NCBI GenBank assembly: GCA_017516745.1
Contig: JAFXBF010000001.1
Coordinates: forward strand, 62,001-126,000
Source: Clostridia bacterium
GTDB lineage: Bacteria > Bacillota > Clostridia > Oscillospirales > Acutalibacteraceae
Direction: 5' to 3'
Length of the DNA stretch: 64,000 bases
Below, piece after piece: positions 1 to 64,000 of this stretch. The position numbers and the translations under genes are program-made. Below the pieces are notes generated by a model, which ran no database searches, was not told the origin of the DNA, and saw only the letters and a list, made by a program, of their open reading frames with translations. Position 1 is the stretch's first letter. Each line of letters begins with the position of its first letter.

Positions 1-1508
1 CCTACGGTGTTGTCGTCTCTCCAGCGTATGCCGAAACGGGAATACTTGAAGCACCACTTGCCCTTCTTTATAAATATCGGGAAATCGCTCAGGTTATTGT
101 TGATATCCTCCCAAAGGGCATATTTTTCGGCGTTCAGACCGAGTTCCTTTGCCATATCGTAAACAGCCTTGAACAGCAGCTTTACAAGGCCGAGTGAGTT
201 TATGGCGTTTACGGTGTTTACCTGACCGATATGTGTTATGTACCTGAATTTTTCGCCACGGTAGTAGGGGATTTCGTGTGCAGCATCTTTTTTGATTACG
301 TATCTGCCGTTTTGCTTTACAAGGTAATCTTCCCAGAATTTTGCCGTGTTAAGCACAAAATCGTAGTAGTTTTCCTTTGCGTATTCCTTGTCATAGGTTG
401 AGTACCAGTGCATTATCGGAATTACGCAGGCATAGGCGGCATGGCTTTTCTGGCCGAGGAAAAGAACACCGTGCTCCTTGCAGTCCTTCTGCGTGAAAAC
501 GTCAAGCGCCTTCGGGCCGAAGCTGACAGGAAAGGCGTAGCCGCCGCAGCCGAAGAAATTTGCAAATTTCTTGGCGTAATCCCTCATCTCGTTTACGGGC
601 GTCATATATCCGTCAAACAGCTCGGGGTGATTGGCAGAGAATACGCAGTAATACGGCGCTTCATAGTTGTAATTCATGTGGTAATCTCCGGCCCAGGGGA
701 AGAAATCGTCCGTTATGAAGTTGCCGAAAAGTCCGGGCGGAAACTGTCTGTTGCCCATACAGCCTGCAAGGTGATAAAGGCTTAAATTGTAGTGCTTTTC
801 AATTTCCTTGTCTTCAAGCGTTACCCTTGATGCGGAAAAGAACTTCTGCCACTTTGCCTGTGTTCTTGCTTTGTCGCTATCATAGTCACAATTCAGAGCT
901 GTTTTTACAGCCTTATCGGTGTATTTCTCGCTGTCGAAATTGGTAACAACCGAAACGCAGTAGCGTGAGGCTTTTGCATCTGTATCAATTCTGTTCAGAC
1001 ACACTGCAACAGCCGAGTCTCTTTCAAGATCTTTGCCCTCAAACCTACGGATATAACAAGCAACGCCCTTGTCATTAAAAGAGGAATTTACGGAATTACA
1101 GGTATCGGGAATTTCAATTTCAACACACGGCAAATTTTCGGACTCGTGTGCCTCGATTTCAAAATAAATCTTGTTTTCGGGCGCAACAAAAAACTCGATT
1201 TCAGCGTTTGCAAACTTGCATTCAAGTAAACCCTTGTCAAAATACTGCTTTATGTTATACTCCGACAAATCAACGTTTTTAATGCGGATACTGCCTACGG
1301 TTTTGATGCCGCCGTCATTATGCGCACCGGGAGCGAATTTCCAAAAATCGCACTTTGAAATGTGGATTATAAGGTCGGTGTCATCGTTATCAAAAACAAC
1401 TCCGAGGTCGCCGTTGCCGCACATTGCACCGGCAGGAATTTTGTAAAGAATTTTGCCGTCAACAGTGTTAACGGGCTTTGCGGTTATTTCGTTAAAATAA
1501 GTGTTCAT
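1..1508 (-). CDS. six-hairpin glycosidase-like protein (GH95-like), C-terminus cut by window edge
   Basis: The frame is open from an ATG at 1508 to base 1 with no stop, so at least 502 residues are present and the C-terminus is missing. The start follows an AAAGGTGG Shine-Dalgarno. The N-terminal third is beta-rich with an early GAMCGNGDLG segment. The middle carries NRQFPPGLFGNF and then PWAGDYHMNYNYEAPYY, which resembles the WxGDYHxNxNxQ region of GH95 alpha-L-fucosidases and other six-hairpin glycosidases. There is no signal peptide, so it is probably cytoplasmic. It is the last gene of an operon behind the FkbM methyltransferase, 21 bases upstream. The exact GH family and substrate are inferred only from the motif. 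Confidence 0.6.
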   Translation of the reverse strand, partial: MNTYFNEITAKPVNTVDGKILYKIPAGAMCGNGDLGVVFDNDDTDLIIHISKCDFWKFAPGAHNDGGIKTVGSIRIKNVDLSEYNIKQYFDKGLLECKFANAEIEFFVAPENKIYFEIEAHESENLPCVEIEIPDTCNSVNSSFNDKGVACYIRRFEGKDLERDSAVAVCLNRIDTDAKASRYCVSVVTNFDSEKYTDKAVKTALNCDYDSDKARTQAKWQKFFSASRVTLEDKEIEKHYNLSLYHLAGCMGNRQFPPGLFGNFITDDFFPWAGDYHMNYNYEAPYYCVFSANHPELFDGYMTPVNEMRDYAKKFANFFGCGGYAFPVSFGPKALDVFTQKDCKEHGVLFLGQKSHAAYACVIPIMHWYSTYDKEYAKENYYDFVLNTAKFWEDYLVKQNGRYVIKKDAAHEIPYYRGEKFRYITHIGQVNTVNAINSLGLVKLLFKAVYDMAKELGLNAEKYALWEDINNNLSDFPIFIKKGKWCFKYSRFGIRWRDDNTV

Positions 1509-1529
1509 TTTTACCACCTTTCGTATCTT

Positions 1530-2582
1530 TTAAATACAGTAAATATTCGTATCCCAGAAAGAAATGTGTCTGTGGTGTCGCAGATATATTCTGTATTCGG
1601 GGTTGATTGCGTTAATTTTGTTTATCAGCTCAAAAATATCTTCGCTTCTGTGGTAAGCTGCCATACATATTTTGGGCTTGCGTTTAAGTGCGTTTTGAGC
1701 ACCCTTAAGCATTTCGCTTTCCGCACCCTCAATGTCAATGTTCAGGTATGTGAATTTGCCGTATTTTTCAAAAATTCCGTCAACACATACGGCACTTATT
1801 TCTTCTTTGCCTTCCCTTGCAGCTGCGCCACGTCCTTTGTTGCCGTCAAATTCCAATGTGCAGTCACACGACCACACGGCGTTGTTAAGCAAGGTGCAGT
1901 TTTTTATGCTTTCGCAGTTTGTCTGCAACTTCTTAAAAGTCCTTTTGTCCGGCTCAACCGCGACAATTTTCTCAAAGGACTTTGTTCTTTTCAAAAACTC
2001 CTCAACGGTATCGCCTCGGTAAGCGCCAAGGTCAAGAAAGCTTTCGTTTTCGCCCAAATCAAGAATTTCAAAGGCTTCGTCTTTCGGTGTTTCGCAGTCA
2101 AAACAGTAATTCAAATCACCCGTAATCTGAAAACGGATAATGCTTTCAAATACTCTTTTGCTTTGCTCATCGGAAAGCTTTGAATAAGCCTTTTCAATTG
2201 CTTGAAGATTACTTTTGAGAAACTCTTTGTTGAAAATATTATCGCCGAAAACTGGTACGGAGGGCATTACGACTCTGTGCCTGTCGGATAGCTTTTTAAT
2301 GCTGTAAATAACATCGGGCAGGGGACTTGCAAAGCAGAGTGCTACGGCAAAATCGCCGATTTCGTCTTCTAACTGTGAAACCGATTTTACCGTAAAACCG
2401 TGAAAGGTACGGCTTCTCACAAAGCCGTCGCTTGCAATTACCGCCGAAACCGTAATTCCTAGCCTTTCAAATTCCTCAAACACACGGTCAGCGCCGTTGC
2501 CCGTGCCGTAAACCGCAACGGGCAGGGGAGTGGCTTTCAAAAACTCCCAGCTTGATTCGGTTGTAAATAAATCATTAAACAT
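1530..2582 (-). CDS. FkbM family SAM-dependent methyltransferase
   Basis: 350 residues. The N-terminal part (about residues 20-110) has a nucleotide-binding-like VYGTGNGADRVFEEFE segment. The C-terminal half is the FkbM methyltransferase domain: SAM-binding motif SFLDLGAYRGDT at about 181-192, acidic VAVEPD after it, then YLNIDIEGAE near residue 270, typical of FkbM. The family O-methylates sugars and other small molecules; the substrate here is unknown. The start overlaps the upstream phosphatase gene by 8 bases, so the two are almost certainly cotranscribed and translationally coupled. A similar N-terminal module is seen in FkbM proteins of surface-glycan clusters, but no glycosyltransferases sit nearby. 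Confidence 0.85.
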   Translation of the reverse strand: MFNDLFTTESSWEFLKATPLPVAVYGTGNGADRVFEEFERLGITVSAVIASDGFVRSRTFHGFTVKSVSQLEDEIGDFAVALCFASPLPDVIYSIKKLSDRHRVVMPSVPVFGDNIFNKEFLKSNLQAIEKAYSKLSDEQSKRVFESIIRFQITGDLNYCFDCETPKDEAFEILDLGENESFLDLGAYRGDTVEEFLKRTKSFEKIVAVEPDKRTFKKLQTNCESIKNCTLLNNAVWSCDCTLEFDGNKGRGAAAREGKEEISAVCVDGIFEKYGKFTYLNIDIEGAESEMLKGAQNALKRKPKICMAAYHRSEDIFELINKINAINPEYRIYLRHHRHISFWDTNIYCI

Positions 2583-3693
2583 ATTTTCCGTAATACCAAC
2601 CTGTTACACCGTCTTTTTTGACAATGCATCCTTTTGAAGTTTGGGCAATCAGCGAAAGTGAGTCACCTTTATTTACGGGCAGTACATAGTCTGTATAGTC
2701 TGCGCATTTGTTTTCGCCTCTTAAATAGCTGTTGGGAATATTCAGCCTTTTGCCGCTTTGTATGTGTTCGATAAAGGAGAATTCCTCGCCTTTTTCAATA
2801 ATTCTGATTTCGTTGTCAATCCACGAAATATGCACTGAATTCTCACTTGCTTCCTGACTTTCAAGTGCACTCACACAGGGAATTTCATCATAGCTTATAT
2901 AAGTAATTTCATCGGCAGAGCAATTTATATCGGGAATAATAAGCAGGTTCAGCTGTCCGTCCTTCTTGACACCGCAGCCGCCGTCAATTGATATGATTTT
3001 TTTATCACGATTTATTATGGGGTTAAACTGCTGTGTGCAGTTACTATAAAGGCATACGGGCCAATGACCGACAATGACATACTTTTCAAAGGTATGCGGA
3101 GTTTCGGTCATAAAAGTGTCAAACTTTGTCAGCTCAAAAATGCCTTTGTTGATATTGTTCGAAACCTGCTGTTCACGCAAGCCGCCGTGAACAAAAACAA
3201 AGTTCTGCGTTTCTGTGACTGTCGGCAGATTTTTAAGAAAGTTAAATTCATTTTCAAAATGAGTAATAACAGCCTGCTTTGCCGCTAAAACATCCTCTGC
3301 GCAATTGAGGGCATAACCGCATTCGTTTGCAAGCTCTTCATAAAACGATGTACCTGCCCATTCCCTTAAATTAAGAATGTATTTGTAAAACCCGTTAACG
3401 TTGTCCTCACACAATTCGTCAATTATTTTTAAACGGTTTGCATCCACATTGCCTATAAGTGGTATGACATTCCCTTTTTCGCAAAGCTCCATAACATAGC
3501 GCAGAGTGTTTAGGTTTTCATTGCCCTTTTCTACTATATCACCGACGATGAACAGTATATCGTTGTCGCAAAATTCAGCCTTTTGCAGAAGCTTTTTGAA
3601 ATAAGAGAGGTTACCGTGAATATCGCTCGTGACAAGAATTCTTCTTCCTTGTTCAACTGTTATATGTTCAATTCTTGTGGTCAGATTAATCAT
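2575..3693 (-). CDS. PPP-type metallophosphoesterase with C-terminal SH3-like tail
   Basis: 372 residues. The metallophosphoesterase signature is complete: SDIHGN near residue 22, VGDIVEKG near 50, GNVDANR near 82, FVHGG near 168 and VGHWPV near 208, followed by SIDGGCG. This is the layout of serine/threonine phosphatase-like PPP enzymes and Ap4A hydrolase relatives. The C-terminal 50 residues (NKGDSLSLIAQTSKGC and GWYYGKY) look like a bacterial SH3 fold, which is not part of the usual PPP core. It is first in the operon with a good promoter at 3726-3754. The substrate (phosphoprotein, dinucleotide or other) cannot be told from sequence. Confidence 0.8.
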   Translation of the reverse strand: MINLTTRIEHITVEQGRRILVTSDIHGNLSYFKKLLQKAEFCDNDILFIVGDIVEKGNENLNTLRYVMELCEKGNVIPLIGNVDANRLKIIDELCEDNVNGFYKYILNLREWAGTSFYEELANECGYALNCAEDVLAAKQAVITHFENEFNFLKNLPTVTETQNFVFVHGGLREQQVSNNINKGIFELTKFDTFMTETPHTFEKYVIVGHWPVCLYSNCTQQFNPIINRDKKIISIDGGCGVKKDGQLNLLIIPDINCSADEITYISYDEIPCVSALESQEASENSVHISWIDNEIRIIEKGEEFSFIEHIQSGKRLNIPNSYLRGENKCADYTDYVLPVNKGDSLSLIAQTSKGCIVKKDGVTGWYYGKYV

Positions 3694-3725
3694 CGGTTAT
3701 TATCCTTTGCAAATTACTGATTATT

Positions 3726-3754
3726 ACTATATCAAAAACGCAGGGCTGTTTCAA
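3726..3754 (-). promoter_or_regulatory. sigma-A promoter of the phosphatase-FkbM-glycosidase operon
   Basis: On the minus strand, TTGAAA (3749-3754) is separated by 17 bases from TATAGT (3726-3731), about 33 bases upstream of the phosphatase ATG. Both boxes are one mismatch from consensus. Confidence 0.75.
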
Positions 3755-3770
3755 TGGCTAATTTATTAAA

Positions 3771-3806
3771 ATAAAAAGTGTCTCCGCCCAAAACAGGCAG
3801 AGACAC
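3771..3806 (-). terminator. Rho-independent terminator of the lipoprotein gene
   Basis: Inverted repeat GTGTCTC (3778-3784) / GAGACAC (3800-3806) with an inner GCC/GGC pairing. On the minus strand it is followed by CTTTTTATTTT. It lies 18 bases past the stop of the minus-strand lipoprotein gene and just upstream of the next promoter. Confidence 0.85.
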
Positions 3807-3823
3807 GGGTTTTAACAGAATAT

Positions 3824-4693
3824 TCAGTTCAGAACAATTTTATAGTCTACCGAGCCGTAGCCCTTGCCAACGGTTGCTCCTATCGGAAATTTTTTAGCAT
3901 CAACACGAAGGTTGGAAAGGTTTACCAGAACCCTGTATGACCATTCGCCGCTTTCAATCATACCGTTTTCGTTAATTTTAACCTTGAGCTTCGGGTAGAC
4001 GTAACGCAGGGTGATGTTGGATTCTTCAAAGCCGATGTCGAACTGCGGAAGCTCCTTTTCAACAACGGAAATATCGCCGACAACAGTAATTGCGTGGCCA
4101 ACCGTGCCCGAAAGTGCGTCGCCGTGTATACCGTCTGTCTGCTCCTTCATCGTCATTTCAACTACTGTGTATTTGCCGCTTTTGTATGCGTTTATGCTTG
4201 TTGTGTCGGATACGGAAAGGTTGCTGTAGCCGCCCGTAATGCCCTCAATTTCGGTTGAGTTCTTTTCCAATGCCTTCACTAGAAACGGTGTTATCATTTC
4301 AACCAGCTTGCCCAGTAAGCCGTCGCCGTCGTTAACTACAAGCTCTCTCATCGTCATTGTCTGTACGGAGGTGACGTGGGGATGCGTTTTCTTTGCGGCA
4401 GCCTTGTAGAATTCCACAATCTGCTCGTCTGTCCATTTCGCAGGGTCGGCATCGGTTGTGGCTTCTTCGGTAGAGCTTTCCTCTTCGTTGAGCTGAGTTG
4501 TTTCGGTTTCAGCCTCTGTGGTGGATTCGGTTTCTGTCGGGGCAGTGCTGTCGTTGCTGACGGAATCGGTAATTACTTCAGTCGTTTCCGTCTGACCGGT
4601 TGTCTGTTCTTCGGGGTTTTTCTCGTCACCGCAGGCTGTGAAAGTGAATATCATTACAGCCGCTGTCAATAAGCATAATAACTTTTTCATCAT
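3824..4693 (-). CDS. lipoprotein with Thr/Glu-rich linker, function unknown
   Basis: 289 residues. The N-terminus is a lipoprotein signal peptide with lipobox FTAC, so Cys at about residue 21 should be acylated and the protein held on the outer face of the membrane. Residues 25-85 are a low-complexity linker rich in T, E, S and D. The remainder (about 86-289) starts with WTDEQIVEFYKAAAKKT and is a compact domain with many beta strands; similar domains occur in clostridial lipoproteins of unknown role. Monocistronic, with its own promoter and terminator. I do not recognise a catalytic motif. Confidence 0.75.
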   Translation of the reverse strand: MMKKLLCLLTAAVMIFTFTACGDEKNPEEQTTGQTETTEVITDSVSNDSTAPTETESTTEAETETTQLNEEESSTEEATTDADPAKWTDEQIVEFYKAAAKKTHPHVTSVQTMTMRELVVNDGDGLLGKLVEMITPFLVKALEKNSTEIEGITGGYSNLSVSDTTSINAYKSGKYTVVEMTMKEQTDGIHGDALSGTVGHAITVVGDISVVEKELPQFDIGFEESNITLRYVYPKLKVKINENGMIESGEWSYRVLVNLSNLRVDAKKFPIGATVGKGYGSVDYKIVLN

Positions 4694-4751
4694 TTTTTTC
4701 TCCGTTCAATGTGTATTTTCTTTTTGAGATTAATAATCAAAATACTAATTC

Positions 4752-4780
4752 ATTTTAACATAAATCAATCATTTTTTCAA
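4752..4780 (-). promoter_or_regulatory. sigma-A promoter of the lipoprotein gene
   Basis: Minus strand: TTGAAA (4775-4780), 17-base spacer, TAAAAT (4752-4757), about 60 bases upstream of the ATG. Confidence 0.7.
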
Positions 4781-5041
4781 TATGAACAGGGAGGATTTTG
4801 AATATATTGTTAAGTTAAATTTTGGCGATGCTTTGCCGTTGGCGAAATGATGTTATGTTTTGCTTTGCTTTGGATTTGGATACAGCAAGTATCTGAAAAA
4901 TTTCGCTCAGTTTATTAAAGCACCTCAAGCCTTTTTGCACCCTCCTCAACGCCGAACAGCACATTGCTTTTATCATAGCATATACAAAACTTCATGTCAA
5001 AATATATGCCGTTCATCAGCTTGTCAGATGTCATAATAGAA

Positions 5042-5070
5042 TTGACATATAAGGGCTGAAGGAATATAAT
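5042..5070 (+). promoter_or_regulatory. consensus sigma-A promoter of the DUF4838 gene
   Basis: TTGACA (5042-5047), 17-base spacer, TATAAT (5065-5070): a perfect consensus. Transcription would start near 5077, leaving a leader of about 57 bases before the ATG at 5134 and ruling out use of most of the upstream frame. Confidence 0.85.
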
Positions 5071-5133
5071 TACATTGAGCATATCGGGGAATATGTTTAC
5101 GTAATGCAATTTAATGTATCGGAGGAATTGTTT

Positions 5134-7080
5134 ATGAGTTCTGTCAAGTCGTTTTTTTACTCATTTAATCCGCGCTATATTATGCCGTTTTTTACAGCTT
5201 TGAGCGTAGTTCTGACTTCAATTTTTTCTATCTTTATTCCTGCAGAGCCTCAGGGACATATTTTTACACCTCCCTTTGAGCCGGATGTTACAACACAAAC
5301 CTTCGAAATAACCGATGAATACGTTATCGTTGTTTCCGATGCGGCAAGCAAATCGGAAATCACTGCCGCAAATCTGCTTAAAAGTACCTTAAAAGAAATA
5401 AACGGAACGCAAATCGCTATAATCACCGACAGCACAGCTAAAACCGAAAAAGAAATTGCAGTCGGCAAAACCGACAGAGAATACGATGATACGGTTGATT
5501 ATGCTGCTCTCGGCGATGAGGGCGTTTGCATAAAAACAGCAGGTGATGACATTGTCATTACGGGCGGCGAAAAGCGAGGAACGCTCTATTCTGTCTATAC
5601 CTTCCTTGAAGAATATTTCGGATACCGCAGATTTACGCCGGACTTAACCGTTGTTCCCGAAGCTGAAAAGCTGCTTGTTCCCATTGAAATTGATTATACT
5701 TATGTTCCGCCTTTTATGTTCAGACAGACCGACTGGTACGGAACAAAAAGCACAGAATATAAGACAGCAAACAGACTCAATGACGGCACTATGGCCGAAG
5801 ATATCGGCGGCGGTGTTGAATATGCAGGGCCGTTTTGTCATACATTTTCCAGCCTTGTGCCGACATCGCTCATTGAAACCGAGCCCGAGCTCTTTGCTCT
5901 GGGTGTTCAGACGGGTGAAAGAACAACAGACCAGCTTTGTCTGACCAATCCGAAAACTCTTGAAATTGCAAAAGCGACGGTTCGTGAGTGGCTGGCTTCC
6001 AACCCCGACGCAGCCTTTGTTTCCGTAACCCAGAACGATAATTCCAATTACTGTGTATGTGAGGAGTGCGCAAGAATTGATGCTGAGGAAGGCAGTCATT
6101 CCGGCACGATGATTCGTTTTGTTAATGCTATCGCTGATGACATCAGGGAGGATTACCCCGAGGTACTCGTTGACACCTTTGCATATATGGACGGCTACAC
6201 AAGACAAGCTCCGAAAATTACCGTTCCGAGAGATAATGTTGTTATTCGTCTTTGCTCCATTGAGTGTAAGTTTTCAGCGCCTATGGACAGCGGATATTCC
6301 GAAGACAATGAGAATTTTATGCAGGATTTGAAAGAGTGGTCTGCAATAAGTGACCACCTTTTCGTCTGGGACTATACAACCGATTACAGCGGCTTTCTGC
6401 TTCCTTTCGGAAACTTCGGCTCAATTCAGCGTAATCTTCAGATTTTTGCCGAAAACGACGTTATAGGTGTTTTTGAAGAAGGAGCCAGCGGTACGGCCGC
6501 CAACGGCGAATTTGCCGCCCTGCGTTGTTATATGCTTTCACGGCTTATGTGGGACCCGTATCAGGATGTCGATAAACTGATGTACGATTTCTGCAGAGCC
6601 TATTACGGCGCAGGCTATCAGCATATAATAGATTTTATCAACGGAATTGACGAAAACAACGGCTTCGGCTTCAATATAATTCAATATTGGCTAATAATCC
6701 CGGAGCATGTCGATATGGAATACGGCATGGGCTGCTTCGATAAATACTACTCTACAACCGTTCTTAATATTGATAATAAAACGTTGAAAGAATATGATGA
6801 GCTGTGGGAAAATGCGATATCCGAAGCCGAAACCGAGTGGCAGAAGGAAAACGTAAAACGCTCGCAGATTTGCTGGCGATATTGGAAGGCAAACATGAAG
6901 CGTGGCGAGTTTTCCGGCCTTAACGAGTCAAGACGAATTGCCGAAAACGAAAAGCTCTATAACGATATGGTGCATTTTGAAATTACATCGCTTATGATTG
7001 CTAACGCAAGACATACAGGTCGTCTTGATGAAAACCCCGATTTCAAATCCGTTCCCGGTGAATGGGTTAAAATAAAATAA
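5134..7080 (+). CDS. DUF4838 family glycosidase-like surface protein
   Basis: 648 residues from the ATG at 5134, chosen because GGAGGA (5121-5126) sits 7 bases before it; an ATG at 5104 has no ribosome site. Residues 5-33 are a hydrophobic signal anchor. Then comes an alpha-glucuronidase-like N-terminal domain (SKSEITAANLLKSTLKEI to GGEKRGTLYSVYTFLEEYFG), followed by the DUF4838 core with VSVTQNDNSNYCVCEECARID, VDTFAYMDGY and VWDYTTDYSGFLLPFGNF. The family is related to GH67-type hydrolases, but the substrate is unknown. Monogenic unit on the plus strand, ended by the hairpins at 7085-7106 and 7192-7225. Probably acts on glycans outside the cell membrane. Confidence 0.8.
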   Translation: MSSVKSFFYSFNPRYIMPFFTALSVVLTSIFSIFIPAEPQGHIFTPPFEPDVTTQTFEITDEYVIVVSDAASKSEITAANLLKSTLKEINGTQIAIITDSTAKTEKEIAVGKTDREYDDTVDYAALGDEGVCIKTAGDDIVITGGEKRGTLYSVYTFLEEYFGYRRFTPDLTVVPEAEKLLVPIEIDYTYVPPFMFRQTDWYGTKSTEYKTANRLNDGTMAEDIGGGVEYAGPFCHTFSSLVPTSLIETEPELFALGVQTGERTTDQLCLTNPKTLEIAKATVREWLASNPDAAFVSVTQNDNSNYCVCEECARIDAEEGSHSGTMIRFVNAIADDIREDYPEVLVDTFAYMDGYTRQAPKITVPRDNVVIRLCSIECKFSAPMDSGYSEDNENFMQDLKEWSAISDHLFVWDYTTDYSGFLLPFGNFGSIQRNLQIFAENDVIGVFEEGASGTAANGEFAALRCYMLSRLMWDPYQDVDKLMYDFCRAYYGAGYQHIIDFINGIDENNGFGFNIIQYWLIIPEHVDMEYGMGCFDKYYSTTVLNIDNKTLKEYDELWENAISEAETEWQKENVKRSQICWRYWKANMKRGEFSGLNESRRIAENEKLYNDMVHFEITSLMIANARHTGRLDENPDFKSVPGEWVKIK

Positions 7081-7084
7081 AATA

Positions 7085-7106
7085 AACTGTCAGTCAGGGG
7101 ACAGTT
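7085..7106 (+). terminator. weak hairpin after the DUF4838 gene
   Basis: AACTGTC (7085-7091) / GACAGTT (7100-7106), 4 bases past the stop codon. It has no U-tract, so it may protect the 3' end rather than terminate; the strong hairpin at 7192-7225 is a better terminator. Confidence 0.35.
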
Positions 7107-7111
7107 CTGCG

Positions 7112-7230
7112 ATTGGTGTAGCAAAAGACGATTAAAATGAAGTATCCATCATTAACGCAGTGACATCATTTGCCGTAAGGCAAACATCATTGAAAAAAGC
7201 ACTTGCGAGCGCAAGTGCTTTTTTCTGGCT
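7112..7230. repeat. mosaic palindromic repeat, copy 1 (short form)
   Basis: Left end ATTGGTGTAGCAAAAGACG.. then TTAAAATGAAGT, an internal run of short palindromes each followed by CATCATT (including TTTGCC-GTAA-GGCAAA at about 7170), and a right end made of the hairpin 7192-7225 plus TGGCT. The last 84 bases (7147-7230) are identical to 8899-8982. The left 30 bases match 8800-8831 with a few substitutions. It lacks the left-hand palindromes present in copies 2 and 3. It lies between convergent genes. Confidence 0.85.
7192..7225. terminator. bidirectional terminator hairpin within repeat copy 1
   Basis: A perfect 15-bp stem (AAAAAAGCACTTGCG) with a 2-base loop, giving a T-run on either strand. 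It can terminate the plus-strand DUF4838 gene and the minus-strand regulator pair, which converge here. Confidence 0.85.
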
Positions 7231-7348
7231 TTAATGTACCACTTTCATACAAAATTACCACCTTTTTGCCAAGGGGGACGTCGGGTAATAAAATTTATGA
7301 TTTATATATCAATCAACTGTTTTGAGTAATCAAGAGTTAATTACCAAA

Positions 7349-8239
7349 TCAATTTTTTAACTCAAGAGATAGTATCAAATCCATGATTTCATTCATATCT
7401 GATCTGCTGTTAAAATGAGCCTGATACGCAATTCCGTTTTCTCCTGTTGGGTAATATCCGATTCTGATATTATCTCCGTTAAATTCCGGTGTGTGAACAT
7501 AAAATGTTTTATCGCAATATTCATATTTCTTTCCTGTGGGCGTTACTTTTCCCGTTTTGTCCTGATCCCGCAGGTCAACCGAGCCACTTGTGAAGAGGTA
7601 TGTTACCGACAGACAGTTCGTTTCGCTTTCGTTGTTGTTTTCTTTAGGAATGACAAGAAGAACGTTATAACCGGTAAAATCGCTTCTATCGCAGGGTACA
7701 ATTGGGTGTCCGAAATACGCTTTTGCCGTATCATATCCAACAATGACATCTTTATATACGTTCTGTTCTCCTTCGTGGTTTACAATGGTCGTTGCCACAG
7801 TCGAAGAAGGTTCTGCGGAAGGCGCAAGGGGCTTTTCTGTAATTTTTGTTGTGGAAGGAACGTCTGTTTGTGGGGGCTGTGTGCTATGCTCCTGCCGGTT
7901 AGGGTTACCGGTCGTGTATGTTTGCGTATACTTCTCTGTTTCTGAAGTCGTTGTTTGATATGGCGTCTGTTCCGTTCTCGGCTGATCTGTTCCTGCAGCA
8001 TTATCCGAAACGGCAATGCCGGTTTGCGTGACAACAGGATTTTTTCCGAACCAGTTCTGTGAACTGATCCAGCCGGTTGTAATTATCAACGCAGCACAAG
8101 CACAAAGAGTTTCAACAATATTTAACTTGTGGTTTTTATGTTTGCGAAAACTAAGACTAACAGCGTCAGTATTATCTGCCGCCAAAATGTACTTTTCATC
8201 GAATCCGGAAATAGCATCATATATGGTATTAGTATTCAT
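7349..8239 (-). CDS. membrane-anchored partner (putative anti-sigma-like) of the XRE/sigma4 regulator
   Basis: 296 residues. The first ~40 residues are cytoplasmic and begin with ISGFDEKYILAAD, a pattern seen in clostridial proteins encoded behind sigma-like regulators. One transmembrane helix follows at about 43-61 (IVETLCACAALIITTGWI). Then a 90-residue extracellular linker rich in T, Q, P and S leads to a C-terminal globular domain (about 165-296). The start overlaps the regulator stop by 4 bases (ATGA), so the pair is coupled. The topology (short cytoplasmic head, one TM, external sensor) fits an anti-sigma or signal-transducing role, but this is inferred from context. No known sensor domain is recognised. 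Confidence 0.6.
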   Translation of the reverse strand: MNTNTIYDAISGFDEKYILAADNTDAVSLSFRKHKNHKLNIVETLCACAALIITTGWISSQNWFGKNPVVTQTGIAVSDNAAGTDQPRTEQTPYQTTTSETEKYTQTYTTGNPNRQEHSTQPPQTDVPSTTKITEKPLAPSAEPSSTVATTIVNHEGEQNVYKDVIVGYDTAKAYFGHPIVPCDRSDFTGYNVLLVIPKENNNESETNCLSVTYLFTSGSVDLRDQDKTGKVTPTGKKYEYCDKTFYVHTPEFNGDNIRIGYYPTGENGIAYQAHFNSRSDMNEIMDLILSLELKN

Positions 8240-8688
8240 AAACCTTCCTCCTTTAAGAACTTTCTCATCTTTTTGCGTACACGCATAAGAATAGTTCTTA
8301 CGTAATTCTCCTTAATTCCGTATTTTTCACCAATTTCTGACGGATCCTCAAGATGATAATACCTCCGAATAAAAACGCTCCTGTCACGTTCGTTGAGTGT
8401 TTCCATAAAAGCATTCAGATCGTGCTTTAAAACATCGGTTCCCGGGGAATAATTGGGCGGAAAAGCAGAAGACAGCTCTTCTGACAAAATTGAATCTCGA
8501 TCAATCAATTCATCCGGGGTAATATCAAGCAACTTTGCTATCGATTCAAGCATTTTTCGACTGGGACGACTTAATCCCGTTTCCCATTTGGAAACAAGCT
8601 CCCTTGAAACGAACAAAGCTTCTGCAAGTTGGGCTTGAGATAATCCTGCTTTTATTCGCAACTTTGTAATTATATGACCGGTCTGCAT
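8236..8688 (-). CDS. XRE helix-turn-helix fused to sigma-70 region 4
   Basis: 150 residues. Residues 1-60 are a Cro/C1-type HTH (LRIKAGLSQAQLAEAL, then VSRELVSKWETG, then DITPDELI). Residues 85-150 look like sigma-70 region 4 (METLNERDRSVFIRRYYHLE, then IGEKYGIKENYVRTILMRVRKKMRKFL). There is no sigma region 2, so it cannot melt a promoter alone like a normal ECF sigma factor. It probably binds DNA through both domains or contacts RNA polymerase as an accessory factor. GGAGG lies 8 bases before the ATG. A consensus-like promoter is just upstream, and the membrane partner follows with a 4-base overlap. Confidence 0.75.
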   Translation of the reverse strand: MQTGHIITKLRIKAGLSQAQLAEALFVSRELVSKWETGLSRPSRKMLESIAKLLDITPDELIDRDSILSEELSSAFPPNYSPGTDVLKHDLNAFMETLNERDRSVFIRRYYHLEDPSEIGEKYGIKENYVRTILMRVRKKMRKFLKEEGL

Positions 8689-8714
8689 AGATTCATCACC
8701 TCCGTTGCACCTTC

Positions 8715-8743
8715 ATTATATCCATTACCATAGGATTGCTCAA
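8715..8743 (-). promoter_or_regulatory. sigma-A promoter of the XRE/sigma4 operon
   Basis: Minus strand: TTGAGC (8738-8743), 17-base spacer, TATAAT (8715-8720), 27 bases before the ATG at 8688. Confidence 0.75.
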
Positions 8744-8799
8744 GGTAAAAAACATATCACATGGAGAACAGGTGGTAAAAATCGAGGGATGGGTCTATA

Positions 8800-8982
8800 A
8801 TTGATGTAGAAAAAGACAATTAAAATGAAGTTTCGCTATTTGCGAAATGATGTTTGCCGACATAATAATTAGCGAAGCGATATCATTCACGAAGTGAACA
8901 TCATTAACGCAGTGACATCATTTGCCGTAAGGCAAACATCATTGAAAAAAGCACTTGCGAGCGCAAGTGCTTTTTTCTGGCT
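8800..8982. repeat. mosaic palindromic repeat, copy 2 (long form, downstream of tRNA-Gln)
   Basis: Left end ATTGATGTAGAAAAAGACA.. TTAAAATGAAGT as in copy 1. Then come palindromes separated by a 7-base spacer: TTCGC-TATTT-GCGAA followed by ATGATGT, then TTCAC-GAA-GTGAA, an imperfect AACGCAGTGA unit and TTTGCC-GTAA-GGCAAA, each followed by CATCATT. It ends with the terminator hairpin 8944-8977. The spacer appears as ATGATGT on the left and as its reverse complement ACATCAT on the right, so the array flips orientation inside. 8899-8982 is identical to 7147-7230. Confidence 0.85.
8944..8977. terminator. terminator hairpin after tRNA-Gln
   Basis: Perfect 15-bp stem AAAAAAGCACTTGCG / CGCAAGTGCTTTTTT, directly adjoining the CCA end of the minus-strand tRNA-Gln gene. 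Same sequence as the hairpin at 7192-7225. Confidence 0.9.
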
Positions 8983-9052
8983 GGGATGGCTGGATTTGAA
9001 CCAGCGGATGCGGGAGTCAAAGTCCCGTGCCTTACCCCTTGGCTACACCCCA
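8978..9052 (-). tRNA. tRNA-Gln (anticodon TTG), CCA encoded
   Basis: Cloverleaf on the minus strand. Acceptor TGGGGTG (9046-9052) pairs with CATCCCA, with one G-T pair. The anticodon arm is CGGGA-CTTTGAC-TCCCG, giving anticodon TTG. The T-arm is GCTGG-TTCAAAT-CCAGC, the discriminator is G and CCA is at 8978-8980. Its 3' end abuts repeat copy 2, and its 5' side is separated from tRNA-His by repeat copy 3. I see no clear promoter of its own. Confidence 0.95.
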
Positions 9053-9061
9053 ATATTAATT

Positions 9062-9275
9062 TTTAATGAAGTATCGCTTTGGGCGATATGATATACGGCT
9101 AACGCCGAATGATATATTTCCACTTCGTGAAAATATGATATAATATCCGTCCCTTCATATGCCGCAGGCATATATCATCGCACGAAAGGCGATATCATAT
9201 CGAAGATATATCATCCGTTCCGACAGGAAGGGATATCATTGAAAAAAGCACTTGCGGTTCGCAAGTGCTTTTTTC
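9062..9275. repeat. mosaic palindromic repeat, copy 3 (between tRNA-His and tRNA-Gln)
   Basis: Left end TTTTAATGAAGT. Palindromic units follow: ATCGC-TTTGG-GCGAT, CGGC-TAAC-GCCG and CAC-TTC-GTG, each with spacer ATGATAT. Next come ATATGCC-GCA-GGCATAT, ATCGC-ACGAAAG-GCGAT, ATATC-GAA-GATAT and TTCC-GACA-GGAA with the spacer reversed (ATATCAT). The end is the AAAAAAGCACTTGCG hairpin (9241-9275). It shares both ends with copies 1 and 2 but carries different internal palindromes. Confidence 0.85.
9241..9275. terminator. terminator hairpin after tRNA-His, right end of repeat copy 3
   Basis: Stem AAAAAAGCACTTGCG with 5-base GTT-centred loop, 2 bases past the CCA end of tRNA-His on the minus strand. 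It would cut the tRNA transcript between His and Gln unless read through. Confidence 0.85.
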
Positions 9276-9277
9276 AG

Positions 9278-9355
9278 TGGGGTGGACAATGGGAGTCGAA
9301 CCCACGACCTCCAGGGCCACAACCTGGCACTCTAACCAACTGAGCTATGTCCACC
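9278..9355 (-). tRNA. tRNA-His (anticodon GTG), CCA encoded
   Basis: Minus strand: acceptor GTGGACA pairs with TGTCCAC. The anticodon arm is CCAGG-TTGTGGC-CCTGG, giving GTG. The discriminator is C73, as expected for His, CCA is at 9278-9280, and the genome-encoded G-1 is at 9355. Confidence 0.96.
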
Positions 9356-9360
9356 ATAAA

Positions 9361-9437
9361 TGGCGCGCTGGAAGGGACTCGAACCCCTGGCCTACTGCTT
9401 AGAAGGCAGTTGCTCTATCCAGCTGAGCTACCAGCGC
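9361..9437 (-). tRNA. tRNA-Arg (anticodon TCT), CCA encoded
   Basis: Minus strand: acceptor GCGCTGG / CCAGCGC. The anticodon arm is ACTGC-CTTCTAA-GCAGT, giving anticodon TCT. The discriminator is G and CCA is at 9361-9363. It is 5 bases upstream of tRNA-His in the same transcript. Confidence 0.96.
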
Positions 9438-9442
9438 ACATT

Positions 9443-9516
9443 TGGAGCGGGTGATGGGAATCGAACCCACGCGACCAGCTTGGAAGGCTGGGATTCTACC
9501 ATTGAACTACACCCGC
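9443..9516 (-). tRNA. tRNA-Gly (anticodon TCC), CCA encoded
   Basis: Minus strand: acceptor GCGGGTG / CACCCGC. The anticodon arm is CCAGC-CTTCCAA-GCTGG, giving TCC. The discriminator is T and CCA is at 9443-9445. First gene of the tRNA cluster behind the promoter at 9559-9587. Confidence 0.96.
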
Positions 9517-9558
9517 AGGTATTGACGCTTCTTACACCCGTAAGTTGACAACGGGAAT

Positions 9559-9587
9559 ATTTTAGCAAATAAAGCTGTGGTTGTCAA
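9559..9587 (-). promoter_or_regulatory. promoter of the tRNA Gly-Arg-His(-Gln) cluster
   Basis: Minus strand: TTGACA (9582-9587), 17-base spacer, TAAAAT (9559-9564), about 42 bases upstream of tRNA-Gly. Confidence 0.85.
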
Positions 9588-9615
9588 TACTTATTTTTAA
9601 CTTTTTTGGGCAATT

Positions 9616-9903
9616 TTAGCTTTCAAAATCGACAACGCATCTGTCGGTGATAACCGAGTGAACAAATTCCTTTACCTTAAGGTGCTCGGGGTGTACCTGA
9701 TAGCCGTCAAGAGCTTCCTTGCTCTCGAATGTGCTGTAAAGTGCAAGGTCGTAACCCTTGGGGTTGAAGTTGAAGCCGACCTCGGCGGAAAGAAGACCGT
9801 CAACCTTGCCGACAAGGGCAGTGAGGATTTCTTTCATATGCTCCATATTTTCCTGCTTTTTCTCATCGTTTCTGACGTTCCAGAAAACTATATGCGTAAC
9901 CAT
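9616..9903 (-). CDS. Dabb (stress-responsive A/B barrel) domain protein
   Basis: 95 residues, the whole length of a single Dabb ferredoxin-like domain. It starts VTHIVFWNVR, followed by the characteristic LVGKVDGLLSAEVGFNF, then YDLALYSTFESKEALDGYQVHPEH and a C-terminal VITDRCVVDFE. These small dimeric alpha+beta barrel proteins occur in stress responses and in some metabolic enzymes, and the bacterial role is usually unknown. AAGGAGG precedes the ATG. Single gene upstream of the tRNA promoter. Confidence 0.85.
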   Translation of the reverse strand: MVTHIVFWNVRNDEKKQENMEHMKEILTALVGKVDGLLSAEVGFNFNPKGYDLALYSTFESKEALDGYQVHPEHLKVKEFVHSVITDRCVVDFES

Positions 9904-10009
9904 CTCTTTTTCCTCCTTTTTTGTCTGCTGTTTACTATATTAAATCATATTTGTTGATTTTATACAAGATATATTTAAGATTTTCTACATTCACATTACT
10001 TGATTTTTG

Positions 10010-10038
10010 GTGACAAACACATAATTTTATTTTATAAT
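10010..10038 (+). promoter_or_regulatory. promoter of the dockerin/GLUG protein operon
   Basis: GTGACA (10010-10015), 17-base spacer, TATAAT (10033-10038), about 64 bases before the ATG. Confidence 0.65.
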
Positions 10039-10101
10039 TAAAATATTATAATAGATTTATTATGACTAATTTTATGTATAAAAAATTCCGGAGGTAGGGA
10101 A

Positions 10102-13100
10102 ATGAAAAAGGGTACAAAATTATTGCTCGGACTGCTCAGCGTTGCTTTGTGTGCCGTGCTTGTTTTCAGCACTGCTCCCGTGAGCAAGGCCGCAGGTATG
10201 ATGCGGTTTATAATTGACGACCAGGTTTACAACAAGGTTTATAACGATATGGGTTCGCTTGTGCTTACCCACTATCATTACGATTATTCCGAGGATAAGC
10301 TGACCCTTGAAAACTTCGGCTCTGCCAATTCGCCCGAATCGCCTTTGTTTATCTATCCGTATTCGGGCAACATCACCATTGAGCTCAAGGGCAATAACTA
10401 CATTAAATCTGAGCGTGAAATGGCGCTTATCATCATCGGTAACGTAACCTTCACGGGCGACGGTACGCTGAATGTCATTTCGGCAGATACATACGGTATT
10501 TACACCGATTACAAGGTGACGGTTGCCGGTTCGGCAAACCTCAACATCAATGCTCTTGCAGGCGTTACCGCCCTAAAGGGTCTCGATATCCGCACTGCAG
10601 GCAATATCAACATTCACACAACAGGCAAATGCTTCTATGTCTATGAAAATATAAAAATCACACAGGGCAGACTTAACCTCAGCGGTTCAAACGGCCTTTA
10701 TACAGCTTACGGCGATGTGTTTATCAGCGGCGGTGATACCGAGCTTACTATTGATTCCACCTCACGTGCAATTTATGCGCCGGGTGAAAACGCCTATATC
10801 GAGTGGAGTGCAAATGCCACTATTTACGCCGGCTCATCTGCCCCCGGCCATGCAACTCCGAGCTATAACAACGAAAAATATCTGCGCATATCATTTATGG
10901 GTGTGCCAAAACTCAACCCTCCAAAAGAAGTTTCTTGGGATGATACCGTTATTGACAGCGCCGGCGTAACAAACCCTGTCGGCAGATGGTCTGCCGTTGA
11001 AAACGCAACGGGCTATGAGGTCTCTCTTTACCACTATAACGATATCGGCTATACACTCACAAAAACCTTTACCGTAACCGATGCGTTAAGCTGTAATTTC
11101 GGCGGCCATTTCACGACCTACGGTAAATATGCCTTTGCCGTAAGAGCCTTGGGCGACGGTGTCGATTACAAGAGCAGTAACGTTTCGGCAAAAACAACGG
11201 AGTATTACTATTTCACAGGCGAAGTTGAAAGCCGTTTCTATGTAACCCTTCCCGAATCGGAATACTTTACTGTTGTACCCGAAAGCGGAAGCACTGTTGT
11301 TTATTACGGTGAAAGTTATTCGTTTACGGTTGATGTAAATCCTGCCTATACACAGTCGGATGTCATTGTCTGGGCAAACGGTGTTCGTGTTGCTCTGCGT
11401 CACGGCAAATATACCGTTGATAATGTAACGGAAAACCTTGTTATCAGAATAGGCGATATGGCGGTTAACACATATACCGTCAACCTTCCCGAACACGAGG
11501 CTTACACAATTTATCCGCTTCCCGAATATTCGACCGAGGTTGAATACGGCGGCAGCTTTGCGTTTTCCGTTGAGCTTTCGGATATTTATCTCGATTCAAA
11601 CCTTGTCGTCACTTCAAACGGTGAGGAGATAATTCCGAAATACGGAATAATTTACACAATCAAAAACATAACCGAAGACCAGACGGTTGAGATTGCGGGA
11701 CTTGTAAGAGACAACTACAAGGTAACATTCAGCCACATTGACGGTACGTTTATCACTTCTCAGACCGTTGACCACGGCGGTAATGCACAGCTTCCCCAAG
11801 AACCGACGTTGTTTGAAGGCCTTGAGTTTGCAGGCTGGTCGTTAAAGGACGGTACTGCCTACGATTTCAGTACACCTGTTGAAAGTGAGCTTGTTCTCTA
11901 TGCCCGTTTTGAGCCTGAAAAAGAAAACGGTTATTACCTTATATCAACCTTCGACCAGTTCACATGGTTTAAAGATGAGGTCAATTTCGGCAATACCGCA
12001 ATCAATGCAAGACTCTGTACGGATATAGCGCTGAATGAAGGTAAATATTATACCGATATAAGCGGTGCACCGGTCTTTACAGAGGGTGCGGAAGTGTGGA
12101 AGCCGATAGGCGGCTACGATTACAGCGATAACGAGAACTTTGTCAGATTCTACGAAGGTAAGTTTGACGGCGGCGGCCACACTCTGTCGGGTATCTGTTT
12201 CGATTACGACAAGATGTCGCACGAATCCAACGACCTCGGTGTTTTCGGTGGTATTACAGATACAGCCGTTATATCAAATCTCAATGTTGTTGATTCCTCT
12301 TTTGAAGCATACGGCAGAATGGGCGGTATAGTCGGTACAAGCTACGGTAAAATCGAGAACTGCACAAGCACCGTATATATCAAGGGTGTTGAAGCTGTCG
12401 GCGGTATTGTCGGTGAAAACCACGGTACGGTAACGGGCTGTAGCTTCAACGGTTCGGTCAAGGCGGAGGAATATTCCTCCAGCAGTTCCATTGCGGCTGT
12501 CGGCGGCAGTGATGTCGGCGGTATAGCAGGCGTTTGTGCTGAAGGGGCTGCGGTTGTTGCGGACTGTACAAATAACGGCATTGTTACTGCCAAGAAAAAC
12601 GGCGGCGGTATAGTCGGTTCAGTAACTGCTGACGGTGTTGTTATCAGAAACTGCTCAAATATATCAACCGTTTATGCAGATACCAATTCGGCAGGTGTTC
12701 TTGCCTATAACCCCAAGCAGATTAATAAGCAGATAACAAATGAAGCCGGTGAAGTCGTTGAAACCGTTACTGTGAATGTAATAGCAACGGTAACGGGCTG
12801 TAATAACAGCGGCAGTATTTCCTCTCTTGAAACATCGGGCGGTATTGTTGCCTATGCCCGTGCGGTTATAAGCGACTGTACAAACAGCGGTGAGGTTACA
12901 TCAACTGCAGGCGCAGGCGGTATCGCTGCGAATGCTCACGCAACGGTTGAAAATTGCGTGAACGTCGGCAGCGTAAACGGTACTCTTTTTGCCGGCGGTA
13001 TCGCTTCACTTGGCGAAACAAGCATTAATAAGAGCGTTAACCGTGCCGAAATTATTTCCGCAGACGGTGCTGCCGCAGGTCTTGCTGCCGGCGGTAAGGC

Positions 13101-15081
13101 TGAAATAGCTTATTCTTACAACACGGGTGCAGTAACCGGTAATACATTCGCAGGCGGTCTTGCTGTAAATACGGATAATTCAAAGCTCGTCAGCAGCCAC
13201 AATTTTGCTCCCGTTAATGCACAGCAGGCGGACGGTGTTGCCGCAAACAGTACAGGTTTAACGGTTGAAAGGTGCTATACCGCAACCGAGCTTTCAACTA
13301 CGACTGTCGGCAGCAACACGACAAAAGAGCTTTTCTACTGCGGCTATGTTGCGGTTTTCCTCAACGCCGAGGATGAAAAGCCCGTATGGGCGCAGGGTGA
13401 AGAATACCCCGTATTTGCCGACGAAAGCAACCAAGCATATCTCTTCCCGCTTGCAGGTGAGGGTACGGCTGAAAAGCCCTATATCATCACAACGGAAAAC
13501 GAGCTTCGTATGATTTCGGCTTATATCAATAACCACAGCGGTTGGTCTGCAAAGCACTATAAGCTCGGTGCGGATATTGCGCTGAAAAATCCGCAGACGG
13601 TCAATAACTTTGTTCCCTTCGGCACTATATCAAATCAGTTTGCTGGCGGCTTTGACGGTGACGGCCATACCTTAAGCGGAGTCAACCTTTCAATTCAGGA
13701 AAATAACGTTGCCCTTTTCAGAGTTGTTGCGGCAGGTGCACAGATAAAAAATCTGAATCTGAGCGGCTTTACCGTCAGCGGTAAGGTGCATACAGGTGCT
13801 CTTACAGGCACTAACAGAGGTGCAGTGTATAATTGCTCCGTTGCCGATTCGAAGATTGTCGGCGAAGAAAATGTCGGCGGTCTTGTCGGCTACAATTTCG
13901 GTAACGTTACTTACTGCTCAAACCGTGCAAAGGTTAACGGCACGATGTGCATCGGCGGTATAGTTGGTCTTCATGAGCGTGGCGACCTGCATTACTGCCT
14001 CAATTACGGCGAAGTCGGCGGTGTTGACGGTGCATTTTCTGCCGAAGCAGGCGGCCTGACGGGCAGAAATTACGGTTCTGTCAGATATTGCGGCAATCTG
14101 GGCAATATAAAAGCAAACGAGTATGCAGGCGGTATAGTCGGCATTACCTATGCCGAATTAAGATCGGTTTATAACAGCGGCAATGTTGTTGCCGAAAATT
14201 ATCCGGGCACAATAGTCGGCTTCTTTGAAGAACTGGAGGATTTTGAGCTCTGCTTCACTCTTGAGGGCCTTGACCCCGGTGTAACCGGTGTCGGCACAGC
14301 GATTCCCGAAATTGATTTCTCAACTGGTATGCTTGCATATTTCCTTAACAATAACGGCAAGGAAACCAACTGGGCGCAGGGTGATTCTTACCCCGTAGGT
14401 GCAAAGTCCGACGGCAGCGATGCCGTAATTTACAAGGTGACATATCTGAGCTTCGGCGAGCTTTACTACACAGCGGCGGCAATGAAAAACGGTGCGGCTG
14501 TTACTCCGCCCGTACCCGTGGTTGAGGGCTACCGCTTCCTCTATTGGGATACTCCCTTAGACAGCCTTACGGCAGATGTTGTGACTACGGCTGTTTTCGA
14601 CAGACCGGGTGACATTACCTATATGCCGTATGCAGAGCTTGACTATATGGAAACGGATGTTATTTCCGTTATCTGCGGTATTTCACCCGAGGATAACCTT
14701 ACAACCGAACAGCTCATAAGTCAGATTTCCAACGCCAATATTGTTGTTATGGATAAGGATATGATTGAGTACAGCATGCCCGAGGAAAAGGTATACACGG
14801 GTCAGACGGTTGTTCTGTACGGCGCAAACGAGGGTATATATATTCACATTGCCAACATCGTTGTTTTCGGTGATATAAGCGGTGACGGCAATGTTGATGA
14901 TACTGACGCATTTATTCTGAATATGGTGCTTTCGGATATGATATGGCTTGACGAGCTATATCCTGCCGAACAGCTTGCCGCAGATGTTAACAGGGACGGT
15001 GTCGTTGACCAAGCGGATGCAGAGTACCTTCAGAAATACCTGCTTCACGATAATGAAATTTCACAATCAGCGAATAAGTAA
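10102..15081 (+). CDS. giant secreted GLUG-repeat protein with C-terminal type I dockerin
   Basis: 1659 residues. A signal peptide (residues 1-31) precedes a carbohydrate-binding-like beta-helical region (about 40-260). A fibronectin-like segment (about 275-370) is followed by two related ~75-residue beta domains (VTLPESEYFTVVP.. and VNLPEHEAYTIYP..), then a Listeria-Bacteroides/InlB-type repeat (about 540-610). Two blocks of GLUG repeats (GGIVGxxxGxVxxC type, about 720-1090 and 1210-1390) follow. After another InlB-like repeat the protein ends with a dockerin: GDISGDGNVDDTD and DVNRDGVVDQAD, two calcium-binding loops about 45 residues apart. It should be attached to a cohesin scaffold, but none is encoded here. 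GGAGG precedes the ATG at 8 bases. The GH2 gene follows by 20 bases. Confidence 0.85.
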   Translation: MKKGTKLLLGLLSVALCAVLVFSTAPVSKAAGMMRFIIDDQVYNKVYNDMGSLVLTHYHYDYSEDKLTLENFGSANSPESPLFIYPYSGNITIELKGNNYIKSEREMALIIIGNVTFTGDGTLNVISADTYGIYTDYKVTVAGSANLNINALAGVTALKGLDIRTAGNINIHTTGKCFYVYENIKITQGRLNLSGSNGLYTAYGDVFISGGDTELTIDSTSRAIYAPGENAYIEWSANATIYAGSSAPGHATPSYNNEKYLRISFMGVPKLNPPKEVSWDDTVIDSAGVTNPVGRWSAVENATGYEVSLYHYNDIGYTLTKTFTVTDALSCNFGGHFTTYGKYAFAVRALGDGVDYKSSNVSAKTTEYYYFTGEVESRFYVTLPESEYFTVVPESGSTVVYYGESYSFTVDVNPAYTQSDVIVWANGVRVALRHGKYTVDNVTENLVIRIGDMAVNTYTVNLPEHEAYTIYPLPEYSTEVEYGGSFAFSVELSDIYLDSNLVVTSNGEEIIPKYGIIYTIKNITEDQTVEIAGLVRDNYKVTFSHIDGTFITSQTVDHGGNAQLPQEPTLFEGLEFAGWSLKDGTAYDFSTPVESELVLYARFEPEKENGYYLISTFDQFTWFKDEVNFGNTAINARLCTDIALNEGKYYTDISGAPVFTEGAEVWKPIGGYDYSDNENFVRFYEGKFDGGGHTLSGICFDYDKMSHESNDLGVFGGITDTAVISNLNVVDSSFEAYGRMGGIVGTSYGKIENCTSTVYIKGVEAVGGIVGENHGTVTGCSFNGSVKAEEYSSSSSIAAVGGSDVGGIAGVCAEGAAVVADCTNNGIVTAKKNGGGIVGSVTADGVVIRNCSNISTVYADTNSAGVLAYNPKQINKQITNEAGEVVETVTVNVIATVTGCNNSGSISSLETSGGIVAYARAVISDCTNSGEVTSTAGAGGIAANAHATVENCVNVGSVNGTLFAGGIASLGETSINKSVNRAEIISADGAAAGLAAGGKAEIAYSYNTGAVTGNTFAGGLAVNTDNSKLVSSHNFAPVNAQQADGVAANSTGLTVERCYTATELSTTTVGSNTTKELFYCGYVAVFLNAEDEKPVWAQGEEYPVFADESNQAYLFPLAGEGTAEKPYIITTENELRMISAYINNHSGWSAKHYKLGADIALKNPQTVNNFVPFGTISNQFAGGFDGDGHTLSGVNLSIQENNVALFRVVAAGAQIKNLNLSGFTVSGKVHTGALTGTNRGAVYNCSVADSKIVGEENVGGLVGYNFGNVTYCSNRAKVNGTMCIGGIVGLHERGDLHYCLNYGEVGGVDGAFSAEAGGLTGRNYGSVRYCGNLGNIKANEYAGGIVGITYAELRSVYNSGNVVAENYPGTIVGFFEELEDFELCFTLEGLDPGVTGVGTAIPEIDFSTGMLAYFLNNNGKETNWAQGDSYPVGAKSDGSDAVIYKVTYLSFGELYYTAAAMKNGAAVTPPVPVVEGYRFLYWDTPLDSLTADVVTTAVFDRPGDITYMPYAELDYMETDVISVICGISPEDNLTTEQLISQISNANIVVMDKDMIEYSMPEEKVYTGQTVVLYGANEGIYIHIANIVVFGDISGDGNVDDTDAFILNMVLSDMIWLDELYPAEQLAADVNRDGVVDQADAEYLQKYLLHDNEISQSANK

Positions 15082-15101
15082 GATATAATAGGAGATTAAT
15101 T

Positions 15102-16847
15102 ATGAACGCAATCAGAACCCCTTGGGCGGAAAAGGTGAGCAAGGTCTGTCCTCTCAATGAATATCCCCGTCCGCAGATGGAAAGAAAAAGCTGGCAGTGC
15201 CTCAACGGTATGTACAGCTACGCCTTAACGGATATCAATGCCGACGCAATGGGTGAGGCACAGGGTGAAATCCTTGTACCCTTTGCCATAGAGTGTGAGC
15301 TTTCGGGTGTTGAGCGTGCCGTGAGTGATACTCAGGCACTCTGGTACAGCAGAAGGTTTATAGTTGAAGAGGATTACAAGGGTAAAAGAGTAATTCTCCA
15401 CTTCGGTGCGGTTGACTGGAAATGCGAGGTATGGGTTAACGGCAATTCCGTCGGCGGCCATACTGGCGGTTACTGTCCGTTCAGCTTCGATATAACCGAT
15501 TATCTTGCCGATGGCGAAAACGAGCTTAAGGTTAAGGTTGTTGACCCGACGGACAAGGCTGACCAGCCCCGAGGCAAGCAGATTTCAAAGCCTGTCGGCT
15601 TCTGGTACACCTCTACTACGGGTATCTGGCAGACCGTCTGGCTTGAGGTTGTGCCCGAAAACCGTATCACCAAAATCAAGCTCACTCCCGATATTGATTG
15701 CTCCGTGCTCGAAATCGCTGTTGATGCGACAGGGGAGGCAAAGGTACGTGCAACGGCCTTTGACGGCGAAACACAGGTTGCTTGTGTTGAATTCACCGGC
15801 AGCGGCAAATTGAAAATCCCGAATCAGAAGCTCTGGAGTCCCGAAAATCCCTTCCTTTACGACTTGAAAATCGAGCTTCTTTCCGACGGAGAAACCGTTG
15901 ACGAGGTAAAGTCCTACTTCGGTATGCGCAAATACAGCATGAAGAAGGACAGCAAGGGCTATGTCCGCCTTTGCCTTAACAATGAGCCTTATTTCCAGAA
16001 GGGTCTGCTTGACCAGGGCTACTGGCCTGACGGAGGTATGACAGCCCCCACGGACGAAGCGCTGATATATGATGTTCAGAAAATGCATGACCTTGGTTAT
16101 AATATGTTAAGAAAGCATATAAAGGTTGAGCCTGCACGCTGGTATTACCATTGCGACCGCATAGGTATGCTTGTCTGGCAGGATATGCCCAACGGCTGTA
16201 ACATCAACCAGCTTGTTGTCGGTGTGCTTCCCAATATGACAATCAGAACTCTGCCCGATAAGTATGAAAAGCTCTACCTGCGTACAGATAAAGCGGCACA
16301 GCAGCTTTTCCGCACAGAGCTTGACGAAATGATTGATACTCTTTACAACTGCGTTTCAATCTGCACCTGGGTACCATTTAACGAGGCTTGGGGTCAGTTT
16401 GACGCCGTGAATGTTGCCAAGCACGTTAAAGCGCTTGACCCGACCCGTTTTGTTGACCACGCAAGCGGCTGGCACGACCAGGGCGGCGGCGATTTCAAGA
16501 GTATTCACAGGTATATCGTACCGCTTCACCCGTTTAAGCTTGACCACCGTGCATTTGTTGTCAGTGAATACGGCGGCTACAGCAATGTTATAAAGGGTCA
16601 CGTCTGGAACATCAAAAAGTGCTTCGGCTACCTTATGTTCCGCTCCAAAAAGACACTCACCAACGCTTACAGACGCCTGCACACTTCCCAGGTTATTCCG
16701 CTTATAAAGCACGGCCTTTGTGCGCTTGTCTATACTCAGGTCAGCGACGTTGAAAACGAGGTCAACGGTATTCTCACCTATGACCGTAAGCTCGTAAAGC
16801 TCAACGAGGATATGCTTAAAGACATAAACTCACGCCTTACCTATTGA
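15102..16847 (+). CDS. GH2 family glycoside hydrolase (beta-galactosidase/glucuronidase-like)
   Basis: 581 residues, short for GH2, with the three core domains only. The sugar-binding jelly roll (about 20-170) contains WYSRRFIVEEDYKGKRVILH. The immunoglobulin-like domain spans about 175-275. The TIM barrel from about 280 carries the acid/base Glu in WVPFNEAWGQ (near 425) and the nucleophile Glu in VVSEYGG (near 490). No signal peptide, so it is probably cytoplasmic, although it sits 20 bases behind a secreted dockerin protein with AGGAG before its ATG. The exact sugar is not predictable. Confidence 0.85.
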   Translation: MNAIRTPWAEKVSKVCPLNEYPRPQMERKSWQCLNGMYSYALTDINADAMGEAQGEILVPFAIECELSGVERAVSDTQALWYSRRFIVEEDYKGKRVILHFGAVDWKCEVWVNGNSVGGHTGGYCPFSFDITDYLADGENELKVKVVDPTDKADQPRGKQISKPVGFWYTSTTGIWQTVWLEVVPENRITKIKLTPDIDCSVLEIAVDATGEAKVRATAFDGETQVACVEFTGSGKLKIPNQKLWSPENPFLYDLKIELLSDGETVDEVKSYFGMRKYSMKKDSKGYVRLCLNNEPYFQKGLLDQGYWPDGGMTAPTDEALIYDVQKMHDLGYNMLRKHIKVEPARWYYHCDRIGMLVWQDMPNGCNINQLVVGVLPNMTIRTLPDKYEKLYLRTDKAAQQLFRTELDEMIDTLYNCVSICTWVPFNEAWGQFDAVNVAKHVKALDPTRFVDHASGWHDQGGGDFKSIHRYIVPLHPFKLDHRAFVVSEYGGYSNVIKGHVWNIKKCFGYLMFRSKKTLTNAYRRLHTSQVIPLIKHGLCALVYTQVSDVENEVNGILTYDRKLVKLNEDMLKDINSRLTY

Positions 16848-16981
16848 TTTTTTCTTAAATCGCTGATGTAGAACTTCAGTGCCCGTTCAAGGCTTTGCCT
16901 GTGGGCGGGCAGAAGCTTTCTTTGGGTCAGCTCTTCTGCAATTTCTGCAATTCTTGTGCGCAGATACTGTTCTTTTGTCAA
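16841..16981 (-). CDS. small conserved-looking helical protein, function unknown
   Basis: 46 residues from a TTG start at 16981, chosen because AAAGGTG lies 6 bases upstream; longer in-frame starts lack a ribosome site. The product is charged and wholly helical in appearance (TKEQYLRTRIAEIAEELTQR, then LPAHRQSLERALKFYISDLR). Its end overlaps the end of the GH2 gene by 7 bases on the opposite strand. A weak TTGAAC/TATTAA promoter lies just upstream. Codon pattern and a Shine-Dalgarno argue that it is real, but the size keeps confidence moderate. Confidence 0.5.
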   Translation of the reverse strand: MTKEQYLRTRIAEIAEELTQRKLLPAHRQSLERALKFYISDLRKNQ

Positions 16982-17075
16982 TTTAATCACCTTTAATATT
17001 GTTGAAAAGTTTTCGTTCAATATTAAAAGCAAAGTTTGCAATTAAAATTTACAAATTATTTTGAGGTGCAAAAAA

Positions 17076-17807
17076 ATGAGAACTTTTACCGAATATTTTT
17101 CCGAAGACAAAAAGGTAAGCCTTACCGCAAATCTTCTTGACAATTCGCCCGAAATGCCTAATCTCGATGTCCGTCCTGCAGTGCTCGTAATTCCCGGTGG
17201 CGGCTACAGCTTCTGCTCGGACAGAGAAGCAGAGCCCATTGCAATGCTCTTTGCTCTCGAAGGCTATCACACCTTTGTGCTTCGCTACAGTGTCGGTAAG
17301 CGTGGCACGGATTACTGCTTTGAACAGCCTTTTGAGGACGCAAAAAGAGCCCTCAGATACATCCGTGAAAACGCAGCAGAATTCGGTGTTGACCCCGAAA
17401 AAATTGCGGCAATCGGCTTTTCCGCAGGCGGTCACCTTTGCAGTGCACTCGGTACCCTAAGCGAGGAAAAGCCCAACGCACTCATTCTTTCATACCCCTG
17501 TATTATGGAGAGTATCGGCGAAATTCTTTCCTGCAAGGTGCCCTCAACCAACCTTGCCGTAACCAAGGATACTCCGCCTACATATATCTTTGCTGCGGCG
17601 GATGACGGCTGCGTTCCGATTGAACATTCGCTTGCCTTTGCTTCTGCCTGTGCCGAAAACGGTGTGCCCTTTGAAATGCACATCTACCAAAGCGGCGGTC
17701 ACGGCTTCTCACTGGCTTCTCCTGTAGTGTGCAACGGAAAAAGCCTCGGTGTAACCGAAAGCTGGGCACCTCTTTGTGCGCAGTGGCTTCGCAAACTCTG
17801 GCTTTAA
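17076..17807 (+). CDS. alpha/beta hydrolase, BD-FAE/acetylxylan esterase type
   Basis: 243 residues from the ATG at 17076, preceded by TTGAGGTG at 7 bases. Oxyanion region VLVIPGGGYSFCSDRE near 40, nucleophile Ser in IGFSAGGHL near 115, Asp in AAADDGCVP near 185 and His in SGGHGFSL near 220 give a complete triad. The family de-esterifies plant polysaccharides or small esters. No signal peptide, so it is probably cytoplasmic. It lies behind the GH2 gene with a minus-strand small gene between, and ends at the bidirectional terminator at 17828. Confidence 0.85.
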   Translation: MRTFTEYFSEDKKVSLTANLLDNSPEMPNLDVRPAVLVIPGGGYSFCSDREAEPIAMLFALEGYHTFVLRYSVGKRGTDYCFEQPFEDAKRALRYIRENAAEFGVDPEKIAAIGFSAGGHLCSALGTLSEEKPNALILSYPCIMESIGEILSCKVPSTNLAVTKDTPPTYIFAAADDGCVPIEHSLAFASACAENGVPFEMHIYQSGGHGFSLASPVVCNGKSLGVTESWAPLCAQWLRKLWL

Positions 17808-17827
17808 TTTAACATAATAAAAACAAA

Positions 17828-17866
17828 CAAGGCTATGAATTCAGGAAAGCTGAACTCATAGCCTTG
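17828..17866. terminator. bidirectional terminator between convergent genes
   Basis: Stem CAAGGCTATGA (17828-17838) / TCATAGCCTTG (17856-17866) with an inner TTCAG/CTGAA pairing. A T-rich tail lies on the plus side, and A-rich flanks give Ts on the minus side. Confidence 0.85.
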
Positions 17867-17878
17867 TGTTTTTGTTAA

Positions 17879-19393
17879 TCAATATCTGCCGATACTGTCA
17901 AAGGGTATATTGAGGAAATTCTCAAAGGTTTTTGCGCCTTCATGCTCAAAGTCAATTGTGTAGTCGCCGTTTTTTGCATCGGTAAACATATCCGTCTGCG
18001 TGAGCTTTAGCAGGTGGTTGTTTGCTGTATGGCTCATCTTGCTTGCTTTTTCATCAACCGTGCCAATGCTTGCTTTGGCGTGAAGAATAATGTTGTCTTC
18101 AATAACGCTTCCTGTGGGATTTGCGGCAAAATACGGCGATGATGTGTCCGAAAAATCATCGGAAAGAGAGGCGACCTGCGGATAGGCTTCTTTCCATTTG
18201 TCACTCATACGGGGCGAATTTTCAAGCTCCTGCCACGCTGTGCCGTTTTGTTCGAAGCGTTCACCTTTAAGGGTAATGCTTTCGTAAAGCACGGGTGTTT
18301 TGCAGTTGATTAAAAGGTTGTTGCTCAGCTCAATATCTCTGCCGCCTCTGAAATCAACACCCGTACCGGGAATATTGATAAAAATGTTTCCTCTTACCTG
18401 TGTGCCCGAAGTGGGAGCAACGGCAACAGGGGAGTTCTTACCGCTTCCTATTGTGCTTATGCAGTTGTAGCGCACAAGGTTGCCGTAGTTTATCCAGCCG
18501 TCAGGTGACTCAACAGCCGCCATATCATCAAATGCAAGAAGAACGTTGTGAATGTAATTGTAATCAATCCTGTGGTTGTTGCCGCTGTAATAAACAGCAC
18601 AGCCGGGTGTGTGCAGAATTTCGTTGTTTGCACATACGTTTCCCACACCGCTTATAACAACTGCAGGGTGTGAACTGTCAGACATAGATGTGTCGTAAAC
18701 AAGGCTGTTTTCAAAAACAATGTTGCCTGCGGTAAGCTTCTTTGTGTTGCCACCATCGATTGTAACGGCACTTGAGCCCGTTTTGTAAATTGTGCAACCG
18801 ATTATATTTATGTTGCTGCCCTTTGCCGAAATGCCGACATCGGGTGAATTTTTAACCGTACAGCCCGAAATATCAATGTTTTCAGCGTTAACGGTTATTT
18901 TACCTCCGCTTACCGTAATGTTGCTGAGGGTAACGTACTGTGCACCGTCAAAAATAACATCAGTACCGCTAAAAATAACCTCGCCGTTGCCGTAGGCGGA
19001 AAAAATCATACGGCATTTTTCTTTGCCCGAATCCTTCTCGGTGAATTTCAGCTCATCAAGCTCATAAACACCTTCCATAAGCGCAATGACTATGTGGTTA
19101 CGGTAGCTTCTGTCAAGCTGTTTTGCCGCCTTTTTTGCACGGTCTATTGTTGCAAACGGAAATTCCGCCGTGCCGGCAGCATTGTCATCACCGTCCGGTG
19201 AAACATAGAAATCGCCGTAAATATATTCGTGTGTACCTGCCGCAGCCGTGCTTAAGTTTTTGGGGACAGGCGCCATATAGATATTATTATAATAAAACGG
19301 TCTGAACCCTAAAAATGTTCCTGCTATGATACCGACTGCAAGTATAAGGCAGATTATTATCAGACCGGATTTGTTTTTGTTTGCTTTGCTCAT
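17879..19393 (-). CDS. membrane-anchored right-handed beta-helix protein
   Basis: 504 residues from the ATG at 19393, with GGACGG 8 bases before it; a GTG at 19402 is an alternative that would overlap the upstream stop by 4 bases. A signal anchor (about residues 8-30) is followed by DFYVSPDGDDNAAGTAEFPFA, the usual opening of secreted parallel beta-helix proteins. Many short beta rungs follow (ISGCTVKNSPDVGISAKG, then INIIGCTIYKTGSSAV, then VVISGVGNVCANNEILH). The fold is shared by pectate-lyase-like enzymes, but no lyase active-site motif is clear. It is cotranscribed behind the SprT-like gene. Confidence 0.75.
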   Translation of the reverse strand: MSKANKNKSGLIIICLILAVGIIAGTFLGFRPFYYNNIYMAPVPKNLSTAAAGTHEYIYGDFYVSPDGDDNAAGTAEFPFATIDRAKKAAKQLDRSYRNHIVIALMEGVYELDELKFTEKDSGKEKCRMIFSAYGNGEVIFSGTDVIFDGAQYVTLSNITVSGGKITVNAENIDISGCTVKNSPDVGISAKGSNINIIGCTIYKTGSSAVTIDGGNTKKLTAGNIVFENSLVYDTSMSDSSHPAVVISGVGNVCANNEILHTPGCAVYYSGNNHRIDYNYIHNVLLAFDDMAAVESPDGWINYGNLVRYNCISTIGSGKNSPVAVAPTSGTQVRGNIFINIPGTGVDFRGGRDIELSNNLLINCKTPVLYESITLKGERFEQNGTAWQELENSPRMSDKWKEAYPQVASLSDDFSDTSSPYFAANPTGSVIEDNIILHAKASIGTVDEKASKMSHTANNHLLKLTQTDMFTDAKNGDYTIDFEHEGAKTFENFLNIPFDSIGRY

Positions 19394-19398
19394 TTTAT

Positions 19399-20055
19399 TC
19401 ACCGTCCGTTGTAGTGTGTAATTGTTTTCAATTCATTTCTTCTTGCTTTATAATCGGGGCAATGCTTTGCCACAAGTGCCCAGAAACTTTCGGAATGGTT
19501 GTGGTGCACTGTATGTGCAAGCTCGTGGATTATAACATAGTCAACCGTATCGGGTGCTGCCGCCATAAGCAGGCAGGAGAGGTGTATTCTGTCTGCCGTA
19601 CAGCTTCCCCAATGTGTCTTTGCGCTGTTTATGAGAAGGGAAGAATACTTTAGCCCCGTTTCCCGTGATATTTCCTTAACTCTTTCGGGCAGATAGTTTT
19701 TTGCTTCAGCCCTGTAAAACCCGACAACCTGTTCTTTTATGCAATCGCTTGAAAGCCCTTTGGGAACAAGCAATAAATTATCTGATAAAACCGCCTTTTT
19801 ACATTCAGCCGCCGTAAGTGTAAGCTCTTCACCGAAAAACTTTATTTTACTGCCGTATGTGAAATCCGCAGGCGTTGCGGCTCTCATTTTTGCTGTTGCT
19901 TTTTCAATCCAATCACGCTTTGCCAAAACAAAGCTCTCAATTTCGCTTTGCTTCATTCTCAAAGGTGCTCTGACCTCAATGCTCAGATCCGGTTTTACGG
20001 TTATGCATACAGTCCTGCGGTCGGACCTTATTATACTGTACTTTATATCAGTCAA
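19399..20055 (-). CDS. YgjP/SprT-like zinc metallopeptidase (DUF45)
   Basis: 218 residues from a TTG start at 20055, preceded by GGTGGAG at 6 bases. An ATG at 20088 would lie at the transcription start predicted from the promoter at 20099-20127, so it is unlikely. The domain is the M48-related DUF45/YgjP type: RRTVCITVKPDLSIEVRAP at the start, SAKTHWGSCT near 150 and zinc motif HELAHTVHHNHSESFW near 175 with the distal acidic residue implied downstream. The biological role of this family is poorly defined. First gene of a two-gene operon. Confidence 0.8.
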   Translation of the reverse strand: MTDIKYSIIRSDRRTVCITVKPDLSIEVRAPLRMKQSEIESFVLAKRDWIEKATAKMRAATPADFTYGSKIKFFGEELTLTAAECKKAVLSDNLLLVPKGLSSDCIKEQVVGFYRAEAKNYLPERVKEISRETGLKYSSLLINSAKTHWGSCTADRIHLSCLLMAAAPDTVDYVIIHELAHTVHHNHSESFWALVAKHCPDYKARRNELKTITHYNGR

Positions 20056-20098
20056 GGTTTTCTCCACCATAATTAATGTATAAAACAAACATATAAAT

Positions 20099-20127
20099 AT
20101 TATACATTATATGTGTTTCCCAGTCAA
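20099..20127 (-). promoter_or_regulatory. sigma-A promoter of the SprT-like/beta-helix operon
   Basis: Minus strand: TTGACT (20122-20127), 17-base spacer, TATAAT (20099-20104). Confidence 0.8.
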
Positions 20128-20134
20128 CCGATAA

Positions 20135-20167
20135 AAGAAAAAGAGACAGCCCTGAAAGACTGTCTCT
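20135..20167 (-). terminator. Rho-independent terminator of the CPBP-like gene
   Basis: AGAGACAG (20142-20149) / CTGTCTCT (20160-20167). On the minus strand it is followed by TTTTTCTTTT. It lies 6 bases past the stop of the minus-strand gene. Confidence 0.88.
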
Positions 20168-20173
20168 GTAAAT

Positions 20174-21397
20174 TTATCTGTGGTGTTCTCTGTCAAGCTT
20201 GTTCTTTTCAAGCAGCTTAAGGTATTCTGCATCGATTTCGCCGTCACTTGTCTTTATTCTTTCTGCGTGGCGGCTTACTTCCTCTTCACTCATTTCAACA
20301 AGACTGTCGAAGGTGTAAATGCTTCTGATGCCTACTGCCTGAAGCATACGCTCCTTCTTGCGCATCTTCATTTTGTAGTAGGAGAAGCAGAACGCAAAGG
20401 AAATAACCTGAATTATGATAAGGCGGTAGTTGCGGTTGACATCAATATAGTTGGAAAGACCGGGTGTGTTGTCAAGCACATGAATGAGTTCGACAAGCAC
20501 GTTGAAGAAAAGGTGGTCGAAAAGTGCCAGCCATACCGAACCGCTTGCCCTTGTACACATACACCATTTGAGCGAAACGAAGAACTCAAATAAAAGGTAG
20601 AATGTGCACAGTGTCAATAATTGACCGAAGCTGTAGCCTGCGGAAACCTTTGAAAGCGGAATAATGAGGTACCAGATTGAATAGAATGCGGAAACAATAA
20701 CCGCTGTCTGCCAGAAGCCGAATTTACCCTTGCCCATTTTGATAAGTATTCCTCTGAACAGAACCTCAAGCATAATTACCGAAACGGTGTTTATTATGAG
20801 CAACAGCAATATGTTGGCGATAAAGTAAAGCGGACCGACTTGGGAAAGGGCAGCCTGATAGGCGAAAATTCTTATCATGGGCTGACGGCCGTTAAGTGCA
20901 AGATAGAAGTATTCGATTATATATGCAGGTATTACGGCAAGATTGAAAACCATTGCATTGCGTATTGCGCCGATTATTGCCCTCGGGTTTGTGCTGAAGC
21001 CGACGTTTCTCGGCTTTAACCTTGCTGTGTACATATAGCCCATAATTACAAGCAGACCGAGTATTTTGCCGACAACACCCTTTGTAGGGACACCGAAGTA
21101 GTTGATAAGCACAAAATATTCAACGGCGTTGACTATAAGACAAATCAGGAATACGTTGAGCATTTTGTTAAGTGTCTTGTCTTCAAGGATACCGAACAGC
21201 ACCTTGCCGAATTTCTTTTTGCGTTTCTTGCGCCTTTTGCCGTGCTCATGCGAGCTGGGCACAAGCGGCTGCTCAGGTGCTTTTTTATCTTCGGCCTTTT
21301 CCTGCTGCTGTTGCGGTTGCTGTTCAGCCTCAGGCGGCGTTTTTTCTTTCTCTTCGGCAAGTGAAAACTGCCGCATAAGCTCTTCTTTGGTAGGCAT
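20174..21397 (-). CDS. CPBP (CAAX protease-like) membrane protein with degraded active site
   Basis: 407 residues. Residues 1-65 are cytoplasmic and very charged (PEAEQQPQQQQEK, then GKRRKKRKKKFGK). About seven to eight membrane helices follow. The CPBP motifs are recognisable but altered. Motif 1, normally EExxxR, reads LEVLFR (first Glu is Leu). Motif 2, normally FxxxH, reads FYSIW (His is Trp). Motif 3 keeps DHLFFN. Loss of two metal-site residues suggests a non-catalytic relative. After the last helix there is a 55-residue charged cytoplasmic tail. Monocistronic with its own promoter and terminator. The function is unknown. Confidence 0.65.
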   Translation of the reverse strand: MPTKEELMRQFSLAEEKEKTPPEAEQQPQQQQEKAEDKKAPEQPLVPSSHEHGKRRKKRKKKFGKVLFGILEDKTLNKMLNVFLICLIVNAVEYFVLINYFGVPTKGVVGKILGLLVIMGYMYTARLKPRNVGFSTNPRAIIGAIRNAMVFNLAVIPAYIIEYFYLALNGRQPMIRIFAYQAALSQVGPLYFIANILLLLIINTVSVIMLEVLFRGILIKMGKGKFGFWQTAVIVSAFYSIWYLIIPLSKVSAGYSFGQLLTLCTFYLLFEFFVSLKWCMCTRASGSVWLALFDHLFFNVLVELIHVLDNTPGLSNYIDVNRNYRLIIIQVISFAFCFSYYKMKMRKKERMLQAVGIRSIYTFDSLVEMSEEEVSRHAERIKTSDGEIDAEYLKLLEKNKLDREHHR

Positions 21398-21451
21398 TAA
21401 TTACATCTCCCCAATGGTGTAATTATGTAAAAACATAAAAATATCTGTCTA

Positions 21452-21480
21452 ATTATATATTAATATTCAAATAAAGTCAA
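21452..21480 (-). promoter_or_regulatory. promoter of the CPBP-like gene
   Basis: Minus strand: TTGACT (21475-21480), 17-base spacer, TATAAT (21452-21457), about 55 bases before the ATG; GGGGAG precedes the start. Confidence 0.8.
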
Positions 21481-21540
21481 TAATGCTTGGCTGACACCTT
21501 CAAATTTGTTTTTTGCTTAAAAATAAATTTGTTTTTACTA

Positions 21541-21569
21541 TTGACACGGGCAACTATATGTTGTATAAT
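21541..21569 (+). promoter_or_regulatory. perfect-consensus promoter of the small acidic peptide gene
   Basis: TTGACA (21541-21546), 17-base spacer, TATAAT (21564-21569). Divergent from the promoter at 21452-21480. Transcription would start near 21576. Confidence 0.88.
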
Positions 21570-21636
21570 GCGTTATGTAAAAAATTATGTGTGTTTGTAT
21601 GCTTATATAGAATTTTGTGCAGGGGCGATGGTTGAG

Positions 21637-21801
21637 ATGAAGAAATACATAAAGCCTGAAATTGAAATAGTAGAGTTCGATATAGTCGAGTCAGTTACAG
21701 AAGAGATCGGCAGTGATCTTTTGCCTGATTTGGATTTGCAAAGCGATGAAGTCTTCTACGGTATCGAAGCAGGCGAAGAAGGATATCTTATCCATAATTA
21801 A
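21637..21801 (+). CDS. 54-residue acidic peptide, function unknown
   Basis: The ATG at 21637 is preferred; an in-frame ATG at 21628 would add three residues, and longer starts lie upstream of the promoter. The sequence begins MKKYIKPEIEIVEFDIVES and continues into a strongly acidic, cysteine-free tail (SDLLPDLDLQSDE, then GIEAGEEGYLI). The MKKYxKPxIEIVEF opening is common among small clostridial open frames of unknown role, some of which sit near peptide-modification genes; no modification enzyme is encoded here. Strong promoter upstream, strong terminator downstream. The start has only a weak ribosome site. Confidence 0.55.
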   Translation: MKKYIKPEIEIVEFDIVESVTEEIGSDLLPDLDLQSDEVFYGIEAGEEGYLIHN

Positions 21802-21828
21802 TAATTTTAATAGCGTAGTGTTTTAAGT

Positions 21829-21864
21829 GCCACTTCCCGTTTTATGCGGCGAAGTGGCTTTTTT
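21829..21864 (+). terminator. strong terminator between the peptide gene and alaX
   Basis: GCCACTTC (21829-21836) / GAAGTGGC (21851-21858) with inner CCG/CGG pairs, followed by six Ts (21859-21864). The alaX ribosome site starts only 9 bases further on, and no promoter lies between, so alaX may depend on readthrough. Confidence 0.88.
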
Positions 21865-21885
21865 CAAAGAAAAGGAGACGGTGTT

Positions 21886-23037
21886 TTGAACGAAAGACTT
21901 TACGATAACGGACATATACGGCAGTTTGAAGCAACGGTTATTGAATGTAAAGAAACCGAAAAGGGTTTTCTCATTCTGCTTGATAAAACAGCCTTTTTCC
22001 CTGCAGGGGGAGGACAGGCGGCTGACGAAGGCACGCTTAACGGCGAAAAGGTGTACGATGTCTTTGAGAAAAACGGAAATATTTACCACCTGACAAAAGT
22101 TTCTTTCGAAACCGGTACATCTGTTTTAGGTGAAATTGACTGGGATATCCGCTTTGTCAGAATGCAGAATCACACCGGTGAACATCTTGTCTGCGGTGTT
22201 GCCCACAGTCTTTACGGCTGTGAAAACACGGGCTTTCATATGGGTACCTTCGGCATAACGGCGGATTTGAGCATTCTGCTTGATTCTCAGCAGGTGCGTG
22301 AAATCGAGCGGCTTGCCAATAAGGCTGTTTTTGAAAACGTACCCGTTAAAGTTTTTTATCCCGATGAGAAGCAATTAAAAGCGATTGACTATCGCAGCAA
22401 GCTTGATTTAACCGAGAATGTGCGGCTTGTTGAAATAGAGGGCTATGACCTTTGTGCCTGCTGTGCACCCCACGTACTGAATACGGGCGAAATCGGTATG
22501 ATTAAGATACTTGAACACAGCAGTAACCGTGGCGGCACAAGAATGCTTATTAAATGCGGCTATGACGCTTATGAGGATTACTGTCAGAAAGCCCAAAGTG
22601 TTGCGGCTGTTTCCGCTTCGCTTTGCGCAAGGCAGGAGGAAATAGCACAGGCTGTAGAAGCACTCAAAGCCGAAAAGGCAAAATTGGAATTTGAAATTGA
22701 AAGCATAAAAAGACAGTCGCTTGATAAATACATTTCACGGCTCAAACCAACTGACGGTAACGCTTGCGTTTTTGCAGACGATGCAGACGGTGACGGCTTA
22801 AGAGAAATAGTCAACGCAGGCAAAACGCTTTGCAACGGAATTTTCGGTGCCTTTGCAGCGGACGGTAACGGCTACCGCTACTGTATAGGCAGTAACACCG
22901 TGGATTTAAGAGCCTTTGCAAAGGACTTCAATTCGGCACTTAACGGAAGAGGGGGCGGCAGACCCGAAATGATTCAGGGCAGCGTGCTTTCTTCCAAGGA
23001 AGATATAATCGGTTTTTTACAAGCACAAGAACAGTAA
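21886..23037 (+). CDS. alaX: alanyl-tRNA editing protein AlaX-L
   Basis: 383 residues from a TTG start at 21886, with AAGGAG 8 bases upstream. An ATG at 21844 is rejected because it lies inside the terminator stem. The AlaRS-like N-terminus has FFPAGGGQAADEG. The editing zinc site is QNHTGEHL near 85 with CACCAPH near 190. The C-terminal part has a coiled coil (about 245-285) and a DHHA1-like domain ending NGRGGGRPEMIQGS. It should hydrolyse Ser- or Gly-tRNA(Ala). The GNAT-GH78 gene follows after 13 bases. Confidence 0.88.
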   Translation: MNERLYDNGHIRQFEATVIECKETEKGFLILLDKTAFFPAGGGQAADEGTLNGEKVYDVFEKNGNIYHLTKVSFETGTSVLGEIDWDIRFVRMQNHTGEHLVCGVAHSLYGCENTGFHMGTFGITADLSILLDSQQVREIERLANKAVFENVPVKVFYPDEKQLKAIDYRSKLDLTENVRLVEIEGYDLCACCAPHVLNTGEIGMIKILEHSSNRGGTRMLIKCGYDAYEDYCQKAQSVAAVSASLCARQEEIAQAVEALKAEKAKLEFEIESIKRQSLDKYISRLKPTDGNACVFADDADGDGLREIVNAGKTLCNGIFGAFAADGNGYRYCIGSNTVDLRAFAKDFNSALNGRGGGRPEMIQGSVLSSKEDIIGFLQAQEQ

Positions 23038-23050
23038 GGAGGAACAAACC

Positions 23051-25390
23051 GTGACAGAAAAATGGTACTACGGCCTTGAAGGGCACTCCCTTGCAAAGCC
23101 TCTTCGTGATGAGGTTTTTGTCGGCGAGCAGAAATTCCCCGCACATCTTGAGGATGATGAGCACGAGGCTAACGCCTGGCACTTTATTGTCGAGGAAAAC
23201 GGCGAAACCGTTGCAACGGGCAGGATTATCAAGCCGGAAGAAAATGTATATAAGCTCGGCAGAATAGCCGTTAAAAAAGCAATGCGTGGTACGGGTCTGG
23301 GCGCAAAGGTCACACAGGCTCTTATTGATAAAGCAAAGCAGCTCGGCGCAACCACGGTTAAAATCAGCGGTCAGACTCATGCCGTACCGTTTTACGAAAA
23401 ATTCGGCTTTGCCGTTGCAGGCCCCGAGTTTTACGAGGAAAACCTGCCTCACGTTAATATGGAAATGAACCTCGTTTTTGACGGCTGTGATTGGGTAGGC
23501 TTTGAAAAGGACAGCGTTGCCGTCTATGCCCGAAAGACCTTTACCGTTGAAAACGCAAAGGAAGTTAAAATTCTTTCATCGGGTCTCGGTTTCTGCCACA
23601 TTAAAATCAACGGTGTACCCGTTACGGATGAAATCCTTTCTCCTGCGTGGACAAATTACGAAAAGCGTGACCTTACAAAAATCCACATGCCCGTAAACGA
23701 TACGCTCGTCCACAGAATTCTCTATGTCGAAAACGATATTTCTTCGCTTGTCAAAAACGGCGAAAATACGGTTGAATTCCATATCGGTGCAGGCTGGTAC
23801 GGCCAGAATCAGAGCCGCAACGAGGGTATGGTAGAATACGGTCAGCTCAAGCTCTGCTATAAAATTCTTGCCGACGGTGAAACAATTTCAAAATCAGATG
23901 AAACGGTTGAGTGGAAGCCGTCTTATGTCACACGCACAAATATCTATTTCGGCGAAACTCACGATGCACGCCTTATTGATAAGGGCGAGTGGCGCAAGGT
24001 AACCAGACTCGAAAATCCGCTTTCTCTTCTCTCGAAGCAGACCTGTACGCCCGACAGAGAGATAAGAACAATCATTCCGAAGAAGATTTATTCCTTCGGC
24101 GATACCGCCATATACGATTTGGGCGAGCACGTTGCAGGCTATCCGAAGCTCGTTTTCGGCGAAAGAGCAATAACCGACGAAAGAGCCTTTGTCCGCTATG
24201 CGGAAGAGCTCAATGAGGACGGTTCACTCAATTTTTATGTAACAGAGCGCCCCTTCCGTATGCAGAGGGATGAATTTGTTTTCTGCGAGGAGTACGAAAA
24301 GCACGAGTTTTATCCGCTTTTCACCTGGCACGCAGGCAGATATTTTGAAGTTCAGGGTGATGCTTACCCGACAGAGTTTGCAGTTGTGCATACCGACTTA
24401 AAGCAGATTTGCGATTACCGTTCCGATGACGAAGTGCTGCAATGGCTGTTTGATACGTATATCAGAACACAGCTCAACAATGTACATTGCTGTGTGCCGT
24501 CCGACTGTCCTCACAGAGAGCGTCTCGGTTACACAGGCGACGGTCAGCTTGCGTGTGATGCCGCAATGACCTGCTTTGATGCAAAGGATATGTACCTTAA
24601 GTGGATGCAGGATATTGCCGACAGCCAGGATATCTACGGCGGCCACGTTGAGCATACCGCACCGTTCTACGGCGGCGGAGGCGGTCCCGGAGGCTGGGGC
24701 GGAGCAATTGTTTTCGTTCCCTATACCTTCTACAAGCACTACGGCGATAAGGAAGTGCTTAAAAAATATTACCGCAATATGTGCAAGTACCTTGAGTATA
24801 TGGTAAACCACAGCGAGGAAAGCCTCGTTGTACGTTCCGAAAAAGGCGGTTGGTGCCTTGGTGATTGGTGCACACCCGAAAAAATCGTCATTCCCGAGCC
24901 CTTTGTAAATACTTATTTCTATATCAGAGCGGTACGCTGTGTCAAGGAAATTGCCGCAATAATCGGCGAAAAGCTGCCGGAAGGTATTGACGAAAGAGAA
25001 GCAGCAGCCGTTAAATCAATGCACGATAAGTACTTTGACAATGCTACAGGCTCATTCTGCAACGCAGTTCAGGGTGCGGATGCCTTTGCAGTTGACCTTG
25101 GACTTGGTGACGAAAGAACATATAAAAATGTGCTCGACAAGTATTCAGCCCTCGGCAAGTTTGACACGGGTATTTTCGGCACGGATATTCTTGTACGCAT
25201 TCTCTGCGAAAGGGGCGACAAGGCTCTTGCAAGAAAGCTCCTCACAAGCCGTGACGGTATAGGCACCTTCAACTATATGCGTGAGCAGGGTGCAACAACT
25301 CTGTGGGAAAACTGGGACGGTGCGGATTCACACTCTCACCCGATGTTCGGCGCAGTAATCGCTTCAATGGTTAAATTCAATATAGTATAA
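23051..25390 (+). CDS. GNAT acetyltransferase fused to GH78-like alpha-L-rhamnosidase
   Basis: 779 residues from a GTG start with AAGGAGG 8 bases upstream. Residues 1-140 are a complete GNAT domain of the ElaA type: WHFIVEENGETVATGRII, then LGRIAVKKAMRGTGLGAKV and PFYEKFGFAVAGPEFYE. From about 145 the protein is a bacterial rhamnosidase: beta-sandwich domains to about 430, then the (alpha/alpha)6 barrel with CVPSDCPHRERLGYTGDGQL near 480 holding the acidic catalytic residues and TTLWENWDG near 755 holding the distal Glu. No signal peptide. The reading frame is continuous through the junction, so this is a real fusion in this sequence unless there is an assembly error. Confidence 0.82.
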   Translation: MTEKWYYGLEGHSLAKPLRDEVFVGEQKFPAHLEDDEHEANAWHFIVEENGETVATGRIIKPEENVYKLGRIAVKKAMRGTGLGAKVTQALIDKAKQLGATTVKISGQTHAVPFYEKFGFAVAGPEFYEENLPHVNMEMNLVFDGCDWVGFEKDSVAVYARKTFTVENAKEVKILSSGLGFCHIKINGVPVTDEILSPAWTNYEKRDLTKIHMPVNDTLVHRILYVENDISSLVKNGENTVEFHIGAGWYGQNQSRNEGMVEYGQLKLCYKILADGETISKSDETVEWKPSYVTRTNIYFGETHDARLIDKGEWRKVTRLENPLSLLSKQTCTPDREIRTIIPKKIYSFGDTAIYDLGEHVAGYPKLVFGERAITDERAFVRYAEELNEDGSLNFYVTERPFRMQRDEFVFCEEYEKHEFYPLFTWHAGRYFEVQGDAYPTEFAVVHTDLKQICDYRSDDEVLQWLFDTYIRTQLNNVHCCVPSDCPHRERLGYTGDGQLACDAAMTCFDAKDMYLKWMQDIADSQDIYGGHVEHTAPFYGGGGGPGGWGGAIVFVPYTFYKHYGDKEVLKKYYRNMCKYLEYMVNHSEESLVVRSEKGGWCLGDWCTPEKIVIPEPFVNTYFYIRAVRCVKEIAAIIGEKLPEGIDEREAAAVKSMHDKYFDNATGSFCNAVQGADAFAVDLGLGDERTYKNVLDKYSALGKFDTGIFGTDILVRILCERGDKALARKLLTSRDGIGTFNYMREQGATTLWENWDGADSHSHPMFGAVIASMVKFNIV

Positions 25391-25402
25391 TAAGTAACAA
25401 AA

Positions 25403-25440
25403 ATGACCTGTATCCCGTTTGAGAGATACAGGTCATATTC
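25403..25440. terminator. bidirectional terminator
   Basis: ATGACCTGTATC (25403-25414) / GATACAGGTCAT (25425-25436), with T-rich sequence on both sides, between convergent genes. Confidence 0.88.
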
Positions 25441-25448
25441 TTTTGAAT

Positions 25449-26378
25449 TTATTTTTCTAAAAAATCAATAATTACTTGGTTTAACTCGTCTGCTCTGTTT
25501 TCTTCGCACATATGTCCGCCGTTTACGACGAGGTAATTGGTTGCGTCAGGGAAGGTTTCAGCTACGGTCTTCTTCATATCATCTGTAAGAATCATATCCT
25601 TATCAGCCTGAATAACAAGAACAGGCATTTCAATCTTTGAAATCTTTTCAAGATCATTCGGCATAGCTCTCGCAGCAGTCAGCATATTGCTGTAGCCCGT
25701 GTTATGTATCTGAAGCGGTTTTGAGATAGCGTCAAGGTCATAATTCTTTGTGAACTCCCAGTCCATAAAGGCAAAGTAAGCAACCAGGCGGAGCAAGGGA
25801 GTAATCTTGGTAAGGTGCTCAAAAACGAAGTTTGACATTGCGCCCATAATCTTGAGCATTATGGGATTGGACATAGAGCTTCCGTCTGAAATCGGACAGG
25901 GACAGACAAGCATGAGCGATTTGATGGAGGGCTCCATTGCTGCAATGTTCATTGAAACACCGCCGCCCATTGACTGACCCATTATGTGCCATTCTTCAAT
26001 AGGAGCAATAGTTTTCATCAGGCTTATGACAAGCTGTTCACGTGCAATAAAATCTTCTTCGGAAACATCACATTCTCTGGTGCTGTAGCCGAAGCCGGGC
26101 AGATCAACAAGCACGCAGGTATAGCCTTCGTCAACAAGGTTGGCTGCAAGCGGCTCCCAGGTTGCGGTTGAAAGAGCAAAGCCGTGAATCATAAGAATTT
26201 TGCCCTTTTCGTTTTCAGCCTCCAGAACACGGTAGTGGATTGTGTACTTGCCTTGAGTATAGAATCGGCTGTTTTCAAACGGCTTTTCCTCTGCCGCAAA
26301 AGCGGAAAGGGAGAGCATGGGGATGATAAAAAGAAATGCGCAGATAAGGGAGAAAATTCGTGTGGTCGTTCTGTTCAT
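25449..26378 (-). CDS. secreted alpha/beta hydrolase
   Basis: 309 residues with a cleavable signal peptide (residues 1-28, SLSAFAAEE cleavage region). The fold motifs are KILMIHGFALSTATWEP near 62 (oxyanion), nucleophile GQSMGGGV near 134, acid VIQADKDMIL near 260 and His in VNGGHMCEE near 287. It resembles general esterase/lipase-type hydrolases of the alpha/beta family. Last gene of the DUF1015-obgE-mrnC-yitT operon, 10 bases behind yitT. Substrate unknown. Confidence 0.82.
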   Translation of the reverse strand: MNRTTTRIFSLICAFLFIIPMLSLSAFAAEEKPFENSRFYTQGKYTIHYRVLEAENEKGKILMIHGFALSTATWEPLAANLVDEGYTCVLVDLPGFGYSTRECDVSEEDFIAREQLVISLMKTIAPIEEWHIMGQSMGGGVSMNIAAMEPSIKSLMLVCPCPISDGSSMSNPIMLKIMGAMSNFVFEHLTKITPLLRLVAYFAFMDWEFTKNYDLDAISKPLQIHNTGYSNMLTAARAMPNDLEKISKIEMPVLVIQADKDMILTDDMKKTVAETFPDATNYLVVNGGHMCEENRADELNQVIIDFLEK

Positions 26379-26388
26379 GTTTTTTACC

Positions 26389-27288
26389 TCACTCGTTTAT
26401 TGTGGCTTTGAAGCCCTTGCCTATAATTTCGTTTGCCTCTGTGATTATTGTAAAGGTGTTGGGGTCAATGGATTTAATCAGCTTGATAACAGATGAAACC
26501 TCATTGTTTCGAAGCACGCATACAAGCATATTTTTGTCCTTGCCCGTGTAAGCACCTGTTGCAGGCACTATGCTCACACCTCTCGGGGTTTTGCTGACAA
26601 GCAGTTTGGAAATTTCCTCGGCATGGTCGGTGATAACCATAAGCATCTTGCTCTTGCCCATACCGTAAAGAATGTAGTCAATAACCTTTGAGCTTACAAA
26701 AATAACAATAGCGGCGTAAAGTGCACTTTCAATACTGCGGAAAACAACAGCCGAAATTGCAATTACCACCATATCGCTGAACATTACAAGCTTGCCGTAG
26801 GAAAGGTGGGGGAAGGGTAATCGGAGCAGCTTGCTAAGTACATCTGTACCGCCTGTTGTAGAGCCACGGGAGGCAACAATTGCAACGCCTGCGCCAAGAA
26901 GCGCACCGCTGAAAATTGCCGCCAGGAGCTTATCACCCGTGTAGTGGTAGGGAACATAAGCGGCAACAAGGTCTATGAGTGCGGAAAGCATAGCCGTAAC
27001 CCACAGGGTTTTTACAACGAACTTTTTGCCTATGAATATCCATGCTAAAATAAGTACGGGAATATTCAGCGCAAAGTTTACTGCACCAACGGGCAGGTCT
27101 GTCAGGTAATTGATAACAATGGCCAGACCCGAAAAACCGCCCTGGGCAATGTTGTTGGGTACGTTGAAAAAGTTAACTGCGCAAGCATACAAAGCACAGC
27201 CGACAAACCAGAAAATATTATCGACGAGAAGGCTTGCAGCCTTGTTGACTTTTTCGTTTTTCATAAAGGAGGGTTTATTGATTTTCAA
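26389..27288 (-). CDS. YitT family membrane protein (DUF161 + DUF2179)
   Basis: 299 residues. About five to six membrane helices span residues 25-195 (including GCALYACAVNFFNVPNNIAQGG and ASRGSTTGGTDVLSKLL). The C-terminal DUF2179 domain spans about 215-295 (DYILYGMGKSKMLMVITDH, then RGVSIVPATGAYTGKDKNM). The family is widespread in Firmicutes and the transported molecule, if any, is unknown. The start overlaps the Mini-III stop by 4 bases (ATGA), so it is cotranscribed and coupled. Confidence 0.88.
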   Translation of the reverse strand: MKINKPSFMKNEKVNKAASLLVDNIFWFVGCALYACAVNFFNVPNNIAQGGFSGLAIVINYLTDLPVGAVNFALNIPVLILAWIFIGKKFVVKTLWVTAMLSALIDLVAAYVPYHYTGDKLLAAIFSGALLGAGVAIVASRGSTTGGTDVLSKLLRLPFPHLSYGKLVMFSDMVVIAISAVVFRSIESALYAAIVIFVSSKVIDYILYGMGKSKMLMVITDHAEEISKLLVSKTPRGVSIVPATGAYTGKDKNMLVCVLRNNEVSSVIKLIKSIDPNTFTIITEANEIIGKGFKATINE

Positions 27289-27689
27289 TTTTCTTTTTCC
27301 TCACTGATAAGTTCAAAAAGCTCTCTCATTCGTTCACTTTTGCCTTTAAGGTACAGATATCCGAACAGTGCCTCAAAGCCCGTTGCTGCGTGATATTTCG
27401 CAGGGGAAGCACCCTTGGGGATATGTGAAACCTTGGCATTTCTGCCTCGCTTGAAGGCAGCTAATTCTTCTTCTGTCAGTAACGGCATCAGCTTTTCGAT
27501 TGCGCTTGCCTGTGCCGTTGCGCTTACAAAGCTGACCGCAAGTCTGTGCAATTCTTCGGGCGGTCTGTCGCCTTTAAGCGCAAGGTGCCTTCTTACAAGC
27601 ACCTCGTAAACGGCATCGCCGAGAAAGGCGAGGGATATGGGGTTTAGTGAATTGGGAGAAATATCGGTATTTCTGATAAGTGTTTCCAA
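27285..27689 (-). CDS. mrnC: Mini-ribonuclease III
   Basis: 134 residues from a TTG start at 27689, preceded by AAGGAG 6 bases away. This also removes an overlap with obgE. It is a single RNase III catalytic domain without a double-stranded RNA binding domain: LAFLGDAVYEVLVRRHLA near 20 carries the catalytic Asp, followed by GRNAKVSHIPKGA near 80 and the ATGFEALFGYLYLKG helix near 100 with the second acidic pair. In Bacillus the enzyme matures 23S rRNA ends. It lies between obgE and yitT. Confidence 0.9.
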   Translation of the reverse strand: METLIRNTDISPNSLNPISLAFLGDAVYEVLVRRHLALKGDRPPEELHRLAVSFVSATAQASAIEKLMPLLTEEELAAFKRGRNAKVSHIPKGASPAKYHAATGFEALFGYLYLKGKSERMRELFELISEEKEN

Positions 27690-27708
27690 GGCTTTCTCCT
27701 TATGGTAC

Positions 27709-28980
27709 TTATGGTACGTAATCAAATTCAAAGTCGTAAATAACTACGCTGTCGCCTTCATTAATGCCCATTTCAACAAGGCGGTCGAGTATACCGCTTG
27801 TTTCAAGCACTCTCTGGAAATACTGGAGGGATTCGTAGTCGTCAAGGTCGGTTCTCTGCAGTATGCGAAGCAGCCATTCGCCCTCAACGAAGTAAACGTC
27901 GTCCTCGCATCTGACGGTGAAGTTTTCGCCCGCTTCGGGTAAGAGGTCGGTTGTCTTGATTTCTTCGCTCTCAAAGCGTACAACGGGCGGAAGAGTGGCA
28001 AGCTTTGCGGCAACTGCGTTTATAACCTCCTGCGTGCCCTCAACAATGGGTGCACACATTCTGTAAAGTTTGTAGCCGTGCTCTGCCATATACTTTTCAA
28101 GTCTGTCTAGCTGTTCGTCCGTTGCAAGGTCAATTTTATTGGCAACTACTATCTGCTCTCTTGTGGCAAGCTCTTCGTTGAAGCGTGCAAGCTCAAGGTT
28201 AATCTTTTCAAAGTCCTCAATCGGGTCTCTGCCCTCACTGCCTGCCGCATCAAGAATGTGCACAAGCATACGGCAGCGCTCAACGTGGCGTAAAAATTCG
28301 TGGCCGAGGCCTATGCCTTCGCTTGCGCCCTCAATAAGTCCGGGAATATCGGCAATGACAAACGAATTGCCTTCACCCATTCTTACAACGCCCAAAACGG
28401 GTGTTATTGTGGTGAAATGGTAGTCGGCAACAATGGGCTTTGCCTCGCTTACAACGGAAATAAAGCTGGATTTACCGACATTCGGAAAGCCTAAAAGACC
28501 TACATCTGCAATGAGCTTGAGCTCGAGAGATACCTCCCACTCTTCGCCGGGGGTACCGCTTTTGGCAAAACGGGGAGCCTGTCTTGTTGCGGTTGCGAAA
28601 TGGGGGTTGCCCCAGCCGCCTCTGCCGCCCTTTGCGGCAATAAAAGGCTTGTCATCGCTCAGGTCTGCCATTATCTTGCCCGTGCTGACCTCTCTTATAA
28701 TTGTGCCGAGCGGTACCTTGATAACAAGGTCTTCGCCCTTCTTTCCGTTCTTTCTGCCGCTCTGTCCGTTGCCGCCGCTTTGTGCGGTGTACTTTCTTTT
28801 ATAGCGGAAATCGGCAAGGGTTGAAAGGTTGGTGTCAACCTGAAAAACTATGTCGCCGCCCTTGCCGCCGTCACCGCCGTCGGGGCCGCCGGAAGCAACG
28901 AATTTTTCACGGTGGAAGGCAACACAGCCGTCGCCGCCTTTGCCTGCTTTTATTTTGATTTTTGCAATATCAACAAACAT
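27709..28980 (-). CDS. obgE: Obg family GTPase
   Basis: 423 residues with the three Obg domains. The glycine-rich Obg fold spans 1-157 (VAFHREKFVASGGPDGGDGG). The G domain spans 158-330 with Walker A GFPNVGKSS, switch DIPGLIEGASEG and NKID. The C-terminal OCT domain is at about 350-423. It is a ribosome-assembly and stress GTPase. Located 26 bases behind the DUF1015 gene in a minus-strand operon. Confidence 0.96.
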   Translation of the reverse strand: MFVDIAKIKIKAGKGGDGCVAFHREKFVASGGPDGGDGGKGGDIVFQVDTNLSTLADFRYKRKYTAQSGGNGQSGRKNGKKGEDLVIKVPLGTIIREVSTGKIMADLSDDKPFIAAKGGRGGWGNPHFATATRQAPRFAKSGTPGEEWEVSLELKLIADVGLLGFPNVGKSSFISVVSEAKPIVADYHFTTITPVLGVVRMGEGNSFVIADIPGLIEGASEGIGLGHEFLRHVERCRMLVHILDAAGSEGRDPIEDFEKINLELARFNEELATREQIVVANKIDLATDEQLDRLEKYMAEHGYKLYRMCAPIVEGTQEVINAVAAKLATLPPVVRFESEEIKTTDLLPEAGENFTVRCEDDVYFVEGEWLLRILQRTDLDDYESLQYFQRVLETSGILDRLVEMGINEGDSVVIYDFEFDYVP

Positions 28981-29006
28981 ATTTTTATACCTTTACTAAA
29001 ATCAAT

Positions 29007-30248
29007 TTATGATAATTCGTGAATGAACAGACCGCTGAGGAGCTTCGGCTCAAACCAGGTCGATTTCGGGGGCATAATAAGCCCTGCATCGGCAATAGCC
29101 ATAAGGTCTTCAAGTGTTGTCGGGTACATTGATACAGCCAGCTTCATATCGCTGTTTGCCCGTCTTTCAAGCTCTTCAAGTCCTCTGATGCCGCCTACGA
29201 AATCAATTCTCTCGTCTGTTCTCGGGTCGTCAATACCGAGTACGGGTGCGATAAAGTTGTTCTGCAGAATGGAAACGTCAAGCTGTGCAATGGGGTCGTT
29301 GGGGTCAAAAGTGCCTTTCTTTGCGGTGAGTTTGTACCATCTGCCCTCGATATAAAGACCGAAGGTGTGTTTTTCCTCGGGCTTGTAGGGTGAATCCTTT
29401 GCAGGCTCAAAGCTGAAATACGTGCTGATTGCGGTGAGTAATTGGTCACGGCTCATACCGTTTGTGTCACGCATTACACGGTTGTAGTCCATAATTTCAA
29501 GCTCATCGGCAGGGAAGCAAACGGCAAGGAAGCGGTTGAATTCCTCTTCGCCCGTGTAACCGGGGTTTGCCTCTCTTCTCATAAGACCGACTCTTACTGC
29601 GGAAGCACAGCGGTGGTGGCCGTCTGCAATATAAAGGCTGTCAATCTTGTCAAAGCCTTCTGCTATTACTTCGTTAACTTTGCTGTCGTCAATTGCCCAT
29701 ACCGTCTGCCGGACACTGTCGGAAACAAAGTCGTATTCGGGCTCGTGGTTTTTCTGCCATTCTTCAACAGCGTTCTTTATTGCATCGCTGCTTTTGTAGG
29801 TGAGAAAAATCGGGCCCGTGTTTGCGTTGCAGGTGTCAACGTGGTTGATTCTGTCCTGCTCCTTGTCTGCTCTTGTAAGCTCGTGCTTTTTAATGTTATT
29901 GTTAATATAATCGTCAATGGATGCACAGCCGACAAGACCTGTCTGGCTTCTGCCGTCCATTATCTGCCTGTAAATGAAAAAGCAGGGGACAGCATCTTTT
30001 TTACAGATTCCGTCGGAAACGAGCCTGTCAAGGTTTTCCTTTGCTTTGGCGTAAACTGCCTTGTCGTAAAGGTCGGTACCTTCGGGTAAATCTATCTCCG
30101 CCTTGTCAACGTGAAGGAAAGAATACGGGTTACCTTCAACCATTTTCTTTGCTTCAACACTGTTCATAACGTCATAGGGCAAAGCGGCAACCTTGTCTGC
30201 ATATTCTCTTGTGGGACGAACCGCATTGAACGGTCTGAAATAAGCCAT
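29007..30248 (-). CDS. DUF1015 family protein
   Basis: 413 residues covering the full family. It starts YFRPFNAVRPTREYADKVAALPYDV, has the conserved TRADKEQDRINHVDTCNANTGP near 145 and YIADGHHRCASAVRVG near 220. The family includes relatives of ADP-dependent serine kinase, but a function in Clostridia has not been fixed. It heads a five-gene operon with obgE, mrnC, yitT and a secreted hydrolase. AAGGAG is 11 bases before the ATG, longer than usual. Confidence 0.85.
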   Translation of the reverse strand: MAYFRPFNAVRPTREYADKVAALPYDVMNSVEAKKMVEGNPYSFLHVDKAEIDLPEGTDLYDKAVYAKAKENLDRLVSDGICKKDAVPCFFIYRQIMDGRSQTGLVGCASIDDYINNNIKKHELTRADKEQDRINHVDTCNANTGPIFLTYKSSDAIKNAVEEWQKNHEPEYDFVSDSVRQTVWAIDDSKVNEVIAEGFDKIDSLYIADGHHRCASAVRVGLMRREANPGYTGEEEFNRFLAVCFPADELEIMDYNRVMRDTNGMSRDQLLTAISTYFSFEPAKDSPYKPEEKHTFGLYIEGRWYKLTAKKGTFDPNDPIAQLDVSILQNNFIAPVLGIDDPRTDERIDFVGGIRGLEELERRANSDMKLAVSMYPTTLEDLMAIADAGLIMPPKSTWFEPKLLSGLFIHELS

Positions 30249-30284
30249 CGGACATATTACTCCTTATAAAAAATTACATATATA

Positions 30285-30313
30285 AATTTACAACTTTTAT
30301 ATATGTAAGTCAA
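30285..30313 (-). promoter_or_regulatory. promoter of the DUF1015-obgE operon
   Basis: Minus strand: TTGACT (30308-30313), 17-base spacer, TAAATT (30285-30290), about 37 bases before the ATG at 30248. Confidence 0.65.
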
Positions 30314-30359
30314 TAGGAAAGAATAATTGTAAAAAAGTAATTTTTCTTTCAAAAAAGTA

Positions 30360-30387
30360 GTGACATTTCACAAAATTATGTTATAAT
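30360..30387 (+). promoter_or_regulatory. promoter of the phoH-recO operon
   Basis: GTGACA (30360-30365), 16-base spacer, TATAAT (30382-30387), 55 bases before the TTG start of phoH. Confidence 0.65.
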
Positions 30388-30441
30388 TATGTGACAATGT
30401 ACTAAAATAATTACTCGAAAGAATTTAAAGGAGACCTGCAT

Positions 30442-31404
30442 TTGTTTGAGCAGACAATAAATATCGACAGAATGGAGCACGCCGTAAGTCTTTTCGGCAG
30501 CTTCGATGAAAATATCCGCAATATTGAAAAGGAGTATTCAGTTTCCGTTGTTTCAAGGGGCTCCGACCTCAAAATAACGGGAGAGGCAGAGGGCGTAGCA
30601 AAAGCCGTGCGTGCAATTAACGGTCTGCTTTCTCTTATCAACAAGGGCGAAGCGCTTACCGAGCAGAATGTGCGCTATGTTATGACACTTGTAGGCGAGG
30701 GTAATGAAAGCCAGATTGCCACAATGGGCAACGACTGTGTGTGCATTACTTCAAGGGGAAAGCCTGTCAAGCCCAAAACACTCGGACAGAAAAAATATAT
30801 CGAAGCCATCAAGGACAATACCATTGTATTCGGCATCGGCCCCGCAGGTACGGGTAAAACCTACCTGGCGGTTGCAATGGCGGTAAACGCCTTCCGTGCA
30901 AAGGAGGTCAACCGCATAATTCTCACAAGACCCGCAGTTGAAGCAGGTGAAAAGCTCGGCTTCCTGCCCGGTGATTTGCAGCAGAAGGTTGATCCGTATC
31001 TCCGTCCGCTTTACGATGCGCTTTTCGATATGCTCGGTGCGGAAAACTTTCAGAAATATCAGGAGCGTGGCAGTATTGAGGTTGCGCCTCTTGCCTATAT
31101 GCGAGGAAGAACGCTTGACGACAGCTTCGTAATTCTCGACGAAGCACAGAACACCACACCCGAGCAGATGAAAATGTTCCTTACCCGTCTGGGCTTCAAT
31201 TCAAAAATGGTCATCACGGGCGATATTACACAGATTGACCTGCCGGACGGTAAGCGCTCGGGTCTTGTCGAAGTAATAAAGATACTCAAAAATGTAGAGG
31301 ATATCGAGAACGTAACCTTTAACGACAAGGATGTTGTTCGTCACAGGCTTGTTCAGGATATCGTCAAGGCTTATGCAAAATACGAGGAAAGAAAGAAGAA
31401 CTGA
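30442..31404 (+). CDS. PhoH family ATPase (PhoH-like protein)
   Basis: 320 residues with a TTG start, AAGGAG 8 bases upstream. A KH-like N-terminal region (about 1-105) is followed by the PhoH P-loop domain: Walker A IGPAGTGKTYLA near 133, then ILTRPAVEAGEKLGFLPGD, Walker B SFVILDEAQNTTPEQMK near 230 and GDITQIDLP near 255. The family is linked to RNA and translation under stress. It heads the operon with ybeY, dgkA, era, yqzL-like and recO, the usual Firmicute order. Confidence 0.93.
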   Translation: MFEQTINIDRMEHAVSLFGSFDENIRNIEKEYSVSVVSRGSDLKITGEAEGVAKAVRAINGLLSLINKGEALTEQNVRYVMTLVGEGNESQIATMGNDCVCITSRGKPVKPKTLGQKKYIEAIKDNTIVFGIGPAGTGKTYLAVAMAVNAFRAKEVNRIILTRPAVEAGEKLGFLPGDLQQKVDPYLRPLYDALFDMLGAENFQKYQERGSIEVAPLAYMRGRTLDDSFVILDEAQNTTPEQMKMFLTRLGFNSKMVITGDITQIDLPDGKRSGLVEVIKILKNVEDIENVTFNDKDVVRHRLVQDIVKAYAKYEERKKN

Positions 31405-31419
31405 AAGGGGTTGCTTTAA

Positions 31420-31932
31420 ATGAAAGATAAGATTAAGGTCATCATTACCGACGAGCAGGCGAAGGTCAAAGTACCTACAGGCTTAAGGCTTCTTATCAGA
31501 AGAAGCTGTACCGCCGTGCTTGTCAGCGAAAATTTTGAGGGCTCAGCCGAAATCAGCGTCACCTTTGTTGATGATGAGCGTATCCACGAGCTTAACAGGC
31601 AGTTCAGAAACGTTGATTCTTCAACGGACGTGCTTTCCTTCCCGCTTGGTGAGAACGGCGTTTACGATATCAACCCCGAAACGGGTGCAAAGCTGCTGGG
31701 TGATATCGTAATTTCGCTTGAACACGCCGTTGCACAGGCTCACGCTTATGAGCATACTTTACAGCGTGAGGTCGCTTTCCTCACCGTTCATTCAATGCTC
31801 CACCTTCTCGGCTATGACCACGTCAACGGCGGCCTTGAGCGAGTAAGAATGCGTGAAAAAGAGGAAGAAGTCCTCACAAAACTCGGCTTACATAGAACGA
31901 GCAGTTATTATCTCGGCGATGATGAGGAATAA
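31420..31932 (+). CDS. ybeY: endoribonuclease YbeY
   Basis: 170 residues. The family core includes NVDSSTDVLSFPLGENG near 68 and the zinc motif HSMLHLLGYDH near 127, where the usual second residue Gly is Ser but all three His are kept. YbeY takes part in 16S rRNA 3'-end maturation and 70S quality control. AAAGGGG precedes the ATG. Located 15 bases behind phoH and 5 bases before dgkA. Confidence 0.94.
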   Translation: MKDKIKVIITDEQAKVKVPTGLRLLIRRSCTAVLVSENFEGSAEISVTFVDDERIHELNRQFRNVDSSTDVLSFPLGENGVYDINPETGAKLLGDIVISLEHAVAQAHAYEHTLQREVAFLTVHSMLHLLGYDHVNGGLERVRMREKEEEVLTKLGLHRTSSYYLGDDEE

Positions 31933-31937
31933 CCATT

Positions 31938-32426
31938 ATGTCATCTTTTCTTAAAAGCTTTGTTTATGCCTTTCGTGGACTGGGCTACTGTCTTGTAAAC
32001 GAGAGGAATATGCGTGTGCACTTCTGCTGTCTTGCATATATGGTGTTTTTCCTTGTAAGGTACGATTTCTTTGTTGTTACCCGTACTCAGGCGGCAATTC
32101 TTGCCGTTGCGGCGGCTCTGGTAATTGTTGCCGAATATATAAACACCGCCGTTGAAAGAGCGGTCGATACCGCTTCAAAAGGCGAAAAAACCGAAACGGC
32201 ACGCATTGCAAAAGATACTGCGGCAGGCGCTGTCCTTGCGTCTGCAATTTTCGCCGTTGTTACAGGCATAATAATTCTGTATCAGCCCGAGGCTTTCAGG
32301 GCACTTTTTGCCTACTATGCGGAAAATCCAATAAGCCTTGTTCTGTTTATCGTAAGTTTTATTATTGCAATCTGCTTTATGTTTACAGACCCAAAAAGAT
32401 ATTTGAAAATTTTCAGGAGAAAATGA
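31938..32426 (+). CDS. dgkA: diacylglycerol/undecaprenol kinase
   Basis: 162 residues, about 30-40 longer than the minimal enzyme. The family motif is IVAEYINTAVERAVDTAS near 57-74, with KDTAAGAVLASA after it. Helices span about 45-60, 90-112 and an extra C-terminal pair ending in LVLFIVSFIIAICFMF. In Gram-positive bacteria the enzyme phosphorylates undecaprenol or diacylglycerol. The order ybeY-dgkA-era is conserved in Firmicutes. Confidence 0.9.
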   Translation: MSSFLKSFVYAFRGLGYCLVNERNMRVHFCCLAYMVFFLVRYDFFVVTRTQAAILAVAAALVIVAEYINTAVERAVDTASKGEKTETARIAKDTAAGAVLASAIFAVVTGIIILYQPEAFRALFAYYAENPISLVLFIVSFIIAICFMFTDPKRYLKIFRRK

Positions 32427-32430
32427 ATTT

Positions 32431-33324
32431 ATGAACAACGAAAAAACCGCGTTTATTGCGATTGTCGGCTGCCCGAATGTCGGTAAGTCCTCAATTCTCA
32501 ACCGTCTTTTAGGTGAAAAAATCGCAATAGTTTCCGATAAACCCCAGACAACACGCACCCGTATTATGGGTGTTCTGACCGAGGACGAAACCCAGCTTGT
32601 CTTTACCGATACACCGGGCTTCCACCGCCCCAAAACCAAGCTCGGCGAAAAAATGATTAAGGCTGTTGACGAGAGCATTTCGGGTGTCGATGCCTGCCTT
32701 TTTGTTGTTGAGCCGGAAGGTGAATTGCGCTCAACCGAAGAAGAGCTTATCAAAAAGTTTTCACAGCTTAAGGCAAGGGTAATTCTTGCAATTAACAAGG
32801 TTGACACAATCCCCGAAAAAGAGCAGCTTATGCAGCGCATTCTTATGTTTTCAAGGCTCTATGATTTCGAGGCGGTTGTTCCCGTTTCCGCAGTCAAGGG
32901 CGACAATATGAAGGAGCTGCTTGACGAGCTTAAAAAGCTTGCCGAGCCGGGTTACCATTTCTTCCCTGAGGATACTCTGACCGACCAGCCCGAAAGAGTG
33001 CTTGCCGCAGAAATGATAAGAGAAAAGCTGCTTCGCAATCTCGACAAGGAAATTCCCCACGGTACGGCGGTCAGCATTGAAAAAATGCGTGAGCGTGACG
33101 ATGCCGAAATCATTGATATAGACGCAATAATCTACTGCGAAAAAGAGAGCCACAAGGGTATTATCATCGGCAAGGGCGGAGCAATGCTCAAGCGTGTTTC
33201 AACCCGTGCCCGTGAGGATATGGAGCGTTTTTTCGATTGCAAAGTTAACCTCAAATGCTGGGTGAAGGTAAAAGAGGATTGGCGCAACAGAGAAGGTCTT
33301 ATTCACAACTTCGGACTTGATTAA
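32431..33324 (+). CDS. era: GTPase Era
   Basis: 297 residues. The G domain has GCPNVGKSSILN near 12, DTPGFHRPKTKLGEKM near 60 and NKVD near 123. The C-terminal KH domain (about 200-297) carries GIIIGKGGAMLKRVSTRAREDME. Era binds 16S rRNA during 30S assembly. It follows dgkA by 4 bases; GGAG lies 7 bases before the ATG. Confidence 0.96.
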   Translation: MNNEKTAFIAIVGCPNVGKSSILNRLLGEKIAIVSDKPQTTRTRIMGVLTEDETQLVFTDTPGFHRPKTKLGEKMIKAVDESISGVDACLFVVEPEGELRSTEEELIKKFSQLKARVILAINKVDTIPEKEQLMQRILMFSRLYDFEAVVPVSAVKGDNMKELLDELKKLAEPGYHFFPEDTLTDQPERVLAAEMIREKLLRNLDKEIPHGTAVSIEKMRERDDAEIIDIDAIIYCEKESHKGIIIGKGGAMLKRVSTRAREDMERFFDCKVNLKCWVKVKEDWRNREGLIHNFGLD

Positions 33325-33346
33325 TTTTCCACAAATAATGTGAAAA

Positions 33347-33375
33347 GCTCCCCGCAAAATAAAATTGAAGGGAGC
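33347..33375 (+). promoter_or_regulatory. hairpin covering the ribosome site of the yqzL-like gene
   Basis: GCTCCC (33347-33352) can pair with GGGAGC (33370-33375). The 3' arm contains the GGGAG Shine-Dalgarno of the small gene at 33384. The loop is 17 bases, so stability is modest. Confidence 0.4.
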
Positions 33376-33383
33376 GGTCAAAA

Positions 33384-33512
33384 GTGGATATTATTGATGC
33401 GTGGAAGGCTTTTGCCCGAAGCGGTAAAATTAACGATTATCTGAAATACAAGGAGATAGCCAATGAGGCTGAACACGGACGGTTTGATAATAAGGGAAAT
33501 TCAGACGGGTGA
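33384..33512 (+). CDS. YqzL-like small protein
   Basis: 42 residues from a GTG start, with GGGAG 9 bases upstream. It begins VDIIDAWKAFARSGKINDYLKYKEI. The pattern W-x2-F-x2-(T/S)G-x-(I/V)-x2-Y-L-x-(F/Y)-K matches the short YqzL family of Firmicutes, which also lies exactly between era and recO. The last 50 bases overlap the start of recO in another frame. The function of YqzL is unknown. Position and motif together support it despite the small size. Confidence 0.65.
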   Translation: MDIIDAWKAFARSGKINDYLKYKEIANEAEHGRFDNKGNSDG

Positions 33513-34200
33513 GGCAGACCGCCTCGTCACCGTGCTGACCCGTGATATGGGCGTTATCAAGGCGTTTGTAAGGGGAGCGAGGAGCATTAAAAGCCGTTCG
33601 CTCTCCGCAACACAGCTTCTGGGCTACTCCCGTTTTTCTGTATATATGAACAGGCATACATACACAATTGACGAGGCCGAGCCGATTGAGGTCTTTTTCG
33701 GAGTCAGGAGCGATTTTGCCCGTACCTCGCTTGCTATGTATTTCTGCGAGCTTATTTGTGAGCTTGCACCCGAGGGTGCAGACTGTGGCGAAATACTCTC
33801 TTTAGCCCTCAATACGCTTTATATGCTTGCCAATAATCGCCTGCCTGTGCACCAGTTGAAGGCTGTTTTTGAAATGCGTCTGCTCAGCCTTACGGGCTAT
33901 ATGCCTGCCCTTGTCGGGTGTGAGGTCTGCGGAAAATTTGCGGACGATATTATGTTTTTCGACACGGAAAACTCACAGCTTTTCTGTTCAAATTGCAAGC
34001 GACCCGTGCACGCAATAGAACTCACCGTAGGCGTTGTTACTGCGCTGCGGCACATCTGCCTTTCCGACCCGCAGAAGATTTTTTCGTTTACGTTATCAAA
34101 TTCGGGTCTGAAAGCCCTTGCGGATATATCCGAGCGGTACCTGCTTGCAACAACACAGCGCAGGTACAAGTCCCTCGAGCTCTATAAATCATTCACATAA
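33463..34200 (+). CDS. recO: DNA repair protein RecO
   Basis: 245 residues. The N-terminal OB fold starts TDGLIIREIQTGEADRLVTVLT, followed by GVIKAFVRGAR. The C-terminal helical domain carries the zinc ribbon CEVCGK and CSNCKR near 150-178. RecO loads RecA with RecR and anneals single strands. AAGGAGA precedes the ATG at 7 bases, inside the overlapping yqzL-like frame. Confidence 0.94.
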   Translation: MRLNTDGLIIREIQTGEADRLVTVLTRDMGVIKAFVRGARSIKSRSLSATQLLGYSRFSVYMNRHTYTIDEAEPIEVFFGVRSDFARTSLAMYFCELICELAPEGADCGEILSLALNTLYMLANNRLPVHQLKAVFEMRLLSLTGYMPALVGCEVCGKFADDIMFFDTENSQLFCSNCKRPVHAIELTVGVVTALRHICLSDPQKIFSFTLSNSGLKALADISERYLLATTQRRYKSLELYKSFT

Positions 34201-34213
34201 AGGAACAAGAGAT

Positions 34214-34963
34214 ATGACAAACAAAGAAAGAAAAAGATATCTGGTAAACCGTTGCTATTCGGCGCATTATTTAAAGCTGCCCGAAGCGTTCAAGCAGATT
34301 AATATTCTGCGCTATCCGGGCCTTTGGATAAGTATACTTGCCAACAGCGAGCTTTATAATATCCAAAATCTCACCCCCGAATGTACTGATGTCCTTCTTA
34401 ACACAAAGGGCGGCTACAACGCAAACTACGAAAACCTCGAATATACTCTTCAGGTTTTCTATGAGCTCAACTATTTTATGGAAAAGCTCCGCTTTATAGG
34501 TGACGATGTTTTTGCCTATCCCGATTTTATAAAGGCGGTAAAGCTTATGCTCCGCCTGCCCAAAATCAGGCGTATTGACATTGTCTGCTCGGGAGATACA
34601 ATCCCTGAGGGTGAACAGATTGATGTTCTGCGAAATCCCGGTATGACGGCTGTTATAGACTCAAAAAGCTCCGTTGCGGCCGAGCTGGAACAGCTTTTCA
34701 CCGAGCGTGAGGTCAACTTTGAGGTGCGTGAAATCGGCGAAGAATGTACATACTGCAAAAACACCCACACAATTTTTGTTGAGGGCAAAATCTTCCGTTG
34801 TCCGATAACTGCTCAAAGCTATGCGGACGGTGAAGAAGTTGCAGAGGAAACCTTTGTAAATATCGTTGCACGCAAGCTCGAAATCCGTGACCTGCGCCTT
34901 GCAATTTTTGATATCACCAACGATCCGCCTCCTGCAGACTGCAAAAATTGTGAGAATTATTAA
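34214..34963 (+). CDS. uncharacterised protein with C-terminal Cys clusters (radical-SAM-like, no FeS motif)
   Basis: 249 residues from the ATG at 34214; the longer frame from 34118 overlaps recO and lacks a ribosome site. The C-terminal part has CTYCKNTHTIFVEGKIFRCPI near 175-200 and CKNC near 245, similar to auxiliary cluster regions of SPASM-type radical SAM proteins. The N-terminal CxxxCxxC motif needed for radical SAM chemistry is absent. A beta-alpha pattern (IDIVCSGDT, then GMTAVIDSK) is visible. It ends the phoH-recO operon just before a terminator. I cannot assign a function. Confidence 0.55.
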   Translation: MTNKERKRYLVNRCYSAHYLKLPEAFKQINILRYPGLWISILANSELYNIQNLTPECTDVLLNTKGGYNANYENLEYTLQVFYELNYFMEKLRFIGDDVFAYPDFIKAVKLMLRLPKIRRIDIVCSGDTIPEGEQIDVLRNPGMTAVIDSKSSVAAELEQLFTEREVNFEVREIGEECTYCKNTHTIFVEGKIFRCPITAQSYADGEEVAEETFVNIVARKLEIRDLRLAIFDITNDPPPADCKNCENY

Positions 34964-34983
34964 AAGTAAAATCAGGCATAAAC

Positions 34984-35015
34984 AAAGACCATCGGCTGAA
35001 TAACTGATGGTCTTT
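34984..35015. terminator. bidirectional terminator
   Basis: AAAGACCATC (34984-34993) / GATGGTCTTT (35006-35015), between the end of the phoH operon and the converging dehydrogenase gene. Confidence 0.85.
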
Positions 35016-35022
35016 ATCATAC

Positions 35023-35982
35023 TTACATATTAACCGTGTTTATCGGCTTGCCGTCAAGGAAGGCAAAGATGTTTTCCTTGAGTACACCGAGCAGTCTTAC
35101 TCTTGTTTCAAACGCCGCCCAGGCTATGTGCGGTGTAATAATGCAGTTTTCACAGCCGAGCAGGGGATTGTCAGCTTTAGGCGGCTCGGTTGAAAGCACG
35201 TCAACGCCTACGCCTGCAATCTCGCCGTTTTTGAGTGCCTTTGCAACAGCTTTTTCGTCAAGCACAGGGCCACGGGAGGTGTTAATCAGATATGCTGTTT
35301 TCTTCATTTTACCGAGGAAGTCTGCGTTTACCATGCCTTGAGTTTTCTCTGTCAGCGGACAGTGCAGGCTTACAACGTCACTCTTTTCCAAAAGTGTGTC
35401 AAGCGACGCAAACTCAACGTTTTGAGCATCCTTATACTTGTCGGGGTTGGCGGTGTAAGCAACTGTTTTCATACCGAAGGCGTGTGCAATATTGGCTACT
35501 TCCTGGCCGATTTTGCCGAAGCCGATTATGCCCATAGTCTTGCCGAAAAGCTCCTGCAGCGGTGTCTTCCAGAAGCAGAAATCCGCACAGCTACTCCATT
35601 CACCGTTTTTGACTGCGGCGTTATGCGTTGCAACCTTGTTTGTAAGCTCAAGCAAAAGCGCAAAGGTGAGCTGTGCAACGGCAGCCGTGCTGTAGGTGGG
35701 TATGTTGGAAACGGGTATTGAACGTGTCGCCGCATATTCGTGGTCAACAACGTTGTAGCCCGTACTTAAAAGAGCGATAAACTTGCATTCCGGAAGCCGG
35801 GCAAGAGTTTCTTTTGTAAGAGGTGTTTTGTTTGTGATAACAATGTCACAGCCCTCACAGCGCTCGACAATTTTTTCGGTGGGAGTTCTGTTGTAAACCG
35901 TCAGCTCGCATTTTTCCTCGAGCCATTTCCAGCTCAAATCACCGGGGTTGGTTGTAAATCCATCCAAAATAACAGCTTTCAT
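35023..35982 (-). CDS. D-isomer-specific 2-hydroxyacid dehydrogenase
   Basis: 319 residues from the ATG at 35982 (GGAGGA 9 bases upstream); the frame open to 36102 crosses the promoter. NAD-binding GIIGFGKIGQEVANIAHAFG lies near 146. The catalytic Arg is in NTSRGPVLDEKAV near 235, Glu in GVDVLSTEPP near 262 and His in IITPHIAWAA near 284. It resembles glycerate/hydroxypyruvate or phosphoglycerate-type dehydrogenases; the short C-terminus lacks an ACT domain, so it is not a typical SerA. Monocistronic and divergent from the VTT-galK operon. Confidence 0.9.
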   Translation of the reverse strand: MKAVILDGFTTNPGDLSWKWLEEKCELTVYNRTPTEKIVERCEGCDIVITNKTPLTKETLARLPECKFIALLSTGYNVVDHEYAATRSIPVSNIPTYSTAAVAQLTFALLLELTNKVATHNAAVKNGEWSSCADFCFWKTPLQELFGKTMGIIGFGKIGQEVANIAHAFGMKTVAYTANPDKYKDAQNVEFASLDTLLEKSDVVSLHCPLTEKTQGMVNADFLGKMKKTAYLINTSRGPVLDEKAVAKALKNGEIAGVGVDVLSTEPPKADNPLLGCENCIITPHIAWAAFETRVRLLGVLKENIFAFLDGKPINTVNM

Positions 35983-36004
35983 ATAAAAAATTCCTCCGTA
36001 TCGG

Positions 36005-36033
36005 TTGACCTTACGGTAAAAATTATATATAAT
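36005..36033 (+). promoter_or_regulatory. promoter of the VTT-galK operon
   Basis: TTGACC (36005-36010), 17-base spacer, TATAAT (36028-36033). Its -10 box directly abuts the -10 box of the opposing promoter. Confidence 0.8.
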
Positions 36034-36050
36034 TATATGGAATATGTCAA
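36022..36050 (-). promoter_or_regulatory. promoter of the 2-hydroxyacid dehydrogenase
   Basis: Minus strand: TTGACA (36045-36050), 17-base spacer, TATAAT (36022-36027). It overlaps the plus-strand promoter at 36005-36033. Confidence 0.8.
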
Positions 36051-36079
36051 TTATTTTTAAAAGGGCGGTGAGGCTCTGC

Positions 36080-36793
36080 TTGGAAAAGGTATCTAAGCGC
36101 AATTCTTATATGAAATTTGCAGGCTTCGGTCTGCTTATCCTTGCGGCAGTCTTTATTGCTCTTTGCGTTATTTCCACAAGCGAGGAAATACAGCGCTGGT
36201 ATGCCGAATACGAGGAAATGCTTTATAAGCTCGATATGGCGATTCTCTCCGTCGGCACGGAAAGCTACATAGTCCTCATAATTCTTGGTCTGTATGCAAT
36301 AAAGAGCTTCTTGCCGGTAATCCCTGTTTCGGCTATATGTGTTCTTACCGGTATGGTTTTTCCTACTGTGCCTGCGCTTATAGTCAATGCGGCGGGAATG
36401 TTCTTTATGTTTACCGTTAAATACAAGGTCGGAAGAAACTATACGGGCGGCAGAGCAATGGGAATACTTGCCAAGAACGAGGTTTTCCGAAAACTATTCC
36501 GTTATCGGGGTCGGGGAAATGCGTGGCTGCTGTTTATCTTCAGGCTCATACCCACTTTCCCGATTAATACAATCAGCCAGATTTACGGCTCAATGAAGTT
36601 TGACTACAGGAAGTTTGCGTTGATTTCAATGCTCGGCTATGCGCCCAAGCTTTTTTCCTATACCTTCATCGGTGTCTATGCTTTCGACCCTCTTTCCGTA
36701 AAATTCTTTATGCCGATTATAGTTTTGCTTATTATTTCGGGCATAACGGTGCTCGGTGTAAACACACTTATAAATTATCTTGAGAAAAACTGA
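36080..36793 (+). CDS. TVP38/TMEM64 (VTT domain) membrane protein
   Basis: 237 residues from a TTG at 36080, with GGTGAGG 6 bases upstream. An ATG at 36044 is close to the predicted transcription start and has no ribosome site. Helices at about 12-35, 65-85, 95-120 and a C-terminal pair surround the family motif NAAGMFFMFTVKYKVGRNYTGG and RLIPTFPINTISQIYGSMK. VTT/DedA proteins are candidates for lipid scrambling or transport. galK follows by 14 bases. Confidence 0.82.
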   Translation: MEKVSKRNSYMKFAGFGLLILAAVFIALCVISTSEEIQRWYAEYEEMLYKLDMAILSVGTESYIVLIILGLYAIKSFLPVIPVSAICVLTGMVFPTVPALIVNAAGMFFMFTVKYKVGRNYTGGRAMGILAKNEVFRKLFRYRGRGNAWLLFIFRLIPTFPINTISQIYGSMKFDYRKFALISMLGYAPKLFSYTFIGVYAFDPLSVKFFMPIIVLLIISGITVLGVNTLINYLEKN

Positions 36794-36807
36794 AAGGATG
36801 ATATATT

Positions 36808-38085
36808 ATGTTCAGCTTTGATACAGTAAAAAAAGGCCTTACGGGTGTTGATTTTGATTCAGCCCTTACCAATCTTTACGGTGCGTCAGCATCTGCGCAG
36901 AAGGAACGCTATCTGCGTGTGCTCAATGCATACGGCGAGCTTTACGGCACAGCAGGTGAAGTAGGCATTTTCTCCGCACCCGGCAGAAGCGAGGTCTGCG
37001 GTAACCACACAGACCACAACCACGGCAAGGTTCTCGCAGCCGCAATCAACCTTGATGCAATAGCAGTTGCCGCAAAGAATAACAAGGATGTTATCCGTCT
37101 CAAGTCCGAGGGCTACGATATGGATATGGTCGATATCACCGACCTCAATCCCAACAAGGCAGAGTATTCAAAGTCCAAGGCGCTCATACGTGGTGTCTGC
37201 GCAGGCTTTGTACAGCGTGGCTACGAAATAGGCGGTTTTGATGCCGCAACGGCAAACGATGTCCTTTCTGGCTCGGGTCTTTCCTCTTCCGCCGCTTTTG
37301 AGGTGCTTGTCGGCACTATCCTCAACCACCTTTATAACGACGGCAGGGTTACCCCCGTTGAAATAGCACAGATTGCACAGTATGCCGAAAACGAATTTTT
37401 CGGAAAGCCCTGCGGTCTGCTTGACCAGATGACCTGCTCTGTAGGCGGCTTCGTGTTTATGGATTTCAGGGACCCGACAAAGCCCTACATCAAGCCCGTT
37501 AAGTTCGATTTTGACTCCTGTGCCCACGCTTTGTGCATAGTTAACACAGGCGGCAGCCATTCTAATCTTACCGATGAATATGCGGCGGTAAAAAATGAAA
37601 TGATAAGTGTAGCACAGCGTTTGGGTCACGACGTTCTGCGTGAGGTTGACGAGGCACAGTTCTACAATTCAATCGACCTTGTAAGAGATGTTGTAGGTGA
37701 CAGAGCAATTCTTCGTGCAAAGCATTTCTTCAGCGAGAACAGACGTGTTGATGAGCAGGTAAAGGCTCTCGAATCCAAGCAGTTCGGCGAGTTCAAGAAG
37801 CTTGTTGTCAAGAGCGGTCAGTCCTCATATATGTACAACCAGAACGTCTATTCCGTAAAGGATCCGCTTGCACAGCCCGTTTCACTCGGTCTGTGCCTTT
37901 GCGAAGAGCTTCTTGACGGTAAAGGTGCATGGCGTGTTCACGGCGGCGGCTTTGCAGGCACAATTCAGGCATTCGTTCCCGTTGATATGCTTAATGAATT
38001 CAAGCACAGAATGGAGCTTGTCTTCGGCGAAAAGAGCTGCTATGTCCTTTCAATCAGACCTGTCGGCGGCGTAAACGTAATCTGA
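36808..38085 (+). CDS. galK: galactokinase
   Basis: 425 residues, slightly longer than usual (about 390). The GHMP kinase motifs are all visible: substrate loop GRSEVCGNHTDHNHGK near 54, ATP loop SGSGLSSSAAFEVL near 155, the catalytic region FGKPCGLLDQM near 198 and the C-terminal VHGGGFAGTIQAF near 378. It phosphorylates galactose at C1 for the Leloir pathway; the other Leloir genes are not in the window. AAAGGATG precedes the ATG. A terminator follows at 38094. Confidence 0.93.
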   Translation: MFSFDTVKKGLTGVDFDSALTNLYGASASAQKERYLRVLNAYGELYGTAGEVGIFSAPGRSEVCGNHTDHNHGKVLAAAINLDAIAVAAKNNKDVIRLKSEGYDMDMVDITDLNPNKAEYSKSKALIRGVCAGFVQRGYEIGGFDAATANDVLSGSGLSSSAAFEVLVGTILNHLYNDGRVTPVEIAQIAQYAENEFFGKPCGLLDQMTCSVGGFVFMDFRDPTKPYIKPVKFDFDSCAHALCIVNTGGSHSNLTDEYAAVKNEMISVAQRLGHDVLREVDEAQFYNSIDLVRDVVGDRAILRAKHFFSENRRVDEQVKALESKQFGEFKKLVVKSGQSSYMYNQNVYSVKDPLAQPVSLGLCLCEELLDGKGAWRVHGGGFAGTIQAFVPVDMLNEFKHRMELVFGEKSCYVLSIRPVGGVNVI

Positions 38086-38093
38086 AAATTTAT

Positions 38094-38115
38094 GGGCGGA
38101 AAATCCGCCCTTTTT
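38094..38115 (+). terminator. Rho-independent terminator after galK
   Basis: GGGCGGA (38094-38100), AAA loop, TCCGCCC (38104-38110), then TTTTT. It stands 24 bases before the first M42 peptidase start, so that gene may rely on readthrough. Confidence 0.85.
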
Positions 38116-38139
38116 ATCGTTTTTATCAGGAGAAAAACT

Positions 38140-39153
38140 ATGGAACTTTTTGATATGCTCAAAGCTCTGTGCGAGGCAAACGGTACCTCGGGCGACGAGG
38201 CAGCCGCCGCAAAGGTTGCCGCAGAGTATCTTGGCAAATATATGCCCGTGAAAGTTGATGCACTCGGAAACGTAACGGGTGACACGGGTGTTTCGGGCAG
38301 TAAAATACTGCTCGATGCCCACCTTGACCGTATCGGCTTTGCCGTTACCTCAATTGATGAAAAAGGCTTTCTCAAGGTTGCAAGGGTGGGCGGTATAGAC
38401 CCGATTGTCCTTGCAGCGGCAGAGGTCACCGTCCACGGCAAAGAGGAGGTTTACGGCGTTATTATTTCAACTCCGCCTCACCTTTCAAAAGGGTCAGACG
38501 GCAAAGCCCCCGAAATTGCCGATATAGCAATTGATACGGGAATGTCCAAGGAAGAAGCTGAAAAAATTGTCAGCATAGGTGACAGAATTACTATGCGTGG
38601 CGACATTAAAAGAATGTTCGGCGAGCGTGTGTGCGGTGCTGCGCTTGATGACAGAAGCGGTGTTGCCGCAATTCTGCGCTGCCTTGAAATTTTAGGCGAA
38701 AAGCTCAATTCTCTGCCGATAGCCGTAATGTTTTCCTCCTGCGAGGAAACGGGAAGTGCGGCGGCAAAATCGGGCAGCTTCAACGCCTGCCCCGATGAAG
38801 CTATAGCAGTTGATGTCAGCTTTGCAAAAGCACCGGGCATAAAGGAAAGCGTGCGTGCCGAGCTCGGCAAGGGCACAATGATTGGCTATGCACCTTCGCT
38901 TAATTTTGAGCTTTCTCGCAAGCTTGAAGCACTTGCAAAGGAAAAGGGCATTGCTTACCAGGTCGAGGTTATGGGCTCCTCCACGGGTACAAATGCCGAC
39001 GATATGGTAACCGCAGGCAGGGGCACAAAAATGGCTCTGCTCTCAATACCCCAGCGCAATATGCACACCCAGTCAGAGGTTGTTGACCTGAGGGATATCG
39101 AAAGCACGGCTCAGCTTATGGCGGCTTATATACTCGCAAGGGAGGGCAAATAA
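38140..39153 (+). CDS. M42 family metallopeptidase/cellulase-like (first copy)
   Basis: 337 residues from the ATG at 38140 (AGGAG upstream); the in-frame ATG at 38092 lies inside the terminator. All M42 metal-site segments are present: LLDAHLDRIG near 62, GAALDDRSGVAAIL near 165, SSCEETGSAAAKS near 203, AVDVSFAKAPG near 225 and NMHTQSEVVDLRD near 305. The usual MDE next to the first His is LDR here. It is a cytosolic aminopeptidase of the TET/YsdC group by family. The second M42 gene begins at the next base after its stop. Confidence 0.88.
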   Translation: MELFDMLKALCEANGTSGDEAAAAKVAAEYLGKYMPVKVDALGNVTGDTGVSGSKILLDAHLDRIGFAVTSIDEKGFLKVARVGGIDPIVLAAAEVTVHGKEEVYGVIISTPPHLSKGSDGKAPEIADIAIDTGMSKEEAEKIVSIGDRITMRGDIKRMFGERVCGAALDDRSGVAAILRCLEILGEKLNSLPIAVMFSSCEETGSAAAKSGSFNACPDEAIAVDVSFAKAPGIKESVRAELGKGTMIGYAPSLNFELSRKLEALAKEKGIAYQVEVMGSSTGTNADDMVTAGRGTKMALLSIPQRNMHTQSEVVDLRDIESTAQLMAAYILAREGK

Positions 39154-40173
39154 ATGCTTGAAATGATCAAAGAACTCTCCTCTTTGAACGGTATATCGGG
39201 CAGAGAGGATACGGTGAGAGATTATATTATTTCACGCCTTCCCGAAACGGCGGAATACTCCGTTGACGCAATGGGAAACCTCATTGTTTTTGTCAAGGGT
39301 AAGCACAAAGCAAAAAATAAGGTTATGCTTGCCGCACATATGGATGAAGTAGGCATGATAGTAACCTACATCAATTCCGACGGCTTTATAAAGATTGCCA
39401 ACGTCGGCGGTATTGAAACCGCTGTGCAGCTTGGCAGACGTGTTAAGGTTGGAGAAAAAGAGCTTACGGGCGTTATAGGTGTAACTCCAATTCACCTTCG
39501 CAGGGCTGACGATGAGCTGAAGTACCCCAAGAAGGCGGACGAGCTTTATATTGATGTCGGTGCTGAGAGCGACAAGGAGCTTGAAGGTCTTGTTTCTCCC
39601 GGCGATAAAATAGTTTTTGACAGCGAAACGGTTGAATTCGGCTCAATGCTCAAGGGCAAGGCGCTTGATGACAGAGCAGGCTGTGCCGTTTTGCTTGATA
39701 TGATAATCAGCGGTGTTGAGTATGACACATATTTTGCCTTCACCGTGCAGGAGGAGGTAGGCTGCAGAGGTGCAGGCTGTGCCGCCTTTGCGGTTGAGCC
39801 TGATTATGCTGTGGTTGTCGAAACCACAACCGCCGCCGATATTTCGGGTGTCAGCGGTGAAAAGCAGGTCTGCAAGCTCGGCTCGGGTGCGGTTGTCCCC
39901 TTTATGGATGCAGGTACGGTCTATTCACCCGAGCTTTATAAAAGAGCCAATGAGCTTGCAAAAGAGAAGGAATTTAAAATCCAGACAAAAACCGTTGTTG
40001 CAGGCGGCAACGATGCAAGAAGCATCAAGACAAACCGTGGCGGCGTAAAAACGCTCACCGTTTCCTTTGCAACACGCTATCTCCACTCATCCTCGTGTGT
40101 TATCCATAGGGATGATATTGCGGAAATGAAAAAGGCTGTAACAGCAATTGCGGAGGAATTTGCCAATGCTTAA
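39154..40173 (+). CDS. M42 family metallopeptidase (second copy)
   Basis: 339 residues. It has LAAHMDEVGMIV near 65, KALDDRAGCAVLL near 170, TVQEEVGCRGAGCAA near 200 and RYLHSSSCVIHRDDI near 310, with a Glu (VVVETTTAAD) at the metal position that is Asp in the first copy. It is more typical of M42 aminopeptidases than its neighbour. Adjacent paralogues suggest a hetero-oligomeric TET-like complex, which is an inference. It overlaps the GNAT gene by 8 bases. Confidence 0.9.
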   Translation: MLEMIKELSSLNGISGREDTVRDYIISRLPETAEYSVDAMGNLIVFVKGKHKAKNKVMLAAHMDEVGMIVTYINSDGFIKIANVGGIETAVQLGRRVKVGEKELTGVIGVTPIHLRRADDELKYPKKADELYIDVGAESDKELEGLVSPGDKIVFDSETVEFGSMLKGKALDDRAGCAVLLDMIISGVEYDTYFAFTVQEEVGCRGAGCAAFAVEPDYAVVVETTTAADISGVSGEKQVCKLGSGAVVPFMDAGTVYSPELYKRANELAKEKEFKIQTKTVVAGGNDARSIKTNRGGVKTLTVSFATRYLHSSSCVIHRDDIAEMKKAVTAIAEEFANA

Positions 40174-40888
40174 AATGATAGAAAATGCCGAAGAGGCAGA
40201 GCTTCTCCGTGAGTTTTCAACGGACAGCTTCGGTCTTACCGTTGCTTCTCTTGTTACTGCCTATCCGCCCGAACTTGATATCTGCCGAAGCTGGATGCAG
40301 ATTATCGGCGACGAAATGACGGCAGGTATTTGCTCTCACGGCGGTGAAATCGTCCTCTGGTCAACTCTCCGTGCAGATTATGAGGAGCTTGCCGAATTTA
40401 TCAAAACAATAGGCTATACCAATATCCTCTGCCGTGCAAGGGATGTTGTAAGCCTTGAGCTTTTTGCCTGTGCCTGCGGTCAGGTGTGGCGCAGAGACCC
40501 TGTTGAAGCAACAGGATGCGAATACGAAAGGCCCGAAAAACTTGCAGATTACAAAGAGCTTTTTGAGCTGCTTGAAATCAAGGGCGAGTTTGACGGGTGG
40601 TTTGCCGATATCAGCCACAGACTCAACAAGGGTACTGCCGATATGCGCTTTATAAGAAAAGACGGTAAAATTATTTCAACTGCTTCCTTGCTTCATATCG
40701 ACGGTGACAGAGCTCTGCTCGGTGCGGTTGCAACCCATAAAGACTACAGAAAACAGGGTCTTGCAAAAAACCTTATAAATTCATTCGGCGAAAAAACAGT
40801 ATATCTTCGCTGCCTGCCTTACCTCAACGGTTTTTATCAAAACTTGGGCTTTAAGAGCGTTGACGTTTGGGCAGAGGTTAAAGCGTAA
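40166..40888 (+). CDS. GNAT family N-acetyltransferase
   Basis: 240 residues from the ATG at 40166, with GGAGG 9 bases upstream. The acetyl-CoA binding part is in the C-terminal half: ADMRFIRKDGKIISTASLL near 155, then LLGAVATHKDYRKQGLAKNLINSF near 195 with the RxxGxA/G motif. The N-terminal half is more divergent. Substrate unknown. It overlaps the M42 gene by 8 bases and precedes the methionine gamma-lyase-like gene by 21 bases. Confidence 0.8.
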   Translation: MLKMIENAEEAELLREFSTDSFGLTVASLVTAYPPELDICRSWMQIIGDEMTAGICSHGGEIVLWSTLRADYEELAEFIKTIGYTNILCRARDVVSLELFACACGQVWRRDPVEATGCEYERPEKLADYKELFELLEIKGEFDGWFADISHRLNKGTADMRFIRKDGKIISTASLLHIDGDRALLGAVATHKDYRKQGLAKNLINSFGEKTVYLRCLPYLNGFYQNLGFKSVDVWAEVKA

Positions 40889-40909
40889 ATTTAAGTAGGT
40901 ATTTGTGAA

Positions 40910-42172
40910 ATGAACAGTTTTTTTAAAGTTGACGATACAATAGCCCGTGCATCGCAAAAAGCAATGGAGGCAGCTTCTGCTTCCTTTGCCGAAATTGATG
41001 CCGTAAGGGCTTATAATCAGGAAAAGGTGCTTGCCGCCTTTGTTAAAAACAGCGTAAACGAAAGCCATTTCACCGAATCAACGGGATACGGCTACGGAGA
41101 CAGAGGCAGAGATGTGCTCGACCAAGTGCTTTCCGACAGCCTTGGTGCTCAGGACTCACTTATCCGCCACAGTATGACCTGCGGTACGCATACCCTCGGT
41201 ATAGCCCTTTTCGGTATGCTTCGTCCGGGCGACACAATGCTCTGCGTCACGGGCACACCCTACGACACGATTCATTCCGTAATCGGTCTTTCGGGCAGCG
41301 GTATGGGCTCAATCAAGGATTTCGGCGTTACATACAAGCAGGTCGATTTGCTGCCCGACGGTACGGTTGACTATGAGGGCATAGAAAAAGCCCTTGAAGA
41401 AAAAATCGCAATGGTCTATATCCAGCGTTCAAGGGGCTATTCGTTAAGACCCAGCCTCGGCGTTGAAGATATAGAAAAAATAGCAAAAATCGTTAAAAAC
41501 AAGAGCGATGCGGTTATTATGGTAGATAACTGCTACGGTGAGTTTGTTGAGCGTACAGAGCCGATTTCGCACGGTGCAGACATTATTGCAGGCTCGCTTA
41601 TCAAAAACCCCGGCGGCGGTATTGCCAAATGCGGCGGTTATATTTCGGGCAGGGCAGACCTTGTCGAAAAATGTGCCTACCGTATGACTGTGCCGGGTCT
41701 CGGCAGAGAGGTCGGGCCTTCACTCGGTCAGACGAGAAGTATGTTTATGGGTCTTTTCAATGCTCCTCATATTGTCGGCGAAGCACTCAAAACCGCTGTC
41801 TTTGCCGCAAGTTTATTTGAACAGCTTGGCTATGAAACTACACCTTCTTCAAACGAAAAACGTGTTGATATCATTCAGGCACTAAAGCTCCGCAACCCCG
41901 AAACACTTATTGCTTTCTGCCAGGGTATGCAAAAAGGTGCACCGATTGACTCCAACGTCAGCCCCGAGCCGTGGGATATGCCGGGCTATGACAGCCAGGT
42001 TATTATGTCAGCCGGTGCATTTACGGGCGGCTCATCAATAGAGCTTTCGTCGGATGCTCCGCTTCGTGAGCCGTTTGCCGTGTGGATGCAGGGCTCACTC
42101 AATTTTGACAGCGGCAAAATCGGCGTAATGCTTGCCGCACAGGAAATTTATAAGAGAGGCTTACTCGGATGA
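40910..42172 (+). CDS. methionine gamma-lyase family protein (aluminium-resistance/YnbB type)
   Basis: 420 residues, a full-length PLP enzyme of this Cys/Met-metabolism-related family. The family opening is STGYGYGDRGRDVLDQVL near 60, followed by SMTCGTHTLGIALFGMLRPGD near 88. The PLP Lys is in IAGSLIKNPGGGIAKCGG near 228, preceded by MVDNCYGEFVE. The enzyme family is annotated from old aluminium-resistance work, but its real substrate is unsettled. The DUF2461 gene overlaps its stop by 4 bases. Confidence 0.9.
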   Translation: MNSFFKVDDTIARASQKAMEAASASFAEIDAVRAYNQEKVLAAFVKNSVNESHFTESTGYGYGDRGRDVLDQVLSDSLGAQDSLIRHSMTCGTHTLGIALFGMLRPGDTMLCVTGTPYDTIHSVIGLSGSGMGSIKDFGVTYKQVDLLPDGTVDYEGIEKALEEKIAMVYIQRSRGYSLRPSLGVEDIEKIAKIVKNKSDAVIMVDNCYGEFVERTEPISHGADIIAGSLIKNPGGGIAKCGGYISGRADLVEKCAYRMTVPGLGREVGPSLGQTRSMFMGLFNAPHIVGEALKTAVFAASLFEQLGYETTPSSNEKRVDIIQALKLRNPETLIAFCQGMQKGAPIDSNVSPEPWDMPGYDSQVIMSAGAFTGGSSIELSSDAPLREPFAVWMQGSLNFDSGKIGVMLAAQEIYKRGLLG

Positions 42173-42867
42173 GTGAATATAAATACAACGGTATAACCCC
42201 CGAAACGCTGATGCTTCTGAGCGAAAACCGCTTCCGCAACAGCAGGGAGTTTTACGAGGAGCACAAAAAGCAAATCAAAGAGGGTATCACAATCCCGATG
42301 CAGCAGGTCATCTGTGCCCTTGCCGACACAATAGGGGAGATTGACGACGAAATACCGATCGTGCCCACGAAAATGGTATCCCGTGTAAGGCGTGACACAC
42401 GCTTTACCAAGGACAAGAGCCTTTACAGGGAAAATCTCTGGGCTATGTTTATGCGTGATAAGCGTGCCTTACCGTATTTCCCTTGTATGTGGTTTGAGGT
42501 GGCACAAAACGGATATTCGGGCGGAATCGGCACATATTACGCACCTCCAAGGTTTATGGAGCTTTACCGTGAAGAAATAGCCGCAAGACCCGACGATTTT
42601 TACGATGCGGTTATCCTTGCCGAAAGAGCAGGTGCTGTTTTCGGCGGTGATTTTTACAAAAAAACAAAACCCGGCTGCCCGATGGCAGTGCTTGAGCCGT
42701 ATTACAACGTAAAAAGTATATTCTTTTCGTTTTATTTCCCGAATCTAAATGAGCTCGGCGACAGTGCCTTCATTGAAAAGATCCGACCGATTTACGCATC
42801 CTTCAAGCCGTTTTACTCATTTTTGCTCGACGTGGCAATGAAATATTCCGCCGAGCAGGTAAAATAA
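42169..42867 (+). CDS. DUF2461 family protein
   Basis: 232 residues. The family signature is visible at the N-terminus: LMLLSENRFRNSREFYEEHKK near 16, then RDTRFTKDKSLYRENLWAMF near 72 and GGIGTYYAPPRFMELYR near 108. The molecular function is unknown. It is the last gene of the galK-M42 run, coupled to the preceding PLP-enzyme gene by a 4-base ATGA overlap. A promoter for the next gene follows within 5 bases of its stop. Confidence 0.85.
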   Translation: MSEYKYNGITPETLMLLSENRFRNSREFYEEHKKQIKEGITIPMQQVICALADTIGEIDDEIPIVPTKMVSRVRRDTRFTKDKSLYRENLWAMFMRDKRALPYFPCMWFEVAQNGYSGGIGTYYAPPRFMELYREEIAARPDDFYDAVILAERAGAVFGGDFYKKTKPGCPMAVLEPYYNVKSIFFSFYFPNLNELGDSAFIEKIRPIYASFKPFYSFLLDVAMKYSAEQVK

Positions 42868-42871
42868 AAAG

Positions 42872-42899
42872 TTGACAAATATTTCAAAAGTGATAAAAT
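42872..42899 (+). promoter_or_regulatory. promoter of the PHP-domain gene
   Basis: TTGACA (42872-42877), 16-base spacer, TAAAAT (42894-42899), 40 bases before the ATG. Confidence 0.75.
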
Positions 42900-42938
42900 A
42901 ATTATTAATTATTAATAAAAAAATCAGGAGGCGTTCCG

Positions 42939-44471
42939 ATGAAAATTAAGAATTTCGGCAAAAAAGTTTTCTGTGCGGCTGTCAGCGCAACTATGCTGGT
43001 TGCTATGGCTCCGCTGTCACTCGCTTCGGGCGATGTTGATTACAAAATCACCAACCCCTATGCCGGTGTCGATTTCGCAACATACAACACCTATAAGGCA
43101 GACCTTCACAGCCACACCGTTTTCAGCGACGGCAGCAACACTCTGCCCGAAATGGTAGAAAGACACTATGAGCTCGGCTTTGATGTCCTTGCCATTACCG
43201 ACCACGGTACAAATTTCTACGGCTACACAGTTCAGAATCAGTACCACGTTCCCGCAATGAAAATCCTCGGCCTTTTCGACAACGGTAAGGTTATCGATGA
43301 TGTCCTTGCCGAAAGCGGCACAGCCTCCAACGGTAACCTGTATACGGTTGTAAAGTCCGAAACAGGTGATGAATATTATTATCAGACCCTTGCCGACGGC
43401 ACAAAGGGTCAGGATATGATGAGCGTACCCTACGGCATTGAAAACAACCCCACATCCTTCAATAATGCTCACGTTAACTCCTGGTTTGTCGAATACGGCC
43501 ACGGCAGAGTAGGCGGCACAAGCGACTATGCAACACCTATCAAGGCTGTCCAGAAGCTCGGCGGTCTTTCCGTTATCAACCACCCCGGTGAATACACCAA
43601 CGCACGTGACGAAATATACACAGCAGACGCATACAATAAGGATGATGTCAGCTACCGCTACAAGATAAATAAGTTTGAAACTCTCCTTCTTGAAAACGAT
43701 ACCTGTATCGGTATTGATATCAACAGTAAGGGCGACGGCAGAACACGCTTTGACAGAAAGCTGTGGGATATTATGCTCGGTGACCTTATTCCTCAGGGCA
43801 GAAGCGTTTTTGCAATTGCCACATCGGACGCACATAACCTCGGCATTGTTGATTCAGGCTATACGGTTCACTATATGCCCTCCAACACAGCCGCAAACCT
43901 TCAGAAGAATATGGCTGCCGGTGAGTTCTTTGCCGCAAGTAAATATGTCGGTAACTACGACGAGCAGGTAGCCCTGCGTGATGAGCTTAAGGCTATTAAC
44001 GCTCCCGAAGCACAGAATATGATAGCTTCTCTCGACCAGATTATCGCACAGAGCGATATTGACCACGCAAACGGAGACGAAGGCGGAAAATACGAAGCAC
44101 CTGCCGATGCTGCTTCTCCGCTCTTCACAAACGTTGTTGTTGACGAAGCAGAGGATACAATTGCCCTCACAGCTCAAAACGCTCTCGTTGTTCATTGGAT
44201 TGCAGACGGCAAGGTTATCCACGTCGGCAACACAATCGACCTTGACGAGTATTCGGACAAAATAGGCAGCTACGTCAGAGCAGAGGCTTACGGCTACGGC
44301 GGCGTTATGTACACTCAGGCATTTACCCTTGAGTATGACGGCGCACCCGAAGCAGACCCCATCGGCACATTCTTCGATTGGGGCTCAATCGCAACAATTA
44401 TCTGCGACGTTCCCGTCCGTTTCCTTCTCAGCATTCTTCCCCTTAACCTCATCGCAACAATCTTCGGTTAA
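42939..44471 (+). CDS. secreted PHP-domain phosphoesterase
   Basis: 510 residues with a signal peptide (1-29, PLSLASGD). The PHP metal-site motifs are YKADLHSHTVFSDGSNTLPEM near 53, VLAITDHG near 83, INHPGEYTN near 218 and FAIATSDAHNLG near 292. The C-terminal 30 residues (VPVRFLLSILPLNLIATIFG region) are hydrophobic and may hold the protein at the membrane. PHP proteins hydrolyse phosphate esters, and the substrate here is unknown. GGAGG is 8 bases before the ATG. Monocistronic. Confidence 0.82.
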   Translation: MKIKNFGKKVFCAAVSATMLVAMAPLSLASGDVDYKITNPYAGVDFATYNTYKADLHSHTVFSDGSNTLPEMVERHYELGFDVLAITDHGTNFYGYTVQNQYHVPAMKILGLFDNGKVIDDVLAESGTASNGNLYTVVKSETGDEYYYQTLADGTKGQDMMSVPYGIENNPTSFNNAHVNSWFVEYGHGRVGGTSDYATPIKAVQKLGGLSVINHPGEYTNARDEIYTADAYNKDDVSYRYKINKFETLLLENDTCIGIDINSKGDGRTRFDRKLWDIMLGDLIPQGRSVFAIATSDAHNLGIVDSGYTVHYMPSNTAANLQKNMAAGEFFAASKYVGNYDEQVALRDELKAINAPEAQNMIASLDQIIAQSDIDHANGDEGGKYEAPADAASPLFTNVVVDEAEDTIALTAQNALVVHWIADGKVIHVGNTIDLDEYSDKIGSYVRAEAYGYGGVMYTQAFTLEYDGAPEADPIGTFFDWGSIATIICDVPVRFLLSILPLNLIATIFG

Positions 44472-44490
44472 TTTAATAAACCTATAATTA

Positions 44491-44528
44491 ACGGGACTTA
44501 CGGAGTTTTTCCGCAAGTCCCGTGCTTT
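44491..44528 (+). terminator. terminator of the PHP-domain gene
   Basis: ACGGGACTTACGGA (44491-44504) pairs with TTCCGCAAGTCCCGT ending at 44523, then GCTTTT. Confidence 0.85.
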
Positions 44529-44547
44529 TGTGCTTAAGACAATATAG

Positions 44548-44580
44548 AAAAGAACAGATGCATCTGCACCTGTTCTTTTT
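44548..44580 (-). terminator. terminator of the metG-tatD operon
   Basis: AAAAGAACAG (44548-44557) / CTGTTCTTTT (44570-44579), with A-rich plus-strand flanks giving Ts on the minus strand. It lies 10 bases past the tatD stop. Confidence 0.8.
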
Positions 44581-44589
44581 TGTGAATTA

Positions 44590-45360
44590 TTATTTGATGT
44601 TGAACAGCTTTTTTGCGTTGAGTGTTGCTGTGTTGATTATATCCTGTGCCGTTATGCCTCGCAGCTCTGCAATTTTTTCTGCGGTGTGGGCAATCAGTGC
44701 GGAATTGTTGCGCCTTCCTCTGAAGGGGACGGGCGTCATATACGGGCAGTCCGTTTCAAGCAGAAGCCTTGAAATATCAACGCTTGCGGCAACCTCGGCA
44801 GGCTTTTTGGCGTTTTTGAAGGTTACGCTTCCGCCAAGTCCGATGTAAAAGCCGATATCGGTTAACTGTTTTGCTGTTTCAACGCTGCCCGAAAAGCAAT
44901 GCATTACACCACGGGGCTTGTGCTTTAAAATCAGTTCAAGGCAGTCGGCGTGAGCCTCTCTGTCGTGCACGATTACAGGTAAATTCAGCTTTTTTGCAAG
45001 AAGTATCTGCTTTTCAAACCATTCAAGCTGCATTTCTTTGGGCGTGTAATCATAGTGGTAATCAAGGCCGATTTCGCCTATTGCCACAACCCTTTCGTGA
45101 CTTGCCAGCTTTTCAATCTGTTCTATGGCGTCTTCGTTTTCTTCTGCAGCATTCTGTGGATGAATACCGACGGCTGCATAGATTTTGTCATATTTTTCGG
45201 CAAATTCTATGCTTTTTTTACTGCTTTCAACCGTGCAACCGCAGTTGATTATACCGCTCACACCGCTTTCAAACATTTCGTCAAGCAGCTCAAAACGGTC
45301 TTCGTCAAAGCTGTCGTCGTCGTAATGAGCGTGGGTGTCAAATATATTTTCGTACATCAT
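44590..45360 (-). CDS. TatD family metal-dependent hydrolase
   Basis: 256 residues, the typical TatD length. Metal ligands are FDTHAHYDD near 8, GEIGLDYHYDYTPKE near 97, PVIVHDREAH near 131, MHCFSGS near 155 and LLETDCPYMTP near 204. TatD-type enzymes act on DNA ends or small ester substrates. Its ATG overlaps the metG stop by 4 bases, a common clostridial arrangement. Confidence 0.93.
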   Translation of the reverse strand: MMYENIFDTHAHYDDDSFDEDRFELLDEMFESGVSGIINCGCTVESSKKSIEFAEKYDKIYAAVGIHPQNAAEENEDAIEQIEKLASHERVVAIGEIGLDYHYDYTPKEMQLEWFEKQILLAKKLNLPVIVHDREAHADCLELILKHKPRGVMHCFSGSVETAKQLTDIGFYIGLGGSVTFKNAKKPAEVAASVDISRLLLETDCPYMTPVPFRGRRNNSALIAHTAEKIAELRGITAQDIINTATLNAKKLFNIK

Positions 45361-47291
45361 CTGATTTTTGCGCCGGGCTCAAGATAGTCAACAAATACAA
45401 CCTTTACATCGTCCTCGCCGCCTGCAAGAATCATACCTCTGCTTTCAACACCGCAGAGTGTTGCAGGCTTGAGGTTTGCAACAACAATTACGTTGTGACC
45501 GATAAGGTCTTCGGGCTTGTAGTAAAGTGCAATACCGCTTGCGACCGTACGGGGTGTGCCTGTGCCGTCATCAAGGGTGAGCTCAAGCAGCTTCTTTGCA
45601 CGCTTTACGGGCTTGCAGTCAACAACCTTTGCTACTCTCAGGTCGACCTTTGCAAAATCGTCAATTGCAATGGGCTCCATCTCTTCAAAAGCAGGCTTCT
45701 TCTCTTCTTCTGCGGCTGCCTTTGCGGCGTTTTCTGCCTCAATTTCGGCAAGCAGCTTTTCGGCATCAATTCTGCCGAAGAGGGGAGCAGCCTCGCCCAT
45801 AACCGTACCTGCAGGTGTTGCACCGAAGCTTGAAAGGCTCTCGTAGGTGTCGATGTTACAGCCAATCTGTGCAAGAATCTTCTCTGCTGTTTCGGGCATA
45901 AAGGGCTTGAGTCCAACAGCAATAAAGCGGATGCTCTCAATCAGGTTATACATAACCGTGCCGAGGCGTTCTTTTTTTGCTTCGTCCTTTGCAAGAGCCC
46001 AGGGCATTGTTTCGTCAATATACTTGTTGGAACGCTTTGCAACTGCCATAACCTCATTAACGGCATCGGCAATGCAGAAGCTGTCCATCTTCTTTGCACA
46101 CTTTGCTACGGAGTCAAGTGCAACAGCCTTGAGCTCGTCATCAAGTGCTTCGGGTGCAGTCGGCGCAGGAAGCACACCGTCAAAATATTTCTTGACCATT
46201 GCAACACTGCGGTTTACAAGGTTGCCGAGTGTGTTTGCAAGGTCGGAATTGTAGCGCTCAATAAGTGTTTCGTAGGTCAGTGAGCCGTCAGCAGCGTGGG
46301 GCATTTCGGCAAGCAGGTAGTATCTTACCGCATCAACGCCGAAACGGTCTGCAAGGTCGTCCGCATAGATAACATTGCCACGGGATTTTGACATCTTGTC
46401 TGCGCCGACCATCAGCCACGGGTGGCCGTAAACCTGCTTGGGCAGTGGCTCACCGAGTGCCATGAGCATTATCGGCCAGTAAATCGTGTGGAAACGCACG
46501 ATATCCTTACCGATAATATGCACATCTGCAGGCCAGTACTTTTTGTACAGCTCGCTGCTGCCGTCGGGGTCGTAGCCGAGACCCGTGATGTAGTTGAGCA
46601 GAGCATCAACCCAAACGTAAATAACGTGCTTTTCGTCGCCTGGGAAGGGGATACCCCATTTGAAAGTTGAACGGGAAATACACAAATCCTGAAGGCCGGG
46701 CTTGATAAAGTTATTTATCATTTCCTTTTTACGGGCTTCGGGATAAATGAAATTCGGATTGGCTTCGATATATTCTTCAAGCTGCTTCTGGTATTTGCTC
46801 ATCTTGAAGAAATAGGCTTCTTCCTTTTCTCTTCTTACTTCTCTGCCGCAGTCTGGGCACTTGCCGTCAACAAGCTGGCTGTCCGTAAAGAAGCTTTCGC
46901 AGGGTACGCAGTACCAGCCTTCGTATTCACTCTTGTAAACGTCACCCTTGTCGTACAGCTTTTTAAAAATCCTCTGTACACACTTTTCGTGTTCTTCATC
47001 GGTTGTGCGGATGAATTTGTCATAGGTGGTGTTGAGTCTGTCGCAGATGTCCTTGATTTCGCCTGCAACCTTGTCAACATACTCCTTGGGGGAAACGCCT
47101 GCATCCTTTGCGTATTCCTCTATCTTCTGACCGTGCTCGTCCGTGCCTGTCTGAAAGAAAACGTCATAGCCCTGCATTCGCTTGAAACGGGCAATAGCGT
47201 CCGTTAAAACAATTTCGTAGGAATTTCCGATGTGGGGCTTGCGTGAAGTGTACGCAATAGCCGTGGTAATGTAATATGGCTTCTTTGACAT
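45357..47291 (-). CDS. metG: methionyl-tRNA synthetase
   Basis: 644 residues. Class I signatures are KPHIGNSYE near 14 (HIGH) and DKMSKSRGN near 297 (KMSKS). The zinc knuckle is CVPCES to CPDCGRE near 126-147. The catalytic core and anticodon domain end near 500, followed by a linker rich in Ala/Glu and a C-terminal tRNA-binding domain (about 540-644, VDLRVAKVVDCKPVKRAKKLL). The 5' leader is short, with no T-box. Promoter at 47335-47362; tatD is coupled downstream. Confidence 0.96.
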   Translation of the reverse strand: MSKKPYYITTAIAYTSRKPHIGNSYEIVLTDAIARFKRMQGYDVFFQTGTDEHGQKIEEYAKDAGVSPKEYVDKVAGEIKDICDRLNTTYDKFIRTTDEEHEKCVQRIFKKLYDKGDVYKSEYEGWYCVPCESFFTDSQLVDGKCPDCGREVRREKEEAYFFKMSKYQKQLEEYIEANPNFIYPEARKKEMINNFIKPGLQDLCISRSTFKWGIPFPGDEKHVIYVWVDALLNYITGLGYDPDGSSELYKKYWPADVHIIGKDIVRFHTIYWPIMLMALGEPLPKQVYGHPWLMVGADKMSKSRGNVIYADDLADRFGVDAVRYYLLAEMPHAADGSLTYETLIERYNSDLANTLGNLVNRSVAMVKKYFDGVLPAPTAPEALDDELKAVALDSVAKCAKKMDSFCIADAVNEVMAVAKRSNKYIDETMPWALAKDEAKKERLGTVMYNLIESIRFIAVGLKPFMPETAEKILAQIGCNIDTYESLSSFGATPAGTVMGEAAPLFGRIDAEKLLAEIEAENAAKAAAEEEKKPAFEEMEPIAIDDFAKVDLRVAKVVDCKPVKRAKKLLELTLDDGTGTPRTVASGIALYYKPEDLIGHNVIVVANLKPATLCGVESRGMILAGGEDDVKVVFVDYLEPGAKIR

Positions 47292-47334
47292 AGTTTTTAC
47301 CTCCTGATACCATATTTTAAATATAATCTTTACT

Positions 47335-47362
47335 ATTATAGCATATTTTTACAAAAATACAA
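47335..47362 (-). promoter_or_regulatory. promoter of metG-tatD
   Basis: Minus strand: TTGTAT (47357-47362), 16-base spacer, extended -10 TGCTATAAT with TATAAT at 47335-47340. Confidence 0.7.
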
Positions 47363-47397
47363 CACCCTTTATTTATAGATAATTATAATATTAACAG

Positions 47398-47426
47398 TTG
47401 ACATGATTTATAAATAAGAGTATAAT
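47398..47426 (+). promoter_or_regulatory. perfect-consensus promoter of the alkaline phosphatase gene
   Basis: TTGACA (47398-47403), 17-base spacer, TATAAT (47421-47426), 39 bases before the ATG. Confidence 0.85.
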
Positions 47427-47464
47427 TTTATGAACAAAATAATTCCAAAACGGAGGAAGCCAAA

Positions 47465-48610
47465 ATGCTTGAATTTGTTAACTTTATCAAAGGCACCCCT
47501 TTTATCAAAATCATTTCTGCTATTATTGCAGCACTGATGTCACTTAACCTTTCTTTCAATTCAATGGTAAATACCGATGAAGCTCTTGACCCCGGCGATT
47601 ACGACAATGTTATTCTTATGATAGGCGACGGTATGGGCTTTTACCATATCGACTGGATGGAGCAGGAATACGGCATTGAAGAAGCATATATGTTCTCTAT
47701 GACCGATTACCACGGCGAATCCAAGACACGTTCCTCAAACAATATTGTTACAGACTCTGCAGCAGGTGCAACAGCTCTTTCCTGCGCTGTTCGTACCAAC
47801 AACGGCGCAATCGGCGTATTTCCGCAGGATCAGTATGCGGTTGCCTATGTTCCTCAGAACCTCAGTGAGCTTGCTCACTCCTACGGCATGATGACGGGTA
47901 TCGTTACATCCGACAACAACCACGGCGCAACTCCCGGCGGCTTCTCCGCTCACATTTTCGACCGTGACGAGGGTGAAGAAATCACAAGACAACAGATTGA
48001 AGAGTCTGACCTTGACCTTATCTGGTCTGCAACAAGCGGACTTGTTAACGATGAGTATGCCAACGAGTACGGCTGGACTCTTATCGACACAACGGCAGAG
48101 TTTGAGGCTGTTCAGCCCGGTACACGCTCCTTCGGTCAGTTTGCAGGTAACGTTTGGGCACCCGACACAGGTGCAGATTCTCCCAGTCTTTCCACTCTCA
48201 CAACAAAGGCTATTGATATGCTTGACGACGATGAGGACGGCTTCTTCCTTATGGTTGAAGGTGCTCACATAGACAAGCACTCCCACAGCAACGAGGAAGC
48301 CAATATGAAGATAGCAGCTAAAGAATTTGACCTTGCAGTCAAGGCTGCAATCGAGTATGCAAAGGCTGACGGTAACACTCTTGTTGTTATCACAGCCGAC
48401 CACGAAACAGGCGCTATTTCATATAAGAACGGCGAGTATAAGTTCAACAGCGGCGGTCACTCCGGGGCTAACGTTCCTCTGCTCGTTTACGGCAGCGACA
48501 ATTTCATTGAAGAAGGCGAGGCAATAAATAACAAAGAAATTGCACGCCGCCTTGCAATGGCTATGGGTGCCGCTCCCACAGAGTTCCCTGCAGCAATTGC
48601 TGTTGAATAA
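47465..48610 (+). CDS. membrane-anchored alkaline phosphatase
   Basis: 381 residues. A signal anchor covers about residues 12-36. The alkaline phosphatase core begins NVILMIGDGMGFYHID near 45, the serine nucleophile is in IVTDSAAGATALSC near 97, metal ligands are in EGAHIDKHSHSNE near 263 and ITADHETGAISY near 310, and the final His is in FNSGGHSGANVP near 330. It releases phosphate from monoesters outside the membrane. GGAGG precedes the ATG. No Pho-box is evident. Confidence 0.9.
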   Translation: MLEFVNFIKGTPFIKIISAIIAALMSLNLSFNSMVNTDEALDPGDYDNVILMIGDGMGFYHIDWMEQEYGIEEAYMFSMTDYHGESKTRSSNNIVTDSAAGATALSCAVRTNNGAIGVFPQDQYAVAYVPQNLSELAHSYGMMTGIVTSDNNHGATPGGFSAHIFDRDEGEEITRQQIEESDLDLIWSATSGLVNDEYANEYGWTLIDTTAEFEAVQPGTRSFGQFAGNVWAPDTGADSPSLSTLTTKAIDMLDDDEDGFFLMVEGAHIDKHSHSNEEANMKIAAKEFDLAVKAAIEYAKADGNTLVVITADHETGAISYKNGEYKFNSGGHSGANVPLLVYGSDNFIEEGEAINNKEIARRLAMAMGAAPTEFPAAIAVE

Positions 48611-48634
48611 TAAATAAAGGACAGGAATTTTACT

Positions 48635-49675
48635 TTGACAGAGATTATCAAAGCCGATGCGGCTAAAGAATTTGACGCTTTTGTGGCAAGCCACCCCAAG
48701 GGTCATTTTATGCAGCAAAGCGCATGGGCAAAGGTTAAAAACAATTGGATATGGCGTGGCATAATCTGCCGTGATTCAGACGGTACAATCAAGGGCACAA
48801 TGGCGGTTATCATCCGCCGTCTGCCCGGCGGCATTCCTTTCAGTATGCTTTACGCACCCCGTGGCCCCGTCTGCGATTTGCACGACAAGGCTGTTTTTAC
48901 AGAACTTATGGACGGTGCAAAAAGAATAGCCAAGGAATTCGGCGGCTACGTGCTTCAGGTGGATACCGACACAAAGGTTGACGATACCGAGTACGAAAAA
49001 ATGGCTGTTGATTACGGTTTTAAGGTCGGTGAACGCTCAAAGAATTTTGAGGGTATCCAGCCCCGTTTTGTAATCCGTCTTGATGTTGACGGCAAAACCG
49101 AGGATGAGGTCTTTGCAGGCTTCCACTCACGCCACCGCTACAAGGTGCGTGTTGCCAAAAAGAACAACGTTGAGGTTGTAATCAAGGGCGCTGAAGCGGC
49201 AGAGGAATTCCACAAAATTATGATTGAAACAGGCGAGAGAGACAATTTCTCAATCCGTCCTGCCGATTATTTCAGAAGAATGGTAGAGGCCTACGGTGAC
49301 GATGCCAGAATTTATATGGCATACAGTGAGGGTAAGGCAATTGCAGGCACTCTTGCCATTCATTGCGGCGACAAGGTGTGGTATCTCTACGGTGCTTCCT
49401 CCAACGAAGAGCGCAATAAGATGCCCAACTACCTTCTCCAGTGGGAAATGATTCGCTGGTCGGTTGAGCTCGGCTGCCGAATTTATGACTTCCGTGGCAT
49501 TTCGGGCGACCTTGACGAAAACAATCCTCTCTACGGTCTTTACCGCTTCAAAAAGGGCTTCTGTCCCGAAATTACCGAGTTCATAGGCGATTTTTACTAT
49601 ATCTACAATCCTCTTGTTTACAAGGGAATGGAGTTTGCGCAGAAACTCCGCAAGAAGCTCAGAAAGGGTCATTAA
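48635..49675 (+). CDS. FemX/FemAB-type peptidoglycan bridge aminoacyltransferase
   Basis: 346 residues from a TTG start; AGGACAGGA precedes it. It is a FemAB double-GNAT protein: HPKGHFMQQSAWAKVKNNW near 20, GGIPFSMLYAPRGPVCD near 65, then FHSRHRYKVRVAKKNNVEV near 160 and YDFRGISGDLDENNPLYGLYRFKKGFC near 285. These enzymes move amino acids from aminoacyl-tRNA to lipid II. A racemase-like gene follows after 3 bases, which suggests a joint role in cell-wall chemistry. Confidence 0.88.
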   Translation: MTEIIKADAAKEFDAFVASHPKGHFMQQSAWAKVKNNWIWRGIICRDSDGTIKGTMAVIIRRLPGGIPFSMLYAPRGPVCDLHDKAVFTELMDGAKRIAKEFGGYVLQVDTDTKVDDTEYEKMAVDYGFKVGERSKNFEGIQPRFVIRLDVDGKTEDEVFAGFHSRHRYKVRVAKKNNVEVVIKGAEAAEEFHKIMIETGERDNFSIRPADYFRRMVEAYGDDARIYMAYSEGKAIAGTLAIHCGDKVWYLYGASSNEERNKMPNYLLQWEMIRWSVELGCRIYDFRGISGDLDENNPLYGLYRFKKGFCPEITEFIGDFYYIYNPLVYKGMEFAQKLRKKLRKGH

Positions 49676-49678
49676 GCC

Positions 49679-50770
49679 TTGAGATACGTTGTACAAAAAG
49701 AACTGATTGTTTCCAATCTCAACAGAATGCGCACCCATTGCCCCACGGCAGAGGTTATCTGCGTTGTAAAGGGCAACGGCTACGGCCTCGGCCTTGTGAA
49801 TATGGCAAAGCTCCTCACCGAAAACGGTGCGGCTACGCTTGCCGTTTCCCGTGTTGACGAGGCTGTGAAGCTGCGTGAAAACGGTATTGAGAGCAATATT
49901 CTGCTTCTCTCACCGCCGTTTGACGAAAAAAGCGCAAAAACGGTTGTTGAGCTGAATATAATTGCAACTGTTGACAGTATCTTTACCGCAGGTCTTCTCA
50001 ATAAAGCGGCAGGGGACTGCGGCAAAAAAGCAACAGCACACATTATGCTGGATACAGGCTTCGGCCGCTTCGGCTTTATGCCCGGTGAGGAAGAAGACAT
50101 AATCAAGGCATATAAAACAAGTGAAAATATCTGCTTTGAGGGCATTTATTCCCATTTCTACAACGCTTTTTCTTCAAGCTCCGAATCTGTAAAGTTGCAG
50201 GTCAGCCGTTTTAATACAATGGTTGTGGCTGTTGAAGCGGCAGGGTGCACAGGCTTAAAGAAGCATATCTGCTCTTCTGCGGCGGCTGTGAAATACCCCG
50301 AATATCATTTCGATGCCGTGCGTCTTGGCTCTGCCTTGCTTGGCAGAATTGCCGTGCCGAATACACTCGGTCTTGAAAAGGTTGGGTTTATGGAGTGCGA
50401 GATTATTTCAATCAAAACTCTGCCTGCTAACCACTTTGTGTGTTACGGCGAAGCGTATAAAACCACCCGTGAAACAAGGGCGGCTGTTGTGCCACTGGGT
50501 GTTTGCGACGGCTACGGTCTTAGCAAAACAGAGGTTGCCTTCAACACTTCAGAAAAGGTAAATTCTCTGCTTCGCAAGGTTAAACGCTTCGGTGCAGACC
50601 AGACTTTGTCCGCCGTTGTTAACGGCAAAAAGGTCAGCGTTATAGGCAAGGTCGGCCTTACAGACCTGATTCTTGACGTTACGGAGGTTGACTGTGCAGT
50701 AGGCGATGTTGCTGCGTTTGAGTTCAACCCTACAGTTGTCAACGACAGCGTCAGAAAAGATTTTGTTTAA
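49679..50770 (+). CDS. alanine racemase-like PLP enzyme with altered active-site motif
   Basis: 363 residues from a TTG start, 3 bases behind the FemX gene. The PLP Lys is in VVKGNGYGLGLV near 31, and the PLP-phosphate region and HICSSAAAVKYPEYHFDAVRLGSALLG (near 198-224) are conserved. The catalytic Tyr is in FVCYGEAY near 260, followed by VPLGVCDGYG. The segment that is normally (V/I)CMDQ reads VGLTDLILDVT (near 325), so the Met-Asp gate residues are missing. It is therefore a racemase-like enzyme whose substrate may differ from alanine. It ends at a GC-rich terminator. Confidence 0.78.
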   Translation: MRYVVQKELIVSNLNRMRTHCPTAEVICVVKGNGYGLGLVNMAKLLTENGAATLAVSRVDEAVKLRENGIESNILLLSPPFDEKSAKTVVELNIIATVDSIFTAGLLNKAAGDCGKKATAHIMLDTGFGRFGFMPGEEEDIIKAYKTSENICFEGIYSHFYNAFSSSSESVKLQVSRFNTMVVAVEAAGCTGLKKHICSSAAAVKYPEYHFDAVRLGSALLGRIAVPNTLGLEKVGFMECEIISIKTLPANHFVCYGEAYKTTRETRAAVVPLGVCDGYGLSKTEVAFNTSEKVNSLLRKVKRFGADQTLSAVVNGKKVSVIGKVGLTDLILDVTEVDCAVGDVAAFEFNPTVVNDSVRKDFV

Positions 50771-50777
50771 TATTTAC

Positions 50778-50800
50778 GGGCGGCGTTGCCGCCCTGTTTT
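50778..50800 (+). terminator. terminator of the FemX-racemase operon
   Basis: GGGCGGC (50778-50784), short loop, GCCGCCC (50788-50794), then TGTTTT. Confidence 0.8.
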
Positions 50801-50852
50801 CACTATTATACAGTACAGGAGAAACGGAAAGATTTTTCCGTCACTTTGAATT

Positions 50853-52256
50853 ATGGCTAAGGATTTTCTTGAAAAAGCCGTTGCGGCTGTACCGAGTAAG
50901 CGCCAGCTTGACTGGATGAAGGTCGAGTATGCAGGCCTTATCAATTTCGGTATGAACACCTTCAGCGGCAGAGAATACGGCACGGGCTTTGAGGAGATTG
51001 ATTTGTTCAACCCCACAGCATATAAGCCCGAGCAATGGGTCAAAATAGCAAAGCTCAGCGGCATGAAGGCGCTGGTGCTCAATGTCAAGCATCACGACGG
51101 CTTCTGCCTCTGGCCGACAAAACATACCGATTATTCCGTTAAATCCTGTCAATGGATGGACGGTGAGGGTGACGTCGTTGCCGATGTCAGCCGTCTTTGC
51201 GAAAAATACGGTCTTAAATTCGGTATCTGCATTTCTCCGCTTGATTTGCATGAGGAGAGCTTCGGCACGGGTGAGAAATACGACAAATTCTTTATGAATC
51301 TGCTTGAAGAGCTTCTCACCAATTACGGCGAGCTCTACTGCGTACGCCTTGACGGAGCAACGGGTGAGGGCAGAAACGGTGCAGTACAGCAGTACGATTG
51401 GTCAGCCTATTTTAAGCTCATCCGCCGTCTTCAGCCCAATGCCGCAATCACAAACTGCGGCCCCGATGTGCGCTGGTGCGGTAACGACAAGGGTGTGTGC
51501 CGTATAAGCGAGTGGAGTGTTGTGCCCTCGCACTACAGACTGTTTGACGAGGAAACCTGTGAGTTTATCCCGTCAAAATACACGCCCGATTACACTCAGC
51601 CCGATATCGGCAGTGTCAAGAAAATCAAGAAGTTTGATGAGTTTATCTTTTATCCTGCAGAGGTTTGTATTCCTCTGCGTGACGGCTGGTTTTACAAAAA
51701 GGCACAGGATTTGTCAATCAAACCGCTCTCAAAGCTTGAAAAGATTTATGCAGGCTCTGTCGGTGCAAACGGCTCTATGATGGTCGGCCTTGCTCCTCAG
51801 CCCGACGGCATGATGAACGAAAAAGACGTTGAAACTCTTATGACCTTCGGTGCCGTGCTTTCGCTTCATTTTGAGGATAACCTTGCACTTGACTCTTCAA
51901 TGCAGGCTGACTGTCAGCTTGACGAGCTTCATTCGGCTACCCGTGCTCTGCCCGATAAGCAGGGCTACTGGCATTCGGGCTTTAATACGAAAAAACCGGA
52001 GCTCATACTGGATATGGGTGACGAATACGACGTTGACCGTGTTGTACTTAAAGAAAACATTGAAACAGGGCAGCAGATAGAGGAGTTTACTCTCTATGTC
52101 GAACAGGAGGGTAAATGGAAAAAGGTTGCAGAGGATACTGTTATCGGTACAAAGCGCCTTTGCGAGTTTAAATACCATTTCAGAACAAGAAAAATCAGGC
52201 TCGTAATCGAAAAGCACAGAGGCTTTGCAACAATACAGAGCTTTGAAGCTTATTAA
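50853..52256 (+). CDS. GH29 family alpha-L-fucosidase
   Basis: 467 residues without a signal peptide. The GH29 barrel starts WMKVEYAGLINFGMNTFSGREYG near 20. KALVLNVKHHDGFCLWPTKHTDYSV near 70 is the family fucose-binding region. ELYCVRLDGATGEGRN near 160 holds the nucleophile Asp, and EFIFYPAEVCIPLRDGWFY near 265 follows. A C-terminal beta-sandwich spans about 335-467. No clear Shine-Dalgarno precedes the ATG; a small hairpin CGGAAA/TTTCCG lies about 12 bases upstream. Probably cytoplasmic. Confidence 0.9.
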   Translation: MAKDFLEKAVAAVPSKRQLDWMKVEYAGLINFGMNTFSGREYGTGFEEIDLFNPTAYKPEQWVKIAKLSGMKALVLNVKHHDGFCLWPTKHTDYSVKSCQWMDGEGDVVADVSRLCEKYGLKFGICISPLDLHEESFGTGEKYDKFFMNLLEELLTNYGELYCVRLDGATGEGRNGAVQQYDWSAYFKLIRRLQPNAAITNCGPDVRWCGNDKGVCRISEWSVVPSHYRLFDEETCEFIPSKYTPDYTQPDIGSVKKIKKFDEFIFYPAEVCIPLRDGWFYKKAQDLSIKPLSKLEKIYAGSVGANGSMMVGLAPQPDGMMNEKDVETLMTFGAVLSLHFEDNLALDSSMQADCQLDELHSATRALPDKQGYWHSGFNTKKPELILDMGDEYDVDRVVLKENIETGQQIEEFTLYVEQEGKWKKVAEDTVIGTKRLCEFKYHFRTRKIRLVIEKHRGFATIQSFEAY

Positions 52257-52292
52257 ATAAATACTTTTAAATGTTTGAAAGGATGAGTAATA

Positions 52293-54374
52293 ATGGATGT
52301 TATTATGGCTTTGGCCACGCTTGCCTGTGCAATTATTGCGCTCGGCTTTGCAGGCCTTAAAGCGTACAAGGTGCTTAAGTTTGAGCCCGGTACGGACAGA
52401 ATGAGGCAGATTTCAGGTTTTGTCCGTACTGGTGCTTCGGCATACCTTAAGCGTCAGTACAAAATTGTCGGTATCTTCTTTGCAGGTATGTTTGCCGTGC
52501 TTGTTGTAATGGCGGCTTTGGGGGCGCTTACCTGGTTTGTGCCCTTTGCCTTTATTACGGGCGGCTTTTTCTCGGGTCTGTCCGGCTTTATCGGCATGAC
52601 CATTGCAACCCGTTCAAACGCAAGAACGGCTCAGGCGTGCAGCAACAGCCTCAACAGGGGACTCAATGTTGCCTTTTCCGCAGGCTCTGTTATGGGCTTT
52701 ACTGTTGTAGGTCTTGGCCTGCTTGATATTTCAATATGGTTTATTTTGCTTAAATATGTCTTTAAGCTTGAAATAGCCGATATCACCTCGGCTATGCTCA
52801 CCTTCAGTATGGGTGCTTCTTCAATGGCACTTTTTGCCCGTGTCGGCGGCGGTATTTTCACAAAGGCTGCCGATGTCGGCGCAGACCTTGTCGGTAAGGT
52901 AGAAGCAGGCATTCCCGAGGATGACCCGAGAAACCCTGCCGTTATTGCCGATAATGTCGGCGATAATGTCGGTGACGTAGCAGGTATGGGTGCCGACCTT
53001 TATGAATCCTATGTCGGCTCGATTATTTCTTCTTCCGCACTCGGTGTCGTTGCTTTCAGCGATATCAAGGCTATGGCTGTGCCGCTTCTTATTTCGGCAC
53101 TCGGCGTTATTGTTTCGATTTTCTGTACTTCTCTTGTCCGCACAAAGGAAAGCACAAATCAGAGAAACCTGCTCAAGGCACTGCGCAGAGGTACAAATAC
53201 GAGTGCCGTCATAATTGCTGCACTCGCTTTCCCCGTAATCTGGTTTATTCTCGGTAAAGAAAATATCGGCGTTTATTTTTCAATGATTTCGGGTCTTGCC
53301 GCAGGTGTTCTTATCGGCGCATCCACCGAATATTTCACCTCCGACACATATAACCCCACCAAGAAGCTGGCTCAGACCGCTTCTACGGGCTCTGCAACAA
53401 TCGCAATCAGCGGTATGAGCCTCGGTATGCTTTCGACATCTCTGCCGATAATCATTGTCGGTGCGTGTGTAATGATGGCCTTCGGCTTTGCAGGCGGTTT
53501 TGCAAATTCTGCTAACGGTCTTTACGGCATTTCCGTTGCTGCCGTCGGTATGCTTTCAACGCTCGGTATTACCCTTGCAACCGATGCCTACGGTCCTATT
53601 GCCGATAACGCAGGCGGTATCGCCGAAATGACCGGAATGGATCCGAAGGTACGTGAAAGAACAGATGCTCTTGATGCTCTCGGCAACACAACAGCCGCTA
53701 CAGGTAAGGGCTTTGCAATCGGTTCAGCTGCACTTACCGCCCTTGCTCTTATTGCAAGCTATGTCGAAAAGGTCAAGGAAGTAGGCGGCGCAGATATTAA
53801 GATTGATATGAGCCTTATGAATCCCACCGTGCTTACAGGTCTGCTCATCGGTGCAGCGTTGCCGTTTATCTTTGCCGCACTTACGATGGAATCCGTCGGT
53901 AAGGCAGCAAGAAGTATTGTTGTAGAGGTCAGAAGACAGTTCAAGGAAATCAAGGGTCTGCTTGACGGTACAGGTGAGGCTGATTACGCTTCCTGTGTTG
54001 ACCTTTGTGCAAAGGCAAGCCTTAAGGAAATGATACTTCCCACAATTGTTGCCGTTGCCGCACCCATAGCCGTTGGTCTTATTCTCGGCTACAACGGCGT
54101 TATAGGTATGCTTGCAGGTGCAACCGCAACAGGCTTCCTGATGGCTGTGTTTATGTCAAATGCAGGCGGTGCATGGGATAACACAAAGAAGTACATTGAA
54201 ACAGGTGTTCTCGGCGGTAAGGGCAGTAACGCTCATAAGGCGGCTGTCGTAGGCGATACGGTAGGTGACCCTTTCAAAGATACCTCCGGTCCGTCTATCA
54301 ATATACTTATCAAGCTTCTTTCCGTTGTCTCAATCGTCTTTGCAGGCATTGTAGTTAAATTCCATATTTTTTGA
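52293..54374 (+). CDS. hppA: membrane-bound K+-dependent pyrophosphatase
   Basis: 693 residues with about 16 membrane helices. The substrate site DNVGDNVGDVAGMGADLYESYVG lies near 222. The second acidic motif is in VVGDTVGDPFKDTSGPS near 650. The segment ALGNTTAATGKGFAIGSAAL near 460 has Ala where K+-independent enzymes have Lys, so it belongs to the K+-dependent group; H+ or Na+ pumping cannot be told without alignment. It couples PPi hydrolysis to ion pumping. AAAGGATGAG precedes the ATG; a strong terminator follows at 54391. Confidence 0.95.
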   Translation: MDVIMALATLACAIIALGFAGLKAYKVLKFEPGTDRMRQISGFVRTGASAYLKRQYKIVGIFFAGMFAVLVVMAALGALTWFVPFAFITGGFFSGLSGFIGMTIATRSNARTAQACSNSLNRGLNVAFSAGSVMGFTVVGLGLLDISIWFILLKYVFKLEIADITSAMLTFSMGASSMALFARVGGGIFTKAADVGADLVGKVEAGIPEDDPRNPAVIADNVGDNVGDVAGMGADLYESYVGSIISSSALGVVAFSDIKAMAVPLLISALGVIVSIFCTSLVRTKESTNQRNLLKALRRGTNTSAVIIAALAFPVIWFILGKENIGVYFSMISGLAAGVLIGASTEYFTSDTYNPTKKLAQTASTGSATIAISGMSLGMLSTSLPIIIVGACVMMAFGFAGGFANSANGLYGISVAAVGMLSTLGITLATDAYGPIADNAGGIAEMTGMDPKVRERTDALDALGNTTAATGKGFAIGSAALTALALIASYVEKVKEVGGADIKIDMSLMNPTVLTGLLIGAALPFIFAALTMESVGKAARSIVVEVRRQFKEIKGLLDGTGEADYASCVDLCAKASLKEMILPTIVAVAAPIAVGLILGYNGVIGMLAGATATGFLMAVFMSNAGGAWDNTKKYIETGVLGGKGSNAHKAAVVGDTVGDPFKDTSGPSINILIKLLSVVSIVFAGIVVKFHIF

Positions 54375-54390
54375 TAAATAATTAAAATAT

Positions 54391-54426
54391 AAGCGATGCA
54401 GACCAAACGGTTTGCATCGCTTTTTT
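54391..54426. terminator. terminator after hppA
   Basis: AAGCGATGCAGACC pairs with CGGTTTGCATCGC around a short loop, followed by TTTTTT (54421-54426). The converging ABC transporter gene ends 9 bases further, so it may serve both. Confidence 0.88.
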
Positions 54427-54434
54427 GTGTGCGT

Positions 54435-56282
54435 TTATGCGTTCGTTTTTTCAAACTGGCTGTTGTAAAGGTTTGCGTAAAATCCGCCGAGTGCCATAAG
54501 CTCCTCGTGGTTGCCCTGCTCAACAATATCGCCGTTGTTCATACAGAGTATAAGGTCTGCGTTGCGTATTGTCGAAAGTCTGTGGGCAATAATGAAGCTT
54601 GTTCTGCCCTTCATAAGGTTATCCATAGCCTTCTGAATAAGGATTTCCGTTCTCGTGTCAACCGAGCTTGTCGCTTCGTCAAGAATGAGTATCTTCGGGT
54701 CGGCAAGTATCGCACGGGCTATTGTGAGCAGCTGCTTCTGACCCTGCGAAATGTTGGTTGTTTCCTCGTTCATCATCATCTGGTAGCCTTCGGGCAGGGT
54801 GCGTACGAAGTGGTCAACCTGAGCGGTTTTTGCGGCTTTTATAACATCTTCATCCGTCGCATCGAGTTTGCCGTAGCGGATGTTTTCCATAATCGTCCCG
54901 CTGTAAAGCCAGGTGTCCTGAAGCACCATTGCAATTTCCTGTCGCAGGTCGTGCCTGTCAAAGCAGGTAAGGTCGTGACCGTCAATAAGAATTCTGCCGT
55001 CCGTCAGCTCGTGAAAGCGCATAATCAGCTTGACCATTGTGGTTTTGCCTGCACCTGTCGGGCCGACAATTGCAATTTTCTGACCGCTTTTTACCTTTGC
55101 GGAGAAATCGTTTATAACAATTTTGTCTGTGCCCTCGTAGCCGAATTTAACGTGGTCAAAGGTGATATTTCCTTCAATTTCAACATCGGAAAGCTTGAGC
55201 GTTGCCTTTGAGTCATCCTCTTCGGCTACTTCAAGGAATTCGAAAACTCTTTCTGCGGCTGCAGCCATTCTCTGCATTTGCGAGGAGATGTTTGCAAGCT
55301 GGTTAATCGGCTGATTGAAGGTTCTTACATACTGGATAAATGCCTGTATATCACCGATTAAAAGTGTTCCGCCTGATGCCATAACCGCACCGACTATACA
55401 TACAACAACATAGCCGAGGTTGCCTATAAAGCCCATAAGCGGCATCATAAGTCCGGAAAGGAATTCTGCCTTCCTTGCGTTTTCGGCAAGCTGAACATTA
55501 AGCTCGTCAAATTCTTCGATAGCTCTTTTTTCACCGTTGAAAGCCTTTAATACAAGGTGTCCGCCGTACATTTCCTCAATGTGTCCGTTAACCGCACCGA
55601 GGAATTTCTGCTGCTTGCGGAAATGCGGCTGGGAGAGCTTTACAACATTTCTGACTATCACCATTGATACAGGCACGGTTATAATTATAATCAGCGTCAT
55701 AAGGGGACTGGTAATAAGCATCATTGTCAGTACGCCGATAAGCGTTGTAACGCTTGTGGCAATCTGTGTTATGCATTGGGTAAGTGCGTTTTCAAGCGTA
55801 TCAACGTCGTTTGTTATACGGGAAAGCACGTCACCCTGACTCTGGCTGTGGAAAAAGCCGAGGGGAATGCGGTTGATTTTCTGCATTATCGTGTTTCTTA
55901 AATTGAAAGAAAGTCTGGTCGTAACGCCCGACATTATAAACGACTGCATATAGCTGAAGGATGCGCTGATAAGATAGAGTATAATAAGAAGTATCAGTAT
56001 TTCGGCAACTCTCTCAAGGTCAATTGAACCTGTGCCTGCAAGCATACGCTCAACGCCGAACTGAACCTCGTTTGTTGCCTGCGAGAGGATTTTCGGGCCA
56101 ATAACGGCGAAAAGTGAAGAGCAGGCGGCAAGGAAAACAATCAGAATAAACTTGAATTTGAACGGTGCTATAAGTTTAAGCAGCTTTTTGACTGTGCCCT
56201 TGAAATCCTTTACTTTCTCAACCGGTCTGCCGTTTCTGCCAAGCTTTTCGGGTGGGGGAGTGCGCTTTTTGTTTCTGCTCAT
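54435..56282 (-). CDS. ABC exporter subunit, canonical Walker B and degenerate signature
   Basis: 615 residues: an N-terminal charged stretch, six membrane helices (about 45-345) and an ATPase domain from 370. Walker A is GPTGAGKTTMV near 405. The signature reads NISQGQKQ (normally LSGGQ), Walker B is ILILDEATSSVD with the catalytic Glu, and the H-loop is IAHRLST. It pairs with the gene upstream, whose stop overlaps its ATG by 4 bases. Heterodimeric multidrug or peptide exporter by family; substrate unknown. Confidence 0.92.
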   Translation of the reverse strand: MSRNKKRTPPPEKLGRNGRPVEKVKDFKGTVKKLLKLIAPFKFKFILIVFLAACSSLFAVIGPKILSQATNEVQFGVERMLAGTGSIDLERVAEILILLIILYLISASFSYMQSFIMSGVTTRLSFNLRNTIMQKINRIPLGFFHSQSQGDVLSRITNDVDTLENALTQCITQIATSVTTLIGVLTMMLITSPLMTLIIIITVPVSMVIVRNVVKLSQPHFRKQQKFLGAVNGHIEEMYGGHLVLKAFNGEKRAIEEFDELNVQLAENARKAEFLSGLMMPLMGFIGNLGYVVVCIVGAVMASGGTLLIGDIQAFIQYVRTFNQPINQLANISSQMQRMAAAAERVFEFLEVAEEDDSKATLKLSDVEIEGNITFDHVKFGYEGTDKIVINDFSAKVKSGQKIAIVGPTGAGKTTMVKLIMRFHELTDGRILIDGHDLTCFDRHDLRQEIAMVLQDTWLYSGTIMENIRYGKLDATDEDVIKAAKTAQVDHFVRTLPEGYQMMMNEETTNISQGQKQLLTIARAILADPKILILDEATSSVDTRTEILIQKAMDNLMKGRTSFIIAHRLSTIRNADLILCMNNGDIVEQGNHEELMALGGFYANLYNSQFEKTNA

Positions 56283-58018
56283 TCCAACTCCTCCTTTGCA
56301 AGCTGTGATTCCGCAATCTCACGGTATTGTGTACAGGTTTTCAGCAGTTCTTTGTGTGTGCCCTTGCCGACTATTCGGCCTTCGTCAAGCACAATAATCT
56401 GCTCTGCGTTCATTATCGTGCTCACACGCTGTGCAACTATCAGCACGGTTGCATCCTTCGTGTAGCCCTTGAGTGCCTTTCGCAGTGCGGCATCGGTTTT
56501 GAGGTCGAGTGCCGAAAAGCTGTCGTCAAAAATATAAACGGGTGACTTCTTGACAAGTGCTCTTGCAATTGCAAGCCTCTGCCTCTGACCGCCGCTGACG
56601 TTTGTACCGCCCTGAGAAATTTCGGAATTTATTCCGTCGGGCATATCGGCAACAAAGCGTGCCTGTGCGGTGGTGAGTGCGGAGCTTACAGTATCCGTAT
56701 CGGCGTTATTGTTGCCGATTTTTAAGTTGCTTTCAACCGTGCCCTTGAAAAGCACACCCTTCTGCGGTACGTAGCCTATGTTTTCACGCAGGCTGTGAAG
56801 GTCGATTTTTCTTATGTCCGTGCCGTCAAAGCGGATTGTACCTTGGGTAACATCGTAAAACCTCGGAATAAGGTTTATAAGTGTTGATTTACCCGAGCCC
56901 GTTGAGCCGATAAAGGCGGTTGTCTGACCGGGCAGGGCAGTAAAGCTTATGTTTTCGAGCACGCAGTCATCGGCATCCTTGTACTTGAAGGAAACGTTCT
57001 CAAACGCAATTTCGCCTCTTGCCGAACGAATCTGCTTGGCGTTTTTGGCGTTGTTGATTGAAGGCTCCGTTGCAAGAATTGCACCCACACGGTTGACCGA
57101 AACCATTGCACGGGGAATGTTTATGAATATCATCGAAATGAACAGGAACGACATAATTACGTGCATTGCGTACTGGATGTAAGCCATCATATCGCCGATT
57201 TCAAGCGTGCTGTTGATTATGGCCTTTGAGCCAAGCCACACAACGGCAATCTGCGTGAAATTCATAATTATAATCATAAACGGGTTGAGCAATGAAATGA
57301 CACGCTGAATGAAGAGATTGGTTTTGCGAAGGTCGTTGTTTGCACCCTCAAACCTCTTTTCTTCGTGCTGCTCGTTGCCGAAAGCACGTATAACCATCAT
57401 ACCCGAAAGGTTTTCACGGCTGACAAGGTTGAGCCTGTCGATTAATGACTGAATTATCTTGATTTTAGGAAGTGCGGCGGAAAAGCCTATTGCAATAAGT
57501 GTCAGCAAAGCACCGACGGCAACGGCAAGAATCCAGCTCATCGATGTGCTTTTCATAAGTGCAAGCGTGATACTGCCTATACCCATAATCGGGGCAAAGC
57601 ACACCATACGCACGCCGTGGCTGAGCATCTGCTGTACCTGCTGAATGTCGTTTGTTGTTCTTGTAATAAGCGAAGCCGTTGAGAATTTGTCGAATTCGGT
57701 GCTTGAAAACTGTGTTACACGCTCAAAAACATCGTGCCTCATCCTTTGGGAAATTATGGCTGATGCCTTGGTCGAAAAGAAGTTTACACCGATTGCGGCA
57801 AACACGCACAAAAGCGCTATGGCAAGCATTCTTAAGCCCTGCGCTATGATGAACTGCATCTGACCGTCCTGACCGTTGAGGCCTATGACGCCCTTGTCGA
57901 CTATATCACTCATCATGCTTGGCAGTATCAGCTCGGACAGTGCCTGCACGATAAGGAAGATTACGCCGAGTGCCATATAACCTGCGGCATACTTGAGATA
58001 AACTATAACCTTCTTCAT
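56279..58018 (-). CDS. ABC exporter subunit, degenerate Walker B and canonical signature
   Basis: 579 residues: six membrane helices (about 10-310) and an ATPase domain from 335. Walker A is GSTGSGKSTLI near 370, the signature is NVSGGQRQRLAIARAL near 480, and Walker B is VYIFDDSFSALD with Asp in place of the catalytic Glu. The switch residue is Gln (IVAQRVST) instead of His. Its partner has the opposite defects, so one composite ATP site is inactive, as in known heterodimeric exporters. AAAGGAGG precedes the ATG. Confidence 0.92.
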   Translation of the reverse strand: MKKVIVYLKYAAGYMALGVIFLIVQALSELILPSMMSDIVDKGVIGLNGQDGQMQFIIAQGLRMLAIALLCVFAAIGVNFFSTKASAIISQRMRHDVFERVTQFSSTEFDKFSTASLITRTTNDIQQVQQMLSHGVRMVCFAPIMGIGSITLALMKSTSMSWILAVAVGALLTLIAIGFSAALPKIKIIQSLIDRLNLVSRENLSGMMVIRAFGNEQHEEKRFEGANNDLRKTNLFIQRVISLLNPFMIIIMNFTQIAVVWLGSKAIINSTLEIGDMMAYIQYAMHVIMSFLFISMIFINIPRAMVSVNRVGAILATEPSINNAKNAKQIRSARGEIAFENVSFKYKDADDCVLENISFTALPGQTTAFIGSTGSGKSTLINLIPRFYDVTQGTIRFDGTDIRKIDLHSLRENIGYVPQKGVLFKGTVESNLKIGNNNADTDTVSSALTTAQARFVADMPDGINSEISQGGTNVSGGQRQRLAIARALVKKSPVYIFDDSFSALDLKTDAALRKALKGYTKDATVLIVAQRVSTIMNAEQIIVLDEGRIVGKGTHKELLKTCTQYREIAESQLAKEELE

Positions 58019-58046
58019 TTGTCCTCCTTTATTCTATTTGAGCAAA

Positions 58047-58054
58047 ATTATACA
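58047..58054 (-). promoter_or_regulatory. extended -10 promoter of the ABC exporter operon
   Basis: Minus strand TGTATAAT (58047-58054), 28 bases before the ATG; no convincing -35 box. Confidence 0.5.
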
Positions 58055-58243
58055 AATAACATTTTAATATAAATATCGGTTATCTGCAATGCATAATTGT
58101 AAATAATTTGTAAACTAAAAGTATAAATAATCGCAACACTTTAGTGTATTATCACTTTACCGCAGCAAAGTATACATATTTTGTGCTTTAAAGCGGCTTA
58201 TATTTTACCGAATGACGAAAGTGACAAAAACAGAAAATTTTGT

Positions 58244-58272
58244 TTGCATATCTCAAATGATTGTGTTATATT
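58244..58272 (+). promoter_or_regulatory. promoter of the metF-metH-hisZG operon
   Basis: TTGCAT (58244-58249), 17-base spacer, TATATT (58267-58272). The leader to the GTG at 58310 is about 30 bases, too short for an S-box, cobalamin or T-box element. Confidence 0.65.
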
Positions 58273-58309
58273 ATAATATATTTATTATTTAATGGGGCGG
58301 TGTTTTTAC

Positions 58310-59167
58310 GTGAAGGTAGCCGAAATTCTGGGTAACGGTAGGGTCAATGTTTCCTGCGAGCTTTTTCCTCCCAAAGTGTGGGATAAGCTTTCGGGTGCAA
58401 AACAGGTTGTGCGTGAAATTGCCGCACTCAAGCCTTCGTTTATGAGCGTTACCTACGGTGCAGGCGGCGGCACAAGCGAATACACCGTCGATTTGAGCCG
58501 TGAGGTAGAGGACTGCGGTGTAACAGCCCTTGCACACCTTACCTGTCTTTCGACCGGCGAAGAAAAACTGCTTTCAATTATTGAAAGCCTCAAGGCACAT
58601 AAAATTGAAAACATCCTCGCATTAAGAGGCGATAAGGGTGAGCTTTCCGTGCCCGGTGCCTTTGCCCACGCAAGCGACCTCATTTCGCTGATTAAGCAGC
58701 ACGGCGATTTCTGCATAGGCGGCGCCTGCTATCCCGAGTGCCACCCCGAATCATCGAGCCTTGCCTCAGACCTTGACGGCCTTAAGATAAAGGCGGAAAG
58801 CGGCTGTGAGTTTTTTACCACGCAGATGTTTTTTGACAACAATGTGTTTTATAAATTTATGTACCGCCTTCTGGCGGCGGGTATTACCGTGCCCGTTGTT
58901 GCAGGTATTATGCCTGTCACAAACAGCGCCCAGCTTGACAGAATTATTTCTCTTTCGGGCTCGGGTATTCCGCTTCGCTTCAGAGCAATTGCGGATAAGT
59001 TTGCAAATGACCCTGCCGCTATGAAGCAGGCAGGCATAGCTTACGCTACCGACCAGATTATTGACCTTATAGCAAGCGGTGTCAATAACATACATATTTA
59101 CACTATGAATAAGCCCGATGTGGCTGAAAGTATTATGACAAATCTCTCTGACATTATCGGAAAGTGA
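58310..59167 (+). CDS. metF: methylenetetrahydrofolate reductase
   Basis: 285 residues from the GTG at 58310, with GGGGCGG 9 bases upstream; an ATG at 58292 is a less likely start because it precedes that site. The TIM barrel opens with VNVSCELFPPK near 14 (catalytic Glu), then PSFMSVTYGAGGGTSEYTVDL near 45, ENILALRGDKG near 98 and FFTTQMFFDNNVFYKF near 168. It supplies 5-methyl-THF to the methionine synthase encoded right after it. Confidence 0.93.
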   Translation: MKVAEILGNGRVNVSCELFPPKVWDKLSGAKQVVREIAALKPSFMSVTYGAGGGTSEYTVDLSREVEDCGVTALAHLTCLSTGEEKLLSIIESLKAHKIENILALRGDKGELSVPGAFAHASDLISLIKQHGDFCIGGACYPECHPESSSLASDLDGLKIKAESGCEFFTTQMFFDNNVFYKFMYRLLAAGITVPVVAGIMPVTNSAQLDRIISLSGSGIPLRFRAIADKFANDPAAMKQAGIAYATDQIIDLIASGVNNIHIYTMNKPDVAESIMTNLSDIIGK

Positions 59168-59178
59168 GGAAACGGCCA

Positions 59179-61572
59179 ATGAAGTTCAGCGAAGTTTTCG
59201 GCAAAAAGCTTCTTTTCTGCGACGGTGCCATGGGCACTATGCTGCAGTCGCTTGGTCTGCCCGTGGGTAAGAGGGCGGATTACTGGAGCATCGAACAGCC
59301 CGAAAAAGTCAAAGGCGTACACCTTGCCTATCTTGAGGCAGGCTGCAATATAATAACCGCAAACACATTTTCTGCCGCAGTCGGCGGTGATTACTCTACA
59401 GAAGAAATTGCAAAAAGCGGTGTGAGAATTGCAAAGGAAGCTGTTGCACAAAGCGGTAAGGAGGCACTTGTTGCTTTGGATATGACGGCTACGGGTGAGC
59501 TTCTTGAGCCTCTGGGCGAGCTCACTTTTGATAAGGCTTATGAAGGCTTTGCAAAGGCAGTTAAAGCAGGCGAAGCGGCAGGTGCGGATTTTGTGCTTGT
59601 CGAAACAATGACCGATACTGCCGAAATCAAAGCCGCCGTATTGGCGGTAAAAGAAAATTCCTCTCTGCCCGTTGTGGTTACATTTACGGTTGACGAAAAC
59701 GGCAGGCTGATGACGGGTGCGGATATTGTTACTGCCGCCGCGCTTATCGAAAGCCTCGGCGCTGACGGCGTTGGTATCAACTGCGGCTTCGGCCCCGATA
59801 AAATGCTGGAGTTTGCACCTGAGCTTTTAAGCTTTACCAAGCTTCCCGTACTCATAAATTCAAATGCAGGTATGCCGGTTGTTATTGACGGAGTTGCAAG
59901 CTACGATGTAAAACCCGATTCATTTGCCGCAAGCGCAAAAAAATTAGTCGAAATGGGCTGCTCTGCTGTCGGCGGCTGCTGCGGCACAACACCTGCACAC
60001 CTTGAAGCGGTTGTGAATCTTTGCAAGGATATATCGCTTAACAGACCCGATGTTTCGGGCAGAAAGAGCTTTGTTTCCTCCCGTGCAAAAACCGTATTCT
60101 TTAACGATAAAACCGTGCTCATAGGTGAGCGTATAAACCCCACGGGTAAGCCCAAACTCAAAGCTGCACTAAAAGAAAACAACCTCGAGTATCTCTGTAC
60201 CGAGGCTGTCAACCAGGAAAATGCAGGTGCCGATATTCTCGATGTCAATGTCGGCATATCCGAAATCGACGAGGTGAGAGTGCTTGAGGCGGCGGTTAAA
60301 AAGGTTTCACAGGTAACCGATTTACCCTTGCAGATAGATACTTCAAATACAGCCGCTCTCGAAAAAGCACTTCGTGCCTATGTCGGCAAGCCCCTTATAA
60401 ATTCCGTAAACGGCTCGGAAGAATCGCTCAACACCGTTCTTCCTCTTGCAGCTAAATACGGTGCTATGGTTGTAGGACTTACTCTTGATGAAAAGGGTAT
60501 TCCCGAAACAGCCGAGGGCAGAATCCAAATTGCAAAGCGTATAATAAGCCGTGCGGCTGAATACGGAATAGATAAGTCCGATATAATTATCGACCCTCTT
60601 ACAATGACAATAAGCACAAGCGATGTCGGCGCATTACCGACACTTGATTCGCTCCAATATATTAAAAACACACTCGGTGTCCATACCGTGCTCGGTGTTT
60701 CCAATATCTCCTTCGGTCTGCCGAACAGAGAAAAAATCAACTCCGCTTTCTTTACCCTCGCAATGCAGAAGGGCTTGAGCGCAGGCATAGTTAATCCGCT
60801 GAATGCGGCTATGATGGATGCGTATTATTCATACAATGCGCTTTACGCTTACGACAAGGGCTGTCTTGAATATATCGCCAACAATCCCGTCAACAGTGTT
60901 CAGGCAGATGCAAAGCCTGTTCAGAAAGCAACAGCTCAGACTTCAGACGACCTGAAAACAGCAGTTATCAAGGGAATGAGCGAAAAAGCGGCGGAGGAAA
61001 CAGAAAAACTTCTGAATGAAAAGAAGCCCGTTGAAATTATCGACGGCTATCTGATACCTGCACTTGATGAGGTTGGCCTGCAGTTTGAAAATAAACGCCT
61101 CTTTCTTCCTCAGCTTCTGCTTGCCGCATCTGCGGCTTCTGCGGCGTTTGATGTTATCAAAAAACATCTCTCGGCAGAAGGCACAACGCAACAAAAAGGC
61201 AAAATCATACTCGCCACTGTTAAGGGCGATATTCACGATATCGGCAAAAACATAGTTAAAGTTTTGCTTGAAAACTACGGCTATGAAATAATTGACCTTG
61301 GCAGAGATGTTCCTGCCGAAGAAATAGTAAAATCGGCAAAAGAAAACGGCGTTACGCTTGTCGGTTTAAGTGCGCTGATGACAACTACAGTGCCTAATAT
61401 GGCTGAAACTATTGAGCTACTGCGCAAAGAGCACGACTGCATGGTTATGGTCGGCGGTGCAGTGCTCACCCAAGAATATTCCGAGCAGATAGGTGCAGAT
61501 TTTTATTGTAAAGACGCAATGGCATCCGTAAGATGCGCAGAAAAACTTTTTGAGGAGGGTTACCTAAAATGA
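59179..61572 (+). CDS. metH: cobalamin-dependent methionine synthase without reactivation domain
   Basis: 797 residues from the ATG at 59179; a GTG at 59164 would overlap the metF stop by 4 bases. The homocysteine domain (1-290) has FCDGAMGTMLQSLG and the zinc Cys pair in VGGCCGTTPAHL near 270. The pterin domain (about 310-560) has GERINPTGKPKLK and DVNVGISEIDEV. The B12 cap and B12 domain follow at about 590-797 with GDIHDIGKNIVKVLL, which holds the cobalt-binding His. The ~330-residue SAM reactivation domain is missing, so another protein must reactivate the cofactor. The sialidase gene overlaps the stop by 4 bases. Confidence 0.94.
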   Translation: MKFSEVFGKKLLFCDGAMGTMLQSLGLPVGKRADYWSIEQPEKVKGVHLAYLEAGCNIITANTFSAAVGGDYSTEEIAKSGVRIAKEAVAQSGKEALVALDMTATGELLEPLGELTFDKAYEGFAKAVKAGEAAGADFVLVETMTDTAEIKAAVLAVKENSSLPVVVTFTVDENGRLMTGADIVTAAALIESLGADGVGINCGFGPDKMLEFAPELLSFTKLPVLINSNAGMPVVIDGVASYDVKPDSFAASAKKLVEMGCSAVGGCCGTTPAHLEAVVNLCKDISLNRPDVSGRKSFVSSRAKTVFFNDKTVLIGERINPTGKPKLKAALKENNLEYLCTEAVNQENAGADILDVNVGISEIDEVRVLEAAVKKVSQVTDLPLQIDTSNTAALEKALRAYVGKPLINSVNGSEESLNTVLPLAAKYGAMVVGLTLDEKGIPETAEGRIQIAKRIISRAAEYGIDKSDIIIDPLTMTISTSDVGALPTLDSLQYIKNTLGVHTVLGVSNISFGLPNREKINSAFFTLAMQKGLSAGIVNPLNAAMMDAYYSYNALYAYDKGCLEYIANNPVNSVQADAKPVQKATAQTSDDLKTAVIKGMSEKAAEETEKLLNEKKPVEIIDGYLIPALDEVGLQFENKRLFLPQLLLAASAASAAFDVIKKHLSAEGTTQQKGKIILATVKGDIHDIGKNIVKVLLENYGYEIIDLGRDVPAEEIVKSAKENGVTLVGLSALMTTTVPNMAETIELLRKEHDCMVMVGGAVLTQEYSEQIGADFYCKDAMASVRCAEKLFEEGYLK

Positions 61573-62804
61573 GTTTGTTTTCAAAGATTAAGAGCAAGGG
61601 CAGTAACTATTCTGTTAAGCAGATTGATTTGTCTGTCTGCCCCGAAAATACACCCGAGGAGCTTAAATATTTATATGAGCAGAGTGTTGTCGATTACGGT
61701 GAGGGCTACCTCGGCCATCCCGATTCGGTACTGCTCAAAAACGGCGATATTCTCACCTTCTTCCCCAAGGGTCACGGCAAGGGAGCGGCACTTTCACGCC
61801 GCAGTAAGGACGGTGGTGTGACCTACGTCAACGGCGTTGAAAATCCGCCGAAATCCTGGGAGGGCTCCCGTGAAACTCCCACGGTTTACCGCCTTGAATT
61901 CAAAGACCCGAGCACACCCGATAAGCTCATACTTATCTGCGGCAACCCCAAGTGGGGCACGGAGCCTACAACAGGCGGCTTCAACTGCTCTCTTTCCTGC
62001 GATGAAGGCGAAACCTGGAGCGAGTTTAAGCTCTTTTACAAGGGTATGAACACAATCGTTGCAATGGCATCTCTCACAAGGCTCAAGGAAAACGGAGAGT
62101 TTGTAGATAAGTGGATGGCTCTTTTCCACGACAGAAAGTTCCGCAACTATAAAACTATACTCACCTTCGACAAAAACGGTGAAATGCAGTGGAGCAAGCC
62201 CGAGAAGTATTTTGCAAAATATCGCAAGACGGAAAAGGGCAGCAATATGTGCGAGGTTGAGTGTGTCCGCTCCGATATGGGTAAGGGCGATGAGATATGT
62301 ATCCTCACCAGAAGCAACACCAAAAAGGTAAATTCCTTCATCAGCTTTTCAAAGGATGAGGGCAAAACCTGGTCGGAGCCCGTTGAGCTTCCTGCCGCAC
62401 TTAACGGCGAAAGGCACAAGGCGGACTATCTGCCCGACGGCAGGCTGATTATAACCTTCCGTTCAATTGAGCGCTGTCCCGAAAAGAACAAGGTGTATAT
62501 CGAAAAGGGTCACAAAGGCCGTGGCTGGTACAGCGAGGGCTGGATAGCCTGGGTCGGCACTTACGATGACCTTAAAAACGGCAGGGAAGGGCAGTACAGA
62601 ATTAAACTTGCCCACACCTATCTCAACTATCAGACCGAGCCCGAGCTGGTTGCAAACGGCGATTGCGGCTATTGCGGCAACGTTGTATTGCCCGACGGCA
62701 CTTTTGTCACATCAACCTACGGCATTTTCTCTGCCGATGAAAAACGCCATACATATATCGTTTCAAAGCGTATACGTCTTGCGGATACAGACAAGTTACT
62801 TTAA
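61569..62804 (+). CDS. sialidase-superfamily protein with Asp-box repeats
   Basis: 411 residues without a signal peptide. Asp-box-like turns are visible at SRRSKDGGVTY near 80, SCDEGETWSEF near 145 and SFSKDEGKTWSEP near 260, consistent with a six-bladed propeller of the BNR/sialidase class. GHPDSVLLKNGDILTFFPKG near 47 is the usual N-terminal blade. Whether it is a true sialidase or another exo-glycosidase or lyase-like propeller cannot be decided. It is coupled to metH by an ATGA overlap, an unusual place for a glycan enzyme. Confidence 0.78.
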   Translation: MSLFSKIKSKGSNYSVKQIDLSVCPENTPEELKYLYEQSVVDYGEGYLGHPDSVLLKNGDILTFFPKGHGKGAALSRRSKDGGVTYVNGVENPPKSWEGSRETPTVYRLEFKDPSTPDKLILICGNPKWGTEPTTGGFNCSLSCDEGETWSEFKLFYKGMNTIVAMASLTRLKENGEFVDKWMALFHDRKFRNYKTILTFDKNGEMQWSKPEKYFAKYRKTEKGSNMCEVECVRSDMGKGDEICILTRSNTKKVNSFISFSKDEGKTWSEPVELPAALNGERHKADYLPDGRLIITFRSIERCPEKNKVYIEKGHKGRGWYSEGWIAWVGTYDDLKNGREGQYRIKLAHTYLNYQTEPELVANGDCGYCGNVVLPDGTFVTSTYGIFSADEKRHTYIVSKRIRLADTDKLL

Positions 62805-62833
62805 TTTAAAATCAGTTCTCACAGGAGTTAACT

Positions 62834-63928
62834 ATGGAAGCCTTCAACAAAAACGAAACCGTGCTTTATAACCTGCGTATGCTGTATGAGCAGTACGGCT
62901 ATAAGCGCTTTAAAATGAGCAAGTTTGAGGAATATGACCTCTATCTTGAATATAAGAAGTTCTTACAGACGGAGAATATCATCACCTTCACGGACCTTCA
63001 CGGCAAGCTCTATGCTCTCAAGCCCGATATTACTCTTTCGATTGCAAAGAACGCAAATTCTGCCCAGCCGCAGAAGCTTTACTACAAAGAGAATGTCTAC
63101 AGAGCCTCAAAGGACACAAAGGAGTATAAGGAAATCACACAGCTCGGCCTTGAGTACATCGGCGAAATTGATTCCTACACAATGGCAGAGGCTGTACTCC
63201 TTGCCGCAAAGAGCCTTAAGCTTATAAGTGAAAGCTACATTCTCGATATTTCCCATATGGGCTTTATTTCGGGTCTGTTTGAGCAGGCAGGTTTAAGCGA
63301 TGTTCAGCAGGAAAAGCTGCTCGGCTTCCTCGGCAAAAAGGACACCCACGAAATGCTTTACTGCTGTGGGCAGTTCGGCATTGAAAAAGAAATGAGCGCA
63401 AAAATAGTTTCCCTCTGTGAGATTTACGGCAGCTTTGAAGAAACCCTGCCGAAAATCAAAGCACTTGTCATCAACGACAAAATGGCGGATGCTATCAAAG
63501 AAATGGAAGCGCTTTATTCCGTGCTCAGTGCAATGGGCGAGGGTGAACACATCAACCTCGATTTCTCCATTGTAAACGATATGAGCTACTATAACGGCGT
63601 TATTTACAGGGGCTATGTCAAGGATGTGCCTTTCAGCGTTCTCAGCGGCGGCAGATACGACAACCTCCTGCAAAAGCTCGGCAAAAACTGTCAGGCTATA
63701 GGCTTTGCCGTTTATGTCGATTTGCTTGAGCTTTACGATAAGCACAGCCGTGAATATGACGTTGATGTGCTTGTAACTTATACAAATGAAGATTCTCCTG
63801 CGGCAGTTGCGGCAGTTGCGGAAAAATATATTTCCGAGGGTAAGAGTGTCAAGGTGCTTTCAACTGTGCCCGAAACCCTCAAATACCGTGAAAAGGTAAG
63901 CGTTTCAAAGAAGGGAGCCGAGGAATAA
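62834..63928 (+). CDS. hisZ: ATP phosphoribosyltransferase regulatory subunit
   Basis: 364 residues, a HisRS-like protein lacking the anticodon-binding end. It has MLYEQYGYKRFKMSKFEEYD near 15, motif-2-like FTDLHGKLYALKPDITLSIA near 55, QLGLEYIGEID near 105 and VLSGGRYDNLLQKLGK near 275. HisZ activates the short form of HisG. The ATG follows AGGAG. Its TAA overlaps the ATG of hisG by one base. Confidence 0.92.
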   Translation: MEAFNKNETVLYNLRMLYEQYGYKRFKMSKFEEYDLYLEYKKFLQTENIITFTDLHGKLYALKPDITLSIAKNANSAQPQKLYYKENVYRASKDTKEYKEITQLGLEYIGEIDSYTMAEAVLLAAKSLKLISESYILDISHMGFISGLFEQAGLSDVQQEKLLGFLGKKDTHEMLYCCGQFGIEKEMSAKIVSLCEIYGSFEETLPKIKALVINDKMADAIKEMEALYSVLSAMGEGEHINLDFSIVNDMSYYNGVIYRGYVKDVPFSVLSGGRYDNLLQKLGKNCQAIGFAVYVDLLELYDKHSREYDVDVLVTYTNEDSPAAVAAVAEKYISEGKSVKVLSTVPETLKYREKVSVSKKGAEE

Positions 63929-64000
63929 TGGAATATCTCAATATAGCCCTTCCTAAAGGAAGACTCGGCGAAAAGGTCTATGAAATGTTTGAAAAAATCG
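63928..64000 (+). CDS. hisG: ATP phosphoribosyltransferase, first 24 codons
   Basis: The frame begins MEYLNIALPKGRLGEKVYEM, the exact N-terminus of HisG with the LPKGRL motif, and runs off the window. The TAATG junction with hisZ supports the short HisZ-dependent form. It catalyses the first step of histidine synthesis. Confidence 0.92.
   Translation, partial: MEYLNIALPKGRLGEKVYEMFEKI

Follow-up and report, generated by a model that had tools for sequence, protein, structure and literature searches.

The window analysed here, 64,000 nucleotides of DNA from a Clostridia bacterium, contains three copies of a repeat built from short palindromes, which raises the question of what kind of element this is. 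A reading of the sequence alone had taken it for a bacterial interspersed mosaic element. We consider it probable, at roughly two in three, that each repeat instead makes up the 5' module of a small, non-autonomous integrative cassette, for which the 3' end of a tRNA or tmRNA gene is the docking site.

Repeat copies in the window

All three copies are confirmed. The left end of the array, AATGAAGT, lies at 7136-7143, 8824-8831 and 9065-9072, and the right end, ATCATT plus the GAAAAAAGCACTTGCG hairpin, at 7186-7225, 8938-8977 and 9235-9275 (copies 1, 2 and 3, respectively). The flip of the spacer from ATGATRT to AYATCAT is present as first described, and copy 1 does lack its left part. The right-end hairpin, regarded earlier as a constant part of the repeat, occurs in all three copies, but in copies 2 and 3 it serves minus-strand tRNA genes as their terminator, and at other sites the stem has a different sequence.

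Every feature described here lies on the minus strand. Copy 3 docks at a tRNA-His gene identified by ARAGORN (9278..9354). Its terminator hairpin (9241..9275) begins two bases behind the tRNA CCA and is followed by a hairpin array of the ATGATAT family with core ATGATATAATATCCGT (9065..9240). This copy has no cassette gene, and the next feature is a tRNA-Gln gene (8978..9052; ARAGORN and Rfam), the docking site for the cassette that begins at copy 2. The copy 2 terminator hairpin, an inverted repeat of the GCACTTGC type (8944..8977), abuts the tRNA CCA and forms the 5' end of this cassette. Repeat analysis places an array of the ATGATGT subfamily directly after it (8824..8943), with a 13-bp closing stem formed by the inverted repeat AATGATGTTTGCC / GGCAAACATCATT.

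Judged by their architecture, copies 2 and 1 enclose one cassette (8977-7226), and the distance from the copy 1 to the copy 2 terminator hairpin is 1752 bp. Its first gene (8236..8688) encodes a 150-residue protein with Pfam HTH_3 and Sigma70 region 4 domains; the 296-residue product of the second (7349..8239) matches no Pfam family at E<=0.001. A candidate tail ending in AGCCA (7226..7290), assigned by position only, matches neither of the tail models T1 and T2 described below. The copy 1 terminator hairpin (7192..7225, repeat D1) is interpreted as the start of an older cassette that has been displaced, and the array behind it (7136..7191) is deleted internally.

Hairpin array and distribution

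The array consists of 120-176 bp of covarying hairpins, in which a spacer of about 7 bases flips orientation. For copy 3, folding is far more stable than for shuffled versions of it, with z-scores of -6.8 as RNA and of -8.4 and -8.2 for the two DNA strands; none of 200 shuffles was equally good in any of the three foldings. Alignment A1 includes 56 of the 66 arrays with both ends found, ten being omitted for length or look. In the covariation count, 193 cells carry changes on both sides, compared with 55 +/- 10 after shuffling; the structure behind the count was derived from this alignment too, and its helix 4 was shifted by one column. Because the closing stem is invariant, covariation is no test of it. 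Strand bias, compared to tell RNA from DNA, is GU 193 versus AC 40 by cells and 27 versus 20 by column pairs, and favours neither reading.

The first half of the array scores as the Gut-1 motif (Rfam RF01706) at most of the relative loci scored. The covariance model reaches the gathering score of 50 bits in 16 of 20 relative loci and falls below it at L031, L034, L107 and L112. The match covers the first ~77 nt of the array, about half of it, on the tRNA strand directly after the terminator, and comprises three hairpins with UGAAAU-like spacers. At L062, L095 and L098, both strands of one array exceed the threshold. The window copies stay below 50 bits: copy 3 scores 44.5 bits at 9167-9241 (minus strand) and 33.7 bits at 9048-9120 (plus strand), and copy 2 has a weak match of 30.1 bits at 8875-8944. 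The 2010 listing gives Gut-1 as known only from the human gut and not cis-regulatory (Weinberg et al. 2010, PMC2864571); here, in contrast, it is half of an inverted array within tRNA-docked cassettes of Clostridia MAGs.

The repeat is widely dispersed. Its own genome has four exact matches to ATCATTGAAAAAAGCACTTGC, three of them the window copies, and six matches with at most one mismatch to the core ATGATATAATATCCGTTC, among them copy 3 with one mismatch; other spacer subfamilies are also present. In other genomes, at least 115 stretches contain an exact copy of the 18-base core of the copy 3 family. The core-bearing records are Clostridia MAGs, whose named sources, among the matches listed, are goat, water buffalo, deer, horse, sheep, cattle and yak; the 80 contigs retrieved for locus analysis are likewise MAGs according to their titles. 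The earlier description of a dispersed, modular element built of hairpins is therefore upheld, and local tandem duplication is ruled out because copies are scattered over this and other genomes. A phage or plasmid origin was also rejected: the exact 18-base core has no match in IMG/VR, and copy 3 has none among plasmid and phage records (blastn, E<=1e-5). For the T1 end motif, three viral matches were obtained; they fall within or span reading frames and lack the arms of the tail.

Position behind tRNA genes and empty sites

Most arrays stand in fixed orientation behind tRNA or tmRNA 3' ends. Among 89 family-A arrays, 48 lie directly behind a tRNA predicted by ARAGORN, and the start could not be located in nine. 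The other 32 were assigned by eye: 13 are behind tRNA or tmRNA 3' ends, seven are behind tails, and the remaining 12 follow other sequence or contig ends, with no tRNA, tRNA fragment or tail upstream. The first ORF is on the tRNA strand and reads away from the array in 62 of 74 cases. Tandem units are found at L073, L074, L092 and L095.

Two pairs of filled and empty sites show precise insertion, one at tRNA-Leu (L048 versus L219 and L222) and one at tRNA-Pro (L017 of the same genome as the window versus L187). In both, the cassette has the tRNA CCA on one side and the native terminator on the other. The tRNA-Leu empty site was supplied by two short pieces, L219 and L222, from a search with the flank behind the L048 tail that matched 5 of 60 genomes, all with short pieces only except G016 itself. 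The tRNA-His and tRNA-Thr sites are less clean. At tRNA-Thr, the array-less relative G002 and genome G000 have an identical terminator stem, so the terminator there looks native, and at tRNA-His the former terminator has not been displaced but is absent; both observations run counter to the cassette model. The G002 tRNA-Pro site, used as empty, has a different duplication of a tRNA fragment further on.

Terminators, promoters and tails

Many arrays are part of a compact unit that runs from terminator through array and promoter, in many cases past one or two genes, to a tail whose last letters are NCA. With nhmmer (E<=1), the T1 tail model matches 20 of 80 loci, at 21 places in total; every match is on the strand of the array, and seven are the training tails themselves. 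T1 lies downstream of 16 arrays, and in 14 of these the distance from an ORF end to the tail start is between -4 and +55 bp; the ORF at L099 belongs to the next unit, and L102 and L104 have no such ORF. A T1 pattern search gives 31 hits in 30 loci, of which L262 and perhaps L268 look like chance matches. A terminator-like hairpin follows 29 of these 31 hits; upstream, the motif rule finds an array in nine and a tRNA is present in 14, some loci being incomplete. Within one family, T1 was found in 33 of the 299 genomes.

Terminators and tails are matched. Terminator A accompanies T1 in 13 units and terminator B accompanies T2 in eight, the combinations A-T2 and B-T1 are absent, and five units are unclassed (Fisher 5e-6, or 8e-5 excluding training loci, with terminator classes set by eye on loci also used for the count). 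Gene-less T2 units with one common terminator class occur at eight sites. Since both tail types go with the same array, the array itself may not be the recombination site. A -10 box is found at 29 of 77 array ends versus 5.6% in shuffled flanks, the 77 still including at least L051 and L086, both T2. A promoter of this kind is frequent, its -35 box (ATTGAA or ATTGAC) overlapping the last spacer of the array.

Cargo genes and recombinases

The first cassette gene often encodes an S23 (23S-rRNA-IVP) protein. The Pfam cut-off of 33.8 bits for PF05635 is clearly passed by two products (84.1 and 88.0 bits), the other S23 genes behind arrays being assigned by motif or look. Six genomes chosen because they bear arrays contain 16 S23 genes, in five of the six. 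For the 14 that could be oriented, an ARAGORN tRNA lies upstream of 11; by eye, two more are behind a tRNA or tmRNA 3' end, and at L301 an array follows an unrecognised end. Across the class, tRNA or tmRNA genes are upstream of 15 and downstream of none of 37 mid-scoring S23 genes with enough flank (out of 40 picked by hand), and upstream of four and downstream of three of the 29 usable genes among the 30 best-scoring. These counts indicate that only a subgroup of S23 genes is linked to cassettes, and S23 was rejected as a universal cassette marker.

No recombinase family was found in the 20 cargo proteins scanned out of 81 collected ORFs, six of the 20 coming from units with no recognised tail. 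The recombinases that do occur at tails are of two kinds, large serine recombinases (LSRs; PF00239, PF07508) and integrases of the phage type (PF00589). By eye, a T2-like tail starts within ~150 bp past the stop codon in the six LSR matches of highest identity, one of which is the query itself, and in none of the other four examined. L253 presents the order LSR end, T2, terminator and array. The single case of a T1 tail behind an integrase gene is L259, which runs tyrosine integrase, T1, terminator, array and S23-like gene. LSR matches of any kind were obtained in 8 of 120 family genomes and T2-linked LSRs in four, none of these from G000.

Proposed origin and alternatives

Structure, position, two filled and empty sites, matched ends, covariation and adjacency of tails to recombinase genes are observed, all in static sequence, and from them we propose the following model. 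On the tRNA strand a complete cassette opens with a terminator hairpin that would take over from that of the tRNA and goes on with the array of 120-176 bp and its inverted halfway point; a promoter and one or two genes often come next, and a tail of ~55-70 bp ending in NCA closes the unit. It is inserted past the tRNA CCA and ahead of the native terminator, sharing only CA or CCA at the junction. Older units would be pushed outward by newer ones. Shared attachment ends could allow integrases of larger elements to move the cassettes in trans, the probable movers being a serine-recombinase clade for T2 and a tyrosine integrase for T1. For the array we favour a role at the DNA level; the least certain part of the proposal is that it may act as a dyad of two Gut-1 units face to face, serving as an insulator or protein-binding platform.

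Spread of a BIME/REP-type repeat by a Y1/RAYT transposase would account for a dispersed, modular, palindromic and intergenic element. To our knowledge, BIME/REP sequences with RAYT carry no cargo and have no fixed docking gene, whereas the arrays here have a fixed position and orientation behind tRNA 3' ends, cassette genes, att-like tails, and serine and tyrosine recombinases adjoining those tails. The identification first made from the sequence is thus unsupported, and we regard it as highly improbable. A non-mobile structured RNA, in which Gut-1 would serve tRNA operons as a small RNA or 3' trailer, would fit the scores at 16 of 20 loci and the 2010 listing, where Gut-1 is classed as certain to be an RNA (Weinberg et al. 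2010, PMC2864571). It is improbable nonetheless: relatives have no array at the same tRNA, the array starts past the terminator, and a single-stranded RNA would not need the matches above threshold on both strands at L062, L095 and L098.

The cassettes might also be non-propagating, cis-mobilisable remnants of ICEs or prophages that kept both att ends after internal deletion. Tails coincide with the ends of recombinase-bearing elements, decayed copies such as window copy 1 exist, and the tRNA-Leu locus of the same genome (L001/L031) has, by eye, an S23 remnant behind its array. Dehalococcoides ssrA islands lacking an integration module have been discussed in such terms (PMC3146451). Random deletion, however, would not produce so uniform an architecture, with ORFs ending -4 to +55 bp from T1 in 14 of 16 arrays, or gene-less T2 units of one terminator class at eight sites, and we consider an origin as remnants unlikely. 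With candidate recombinases and exact junctions named, the cassette model is directly testable.

Relation to known systems

Integron gene cassettes are likewise tandem units of one or two small accessory genes with the newest beside the anchor; here, in contrast, the anchor is a tRNA, a structured array stands at the 5' end, and the cassette has its own promoter and terminator. Tentatively, the units could form a second integron-like gene-capture system, in which tandem modular cassettes, each built from a terminator, a Gut-1 dyad, a promoter, S23 with an accessory gene, and an att tail, would use tRNA and tmRNA 3' ends as universal docking platforms, the cassette ends would be swapped between serine and tyrosine recombinases, and the S23 pentamer would bind the hairpin array. 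If true, this would account for the orphan Gut-1 RNA as well as for the presence of S23 genes in stable-RNA loci. The present data already place Gut-1, an orphan in the 2010 listing, and a subgroup of the S23 proteins in a genomic context. They also suggest that small accessory genes (methyltransferases, NUDIX, HTH, phosphatase) could pass between gut Clostridia by way of tRNA 3' ends, a route that has been overlooked. Full-text searching found no description of such tRNA-docked cassettes.

Among CIMEs and integrative mobilizable elements, the Dehalococcoides ssrA islands, as described by McMurdie et al. (2011, PMC3146451), resemble the cassettes: they too insert in tandem at a tRNA-like 3' end, have a serine recombinase and include islands with no integration module. 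As is expected of CIMEs and other non-autonomous integrative elements, the cassettes have matched 5' and 3' ends, their 20 scanned cargo proteins include no recombinase family, and their insertion is precise relative to the empty sites at tRNA-Leu and tRNA-Pro. The cassettes differ in using many tRNAs besides tmRNA, in their size of ~0.25-1.8 kb with terminator and hairpin array, and in sharing only CA or CCA at the junction versus a 20-bp repeat in the islands. The 23S rRNA IVS elements with an S23 ORF (Warrier et al. 2016, PMC4990558) also combine an S23 gene in a stable-RNA locus with inverted repeats; the units here are instead behind tRNAs and have a promoter and second genes. A palindrome reported behind Methanopyrus tRNAs (PMC5217627) is unrelated to the arrays.

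Window copies and tRNA terminators

All three repeat copies described by the sequence-only reading are present in the window. On the minus strand, each opens with a perfect hairpin that runs out into a stretch of Ts, followed by a chain of short hairpins, termed the array (120-176 bp, with a flipping spacer of about seven bases). Four tRNA genes lie on this strand, namely tRNA-Gln (8978-9052), tRNA-His (9278-9354), tRNA-Arg and tRNA-Gly. Copy 2 has its hairpin directly against tRNA-Gln, and in copy 3 two bases separate the hairpin from tRNA-His, so the hairpin described as the right end by the sequence-only reading is the tRNA terminator.

Copies 2 and 1 form a direct repeat with a spacing of 1752 bp. 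Between them lie an HTH/sigma-region-4 gene and a gene for 296 aa, and a candidate tail ending in AGCCA precedes the terminator of copy 1. This tail is matched by neither of our models for the tail types T1 and T2, so the two copies would enclose a cassette on the grounds of architecture only. In such a cassette, the tRNA strand carries a terminator, an array, often a promoter, often one or two genes, and a tail ending in NCA. Copy 3 is an array without a gene, flanked by tRNA-His on one side and tRNA-Gln on the other. It folds with z-scores of -6.8 as RNA and -8.4 and -8.2 as the two DNA strands, and none of 200 shuffles folds as well in any of these tests. At the tRNA-His/tRNA-Gln site of related genomes, there is no array in G001 and G003, and an array of another subfamily in G002.

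Distribution of the arrays

The proposal that the repeats are interspersed holds beyond the window. The right-end 21-mer has four exact sites in the genome of origin, three of which are the window copies, and the core ATGATATAATATCCGTTC occurs there six times with no more than one mismatch, copy 3 differing at one position; further spacer subfamilies exist in the same genome. In other genomes, the exact core is found in at least 115 stretches. Eighty loci with the exact core were fetched among the matches listed, and the titles of all of them name MAGs of Clostridia or Bacillota. IMG/VR contains no exact match to the core, and blastn of copy 3 against phage and plasmid records yielded none.

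The positions of 89 arrays sharing this core (family A) were surveyed in these 80 loci, six loci of the genome of origin and one of G002. A complete tRNA directly precedes 48 arrays, 32 are not so placed, and the start of nine was not located. Inspection of the 32 by eye places 13 behind tRNA or tmRNA 3' ends (including L062, where Rfam confirms a full tmRNA upstream), seven behind tails, with a further tail type in L102 and L110, and 12 at protein-gene terminators, tandem arrays or contig ends. No array of this type was seen by eye in 20 other tRNA stretches of the genome of origin.

Array structure and relation to Gut-1

Alignment of 56 of the 66 arrays for which both ends were located reveals a nearly invariant 14-bp long-range stem in which AATGATATCCGTTCC pairs with GGAACGGATATTATATCATT. 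Since this stem shows no variation, it is neither backed nor tested by covariation. It would enclose hairpins with freely exchanged stems, with three further hairpins outside, after it. Pairing cells amount to 94.4% in a structure drawn from the same alignment. Changes on both sides of a pair number 193, versus 55 ± 10 in 500 shuffles, none as high; sliding the partners gives no more than 66.

The Rfam RNA Gut-1 (RF01706) matches the first ~77 nt of the array and exceeds the gathering score of 50 bits in 16 of 20 loci; the window copies score lower, at 44.5, 33.7 and 30.1 bits. In three loci (L062, L095 and L098), the two halves of a single array are above threshold on opposite strands, and the array thus reads as two Gut-1 units face to face. 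Gut-1 was known before as an orphan RNA, and the kind of element has precedents in CIMEs and tandem ssrA islands. Searches of an open full-text library listed no account of cassettes like these.

Cassette content and promoters

In 62 of 74 cases, the first ORF past the array reads outward. A model of the conserved tail T1, which was first recognised in seven loci, finds 21 matches at E≤1, counting the tails it was trained on; they are spread over 20 of the 80 loci and share the strand of the array without exception. Where T1 lies downstream, 14 of 16 arrays have an ORF whose end falls between -4 and +55 bp relative to the start of the tail, the exceptions being L102 and L104. In L099, a T2 tail stands between array and gene, and the gene therefore belongs to the next unit. 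A wider pattern search for T1 listed 50 matches, in 33 of 299 genomes. We inspected 31 matches, which come from 30 loci and include four tails seen before: a terminator-like hairpin follows within 55 nt in 29, and upstream lies a tRNA in 14 and an array recognised by the motif rule in nine. The match in L262 looks like chance and that in L268 is doubtful. Tandem units occur in L073, L074, L092 and L095, the second unit of L073 being preceded by a 12-bp piece of the tRNA 3' end. Behind a tRNA-Leu, L053:92-637 holds hairpin arrays in tandem with no genes between.

A gene for S23, the 23S-rRNA-IVP protein (PF05635), follows the array in 15 of 80 loci by motif, after removal of two false matches by eye; two of these genes were checked against Pfam. 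From 81 collected ORFs, 20 non-S23 proteins were scanned, 14 of them from units with a tail. Family matches at E≤0.01 were obtained for 13, in two instances (L087, L099) only below the curated cut-off, and seven have no family match. The families include HTH, methyltransferase, His phosphatase, NUDIX, DMP19, HNH, GNAT and shikimate kinase. By eye, S23 genes also occur behind tRNA or tmRNA without a hairpin array (L292, L294, L303, L305, L307 and L339, the last being G000:C9, behind tmRNA), with one long imperfect palindrome in its place, e.g. TTACCTCTTCACTATTCACT .. AGTGAATAGTGAAGAGGTAA.

In 40 of 77 "non-T2" arrays, a set that still includes at least two T2 arrays, the TTGA of a -35 box comes from the last spacer. 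A -10 box lies 14-20 nt further in 29 of the 77 (5.6% in shuffled flanks), and both boxes, 15-19 nt apart, are present in 25 of 77 and in none of seven T2 arrays. The array may act as an insulator and promoter donor, or as a binding platform for S23, which is described as a homopentamer in Xanthomonas (PMC4990558). The array is unlikely to be the recombinase site, because the same array accompanies both T1 and T2 tails.

Insertion sites, matched ends and recombinases

Filled and empty sites share a junction of CA or CCA. In L048, the order after the tRNA-Leu CCA is terminator, array, HTH gene, a tail ..TTTCGCA and TAAAAAGACAGATACC.., and in the empty L219 and L222 the same CCA leads directly into TAAAATGACAGATACC.. 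or TAAAAGGATAGATACC... In the genome of origin, tRNA-Pro is followed by terminator, array, a tail ..CATAGCCA and TAACAAGGGCTGGTTGATTATCAGCC; in G002, the same tRNA-Pro CCA continues with AAACAAAGGCTGGTTGATTATCAGCC, and a different tRNA-fragment duplication lies further on. Two sites, however, count against simple insertion: at tRNA-Thr, the terminator stem is also present in a relative that lacks the array, and tRNA-His no longer has its native terminator. By eye, the tRNA-Thr of G000:C11 (L019/L034) is inverted relative to the same lipoprotein-like neighbour gene when compared with L189 of G002, another species of the genus. A further element seen by eye behind tRNAs, at times in tandem, combines a tRNA 3'-end copy, its own terminator and a hairpin like ACAGTCCGGTGGACTGT (L176 at G000:C26:148600-149700, L185, L187, L193, L194 and L047).

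Terminator and tail types are matched. Terminators with TTTTGTC accompany T1 in 13 cases and those with GACAAGTTTC accompany T2 in eight, with none crossed and five unclassed. Fisher's test gives 5e-6, or 8e-5 leaving out the model-building loci, for classes set by eye on the tested loci from non-independent genomes. T2 tails stand directly behind the array with no genes between. By eye, a T2-like tail also starts no more than about 150 bp past the end of a gene for a large serine recombinase (LSR) in the six highest-identity matches, L249 (the query itself), L250, L251, L253, L257 and L258, and is absent after the stop in the other four (L252, L254-L256). Pfam finds Resolvase and Recombinase domains in the LSRs of L251 and L257, and in L253 a terminator and array come immediately after the LSR end and T2. 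For T1, L259 begins with a tyrosine integrase of 390 aa (PF00589), behind which stand the T1 tail, a terminator, an array and what looks like an S23 gene.

We infer that the cassettes would use the attachment ends of such recombinase-bearing elements in trans. An overlap of two bases fits serine recombinases.

L287 has a run of three serine-recombinase genes, of which the middle one carries a Recombinase domain only and the last is the LSR. L286 has a similar look, and in both loci the last gene ends beside a T2-like tail; Pfam matches cover L287 and the last gene of L286. Finally, L103 and L117 carry chimeric arrays in which the family-A core is joined to a long AATGAAG-spacer array, and in L103 a tyrosine integrase of 403 aa lies just upstream.
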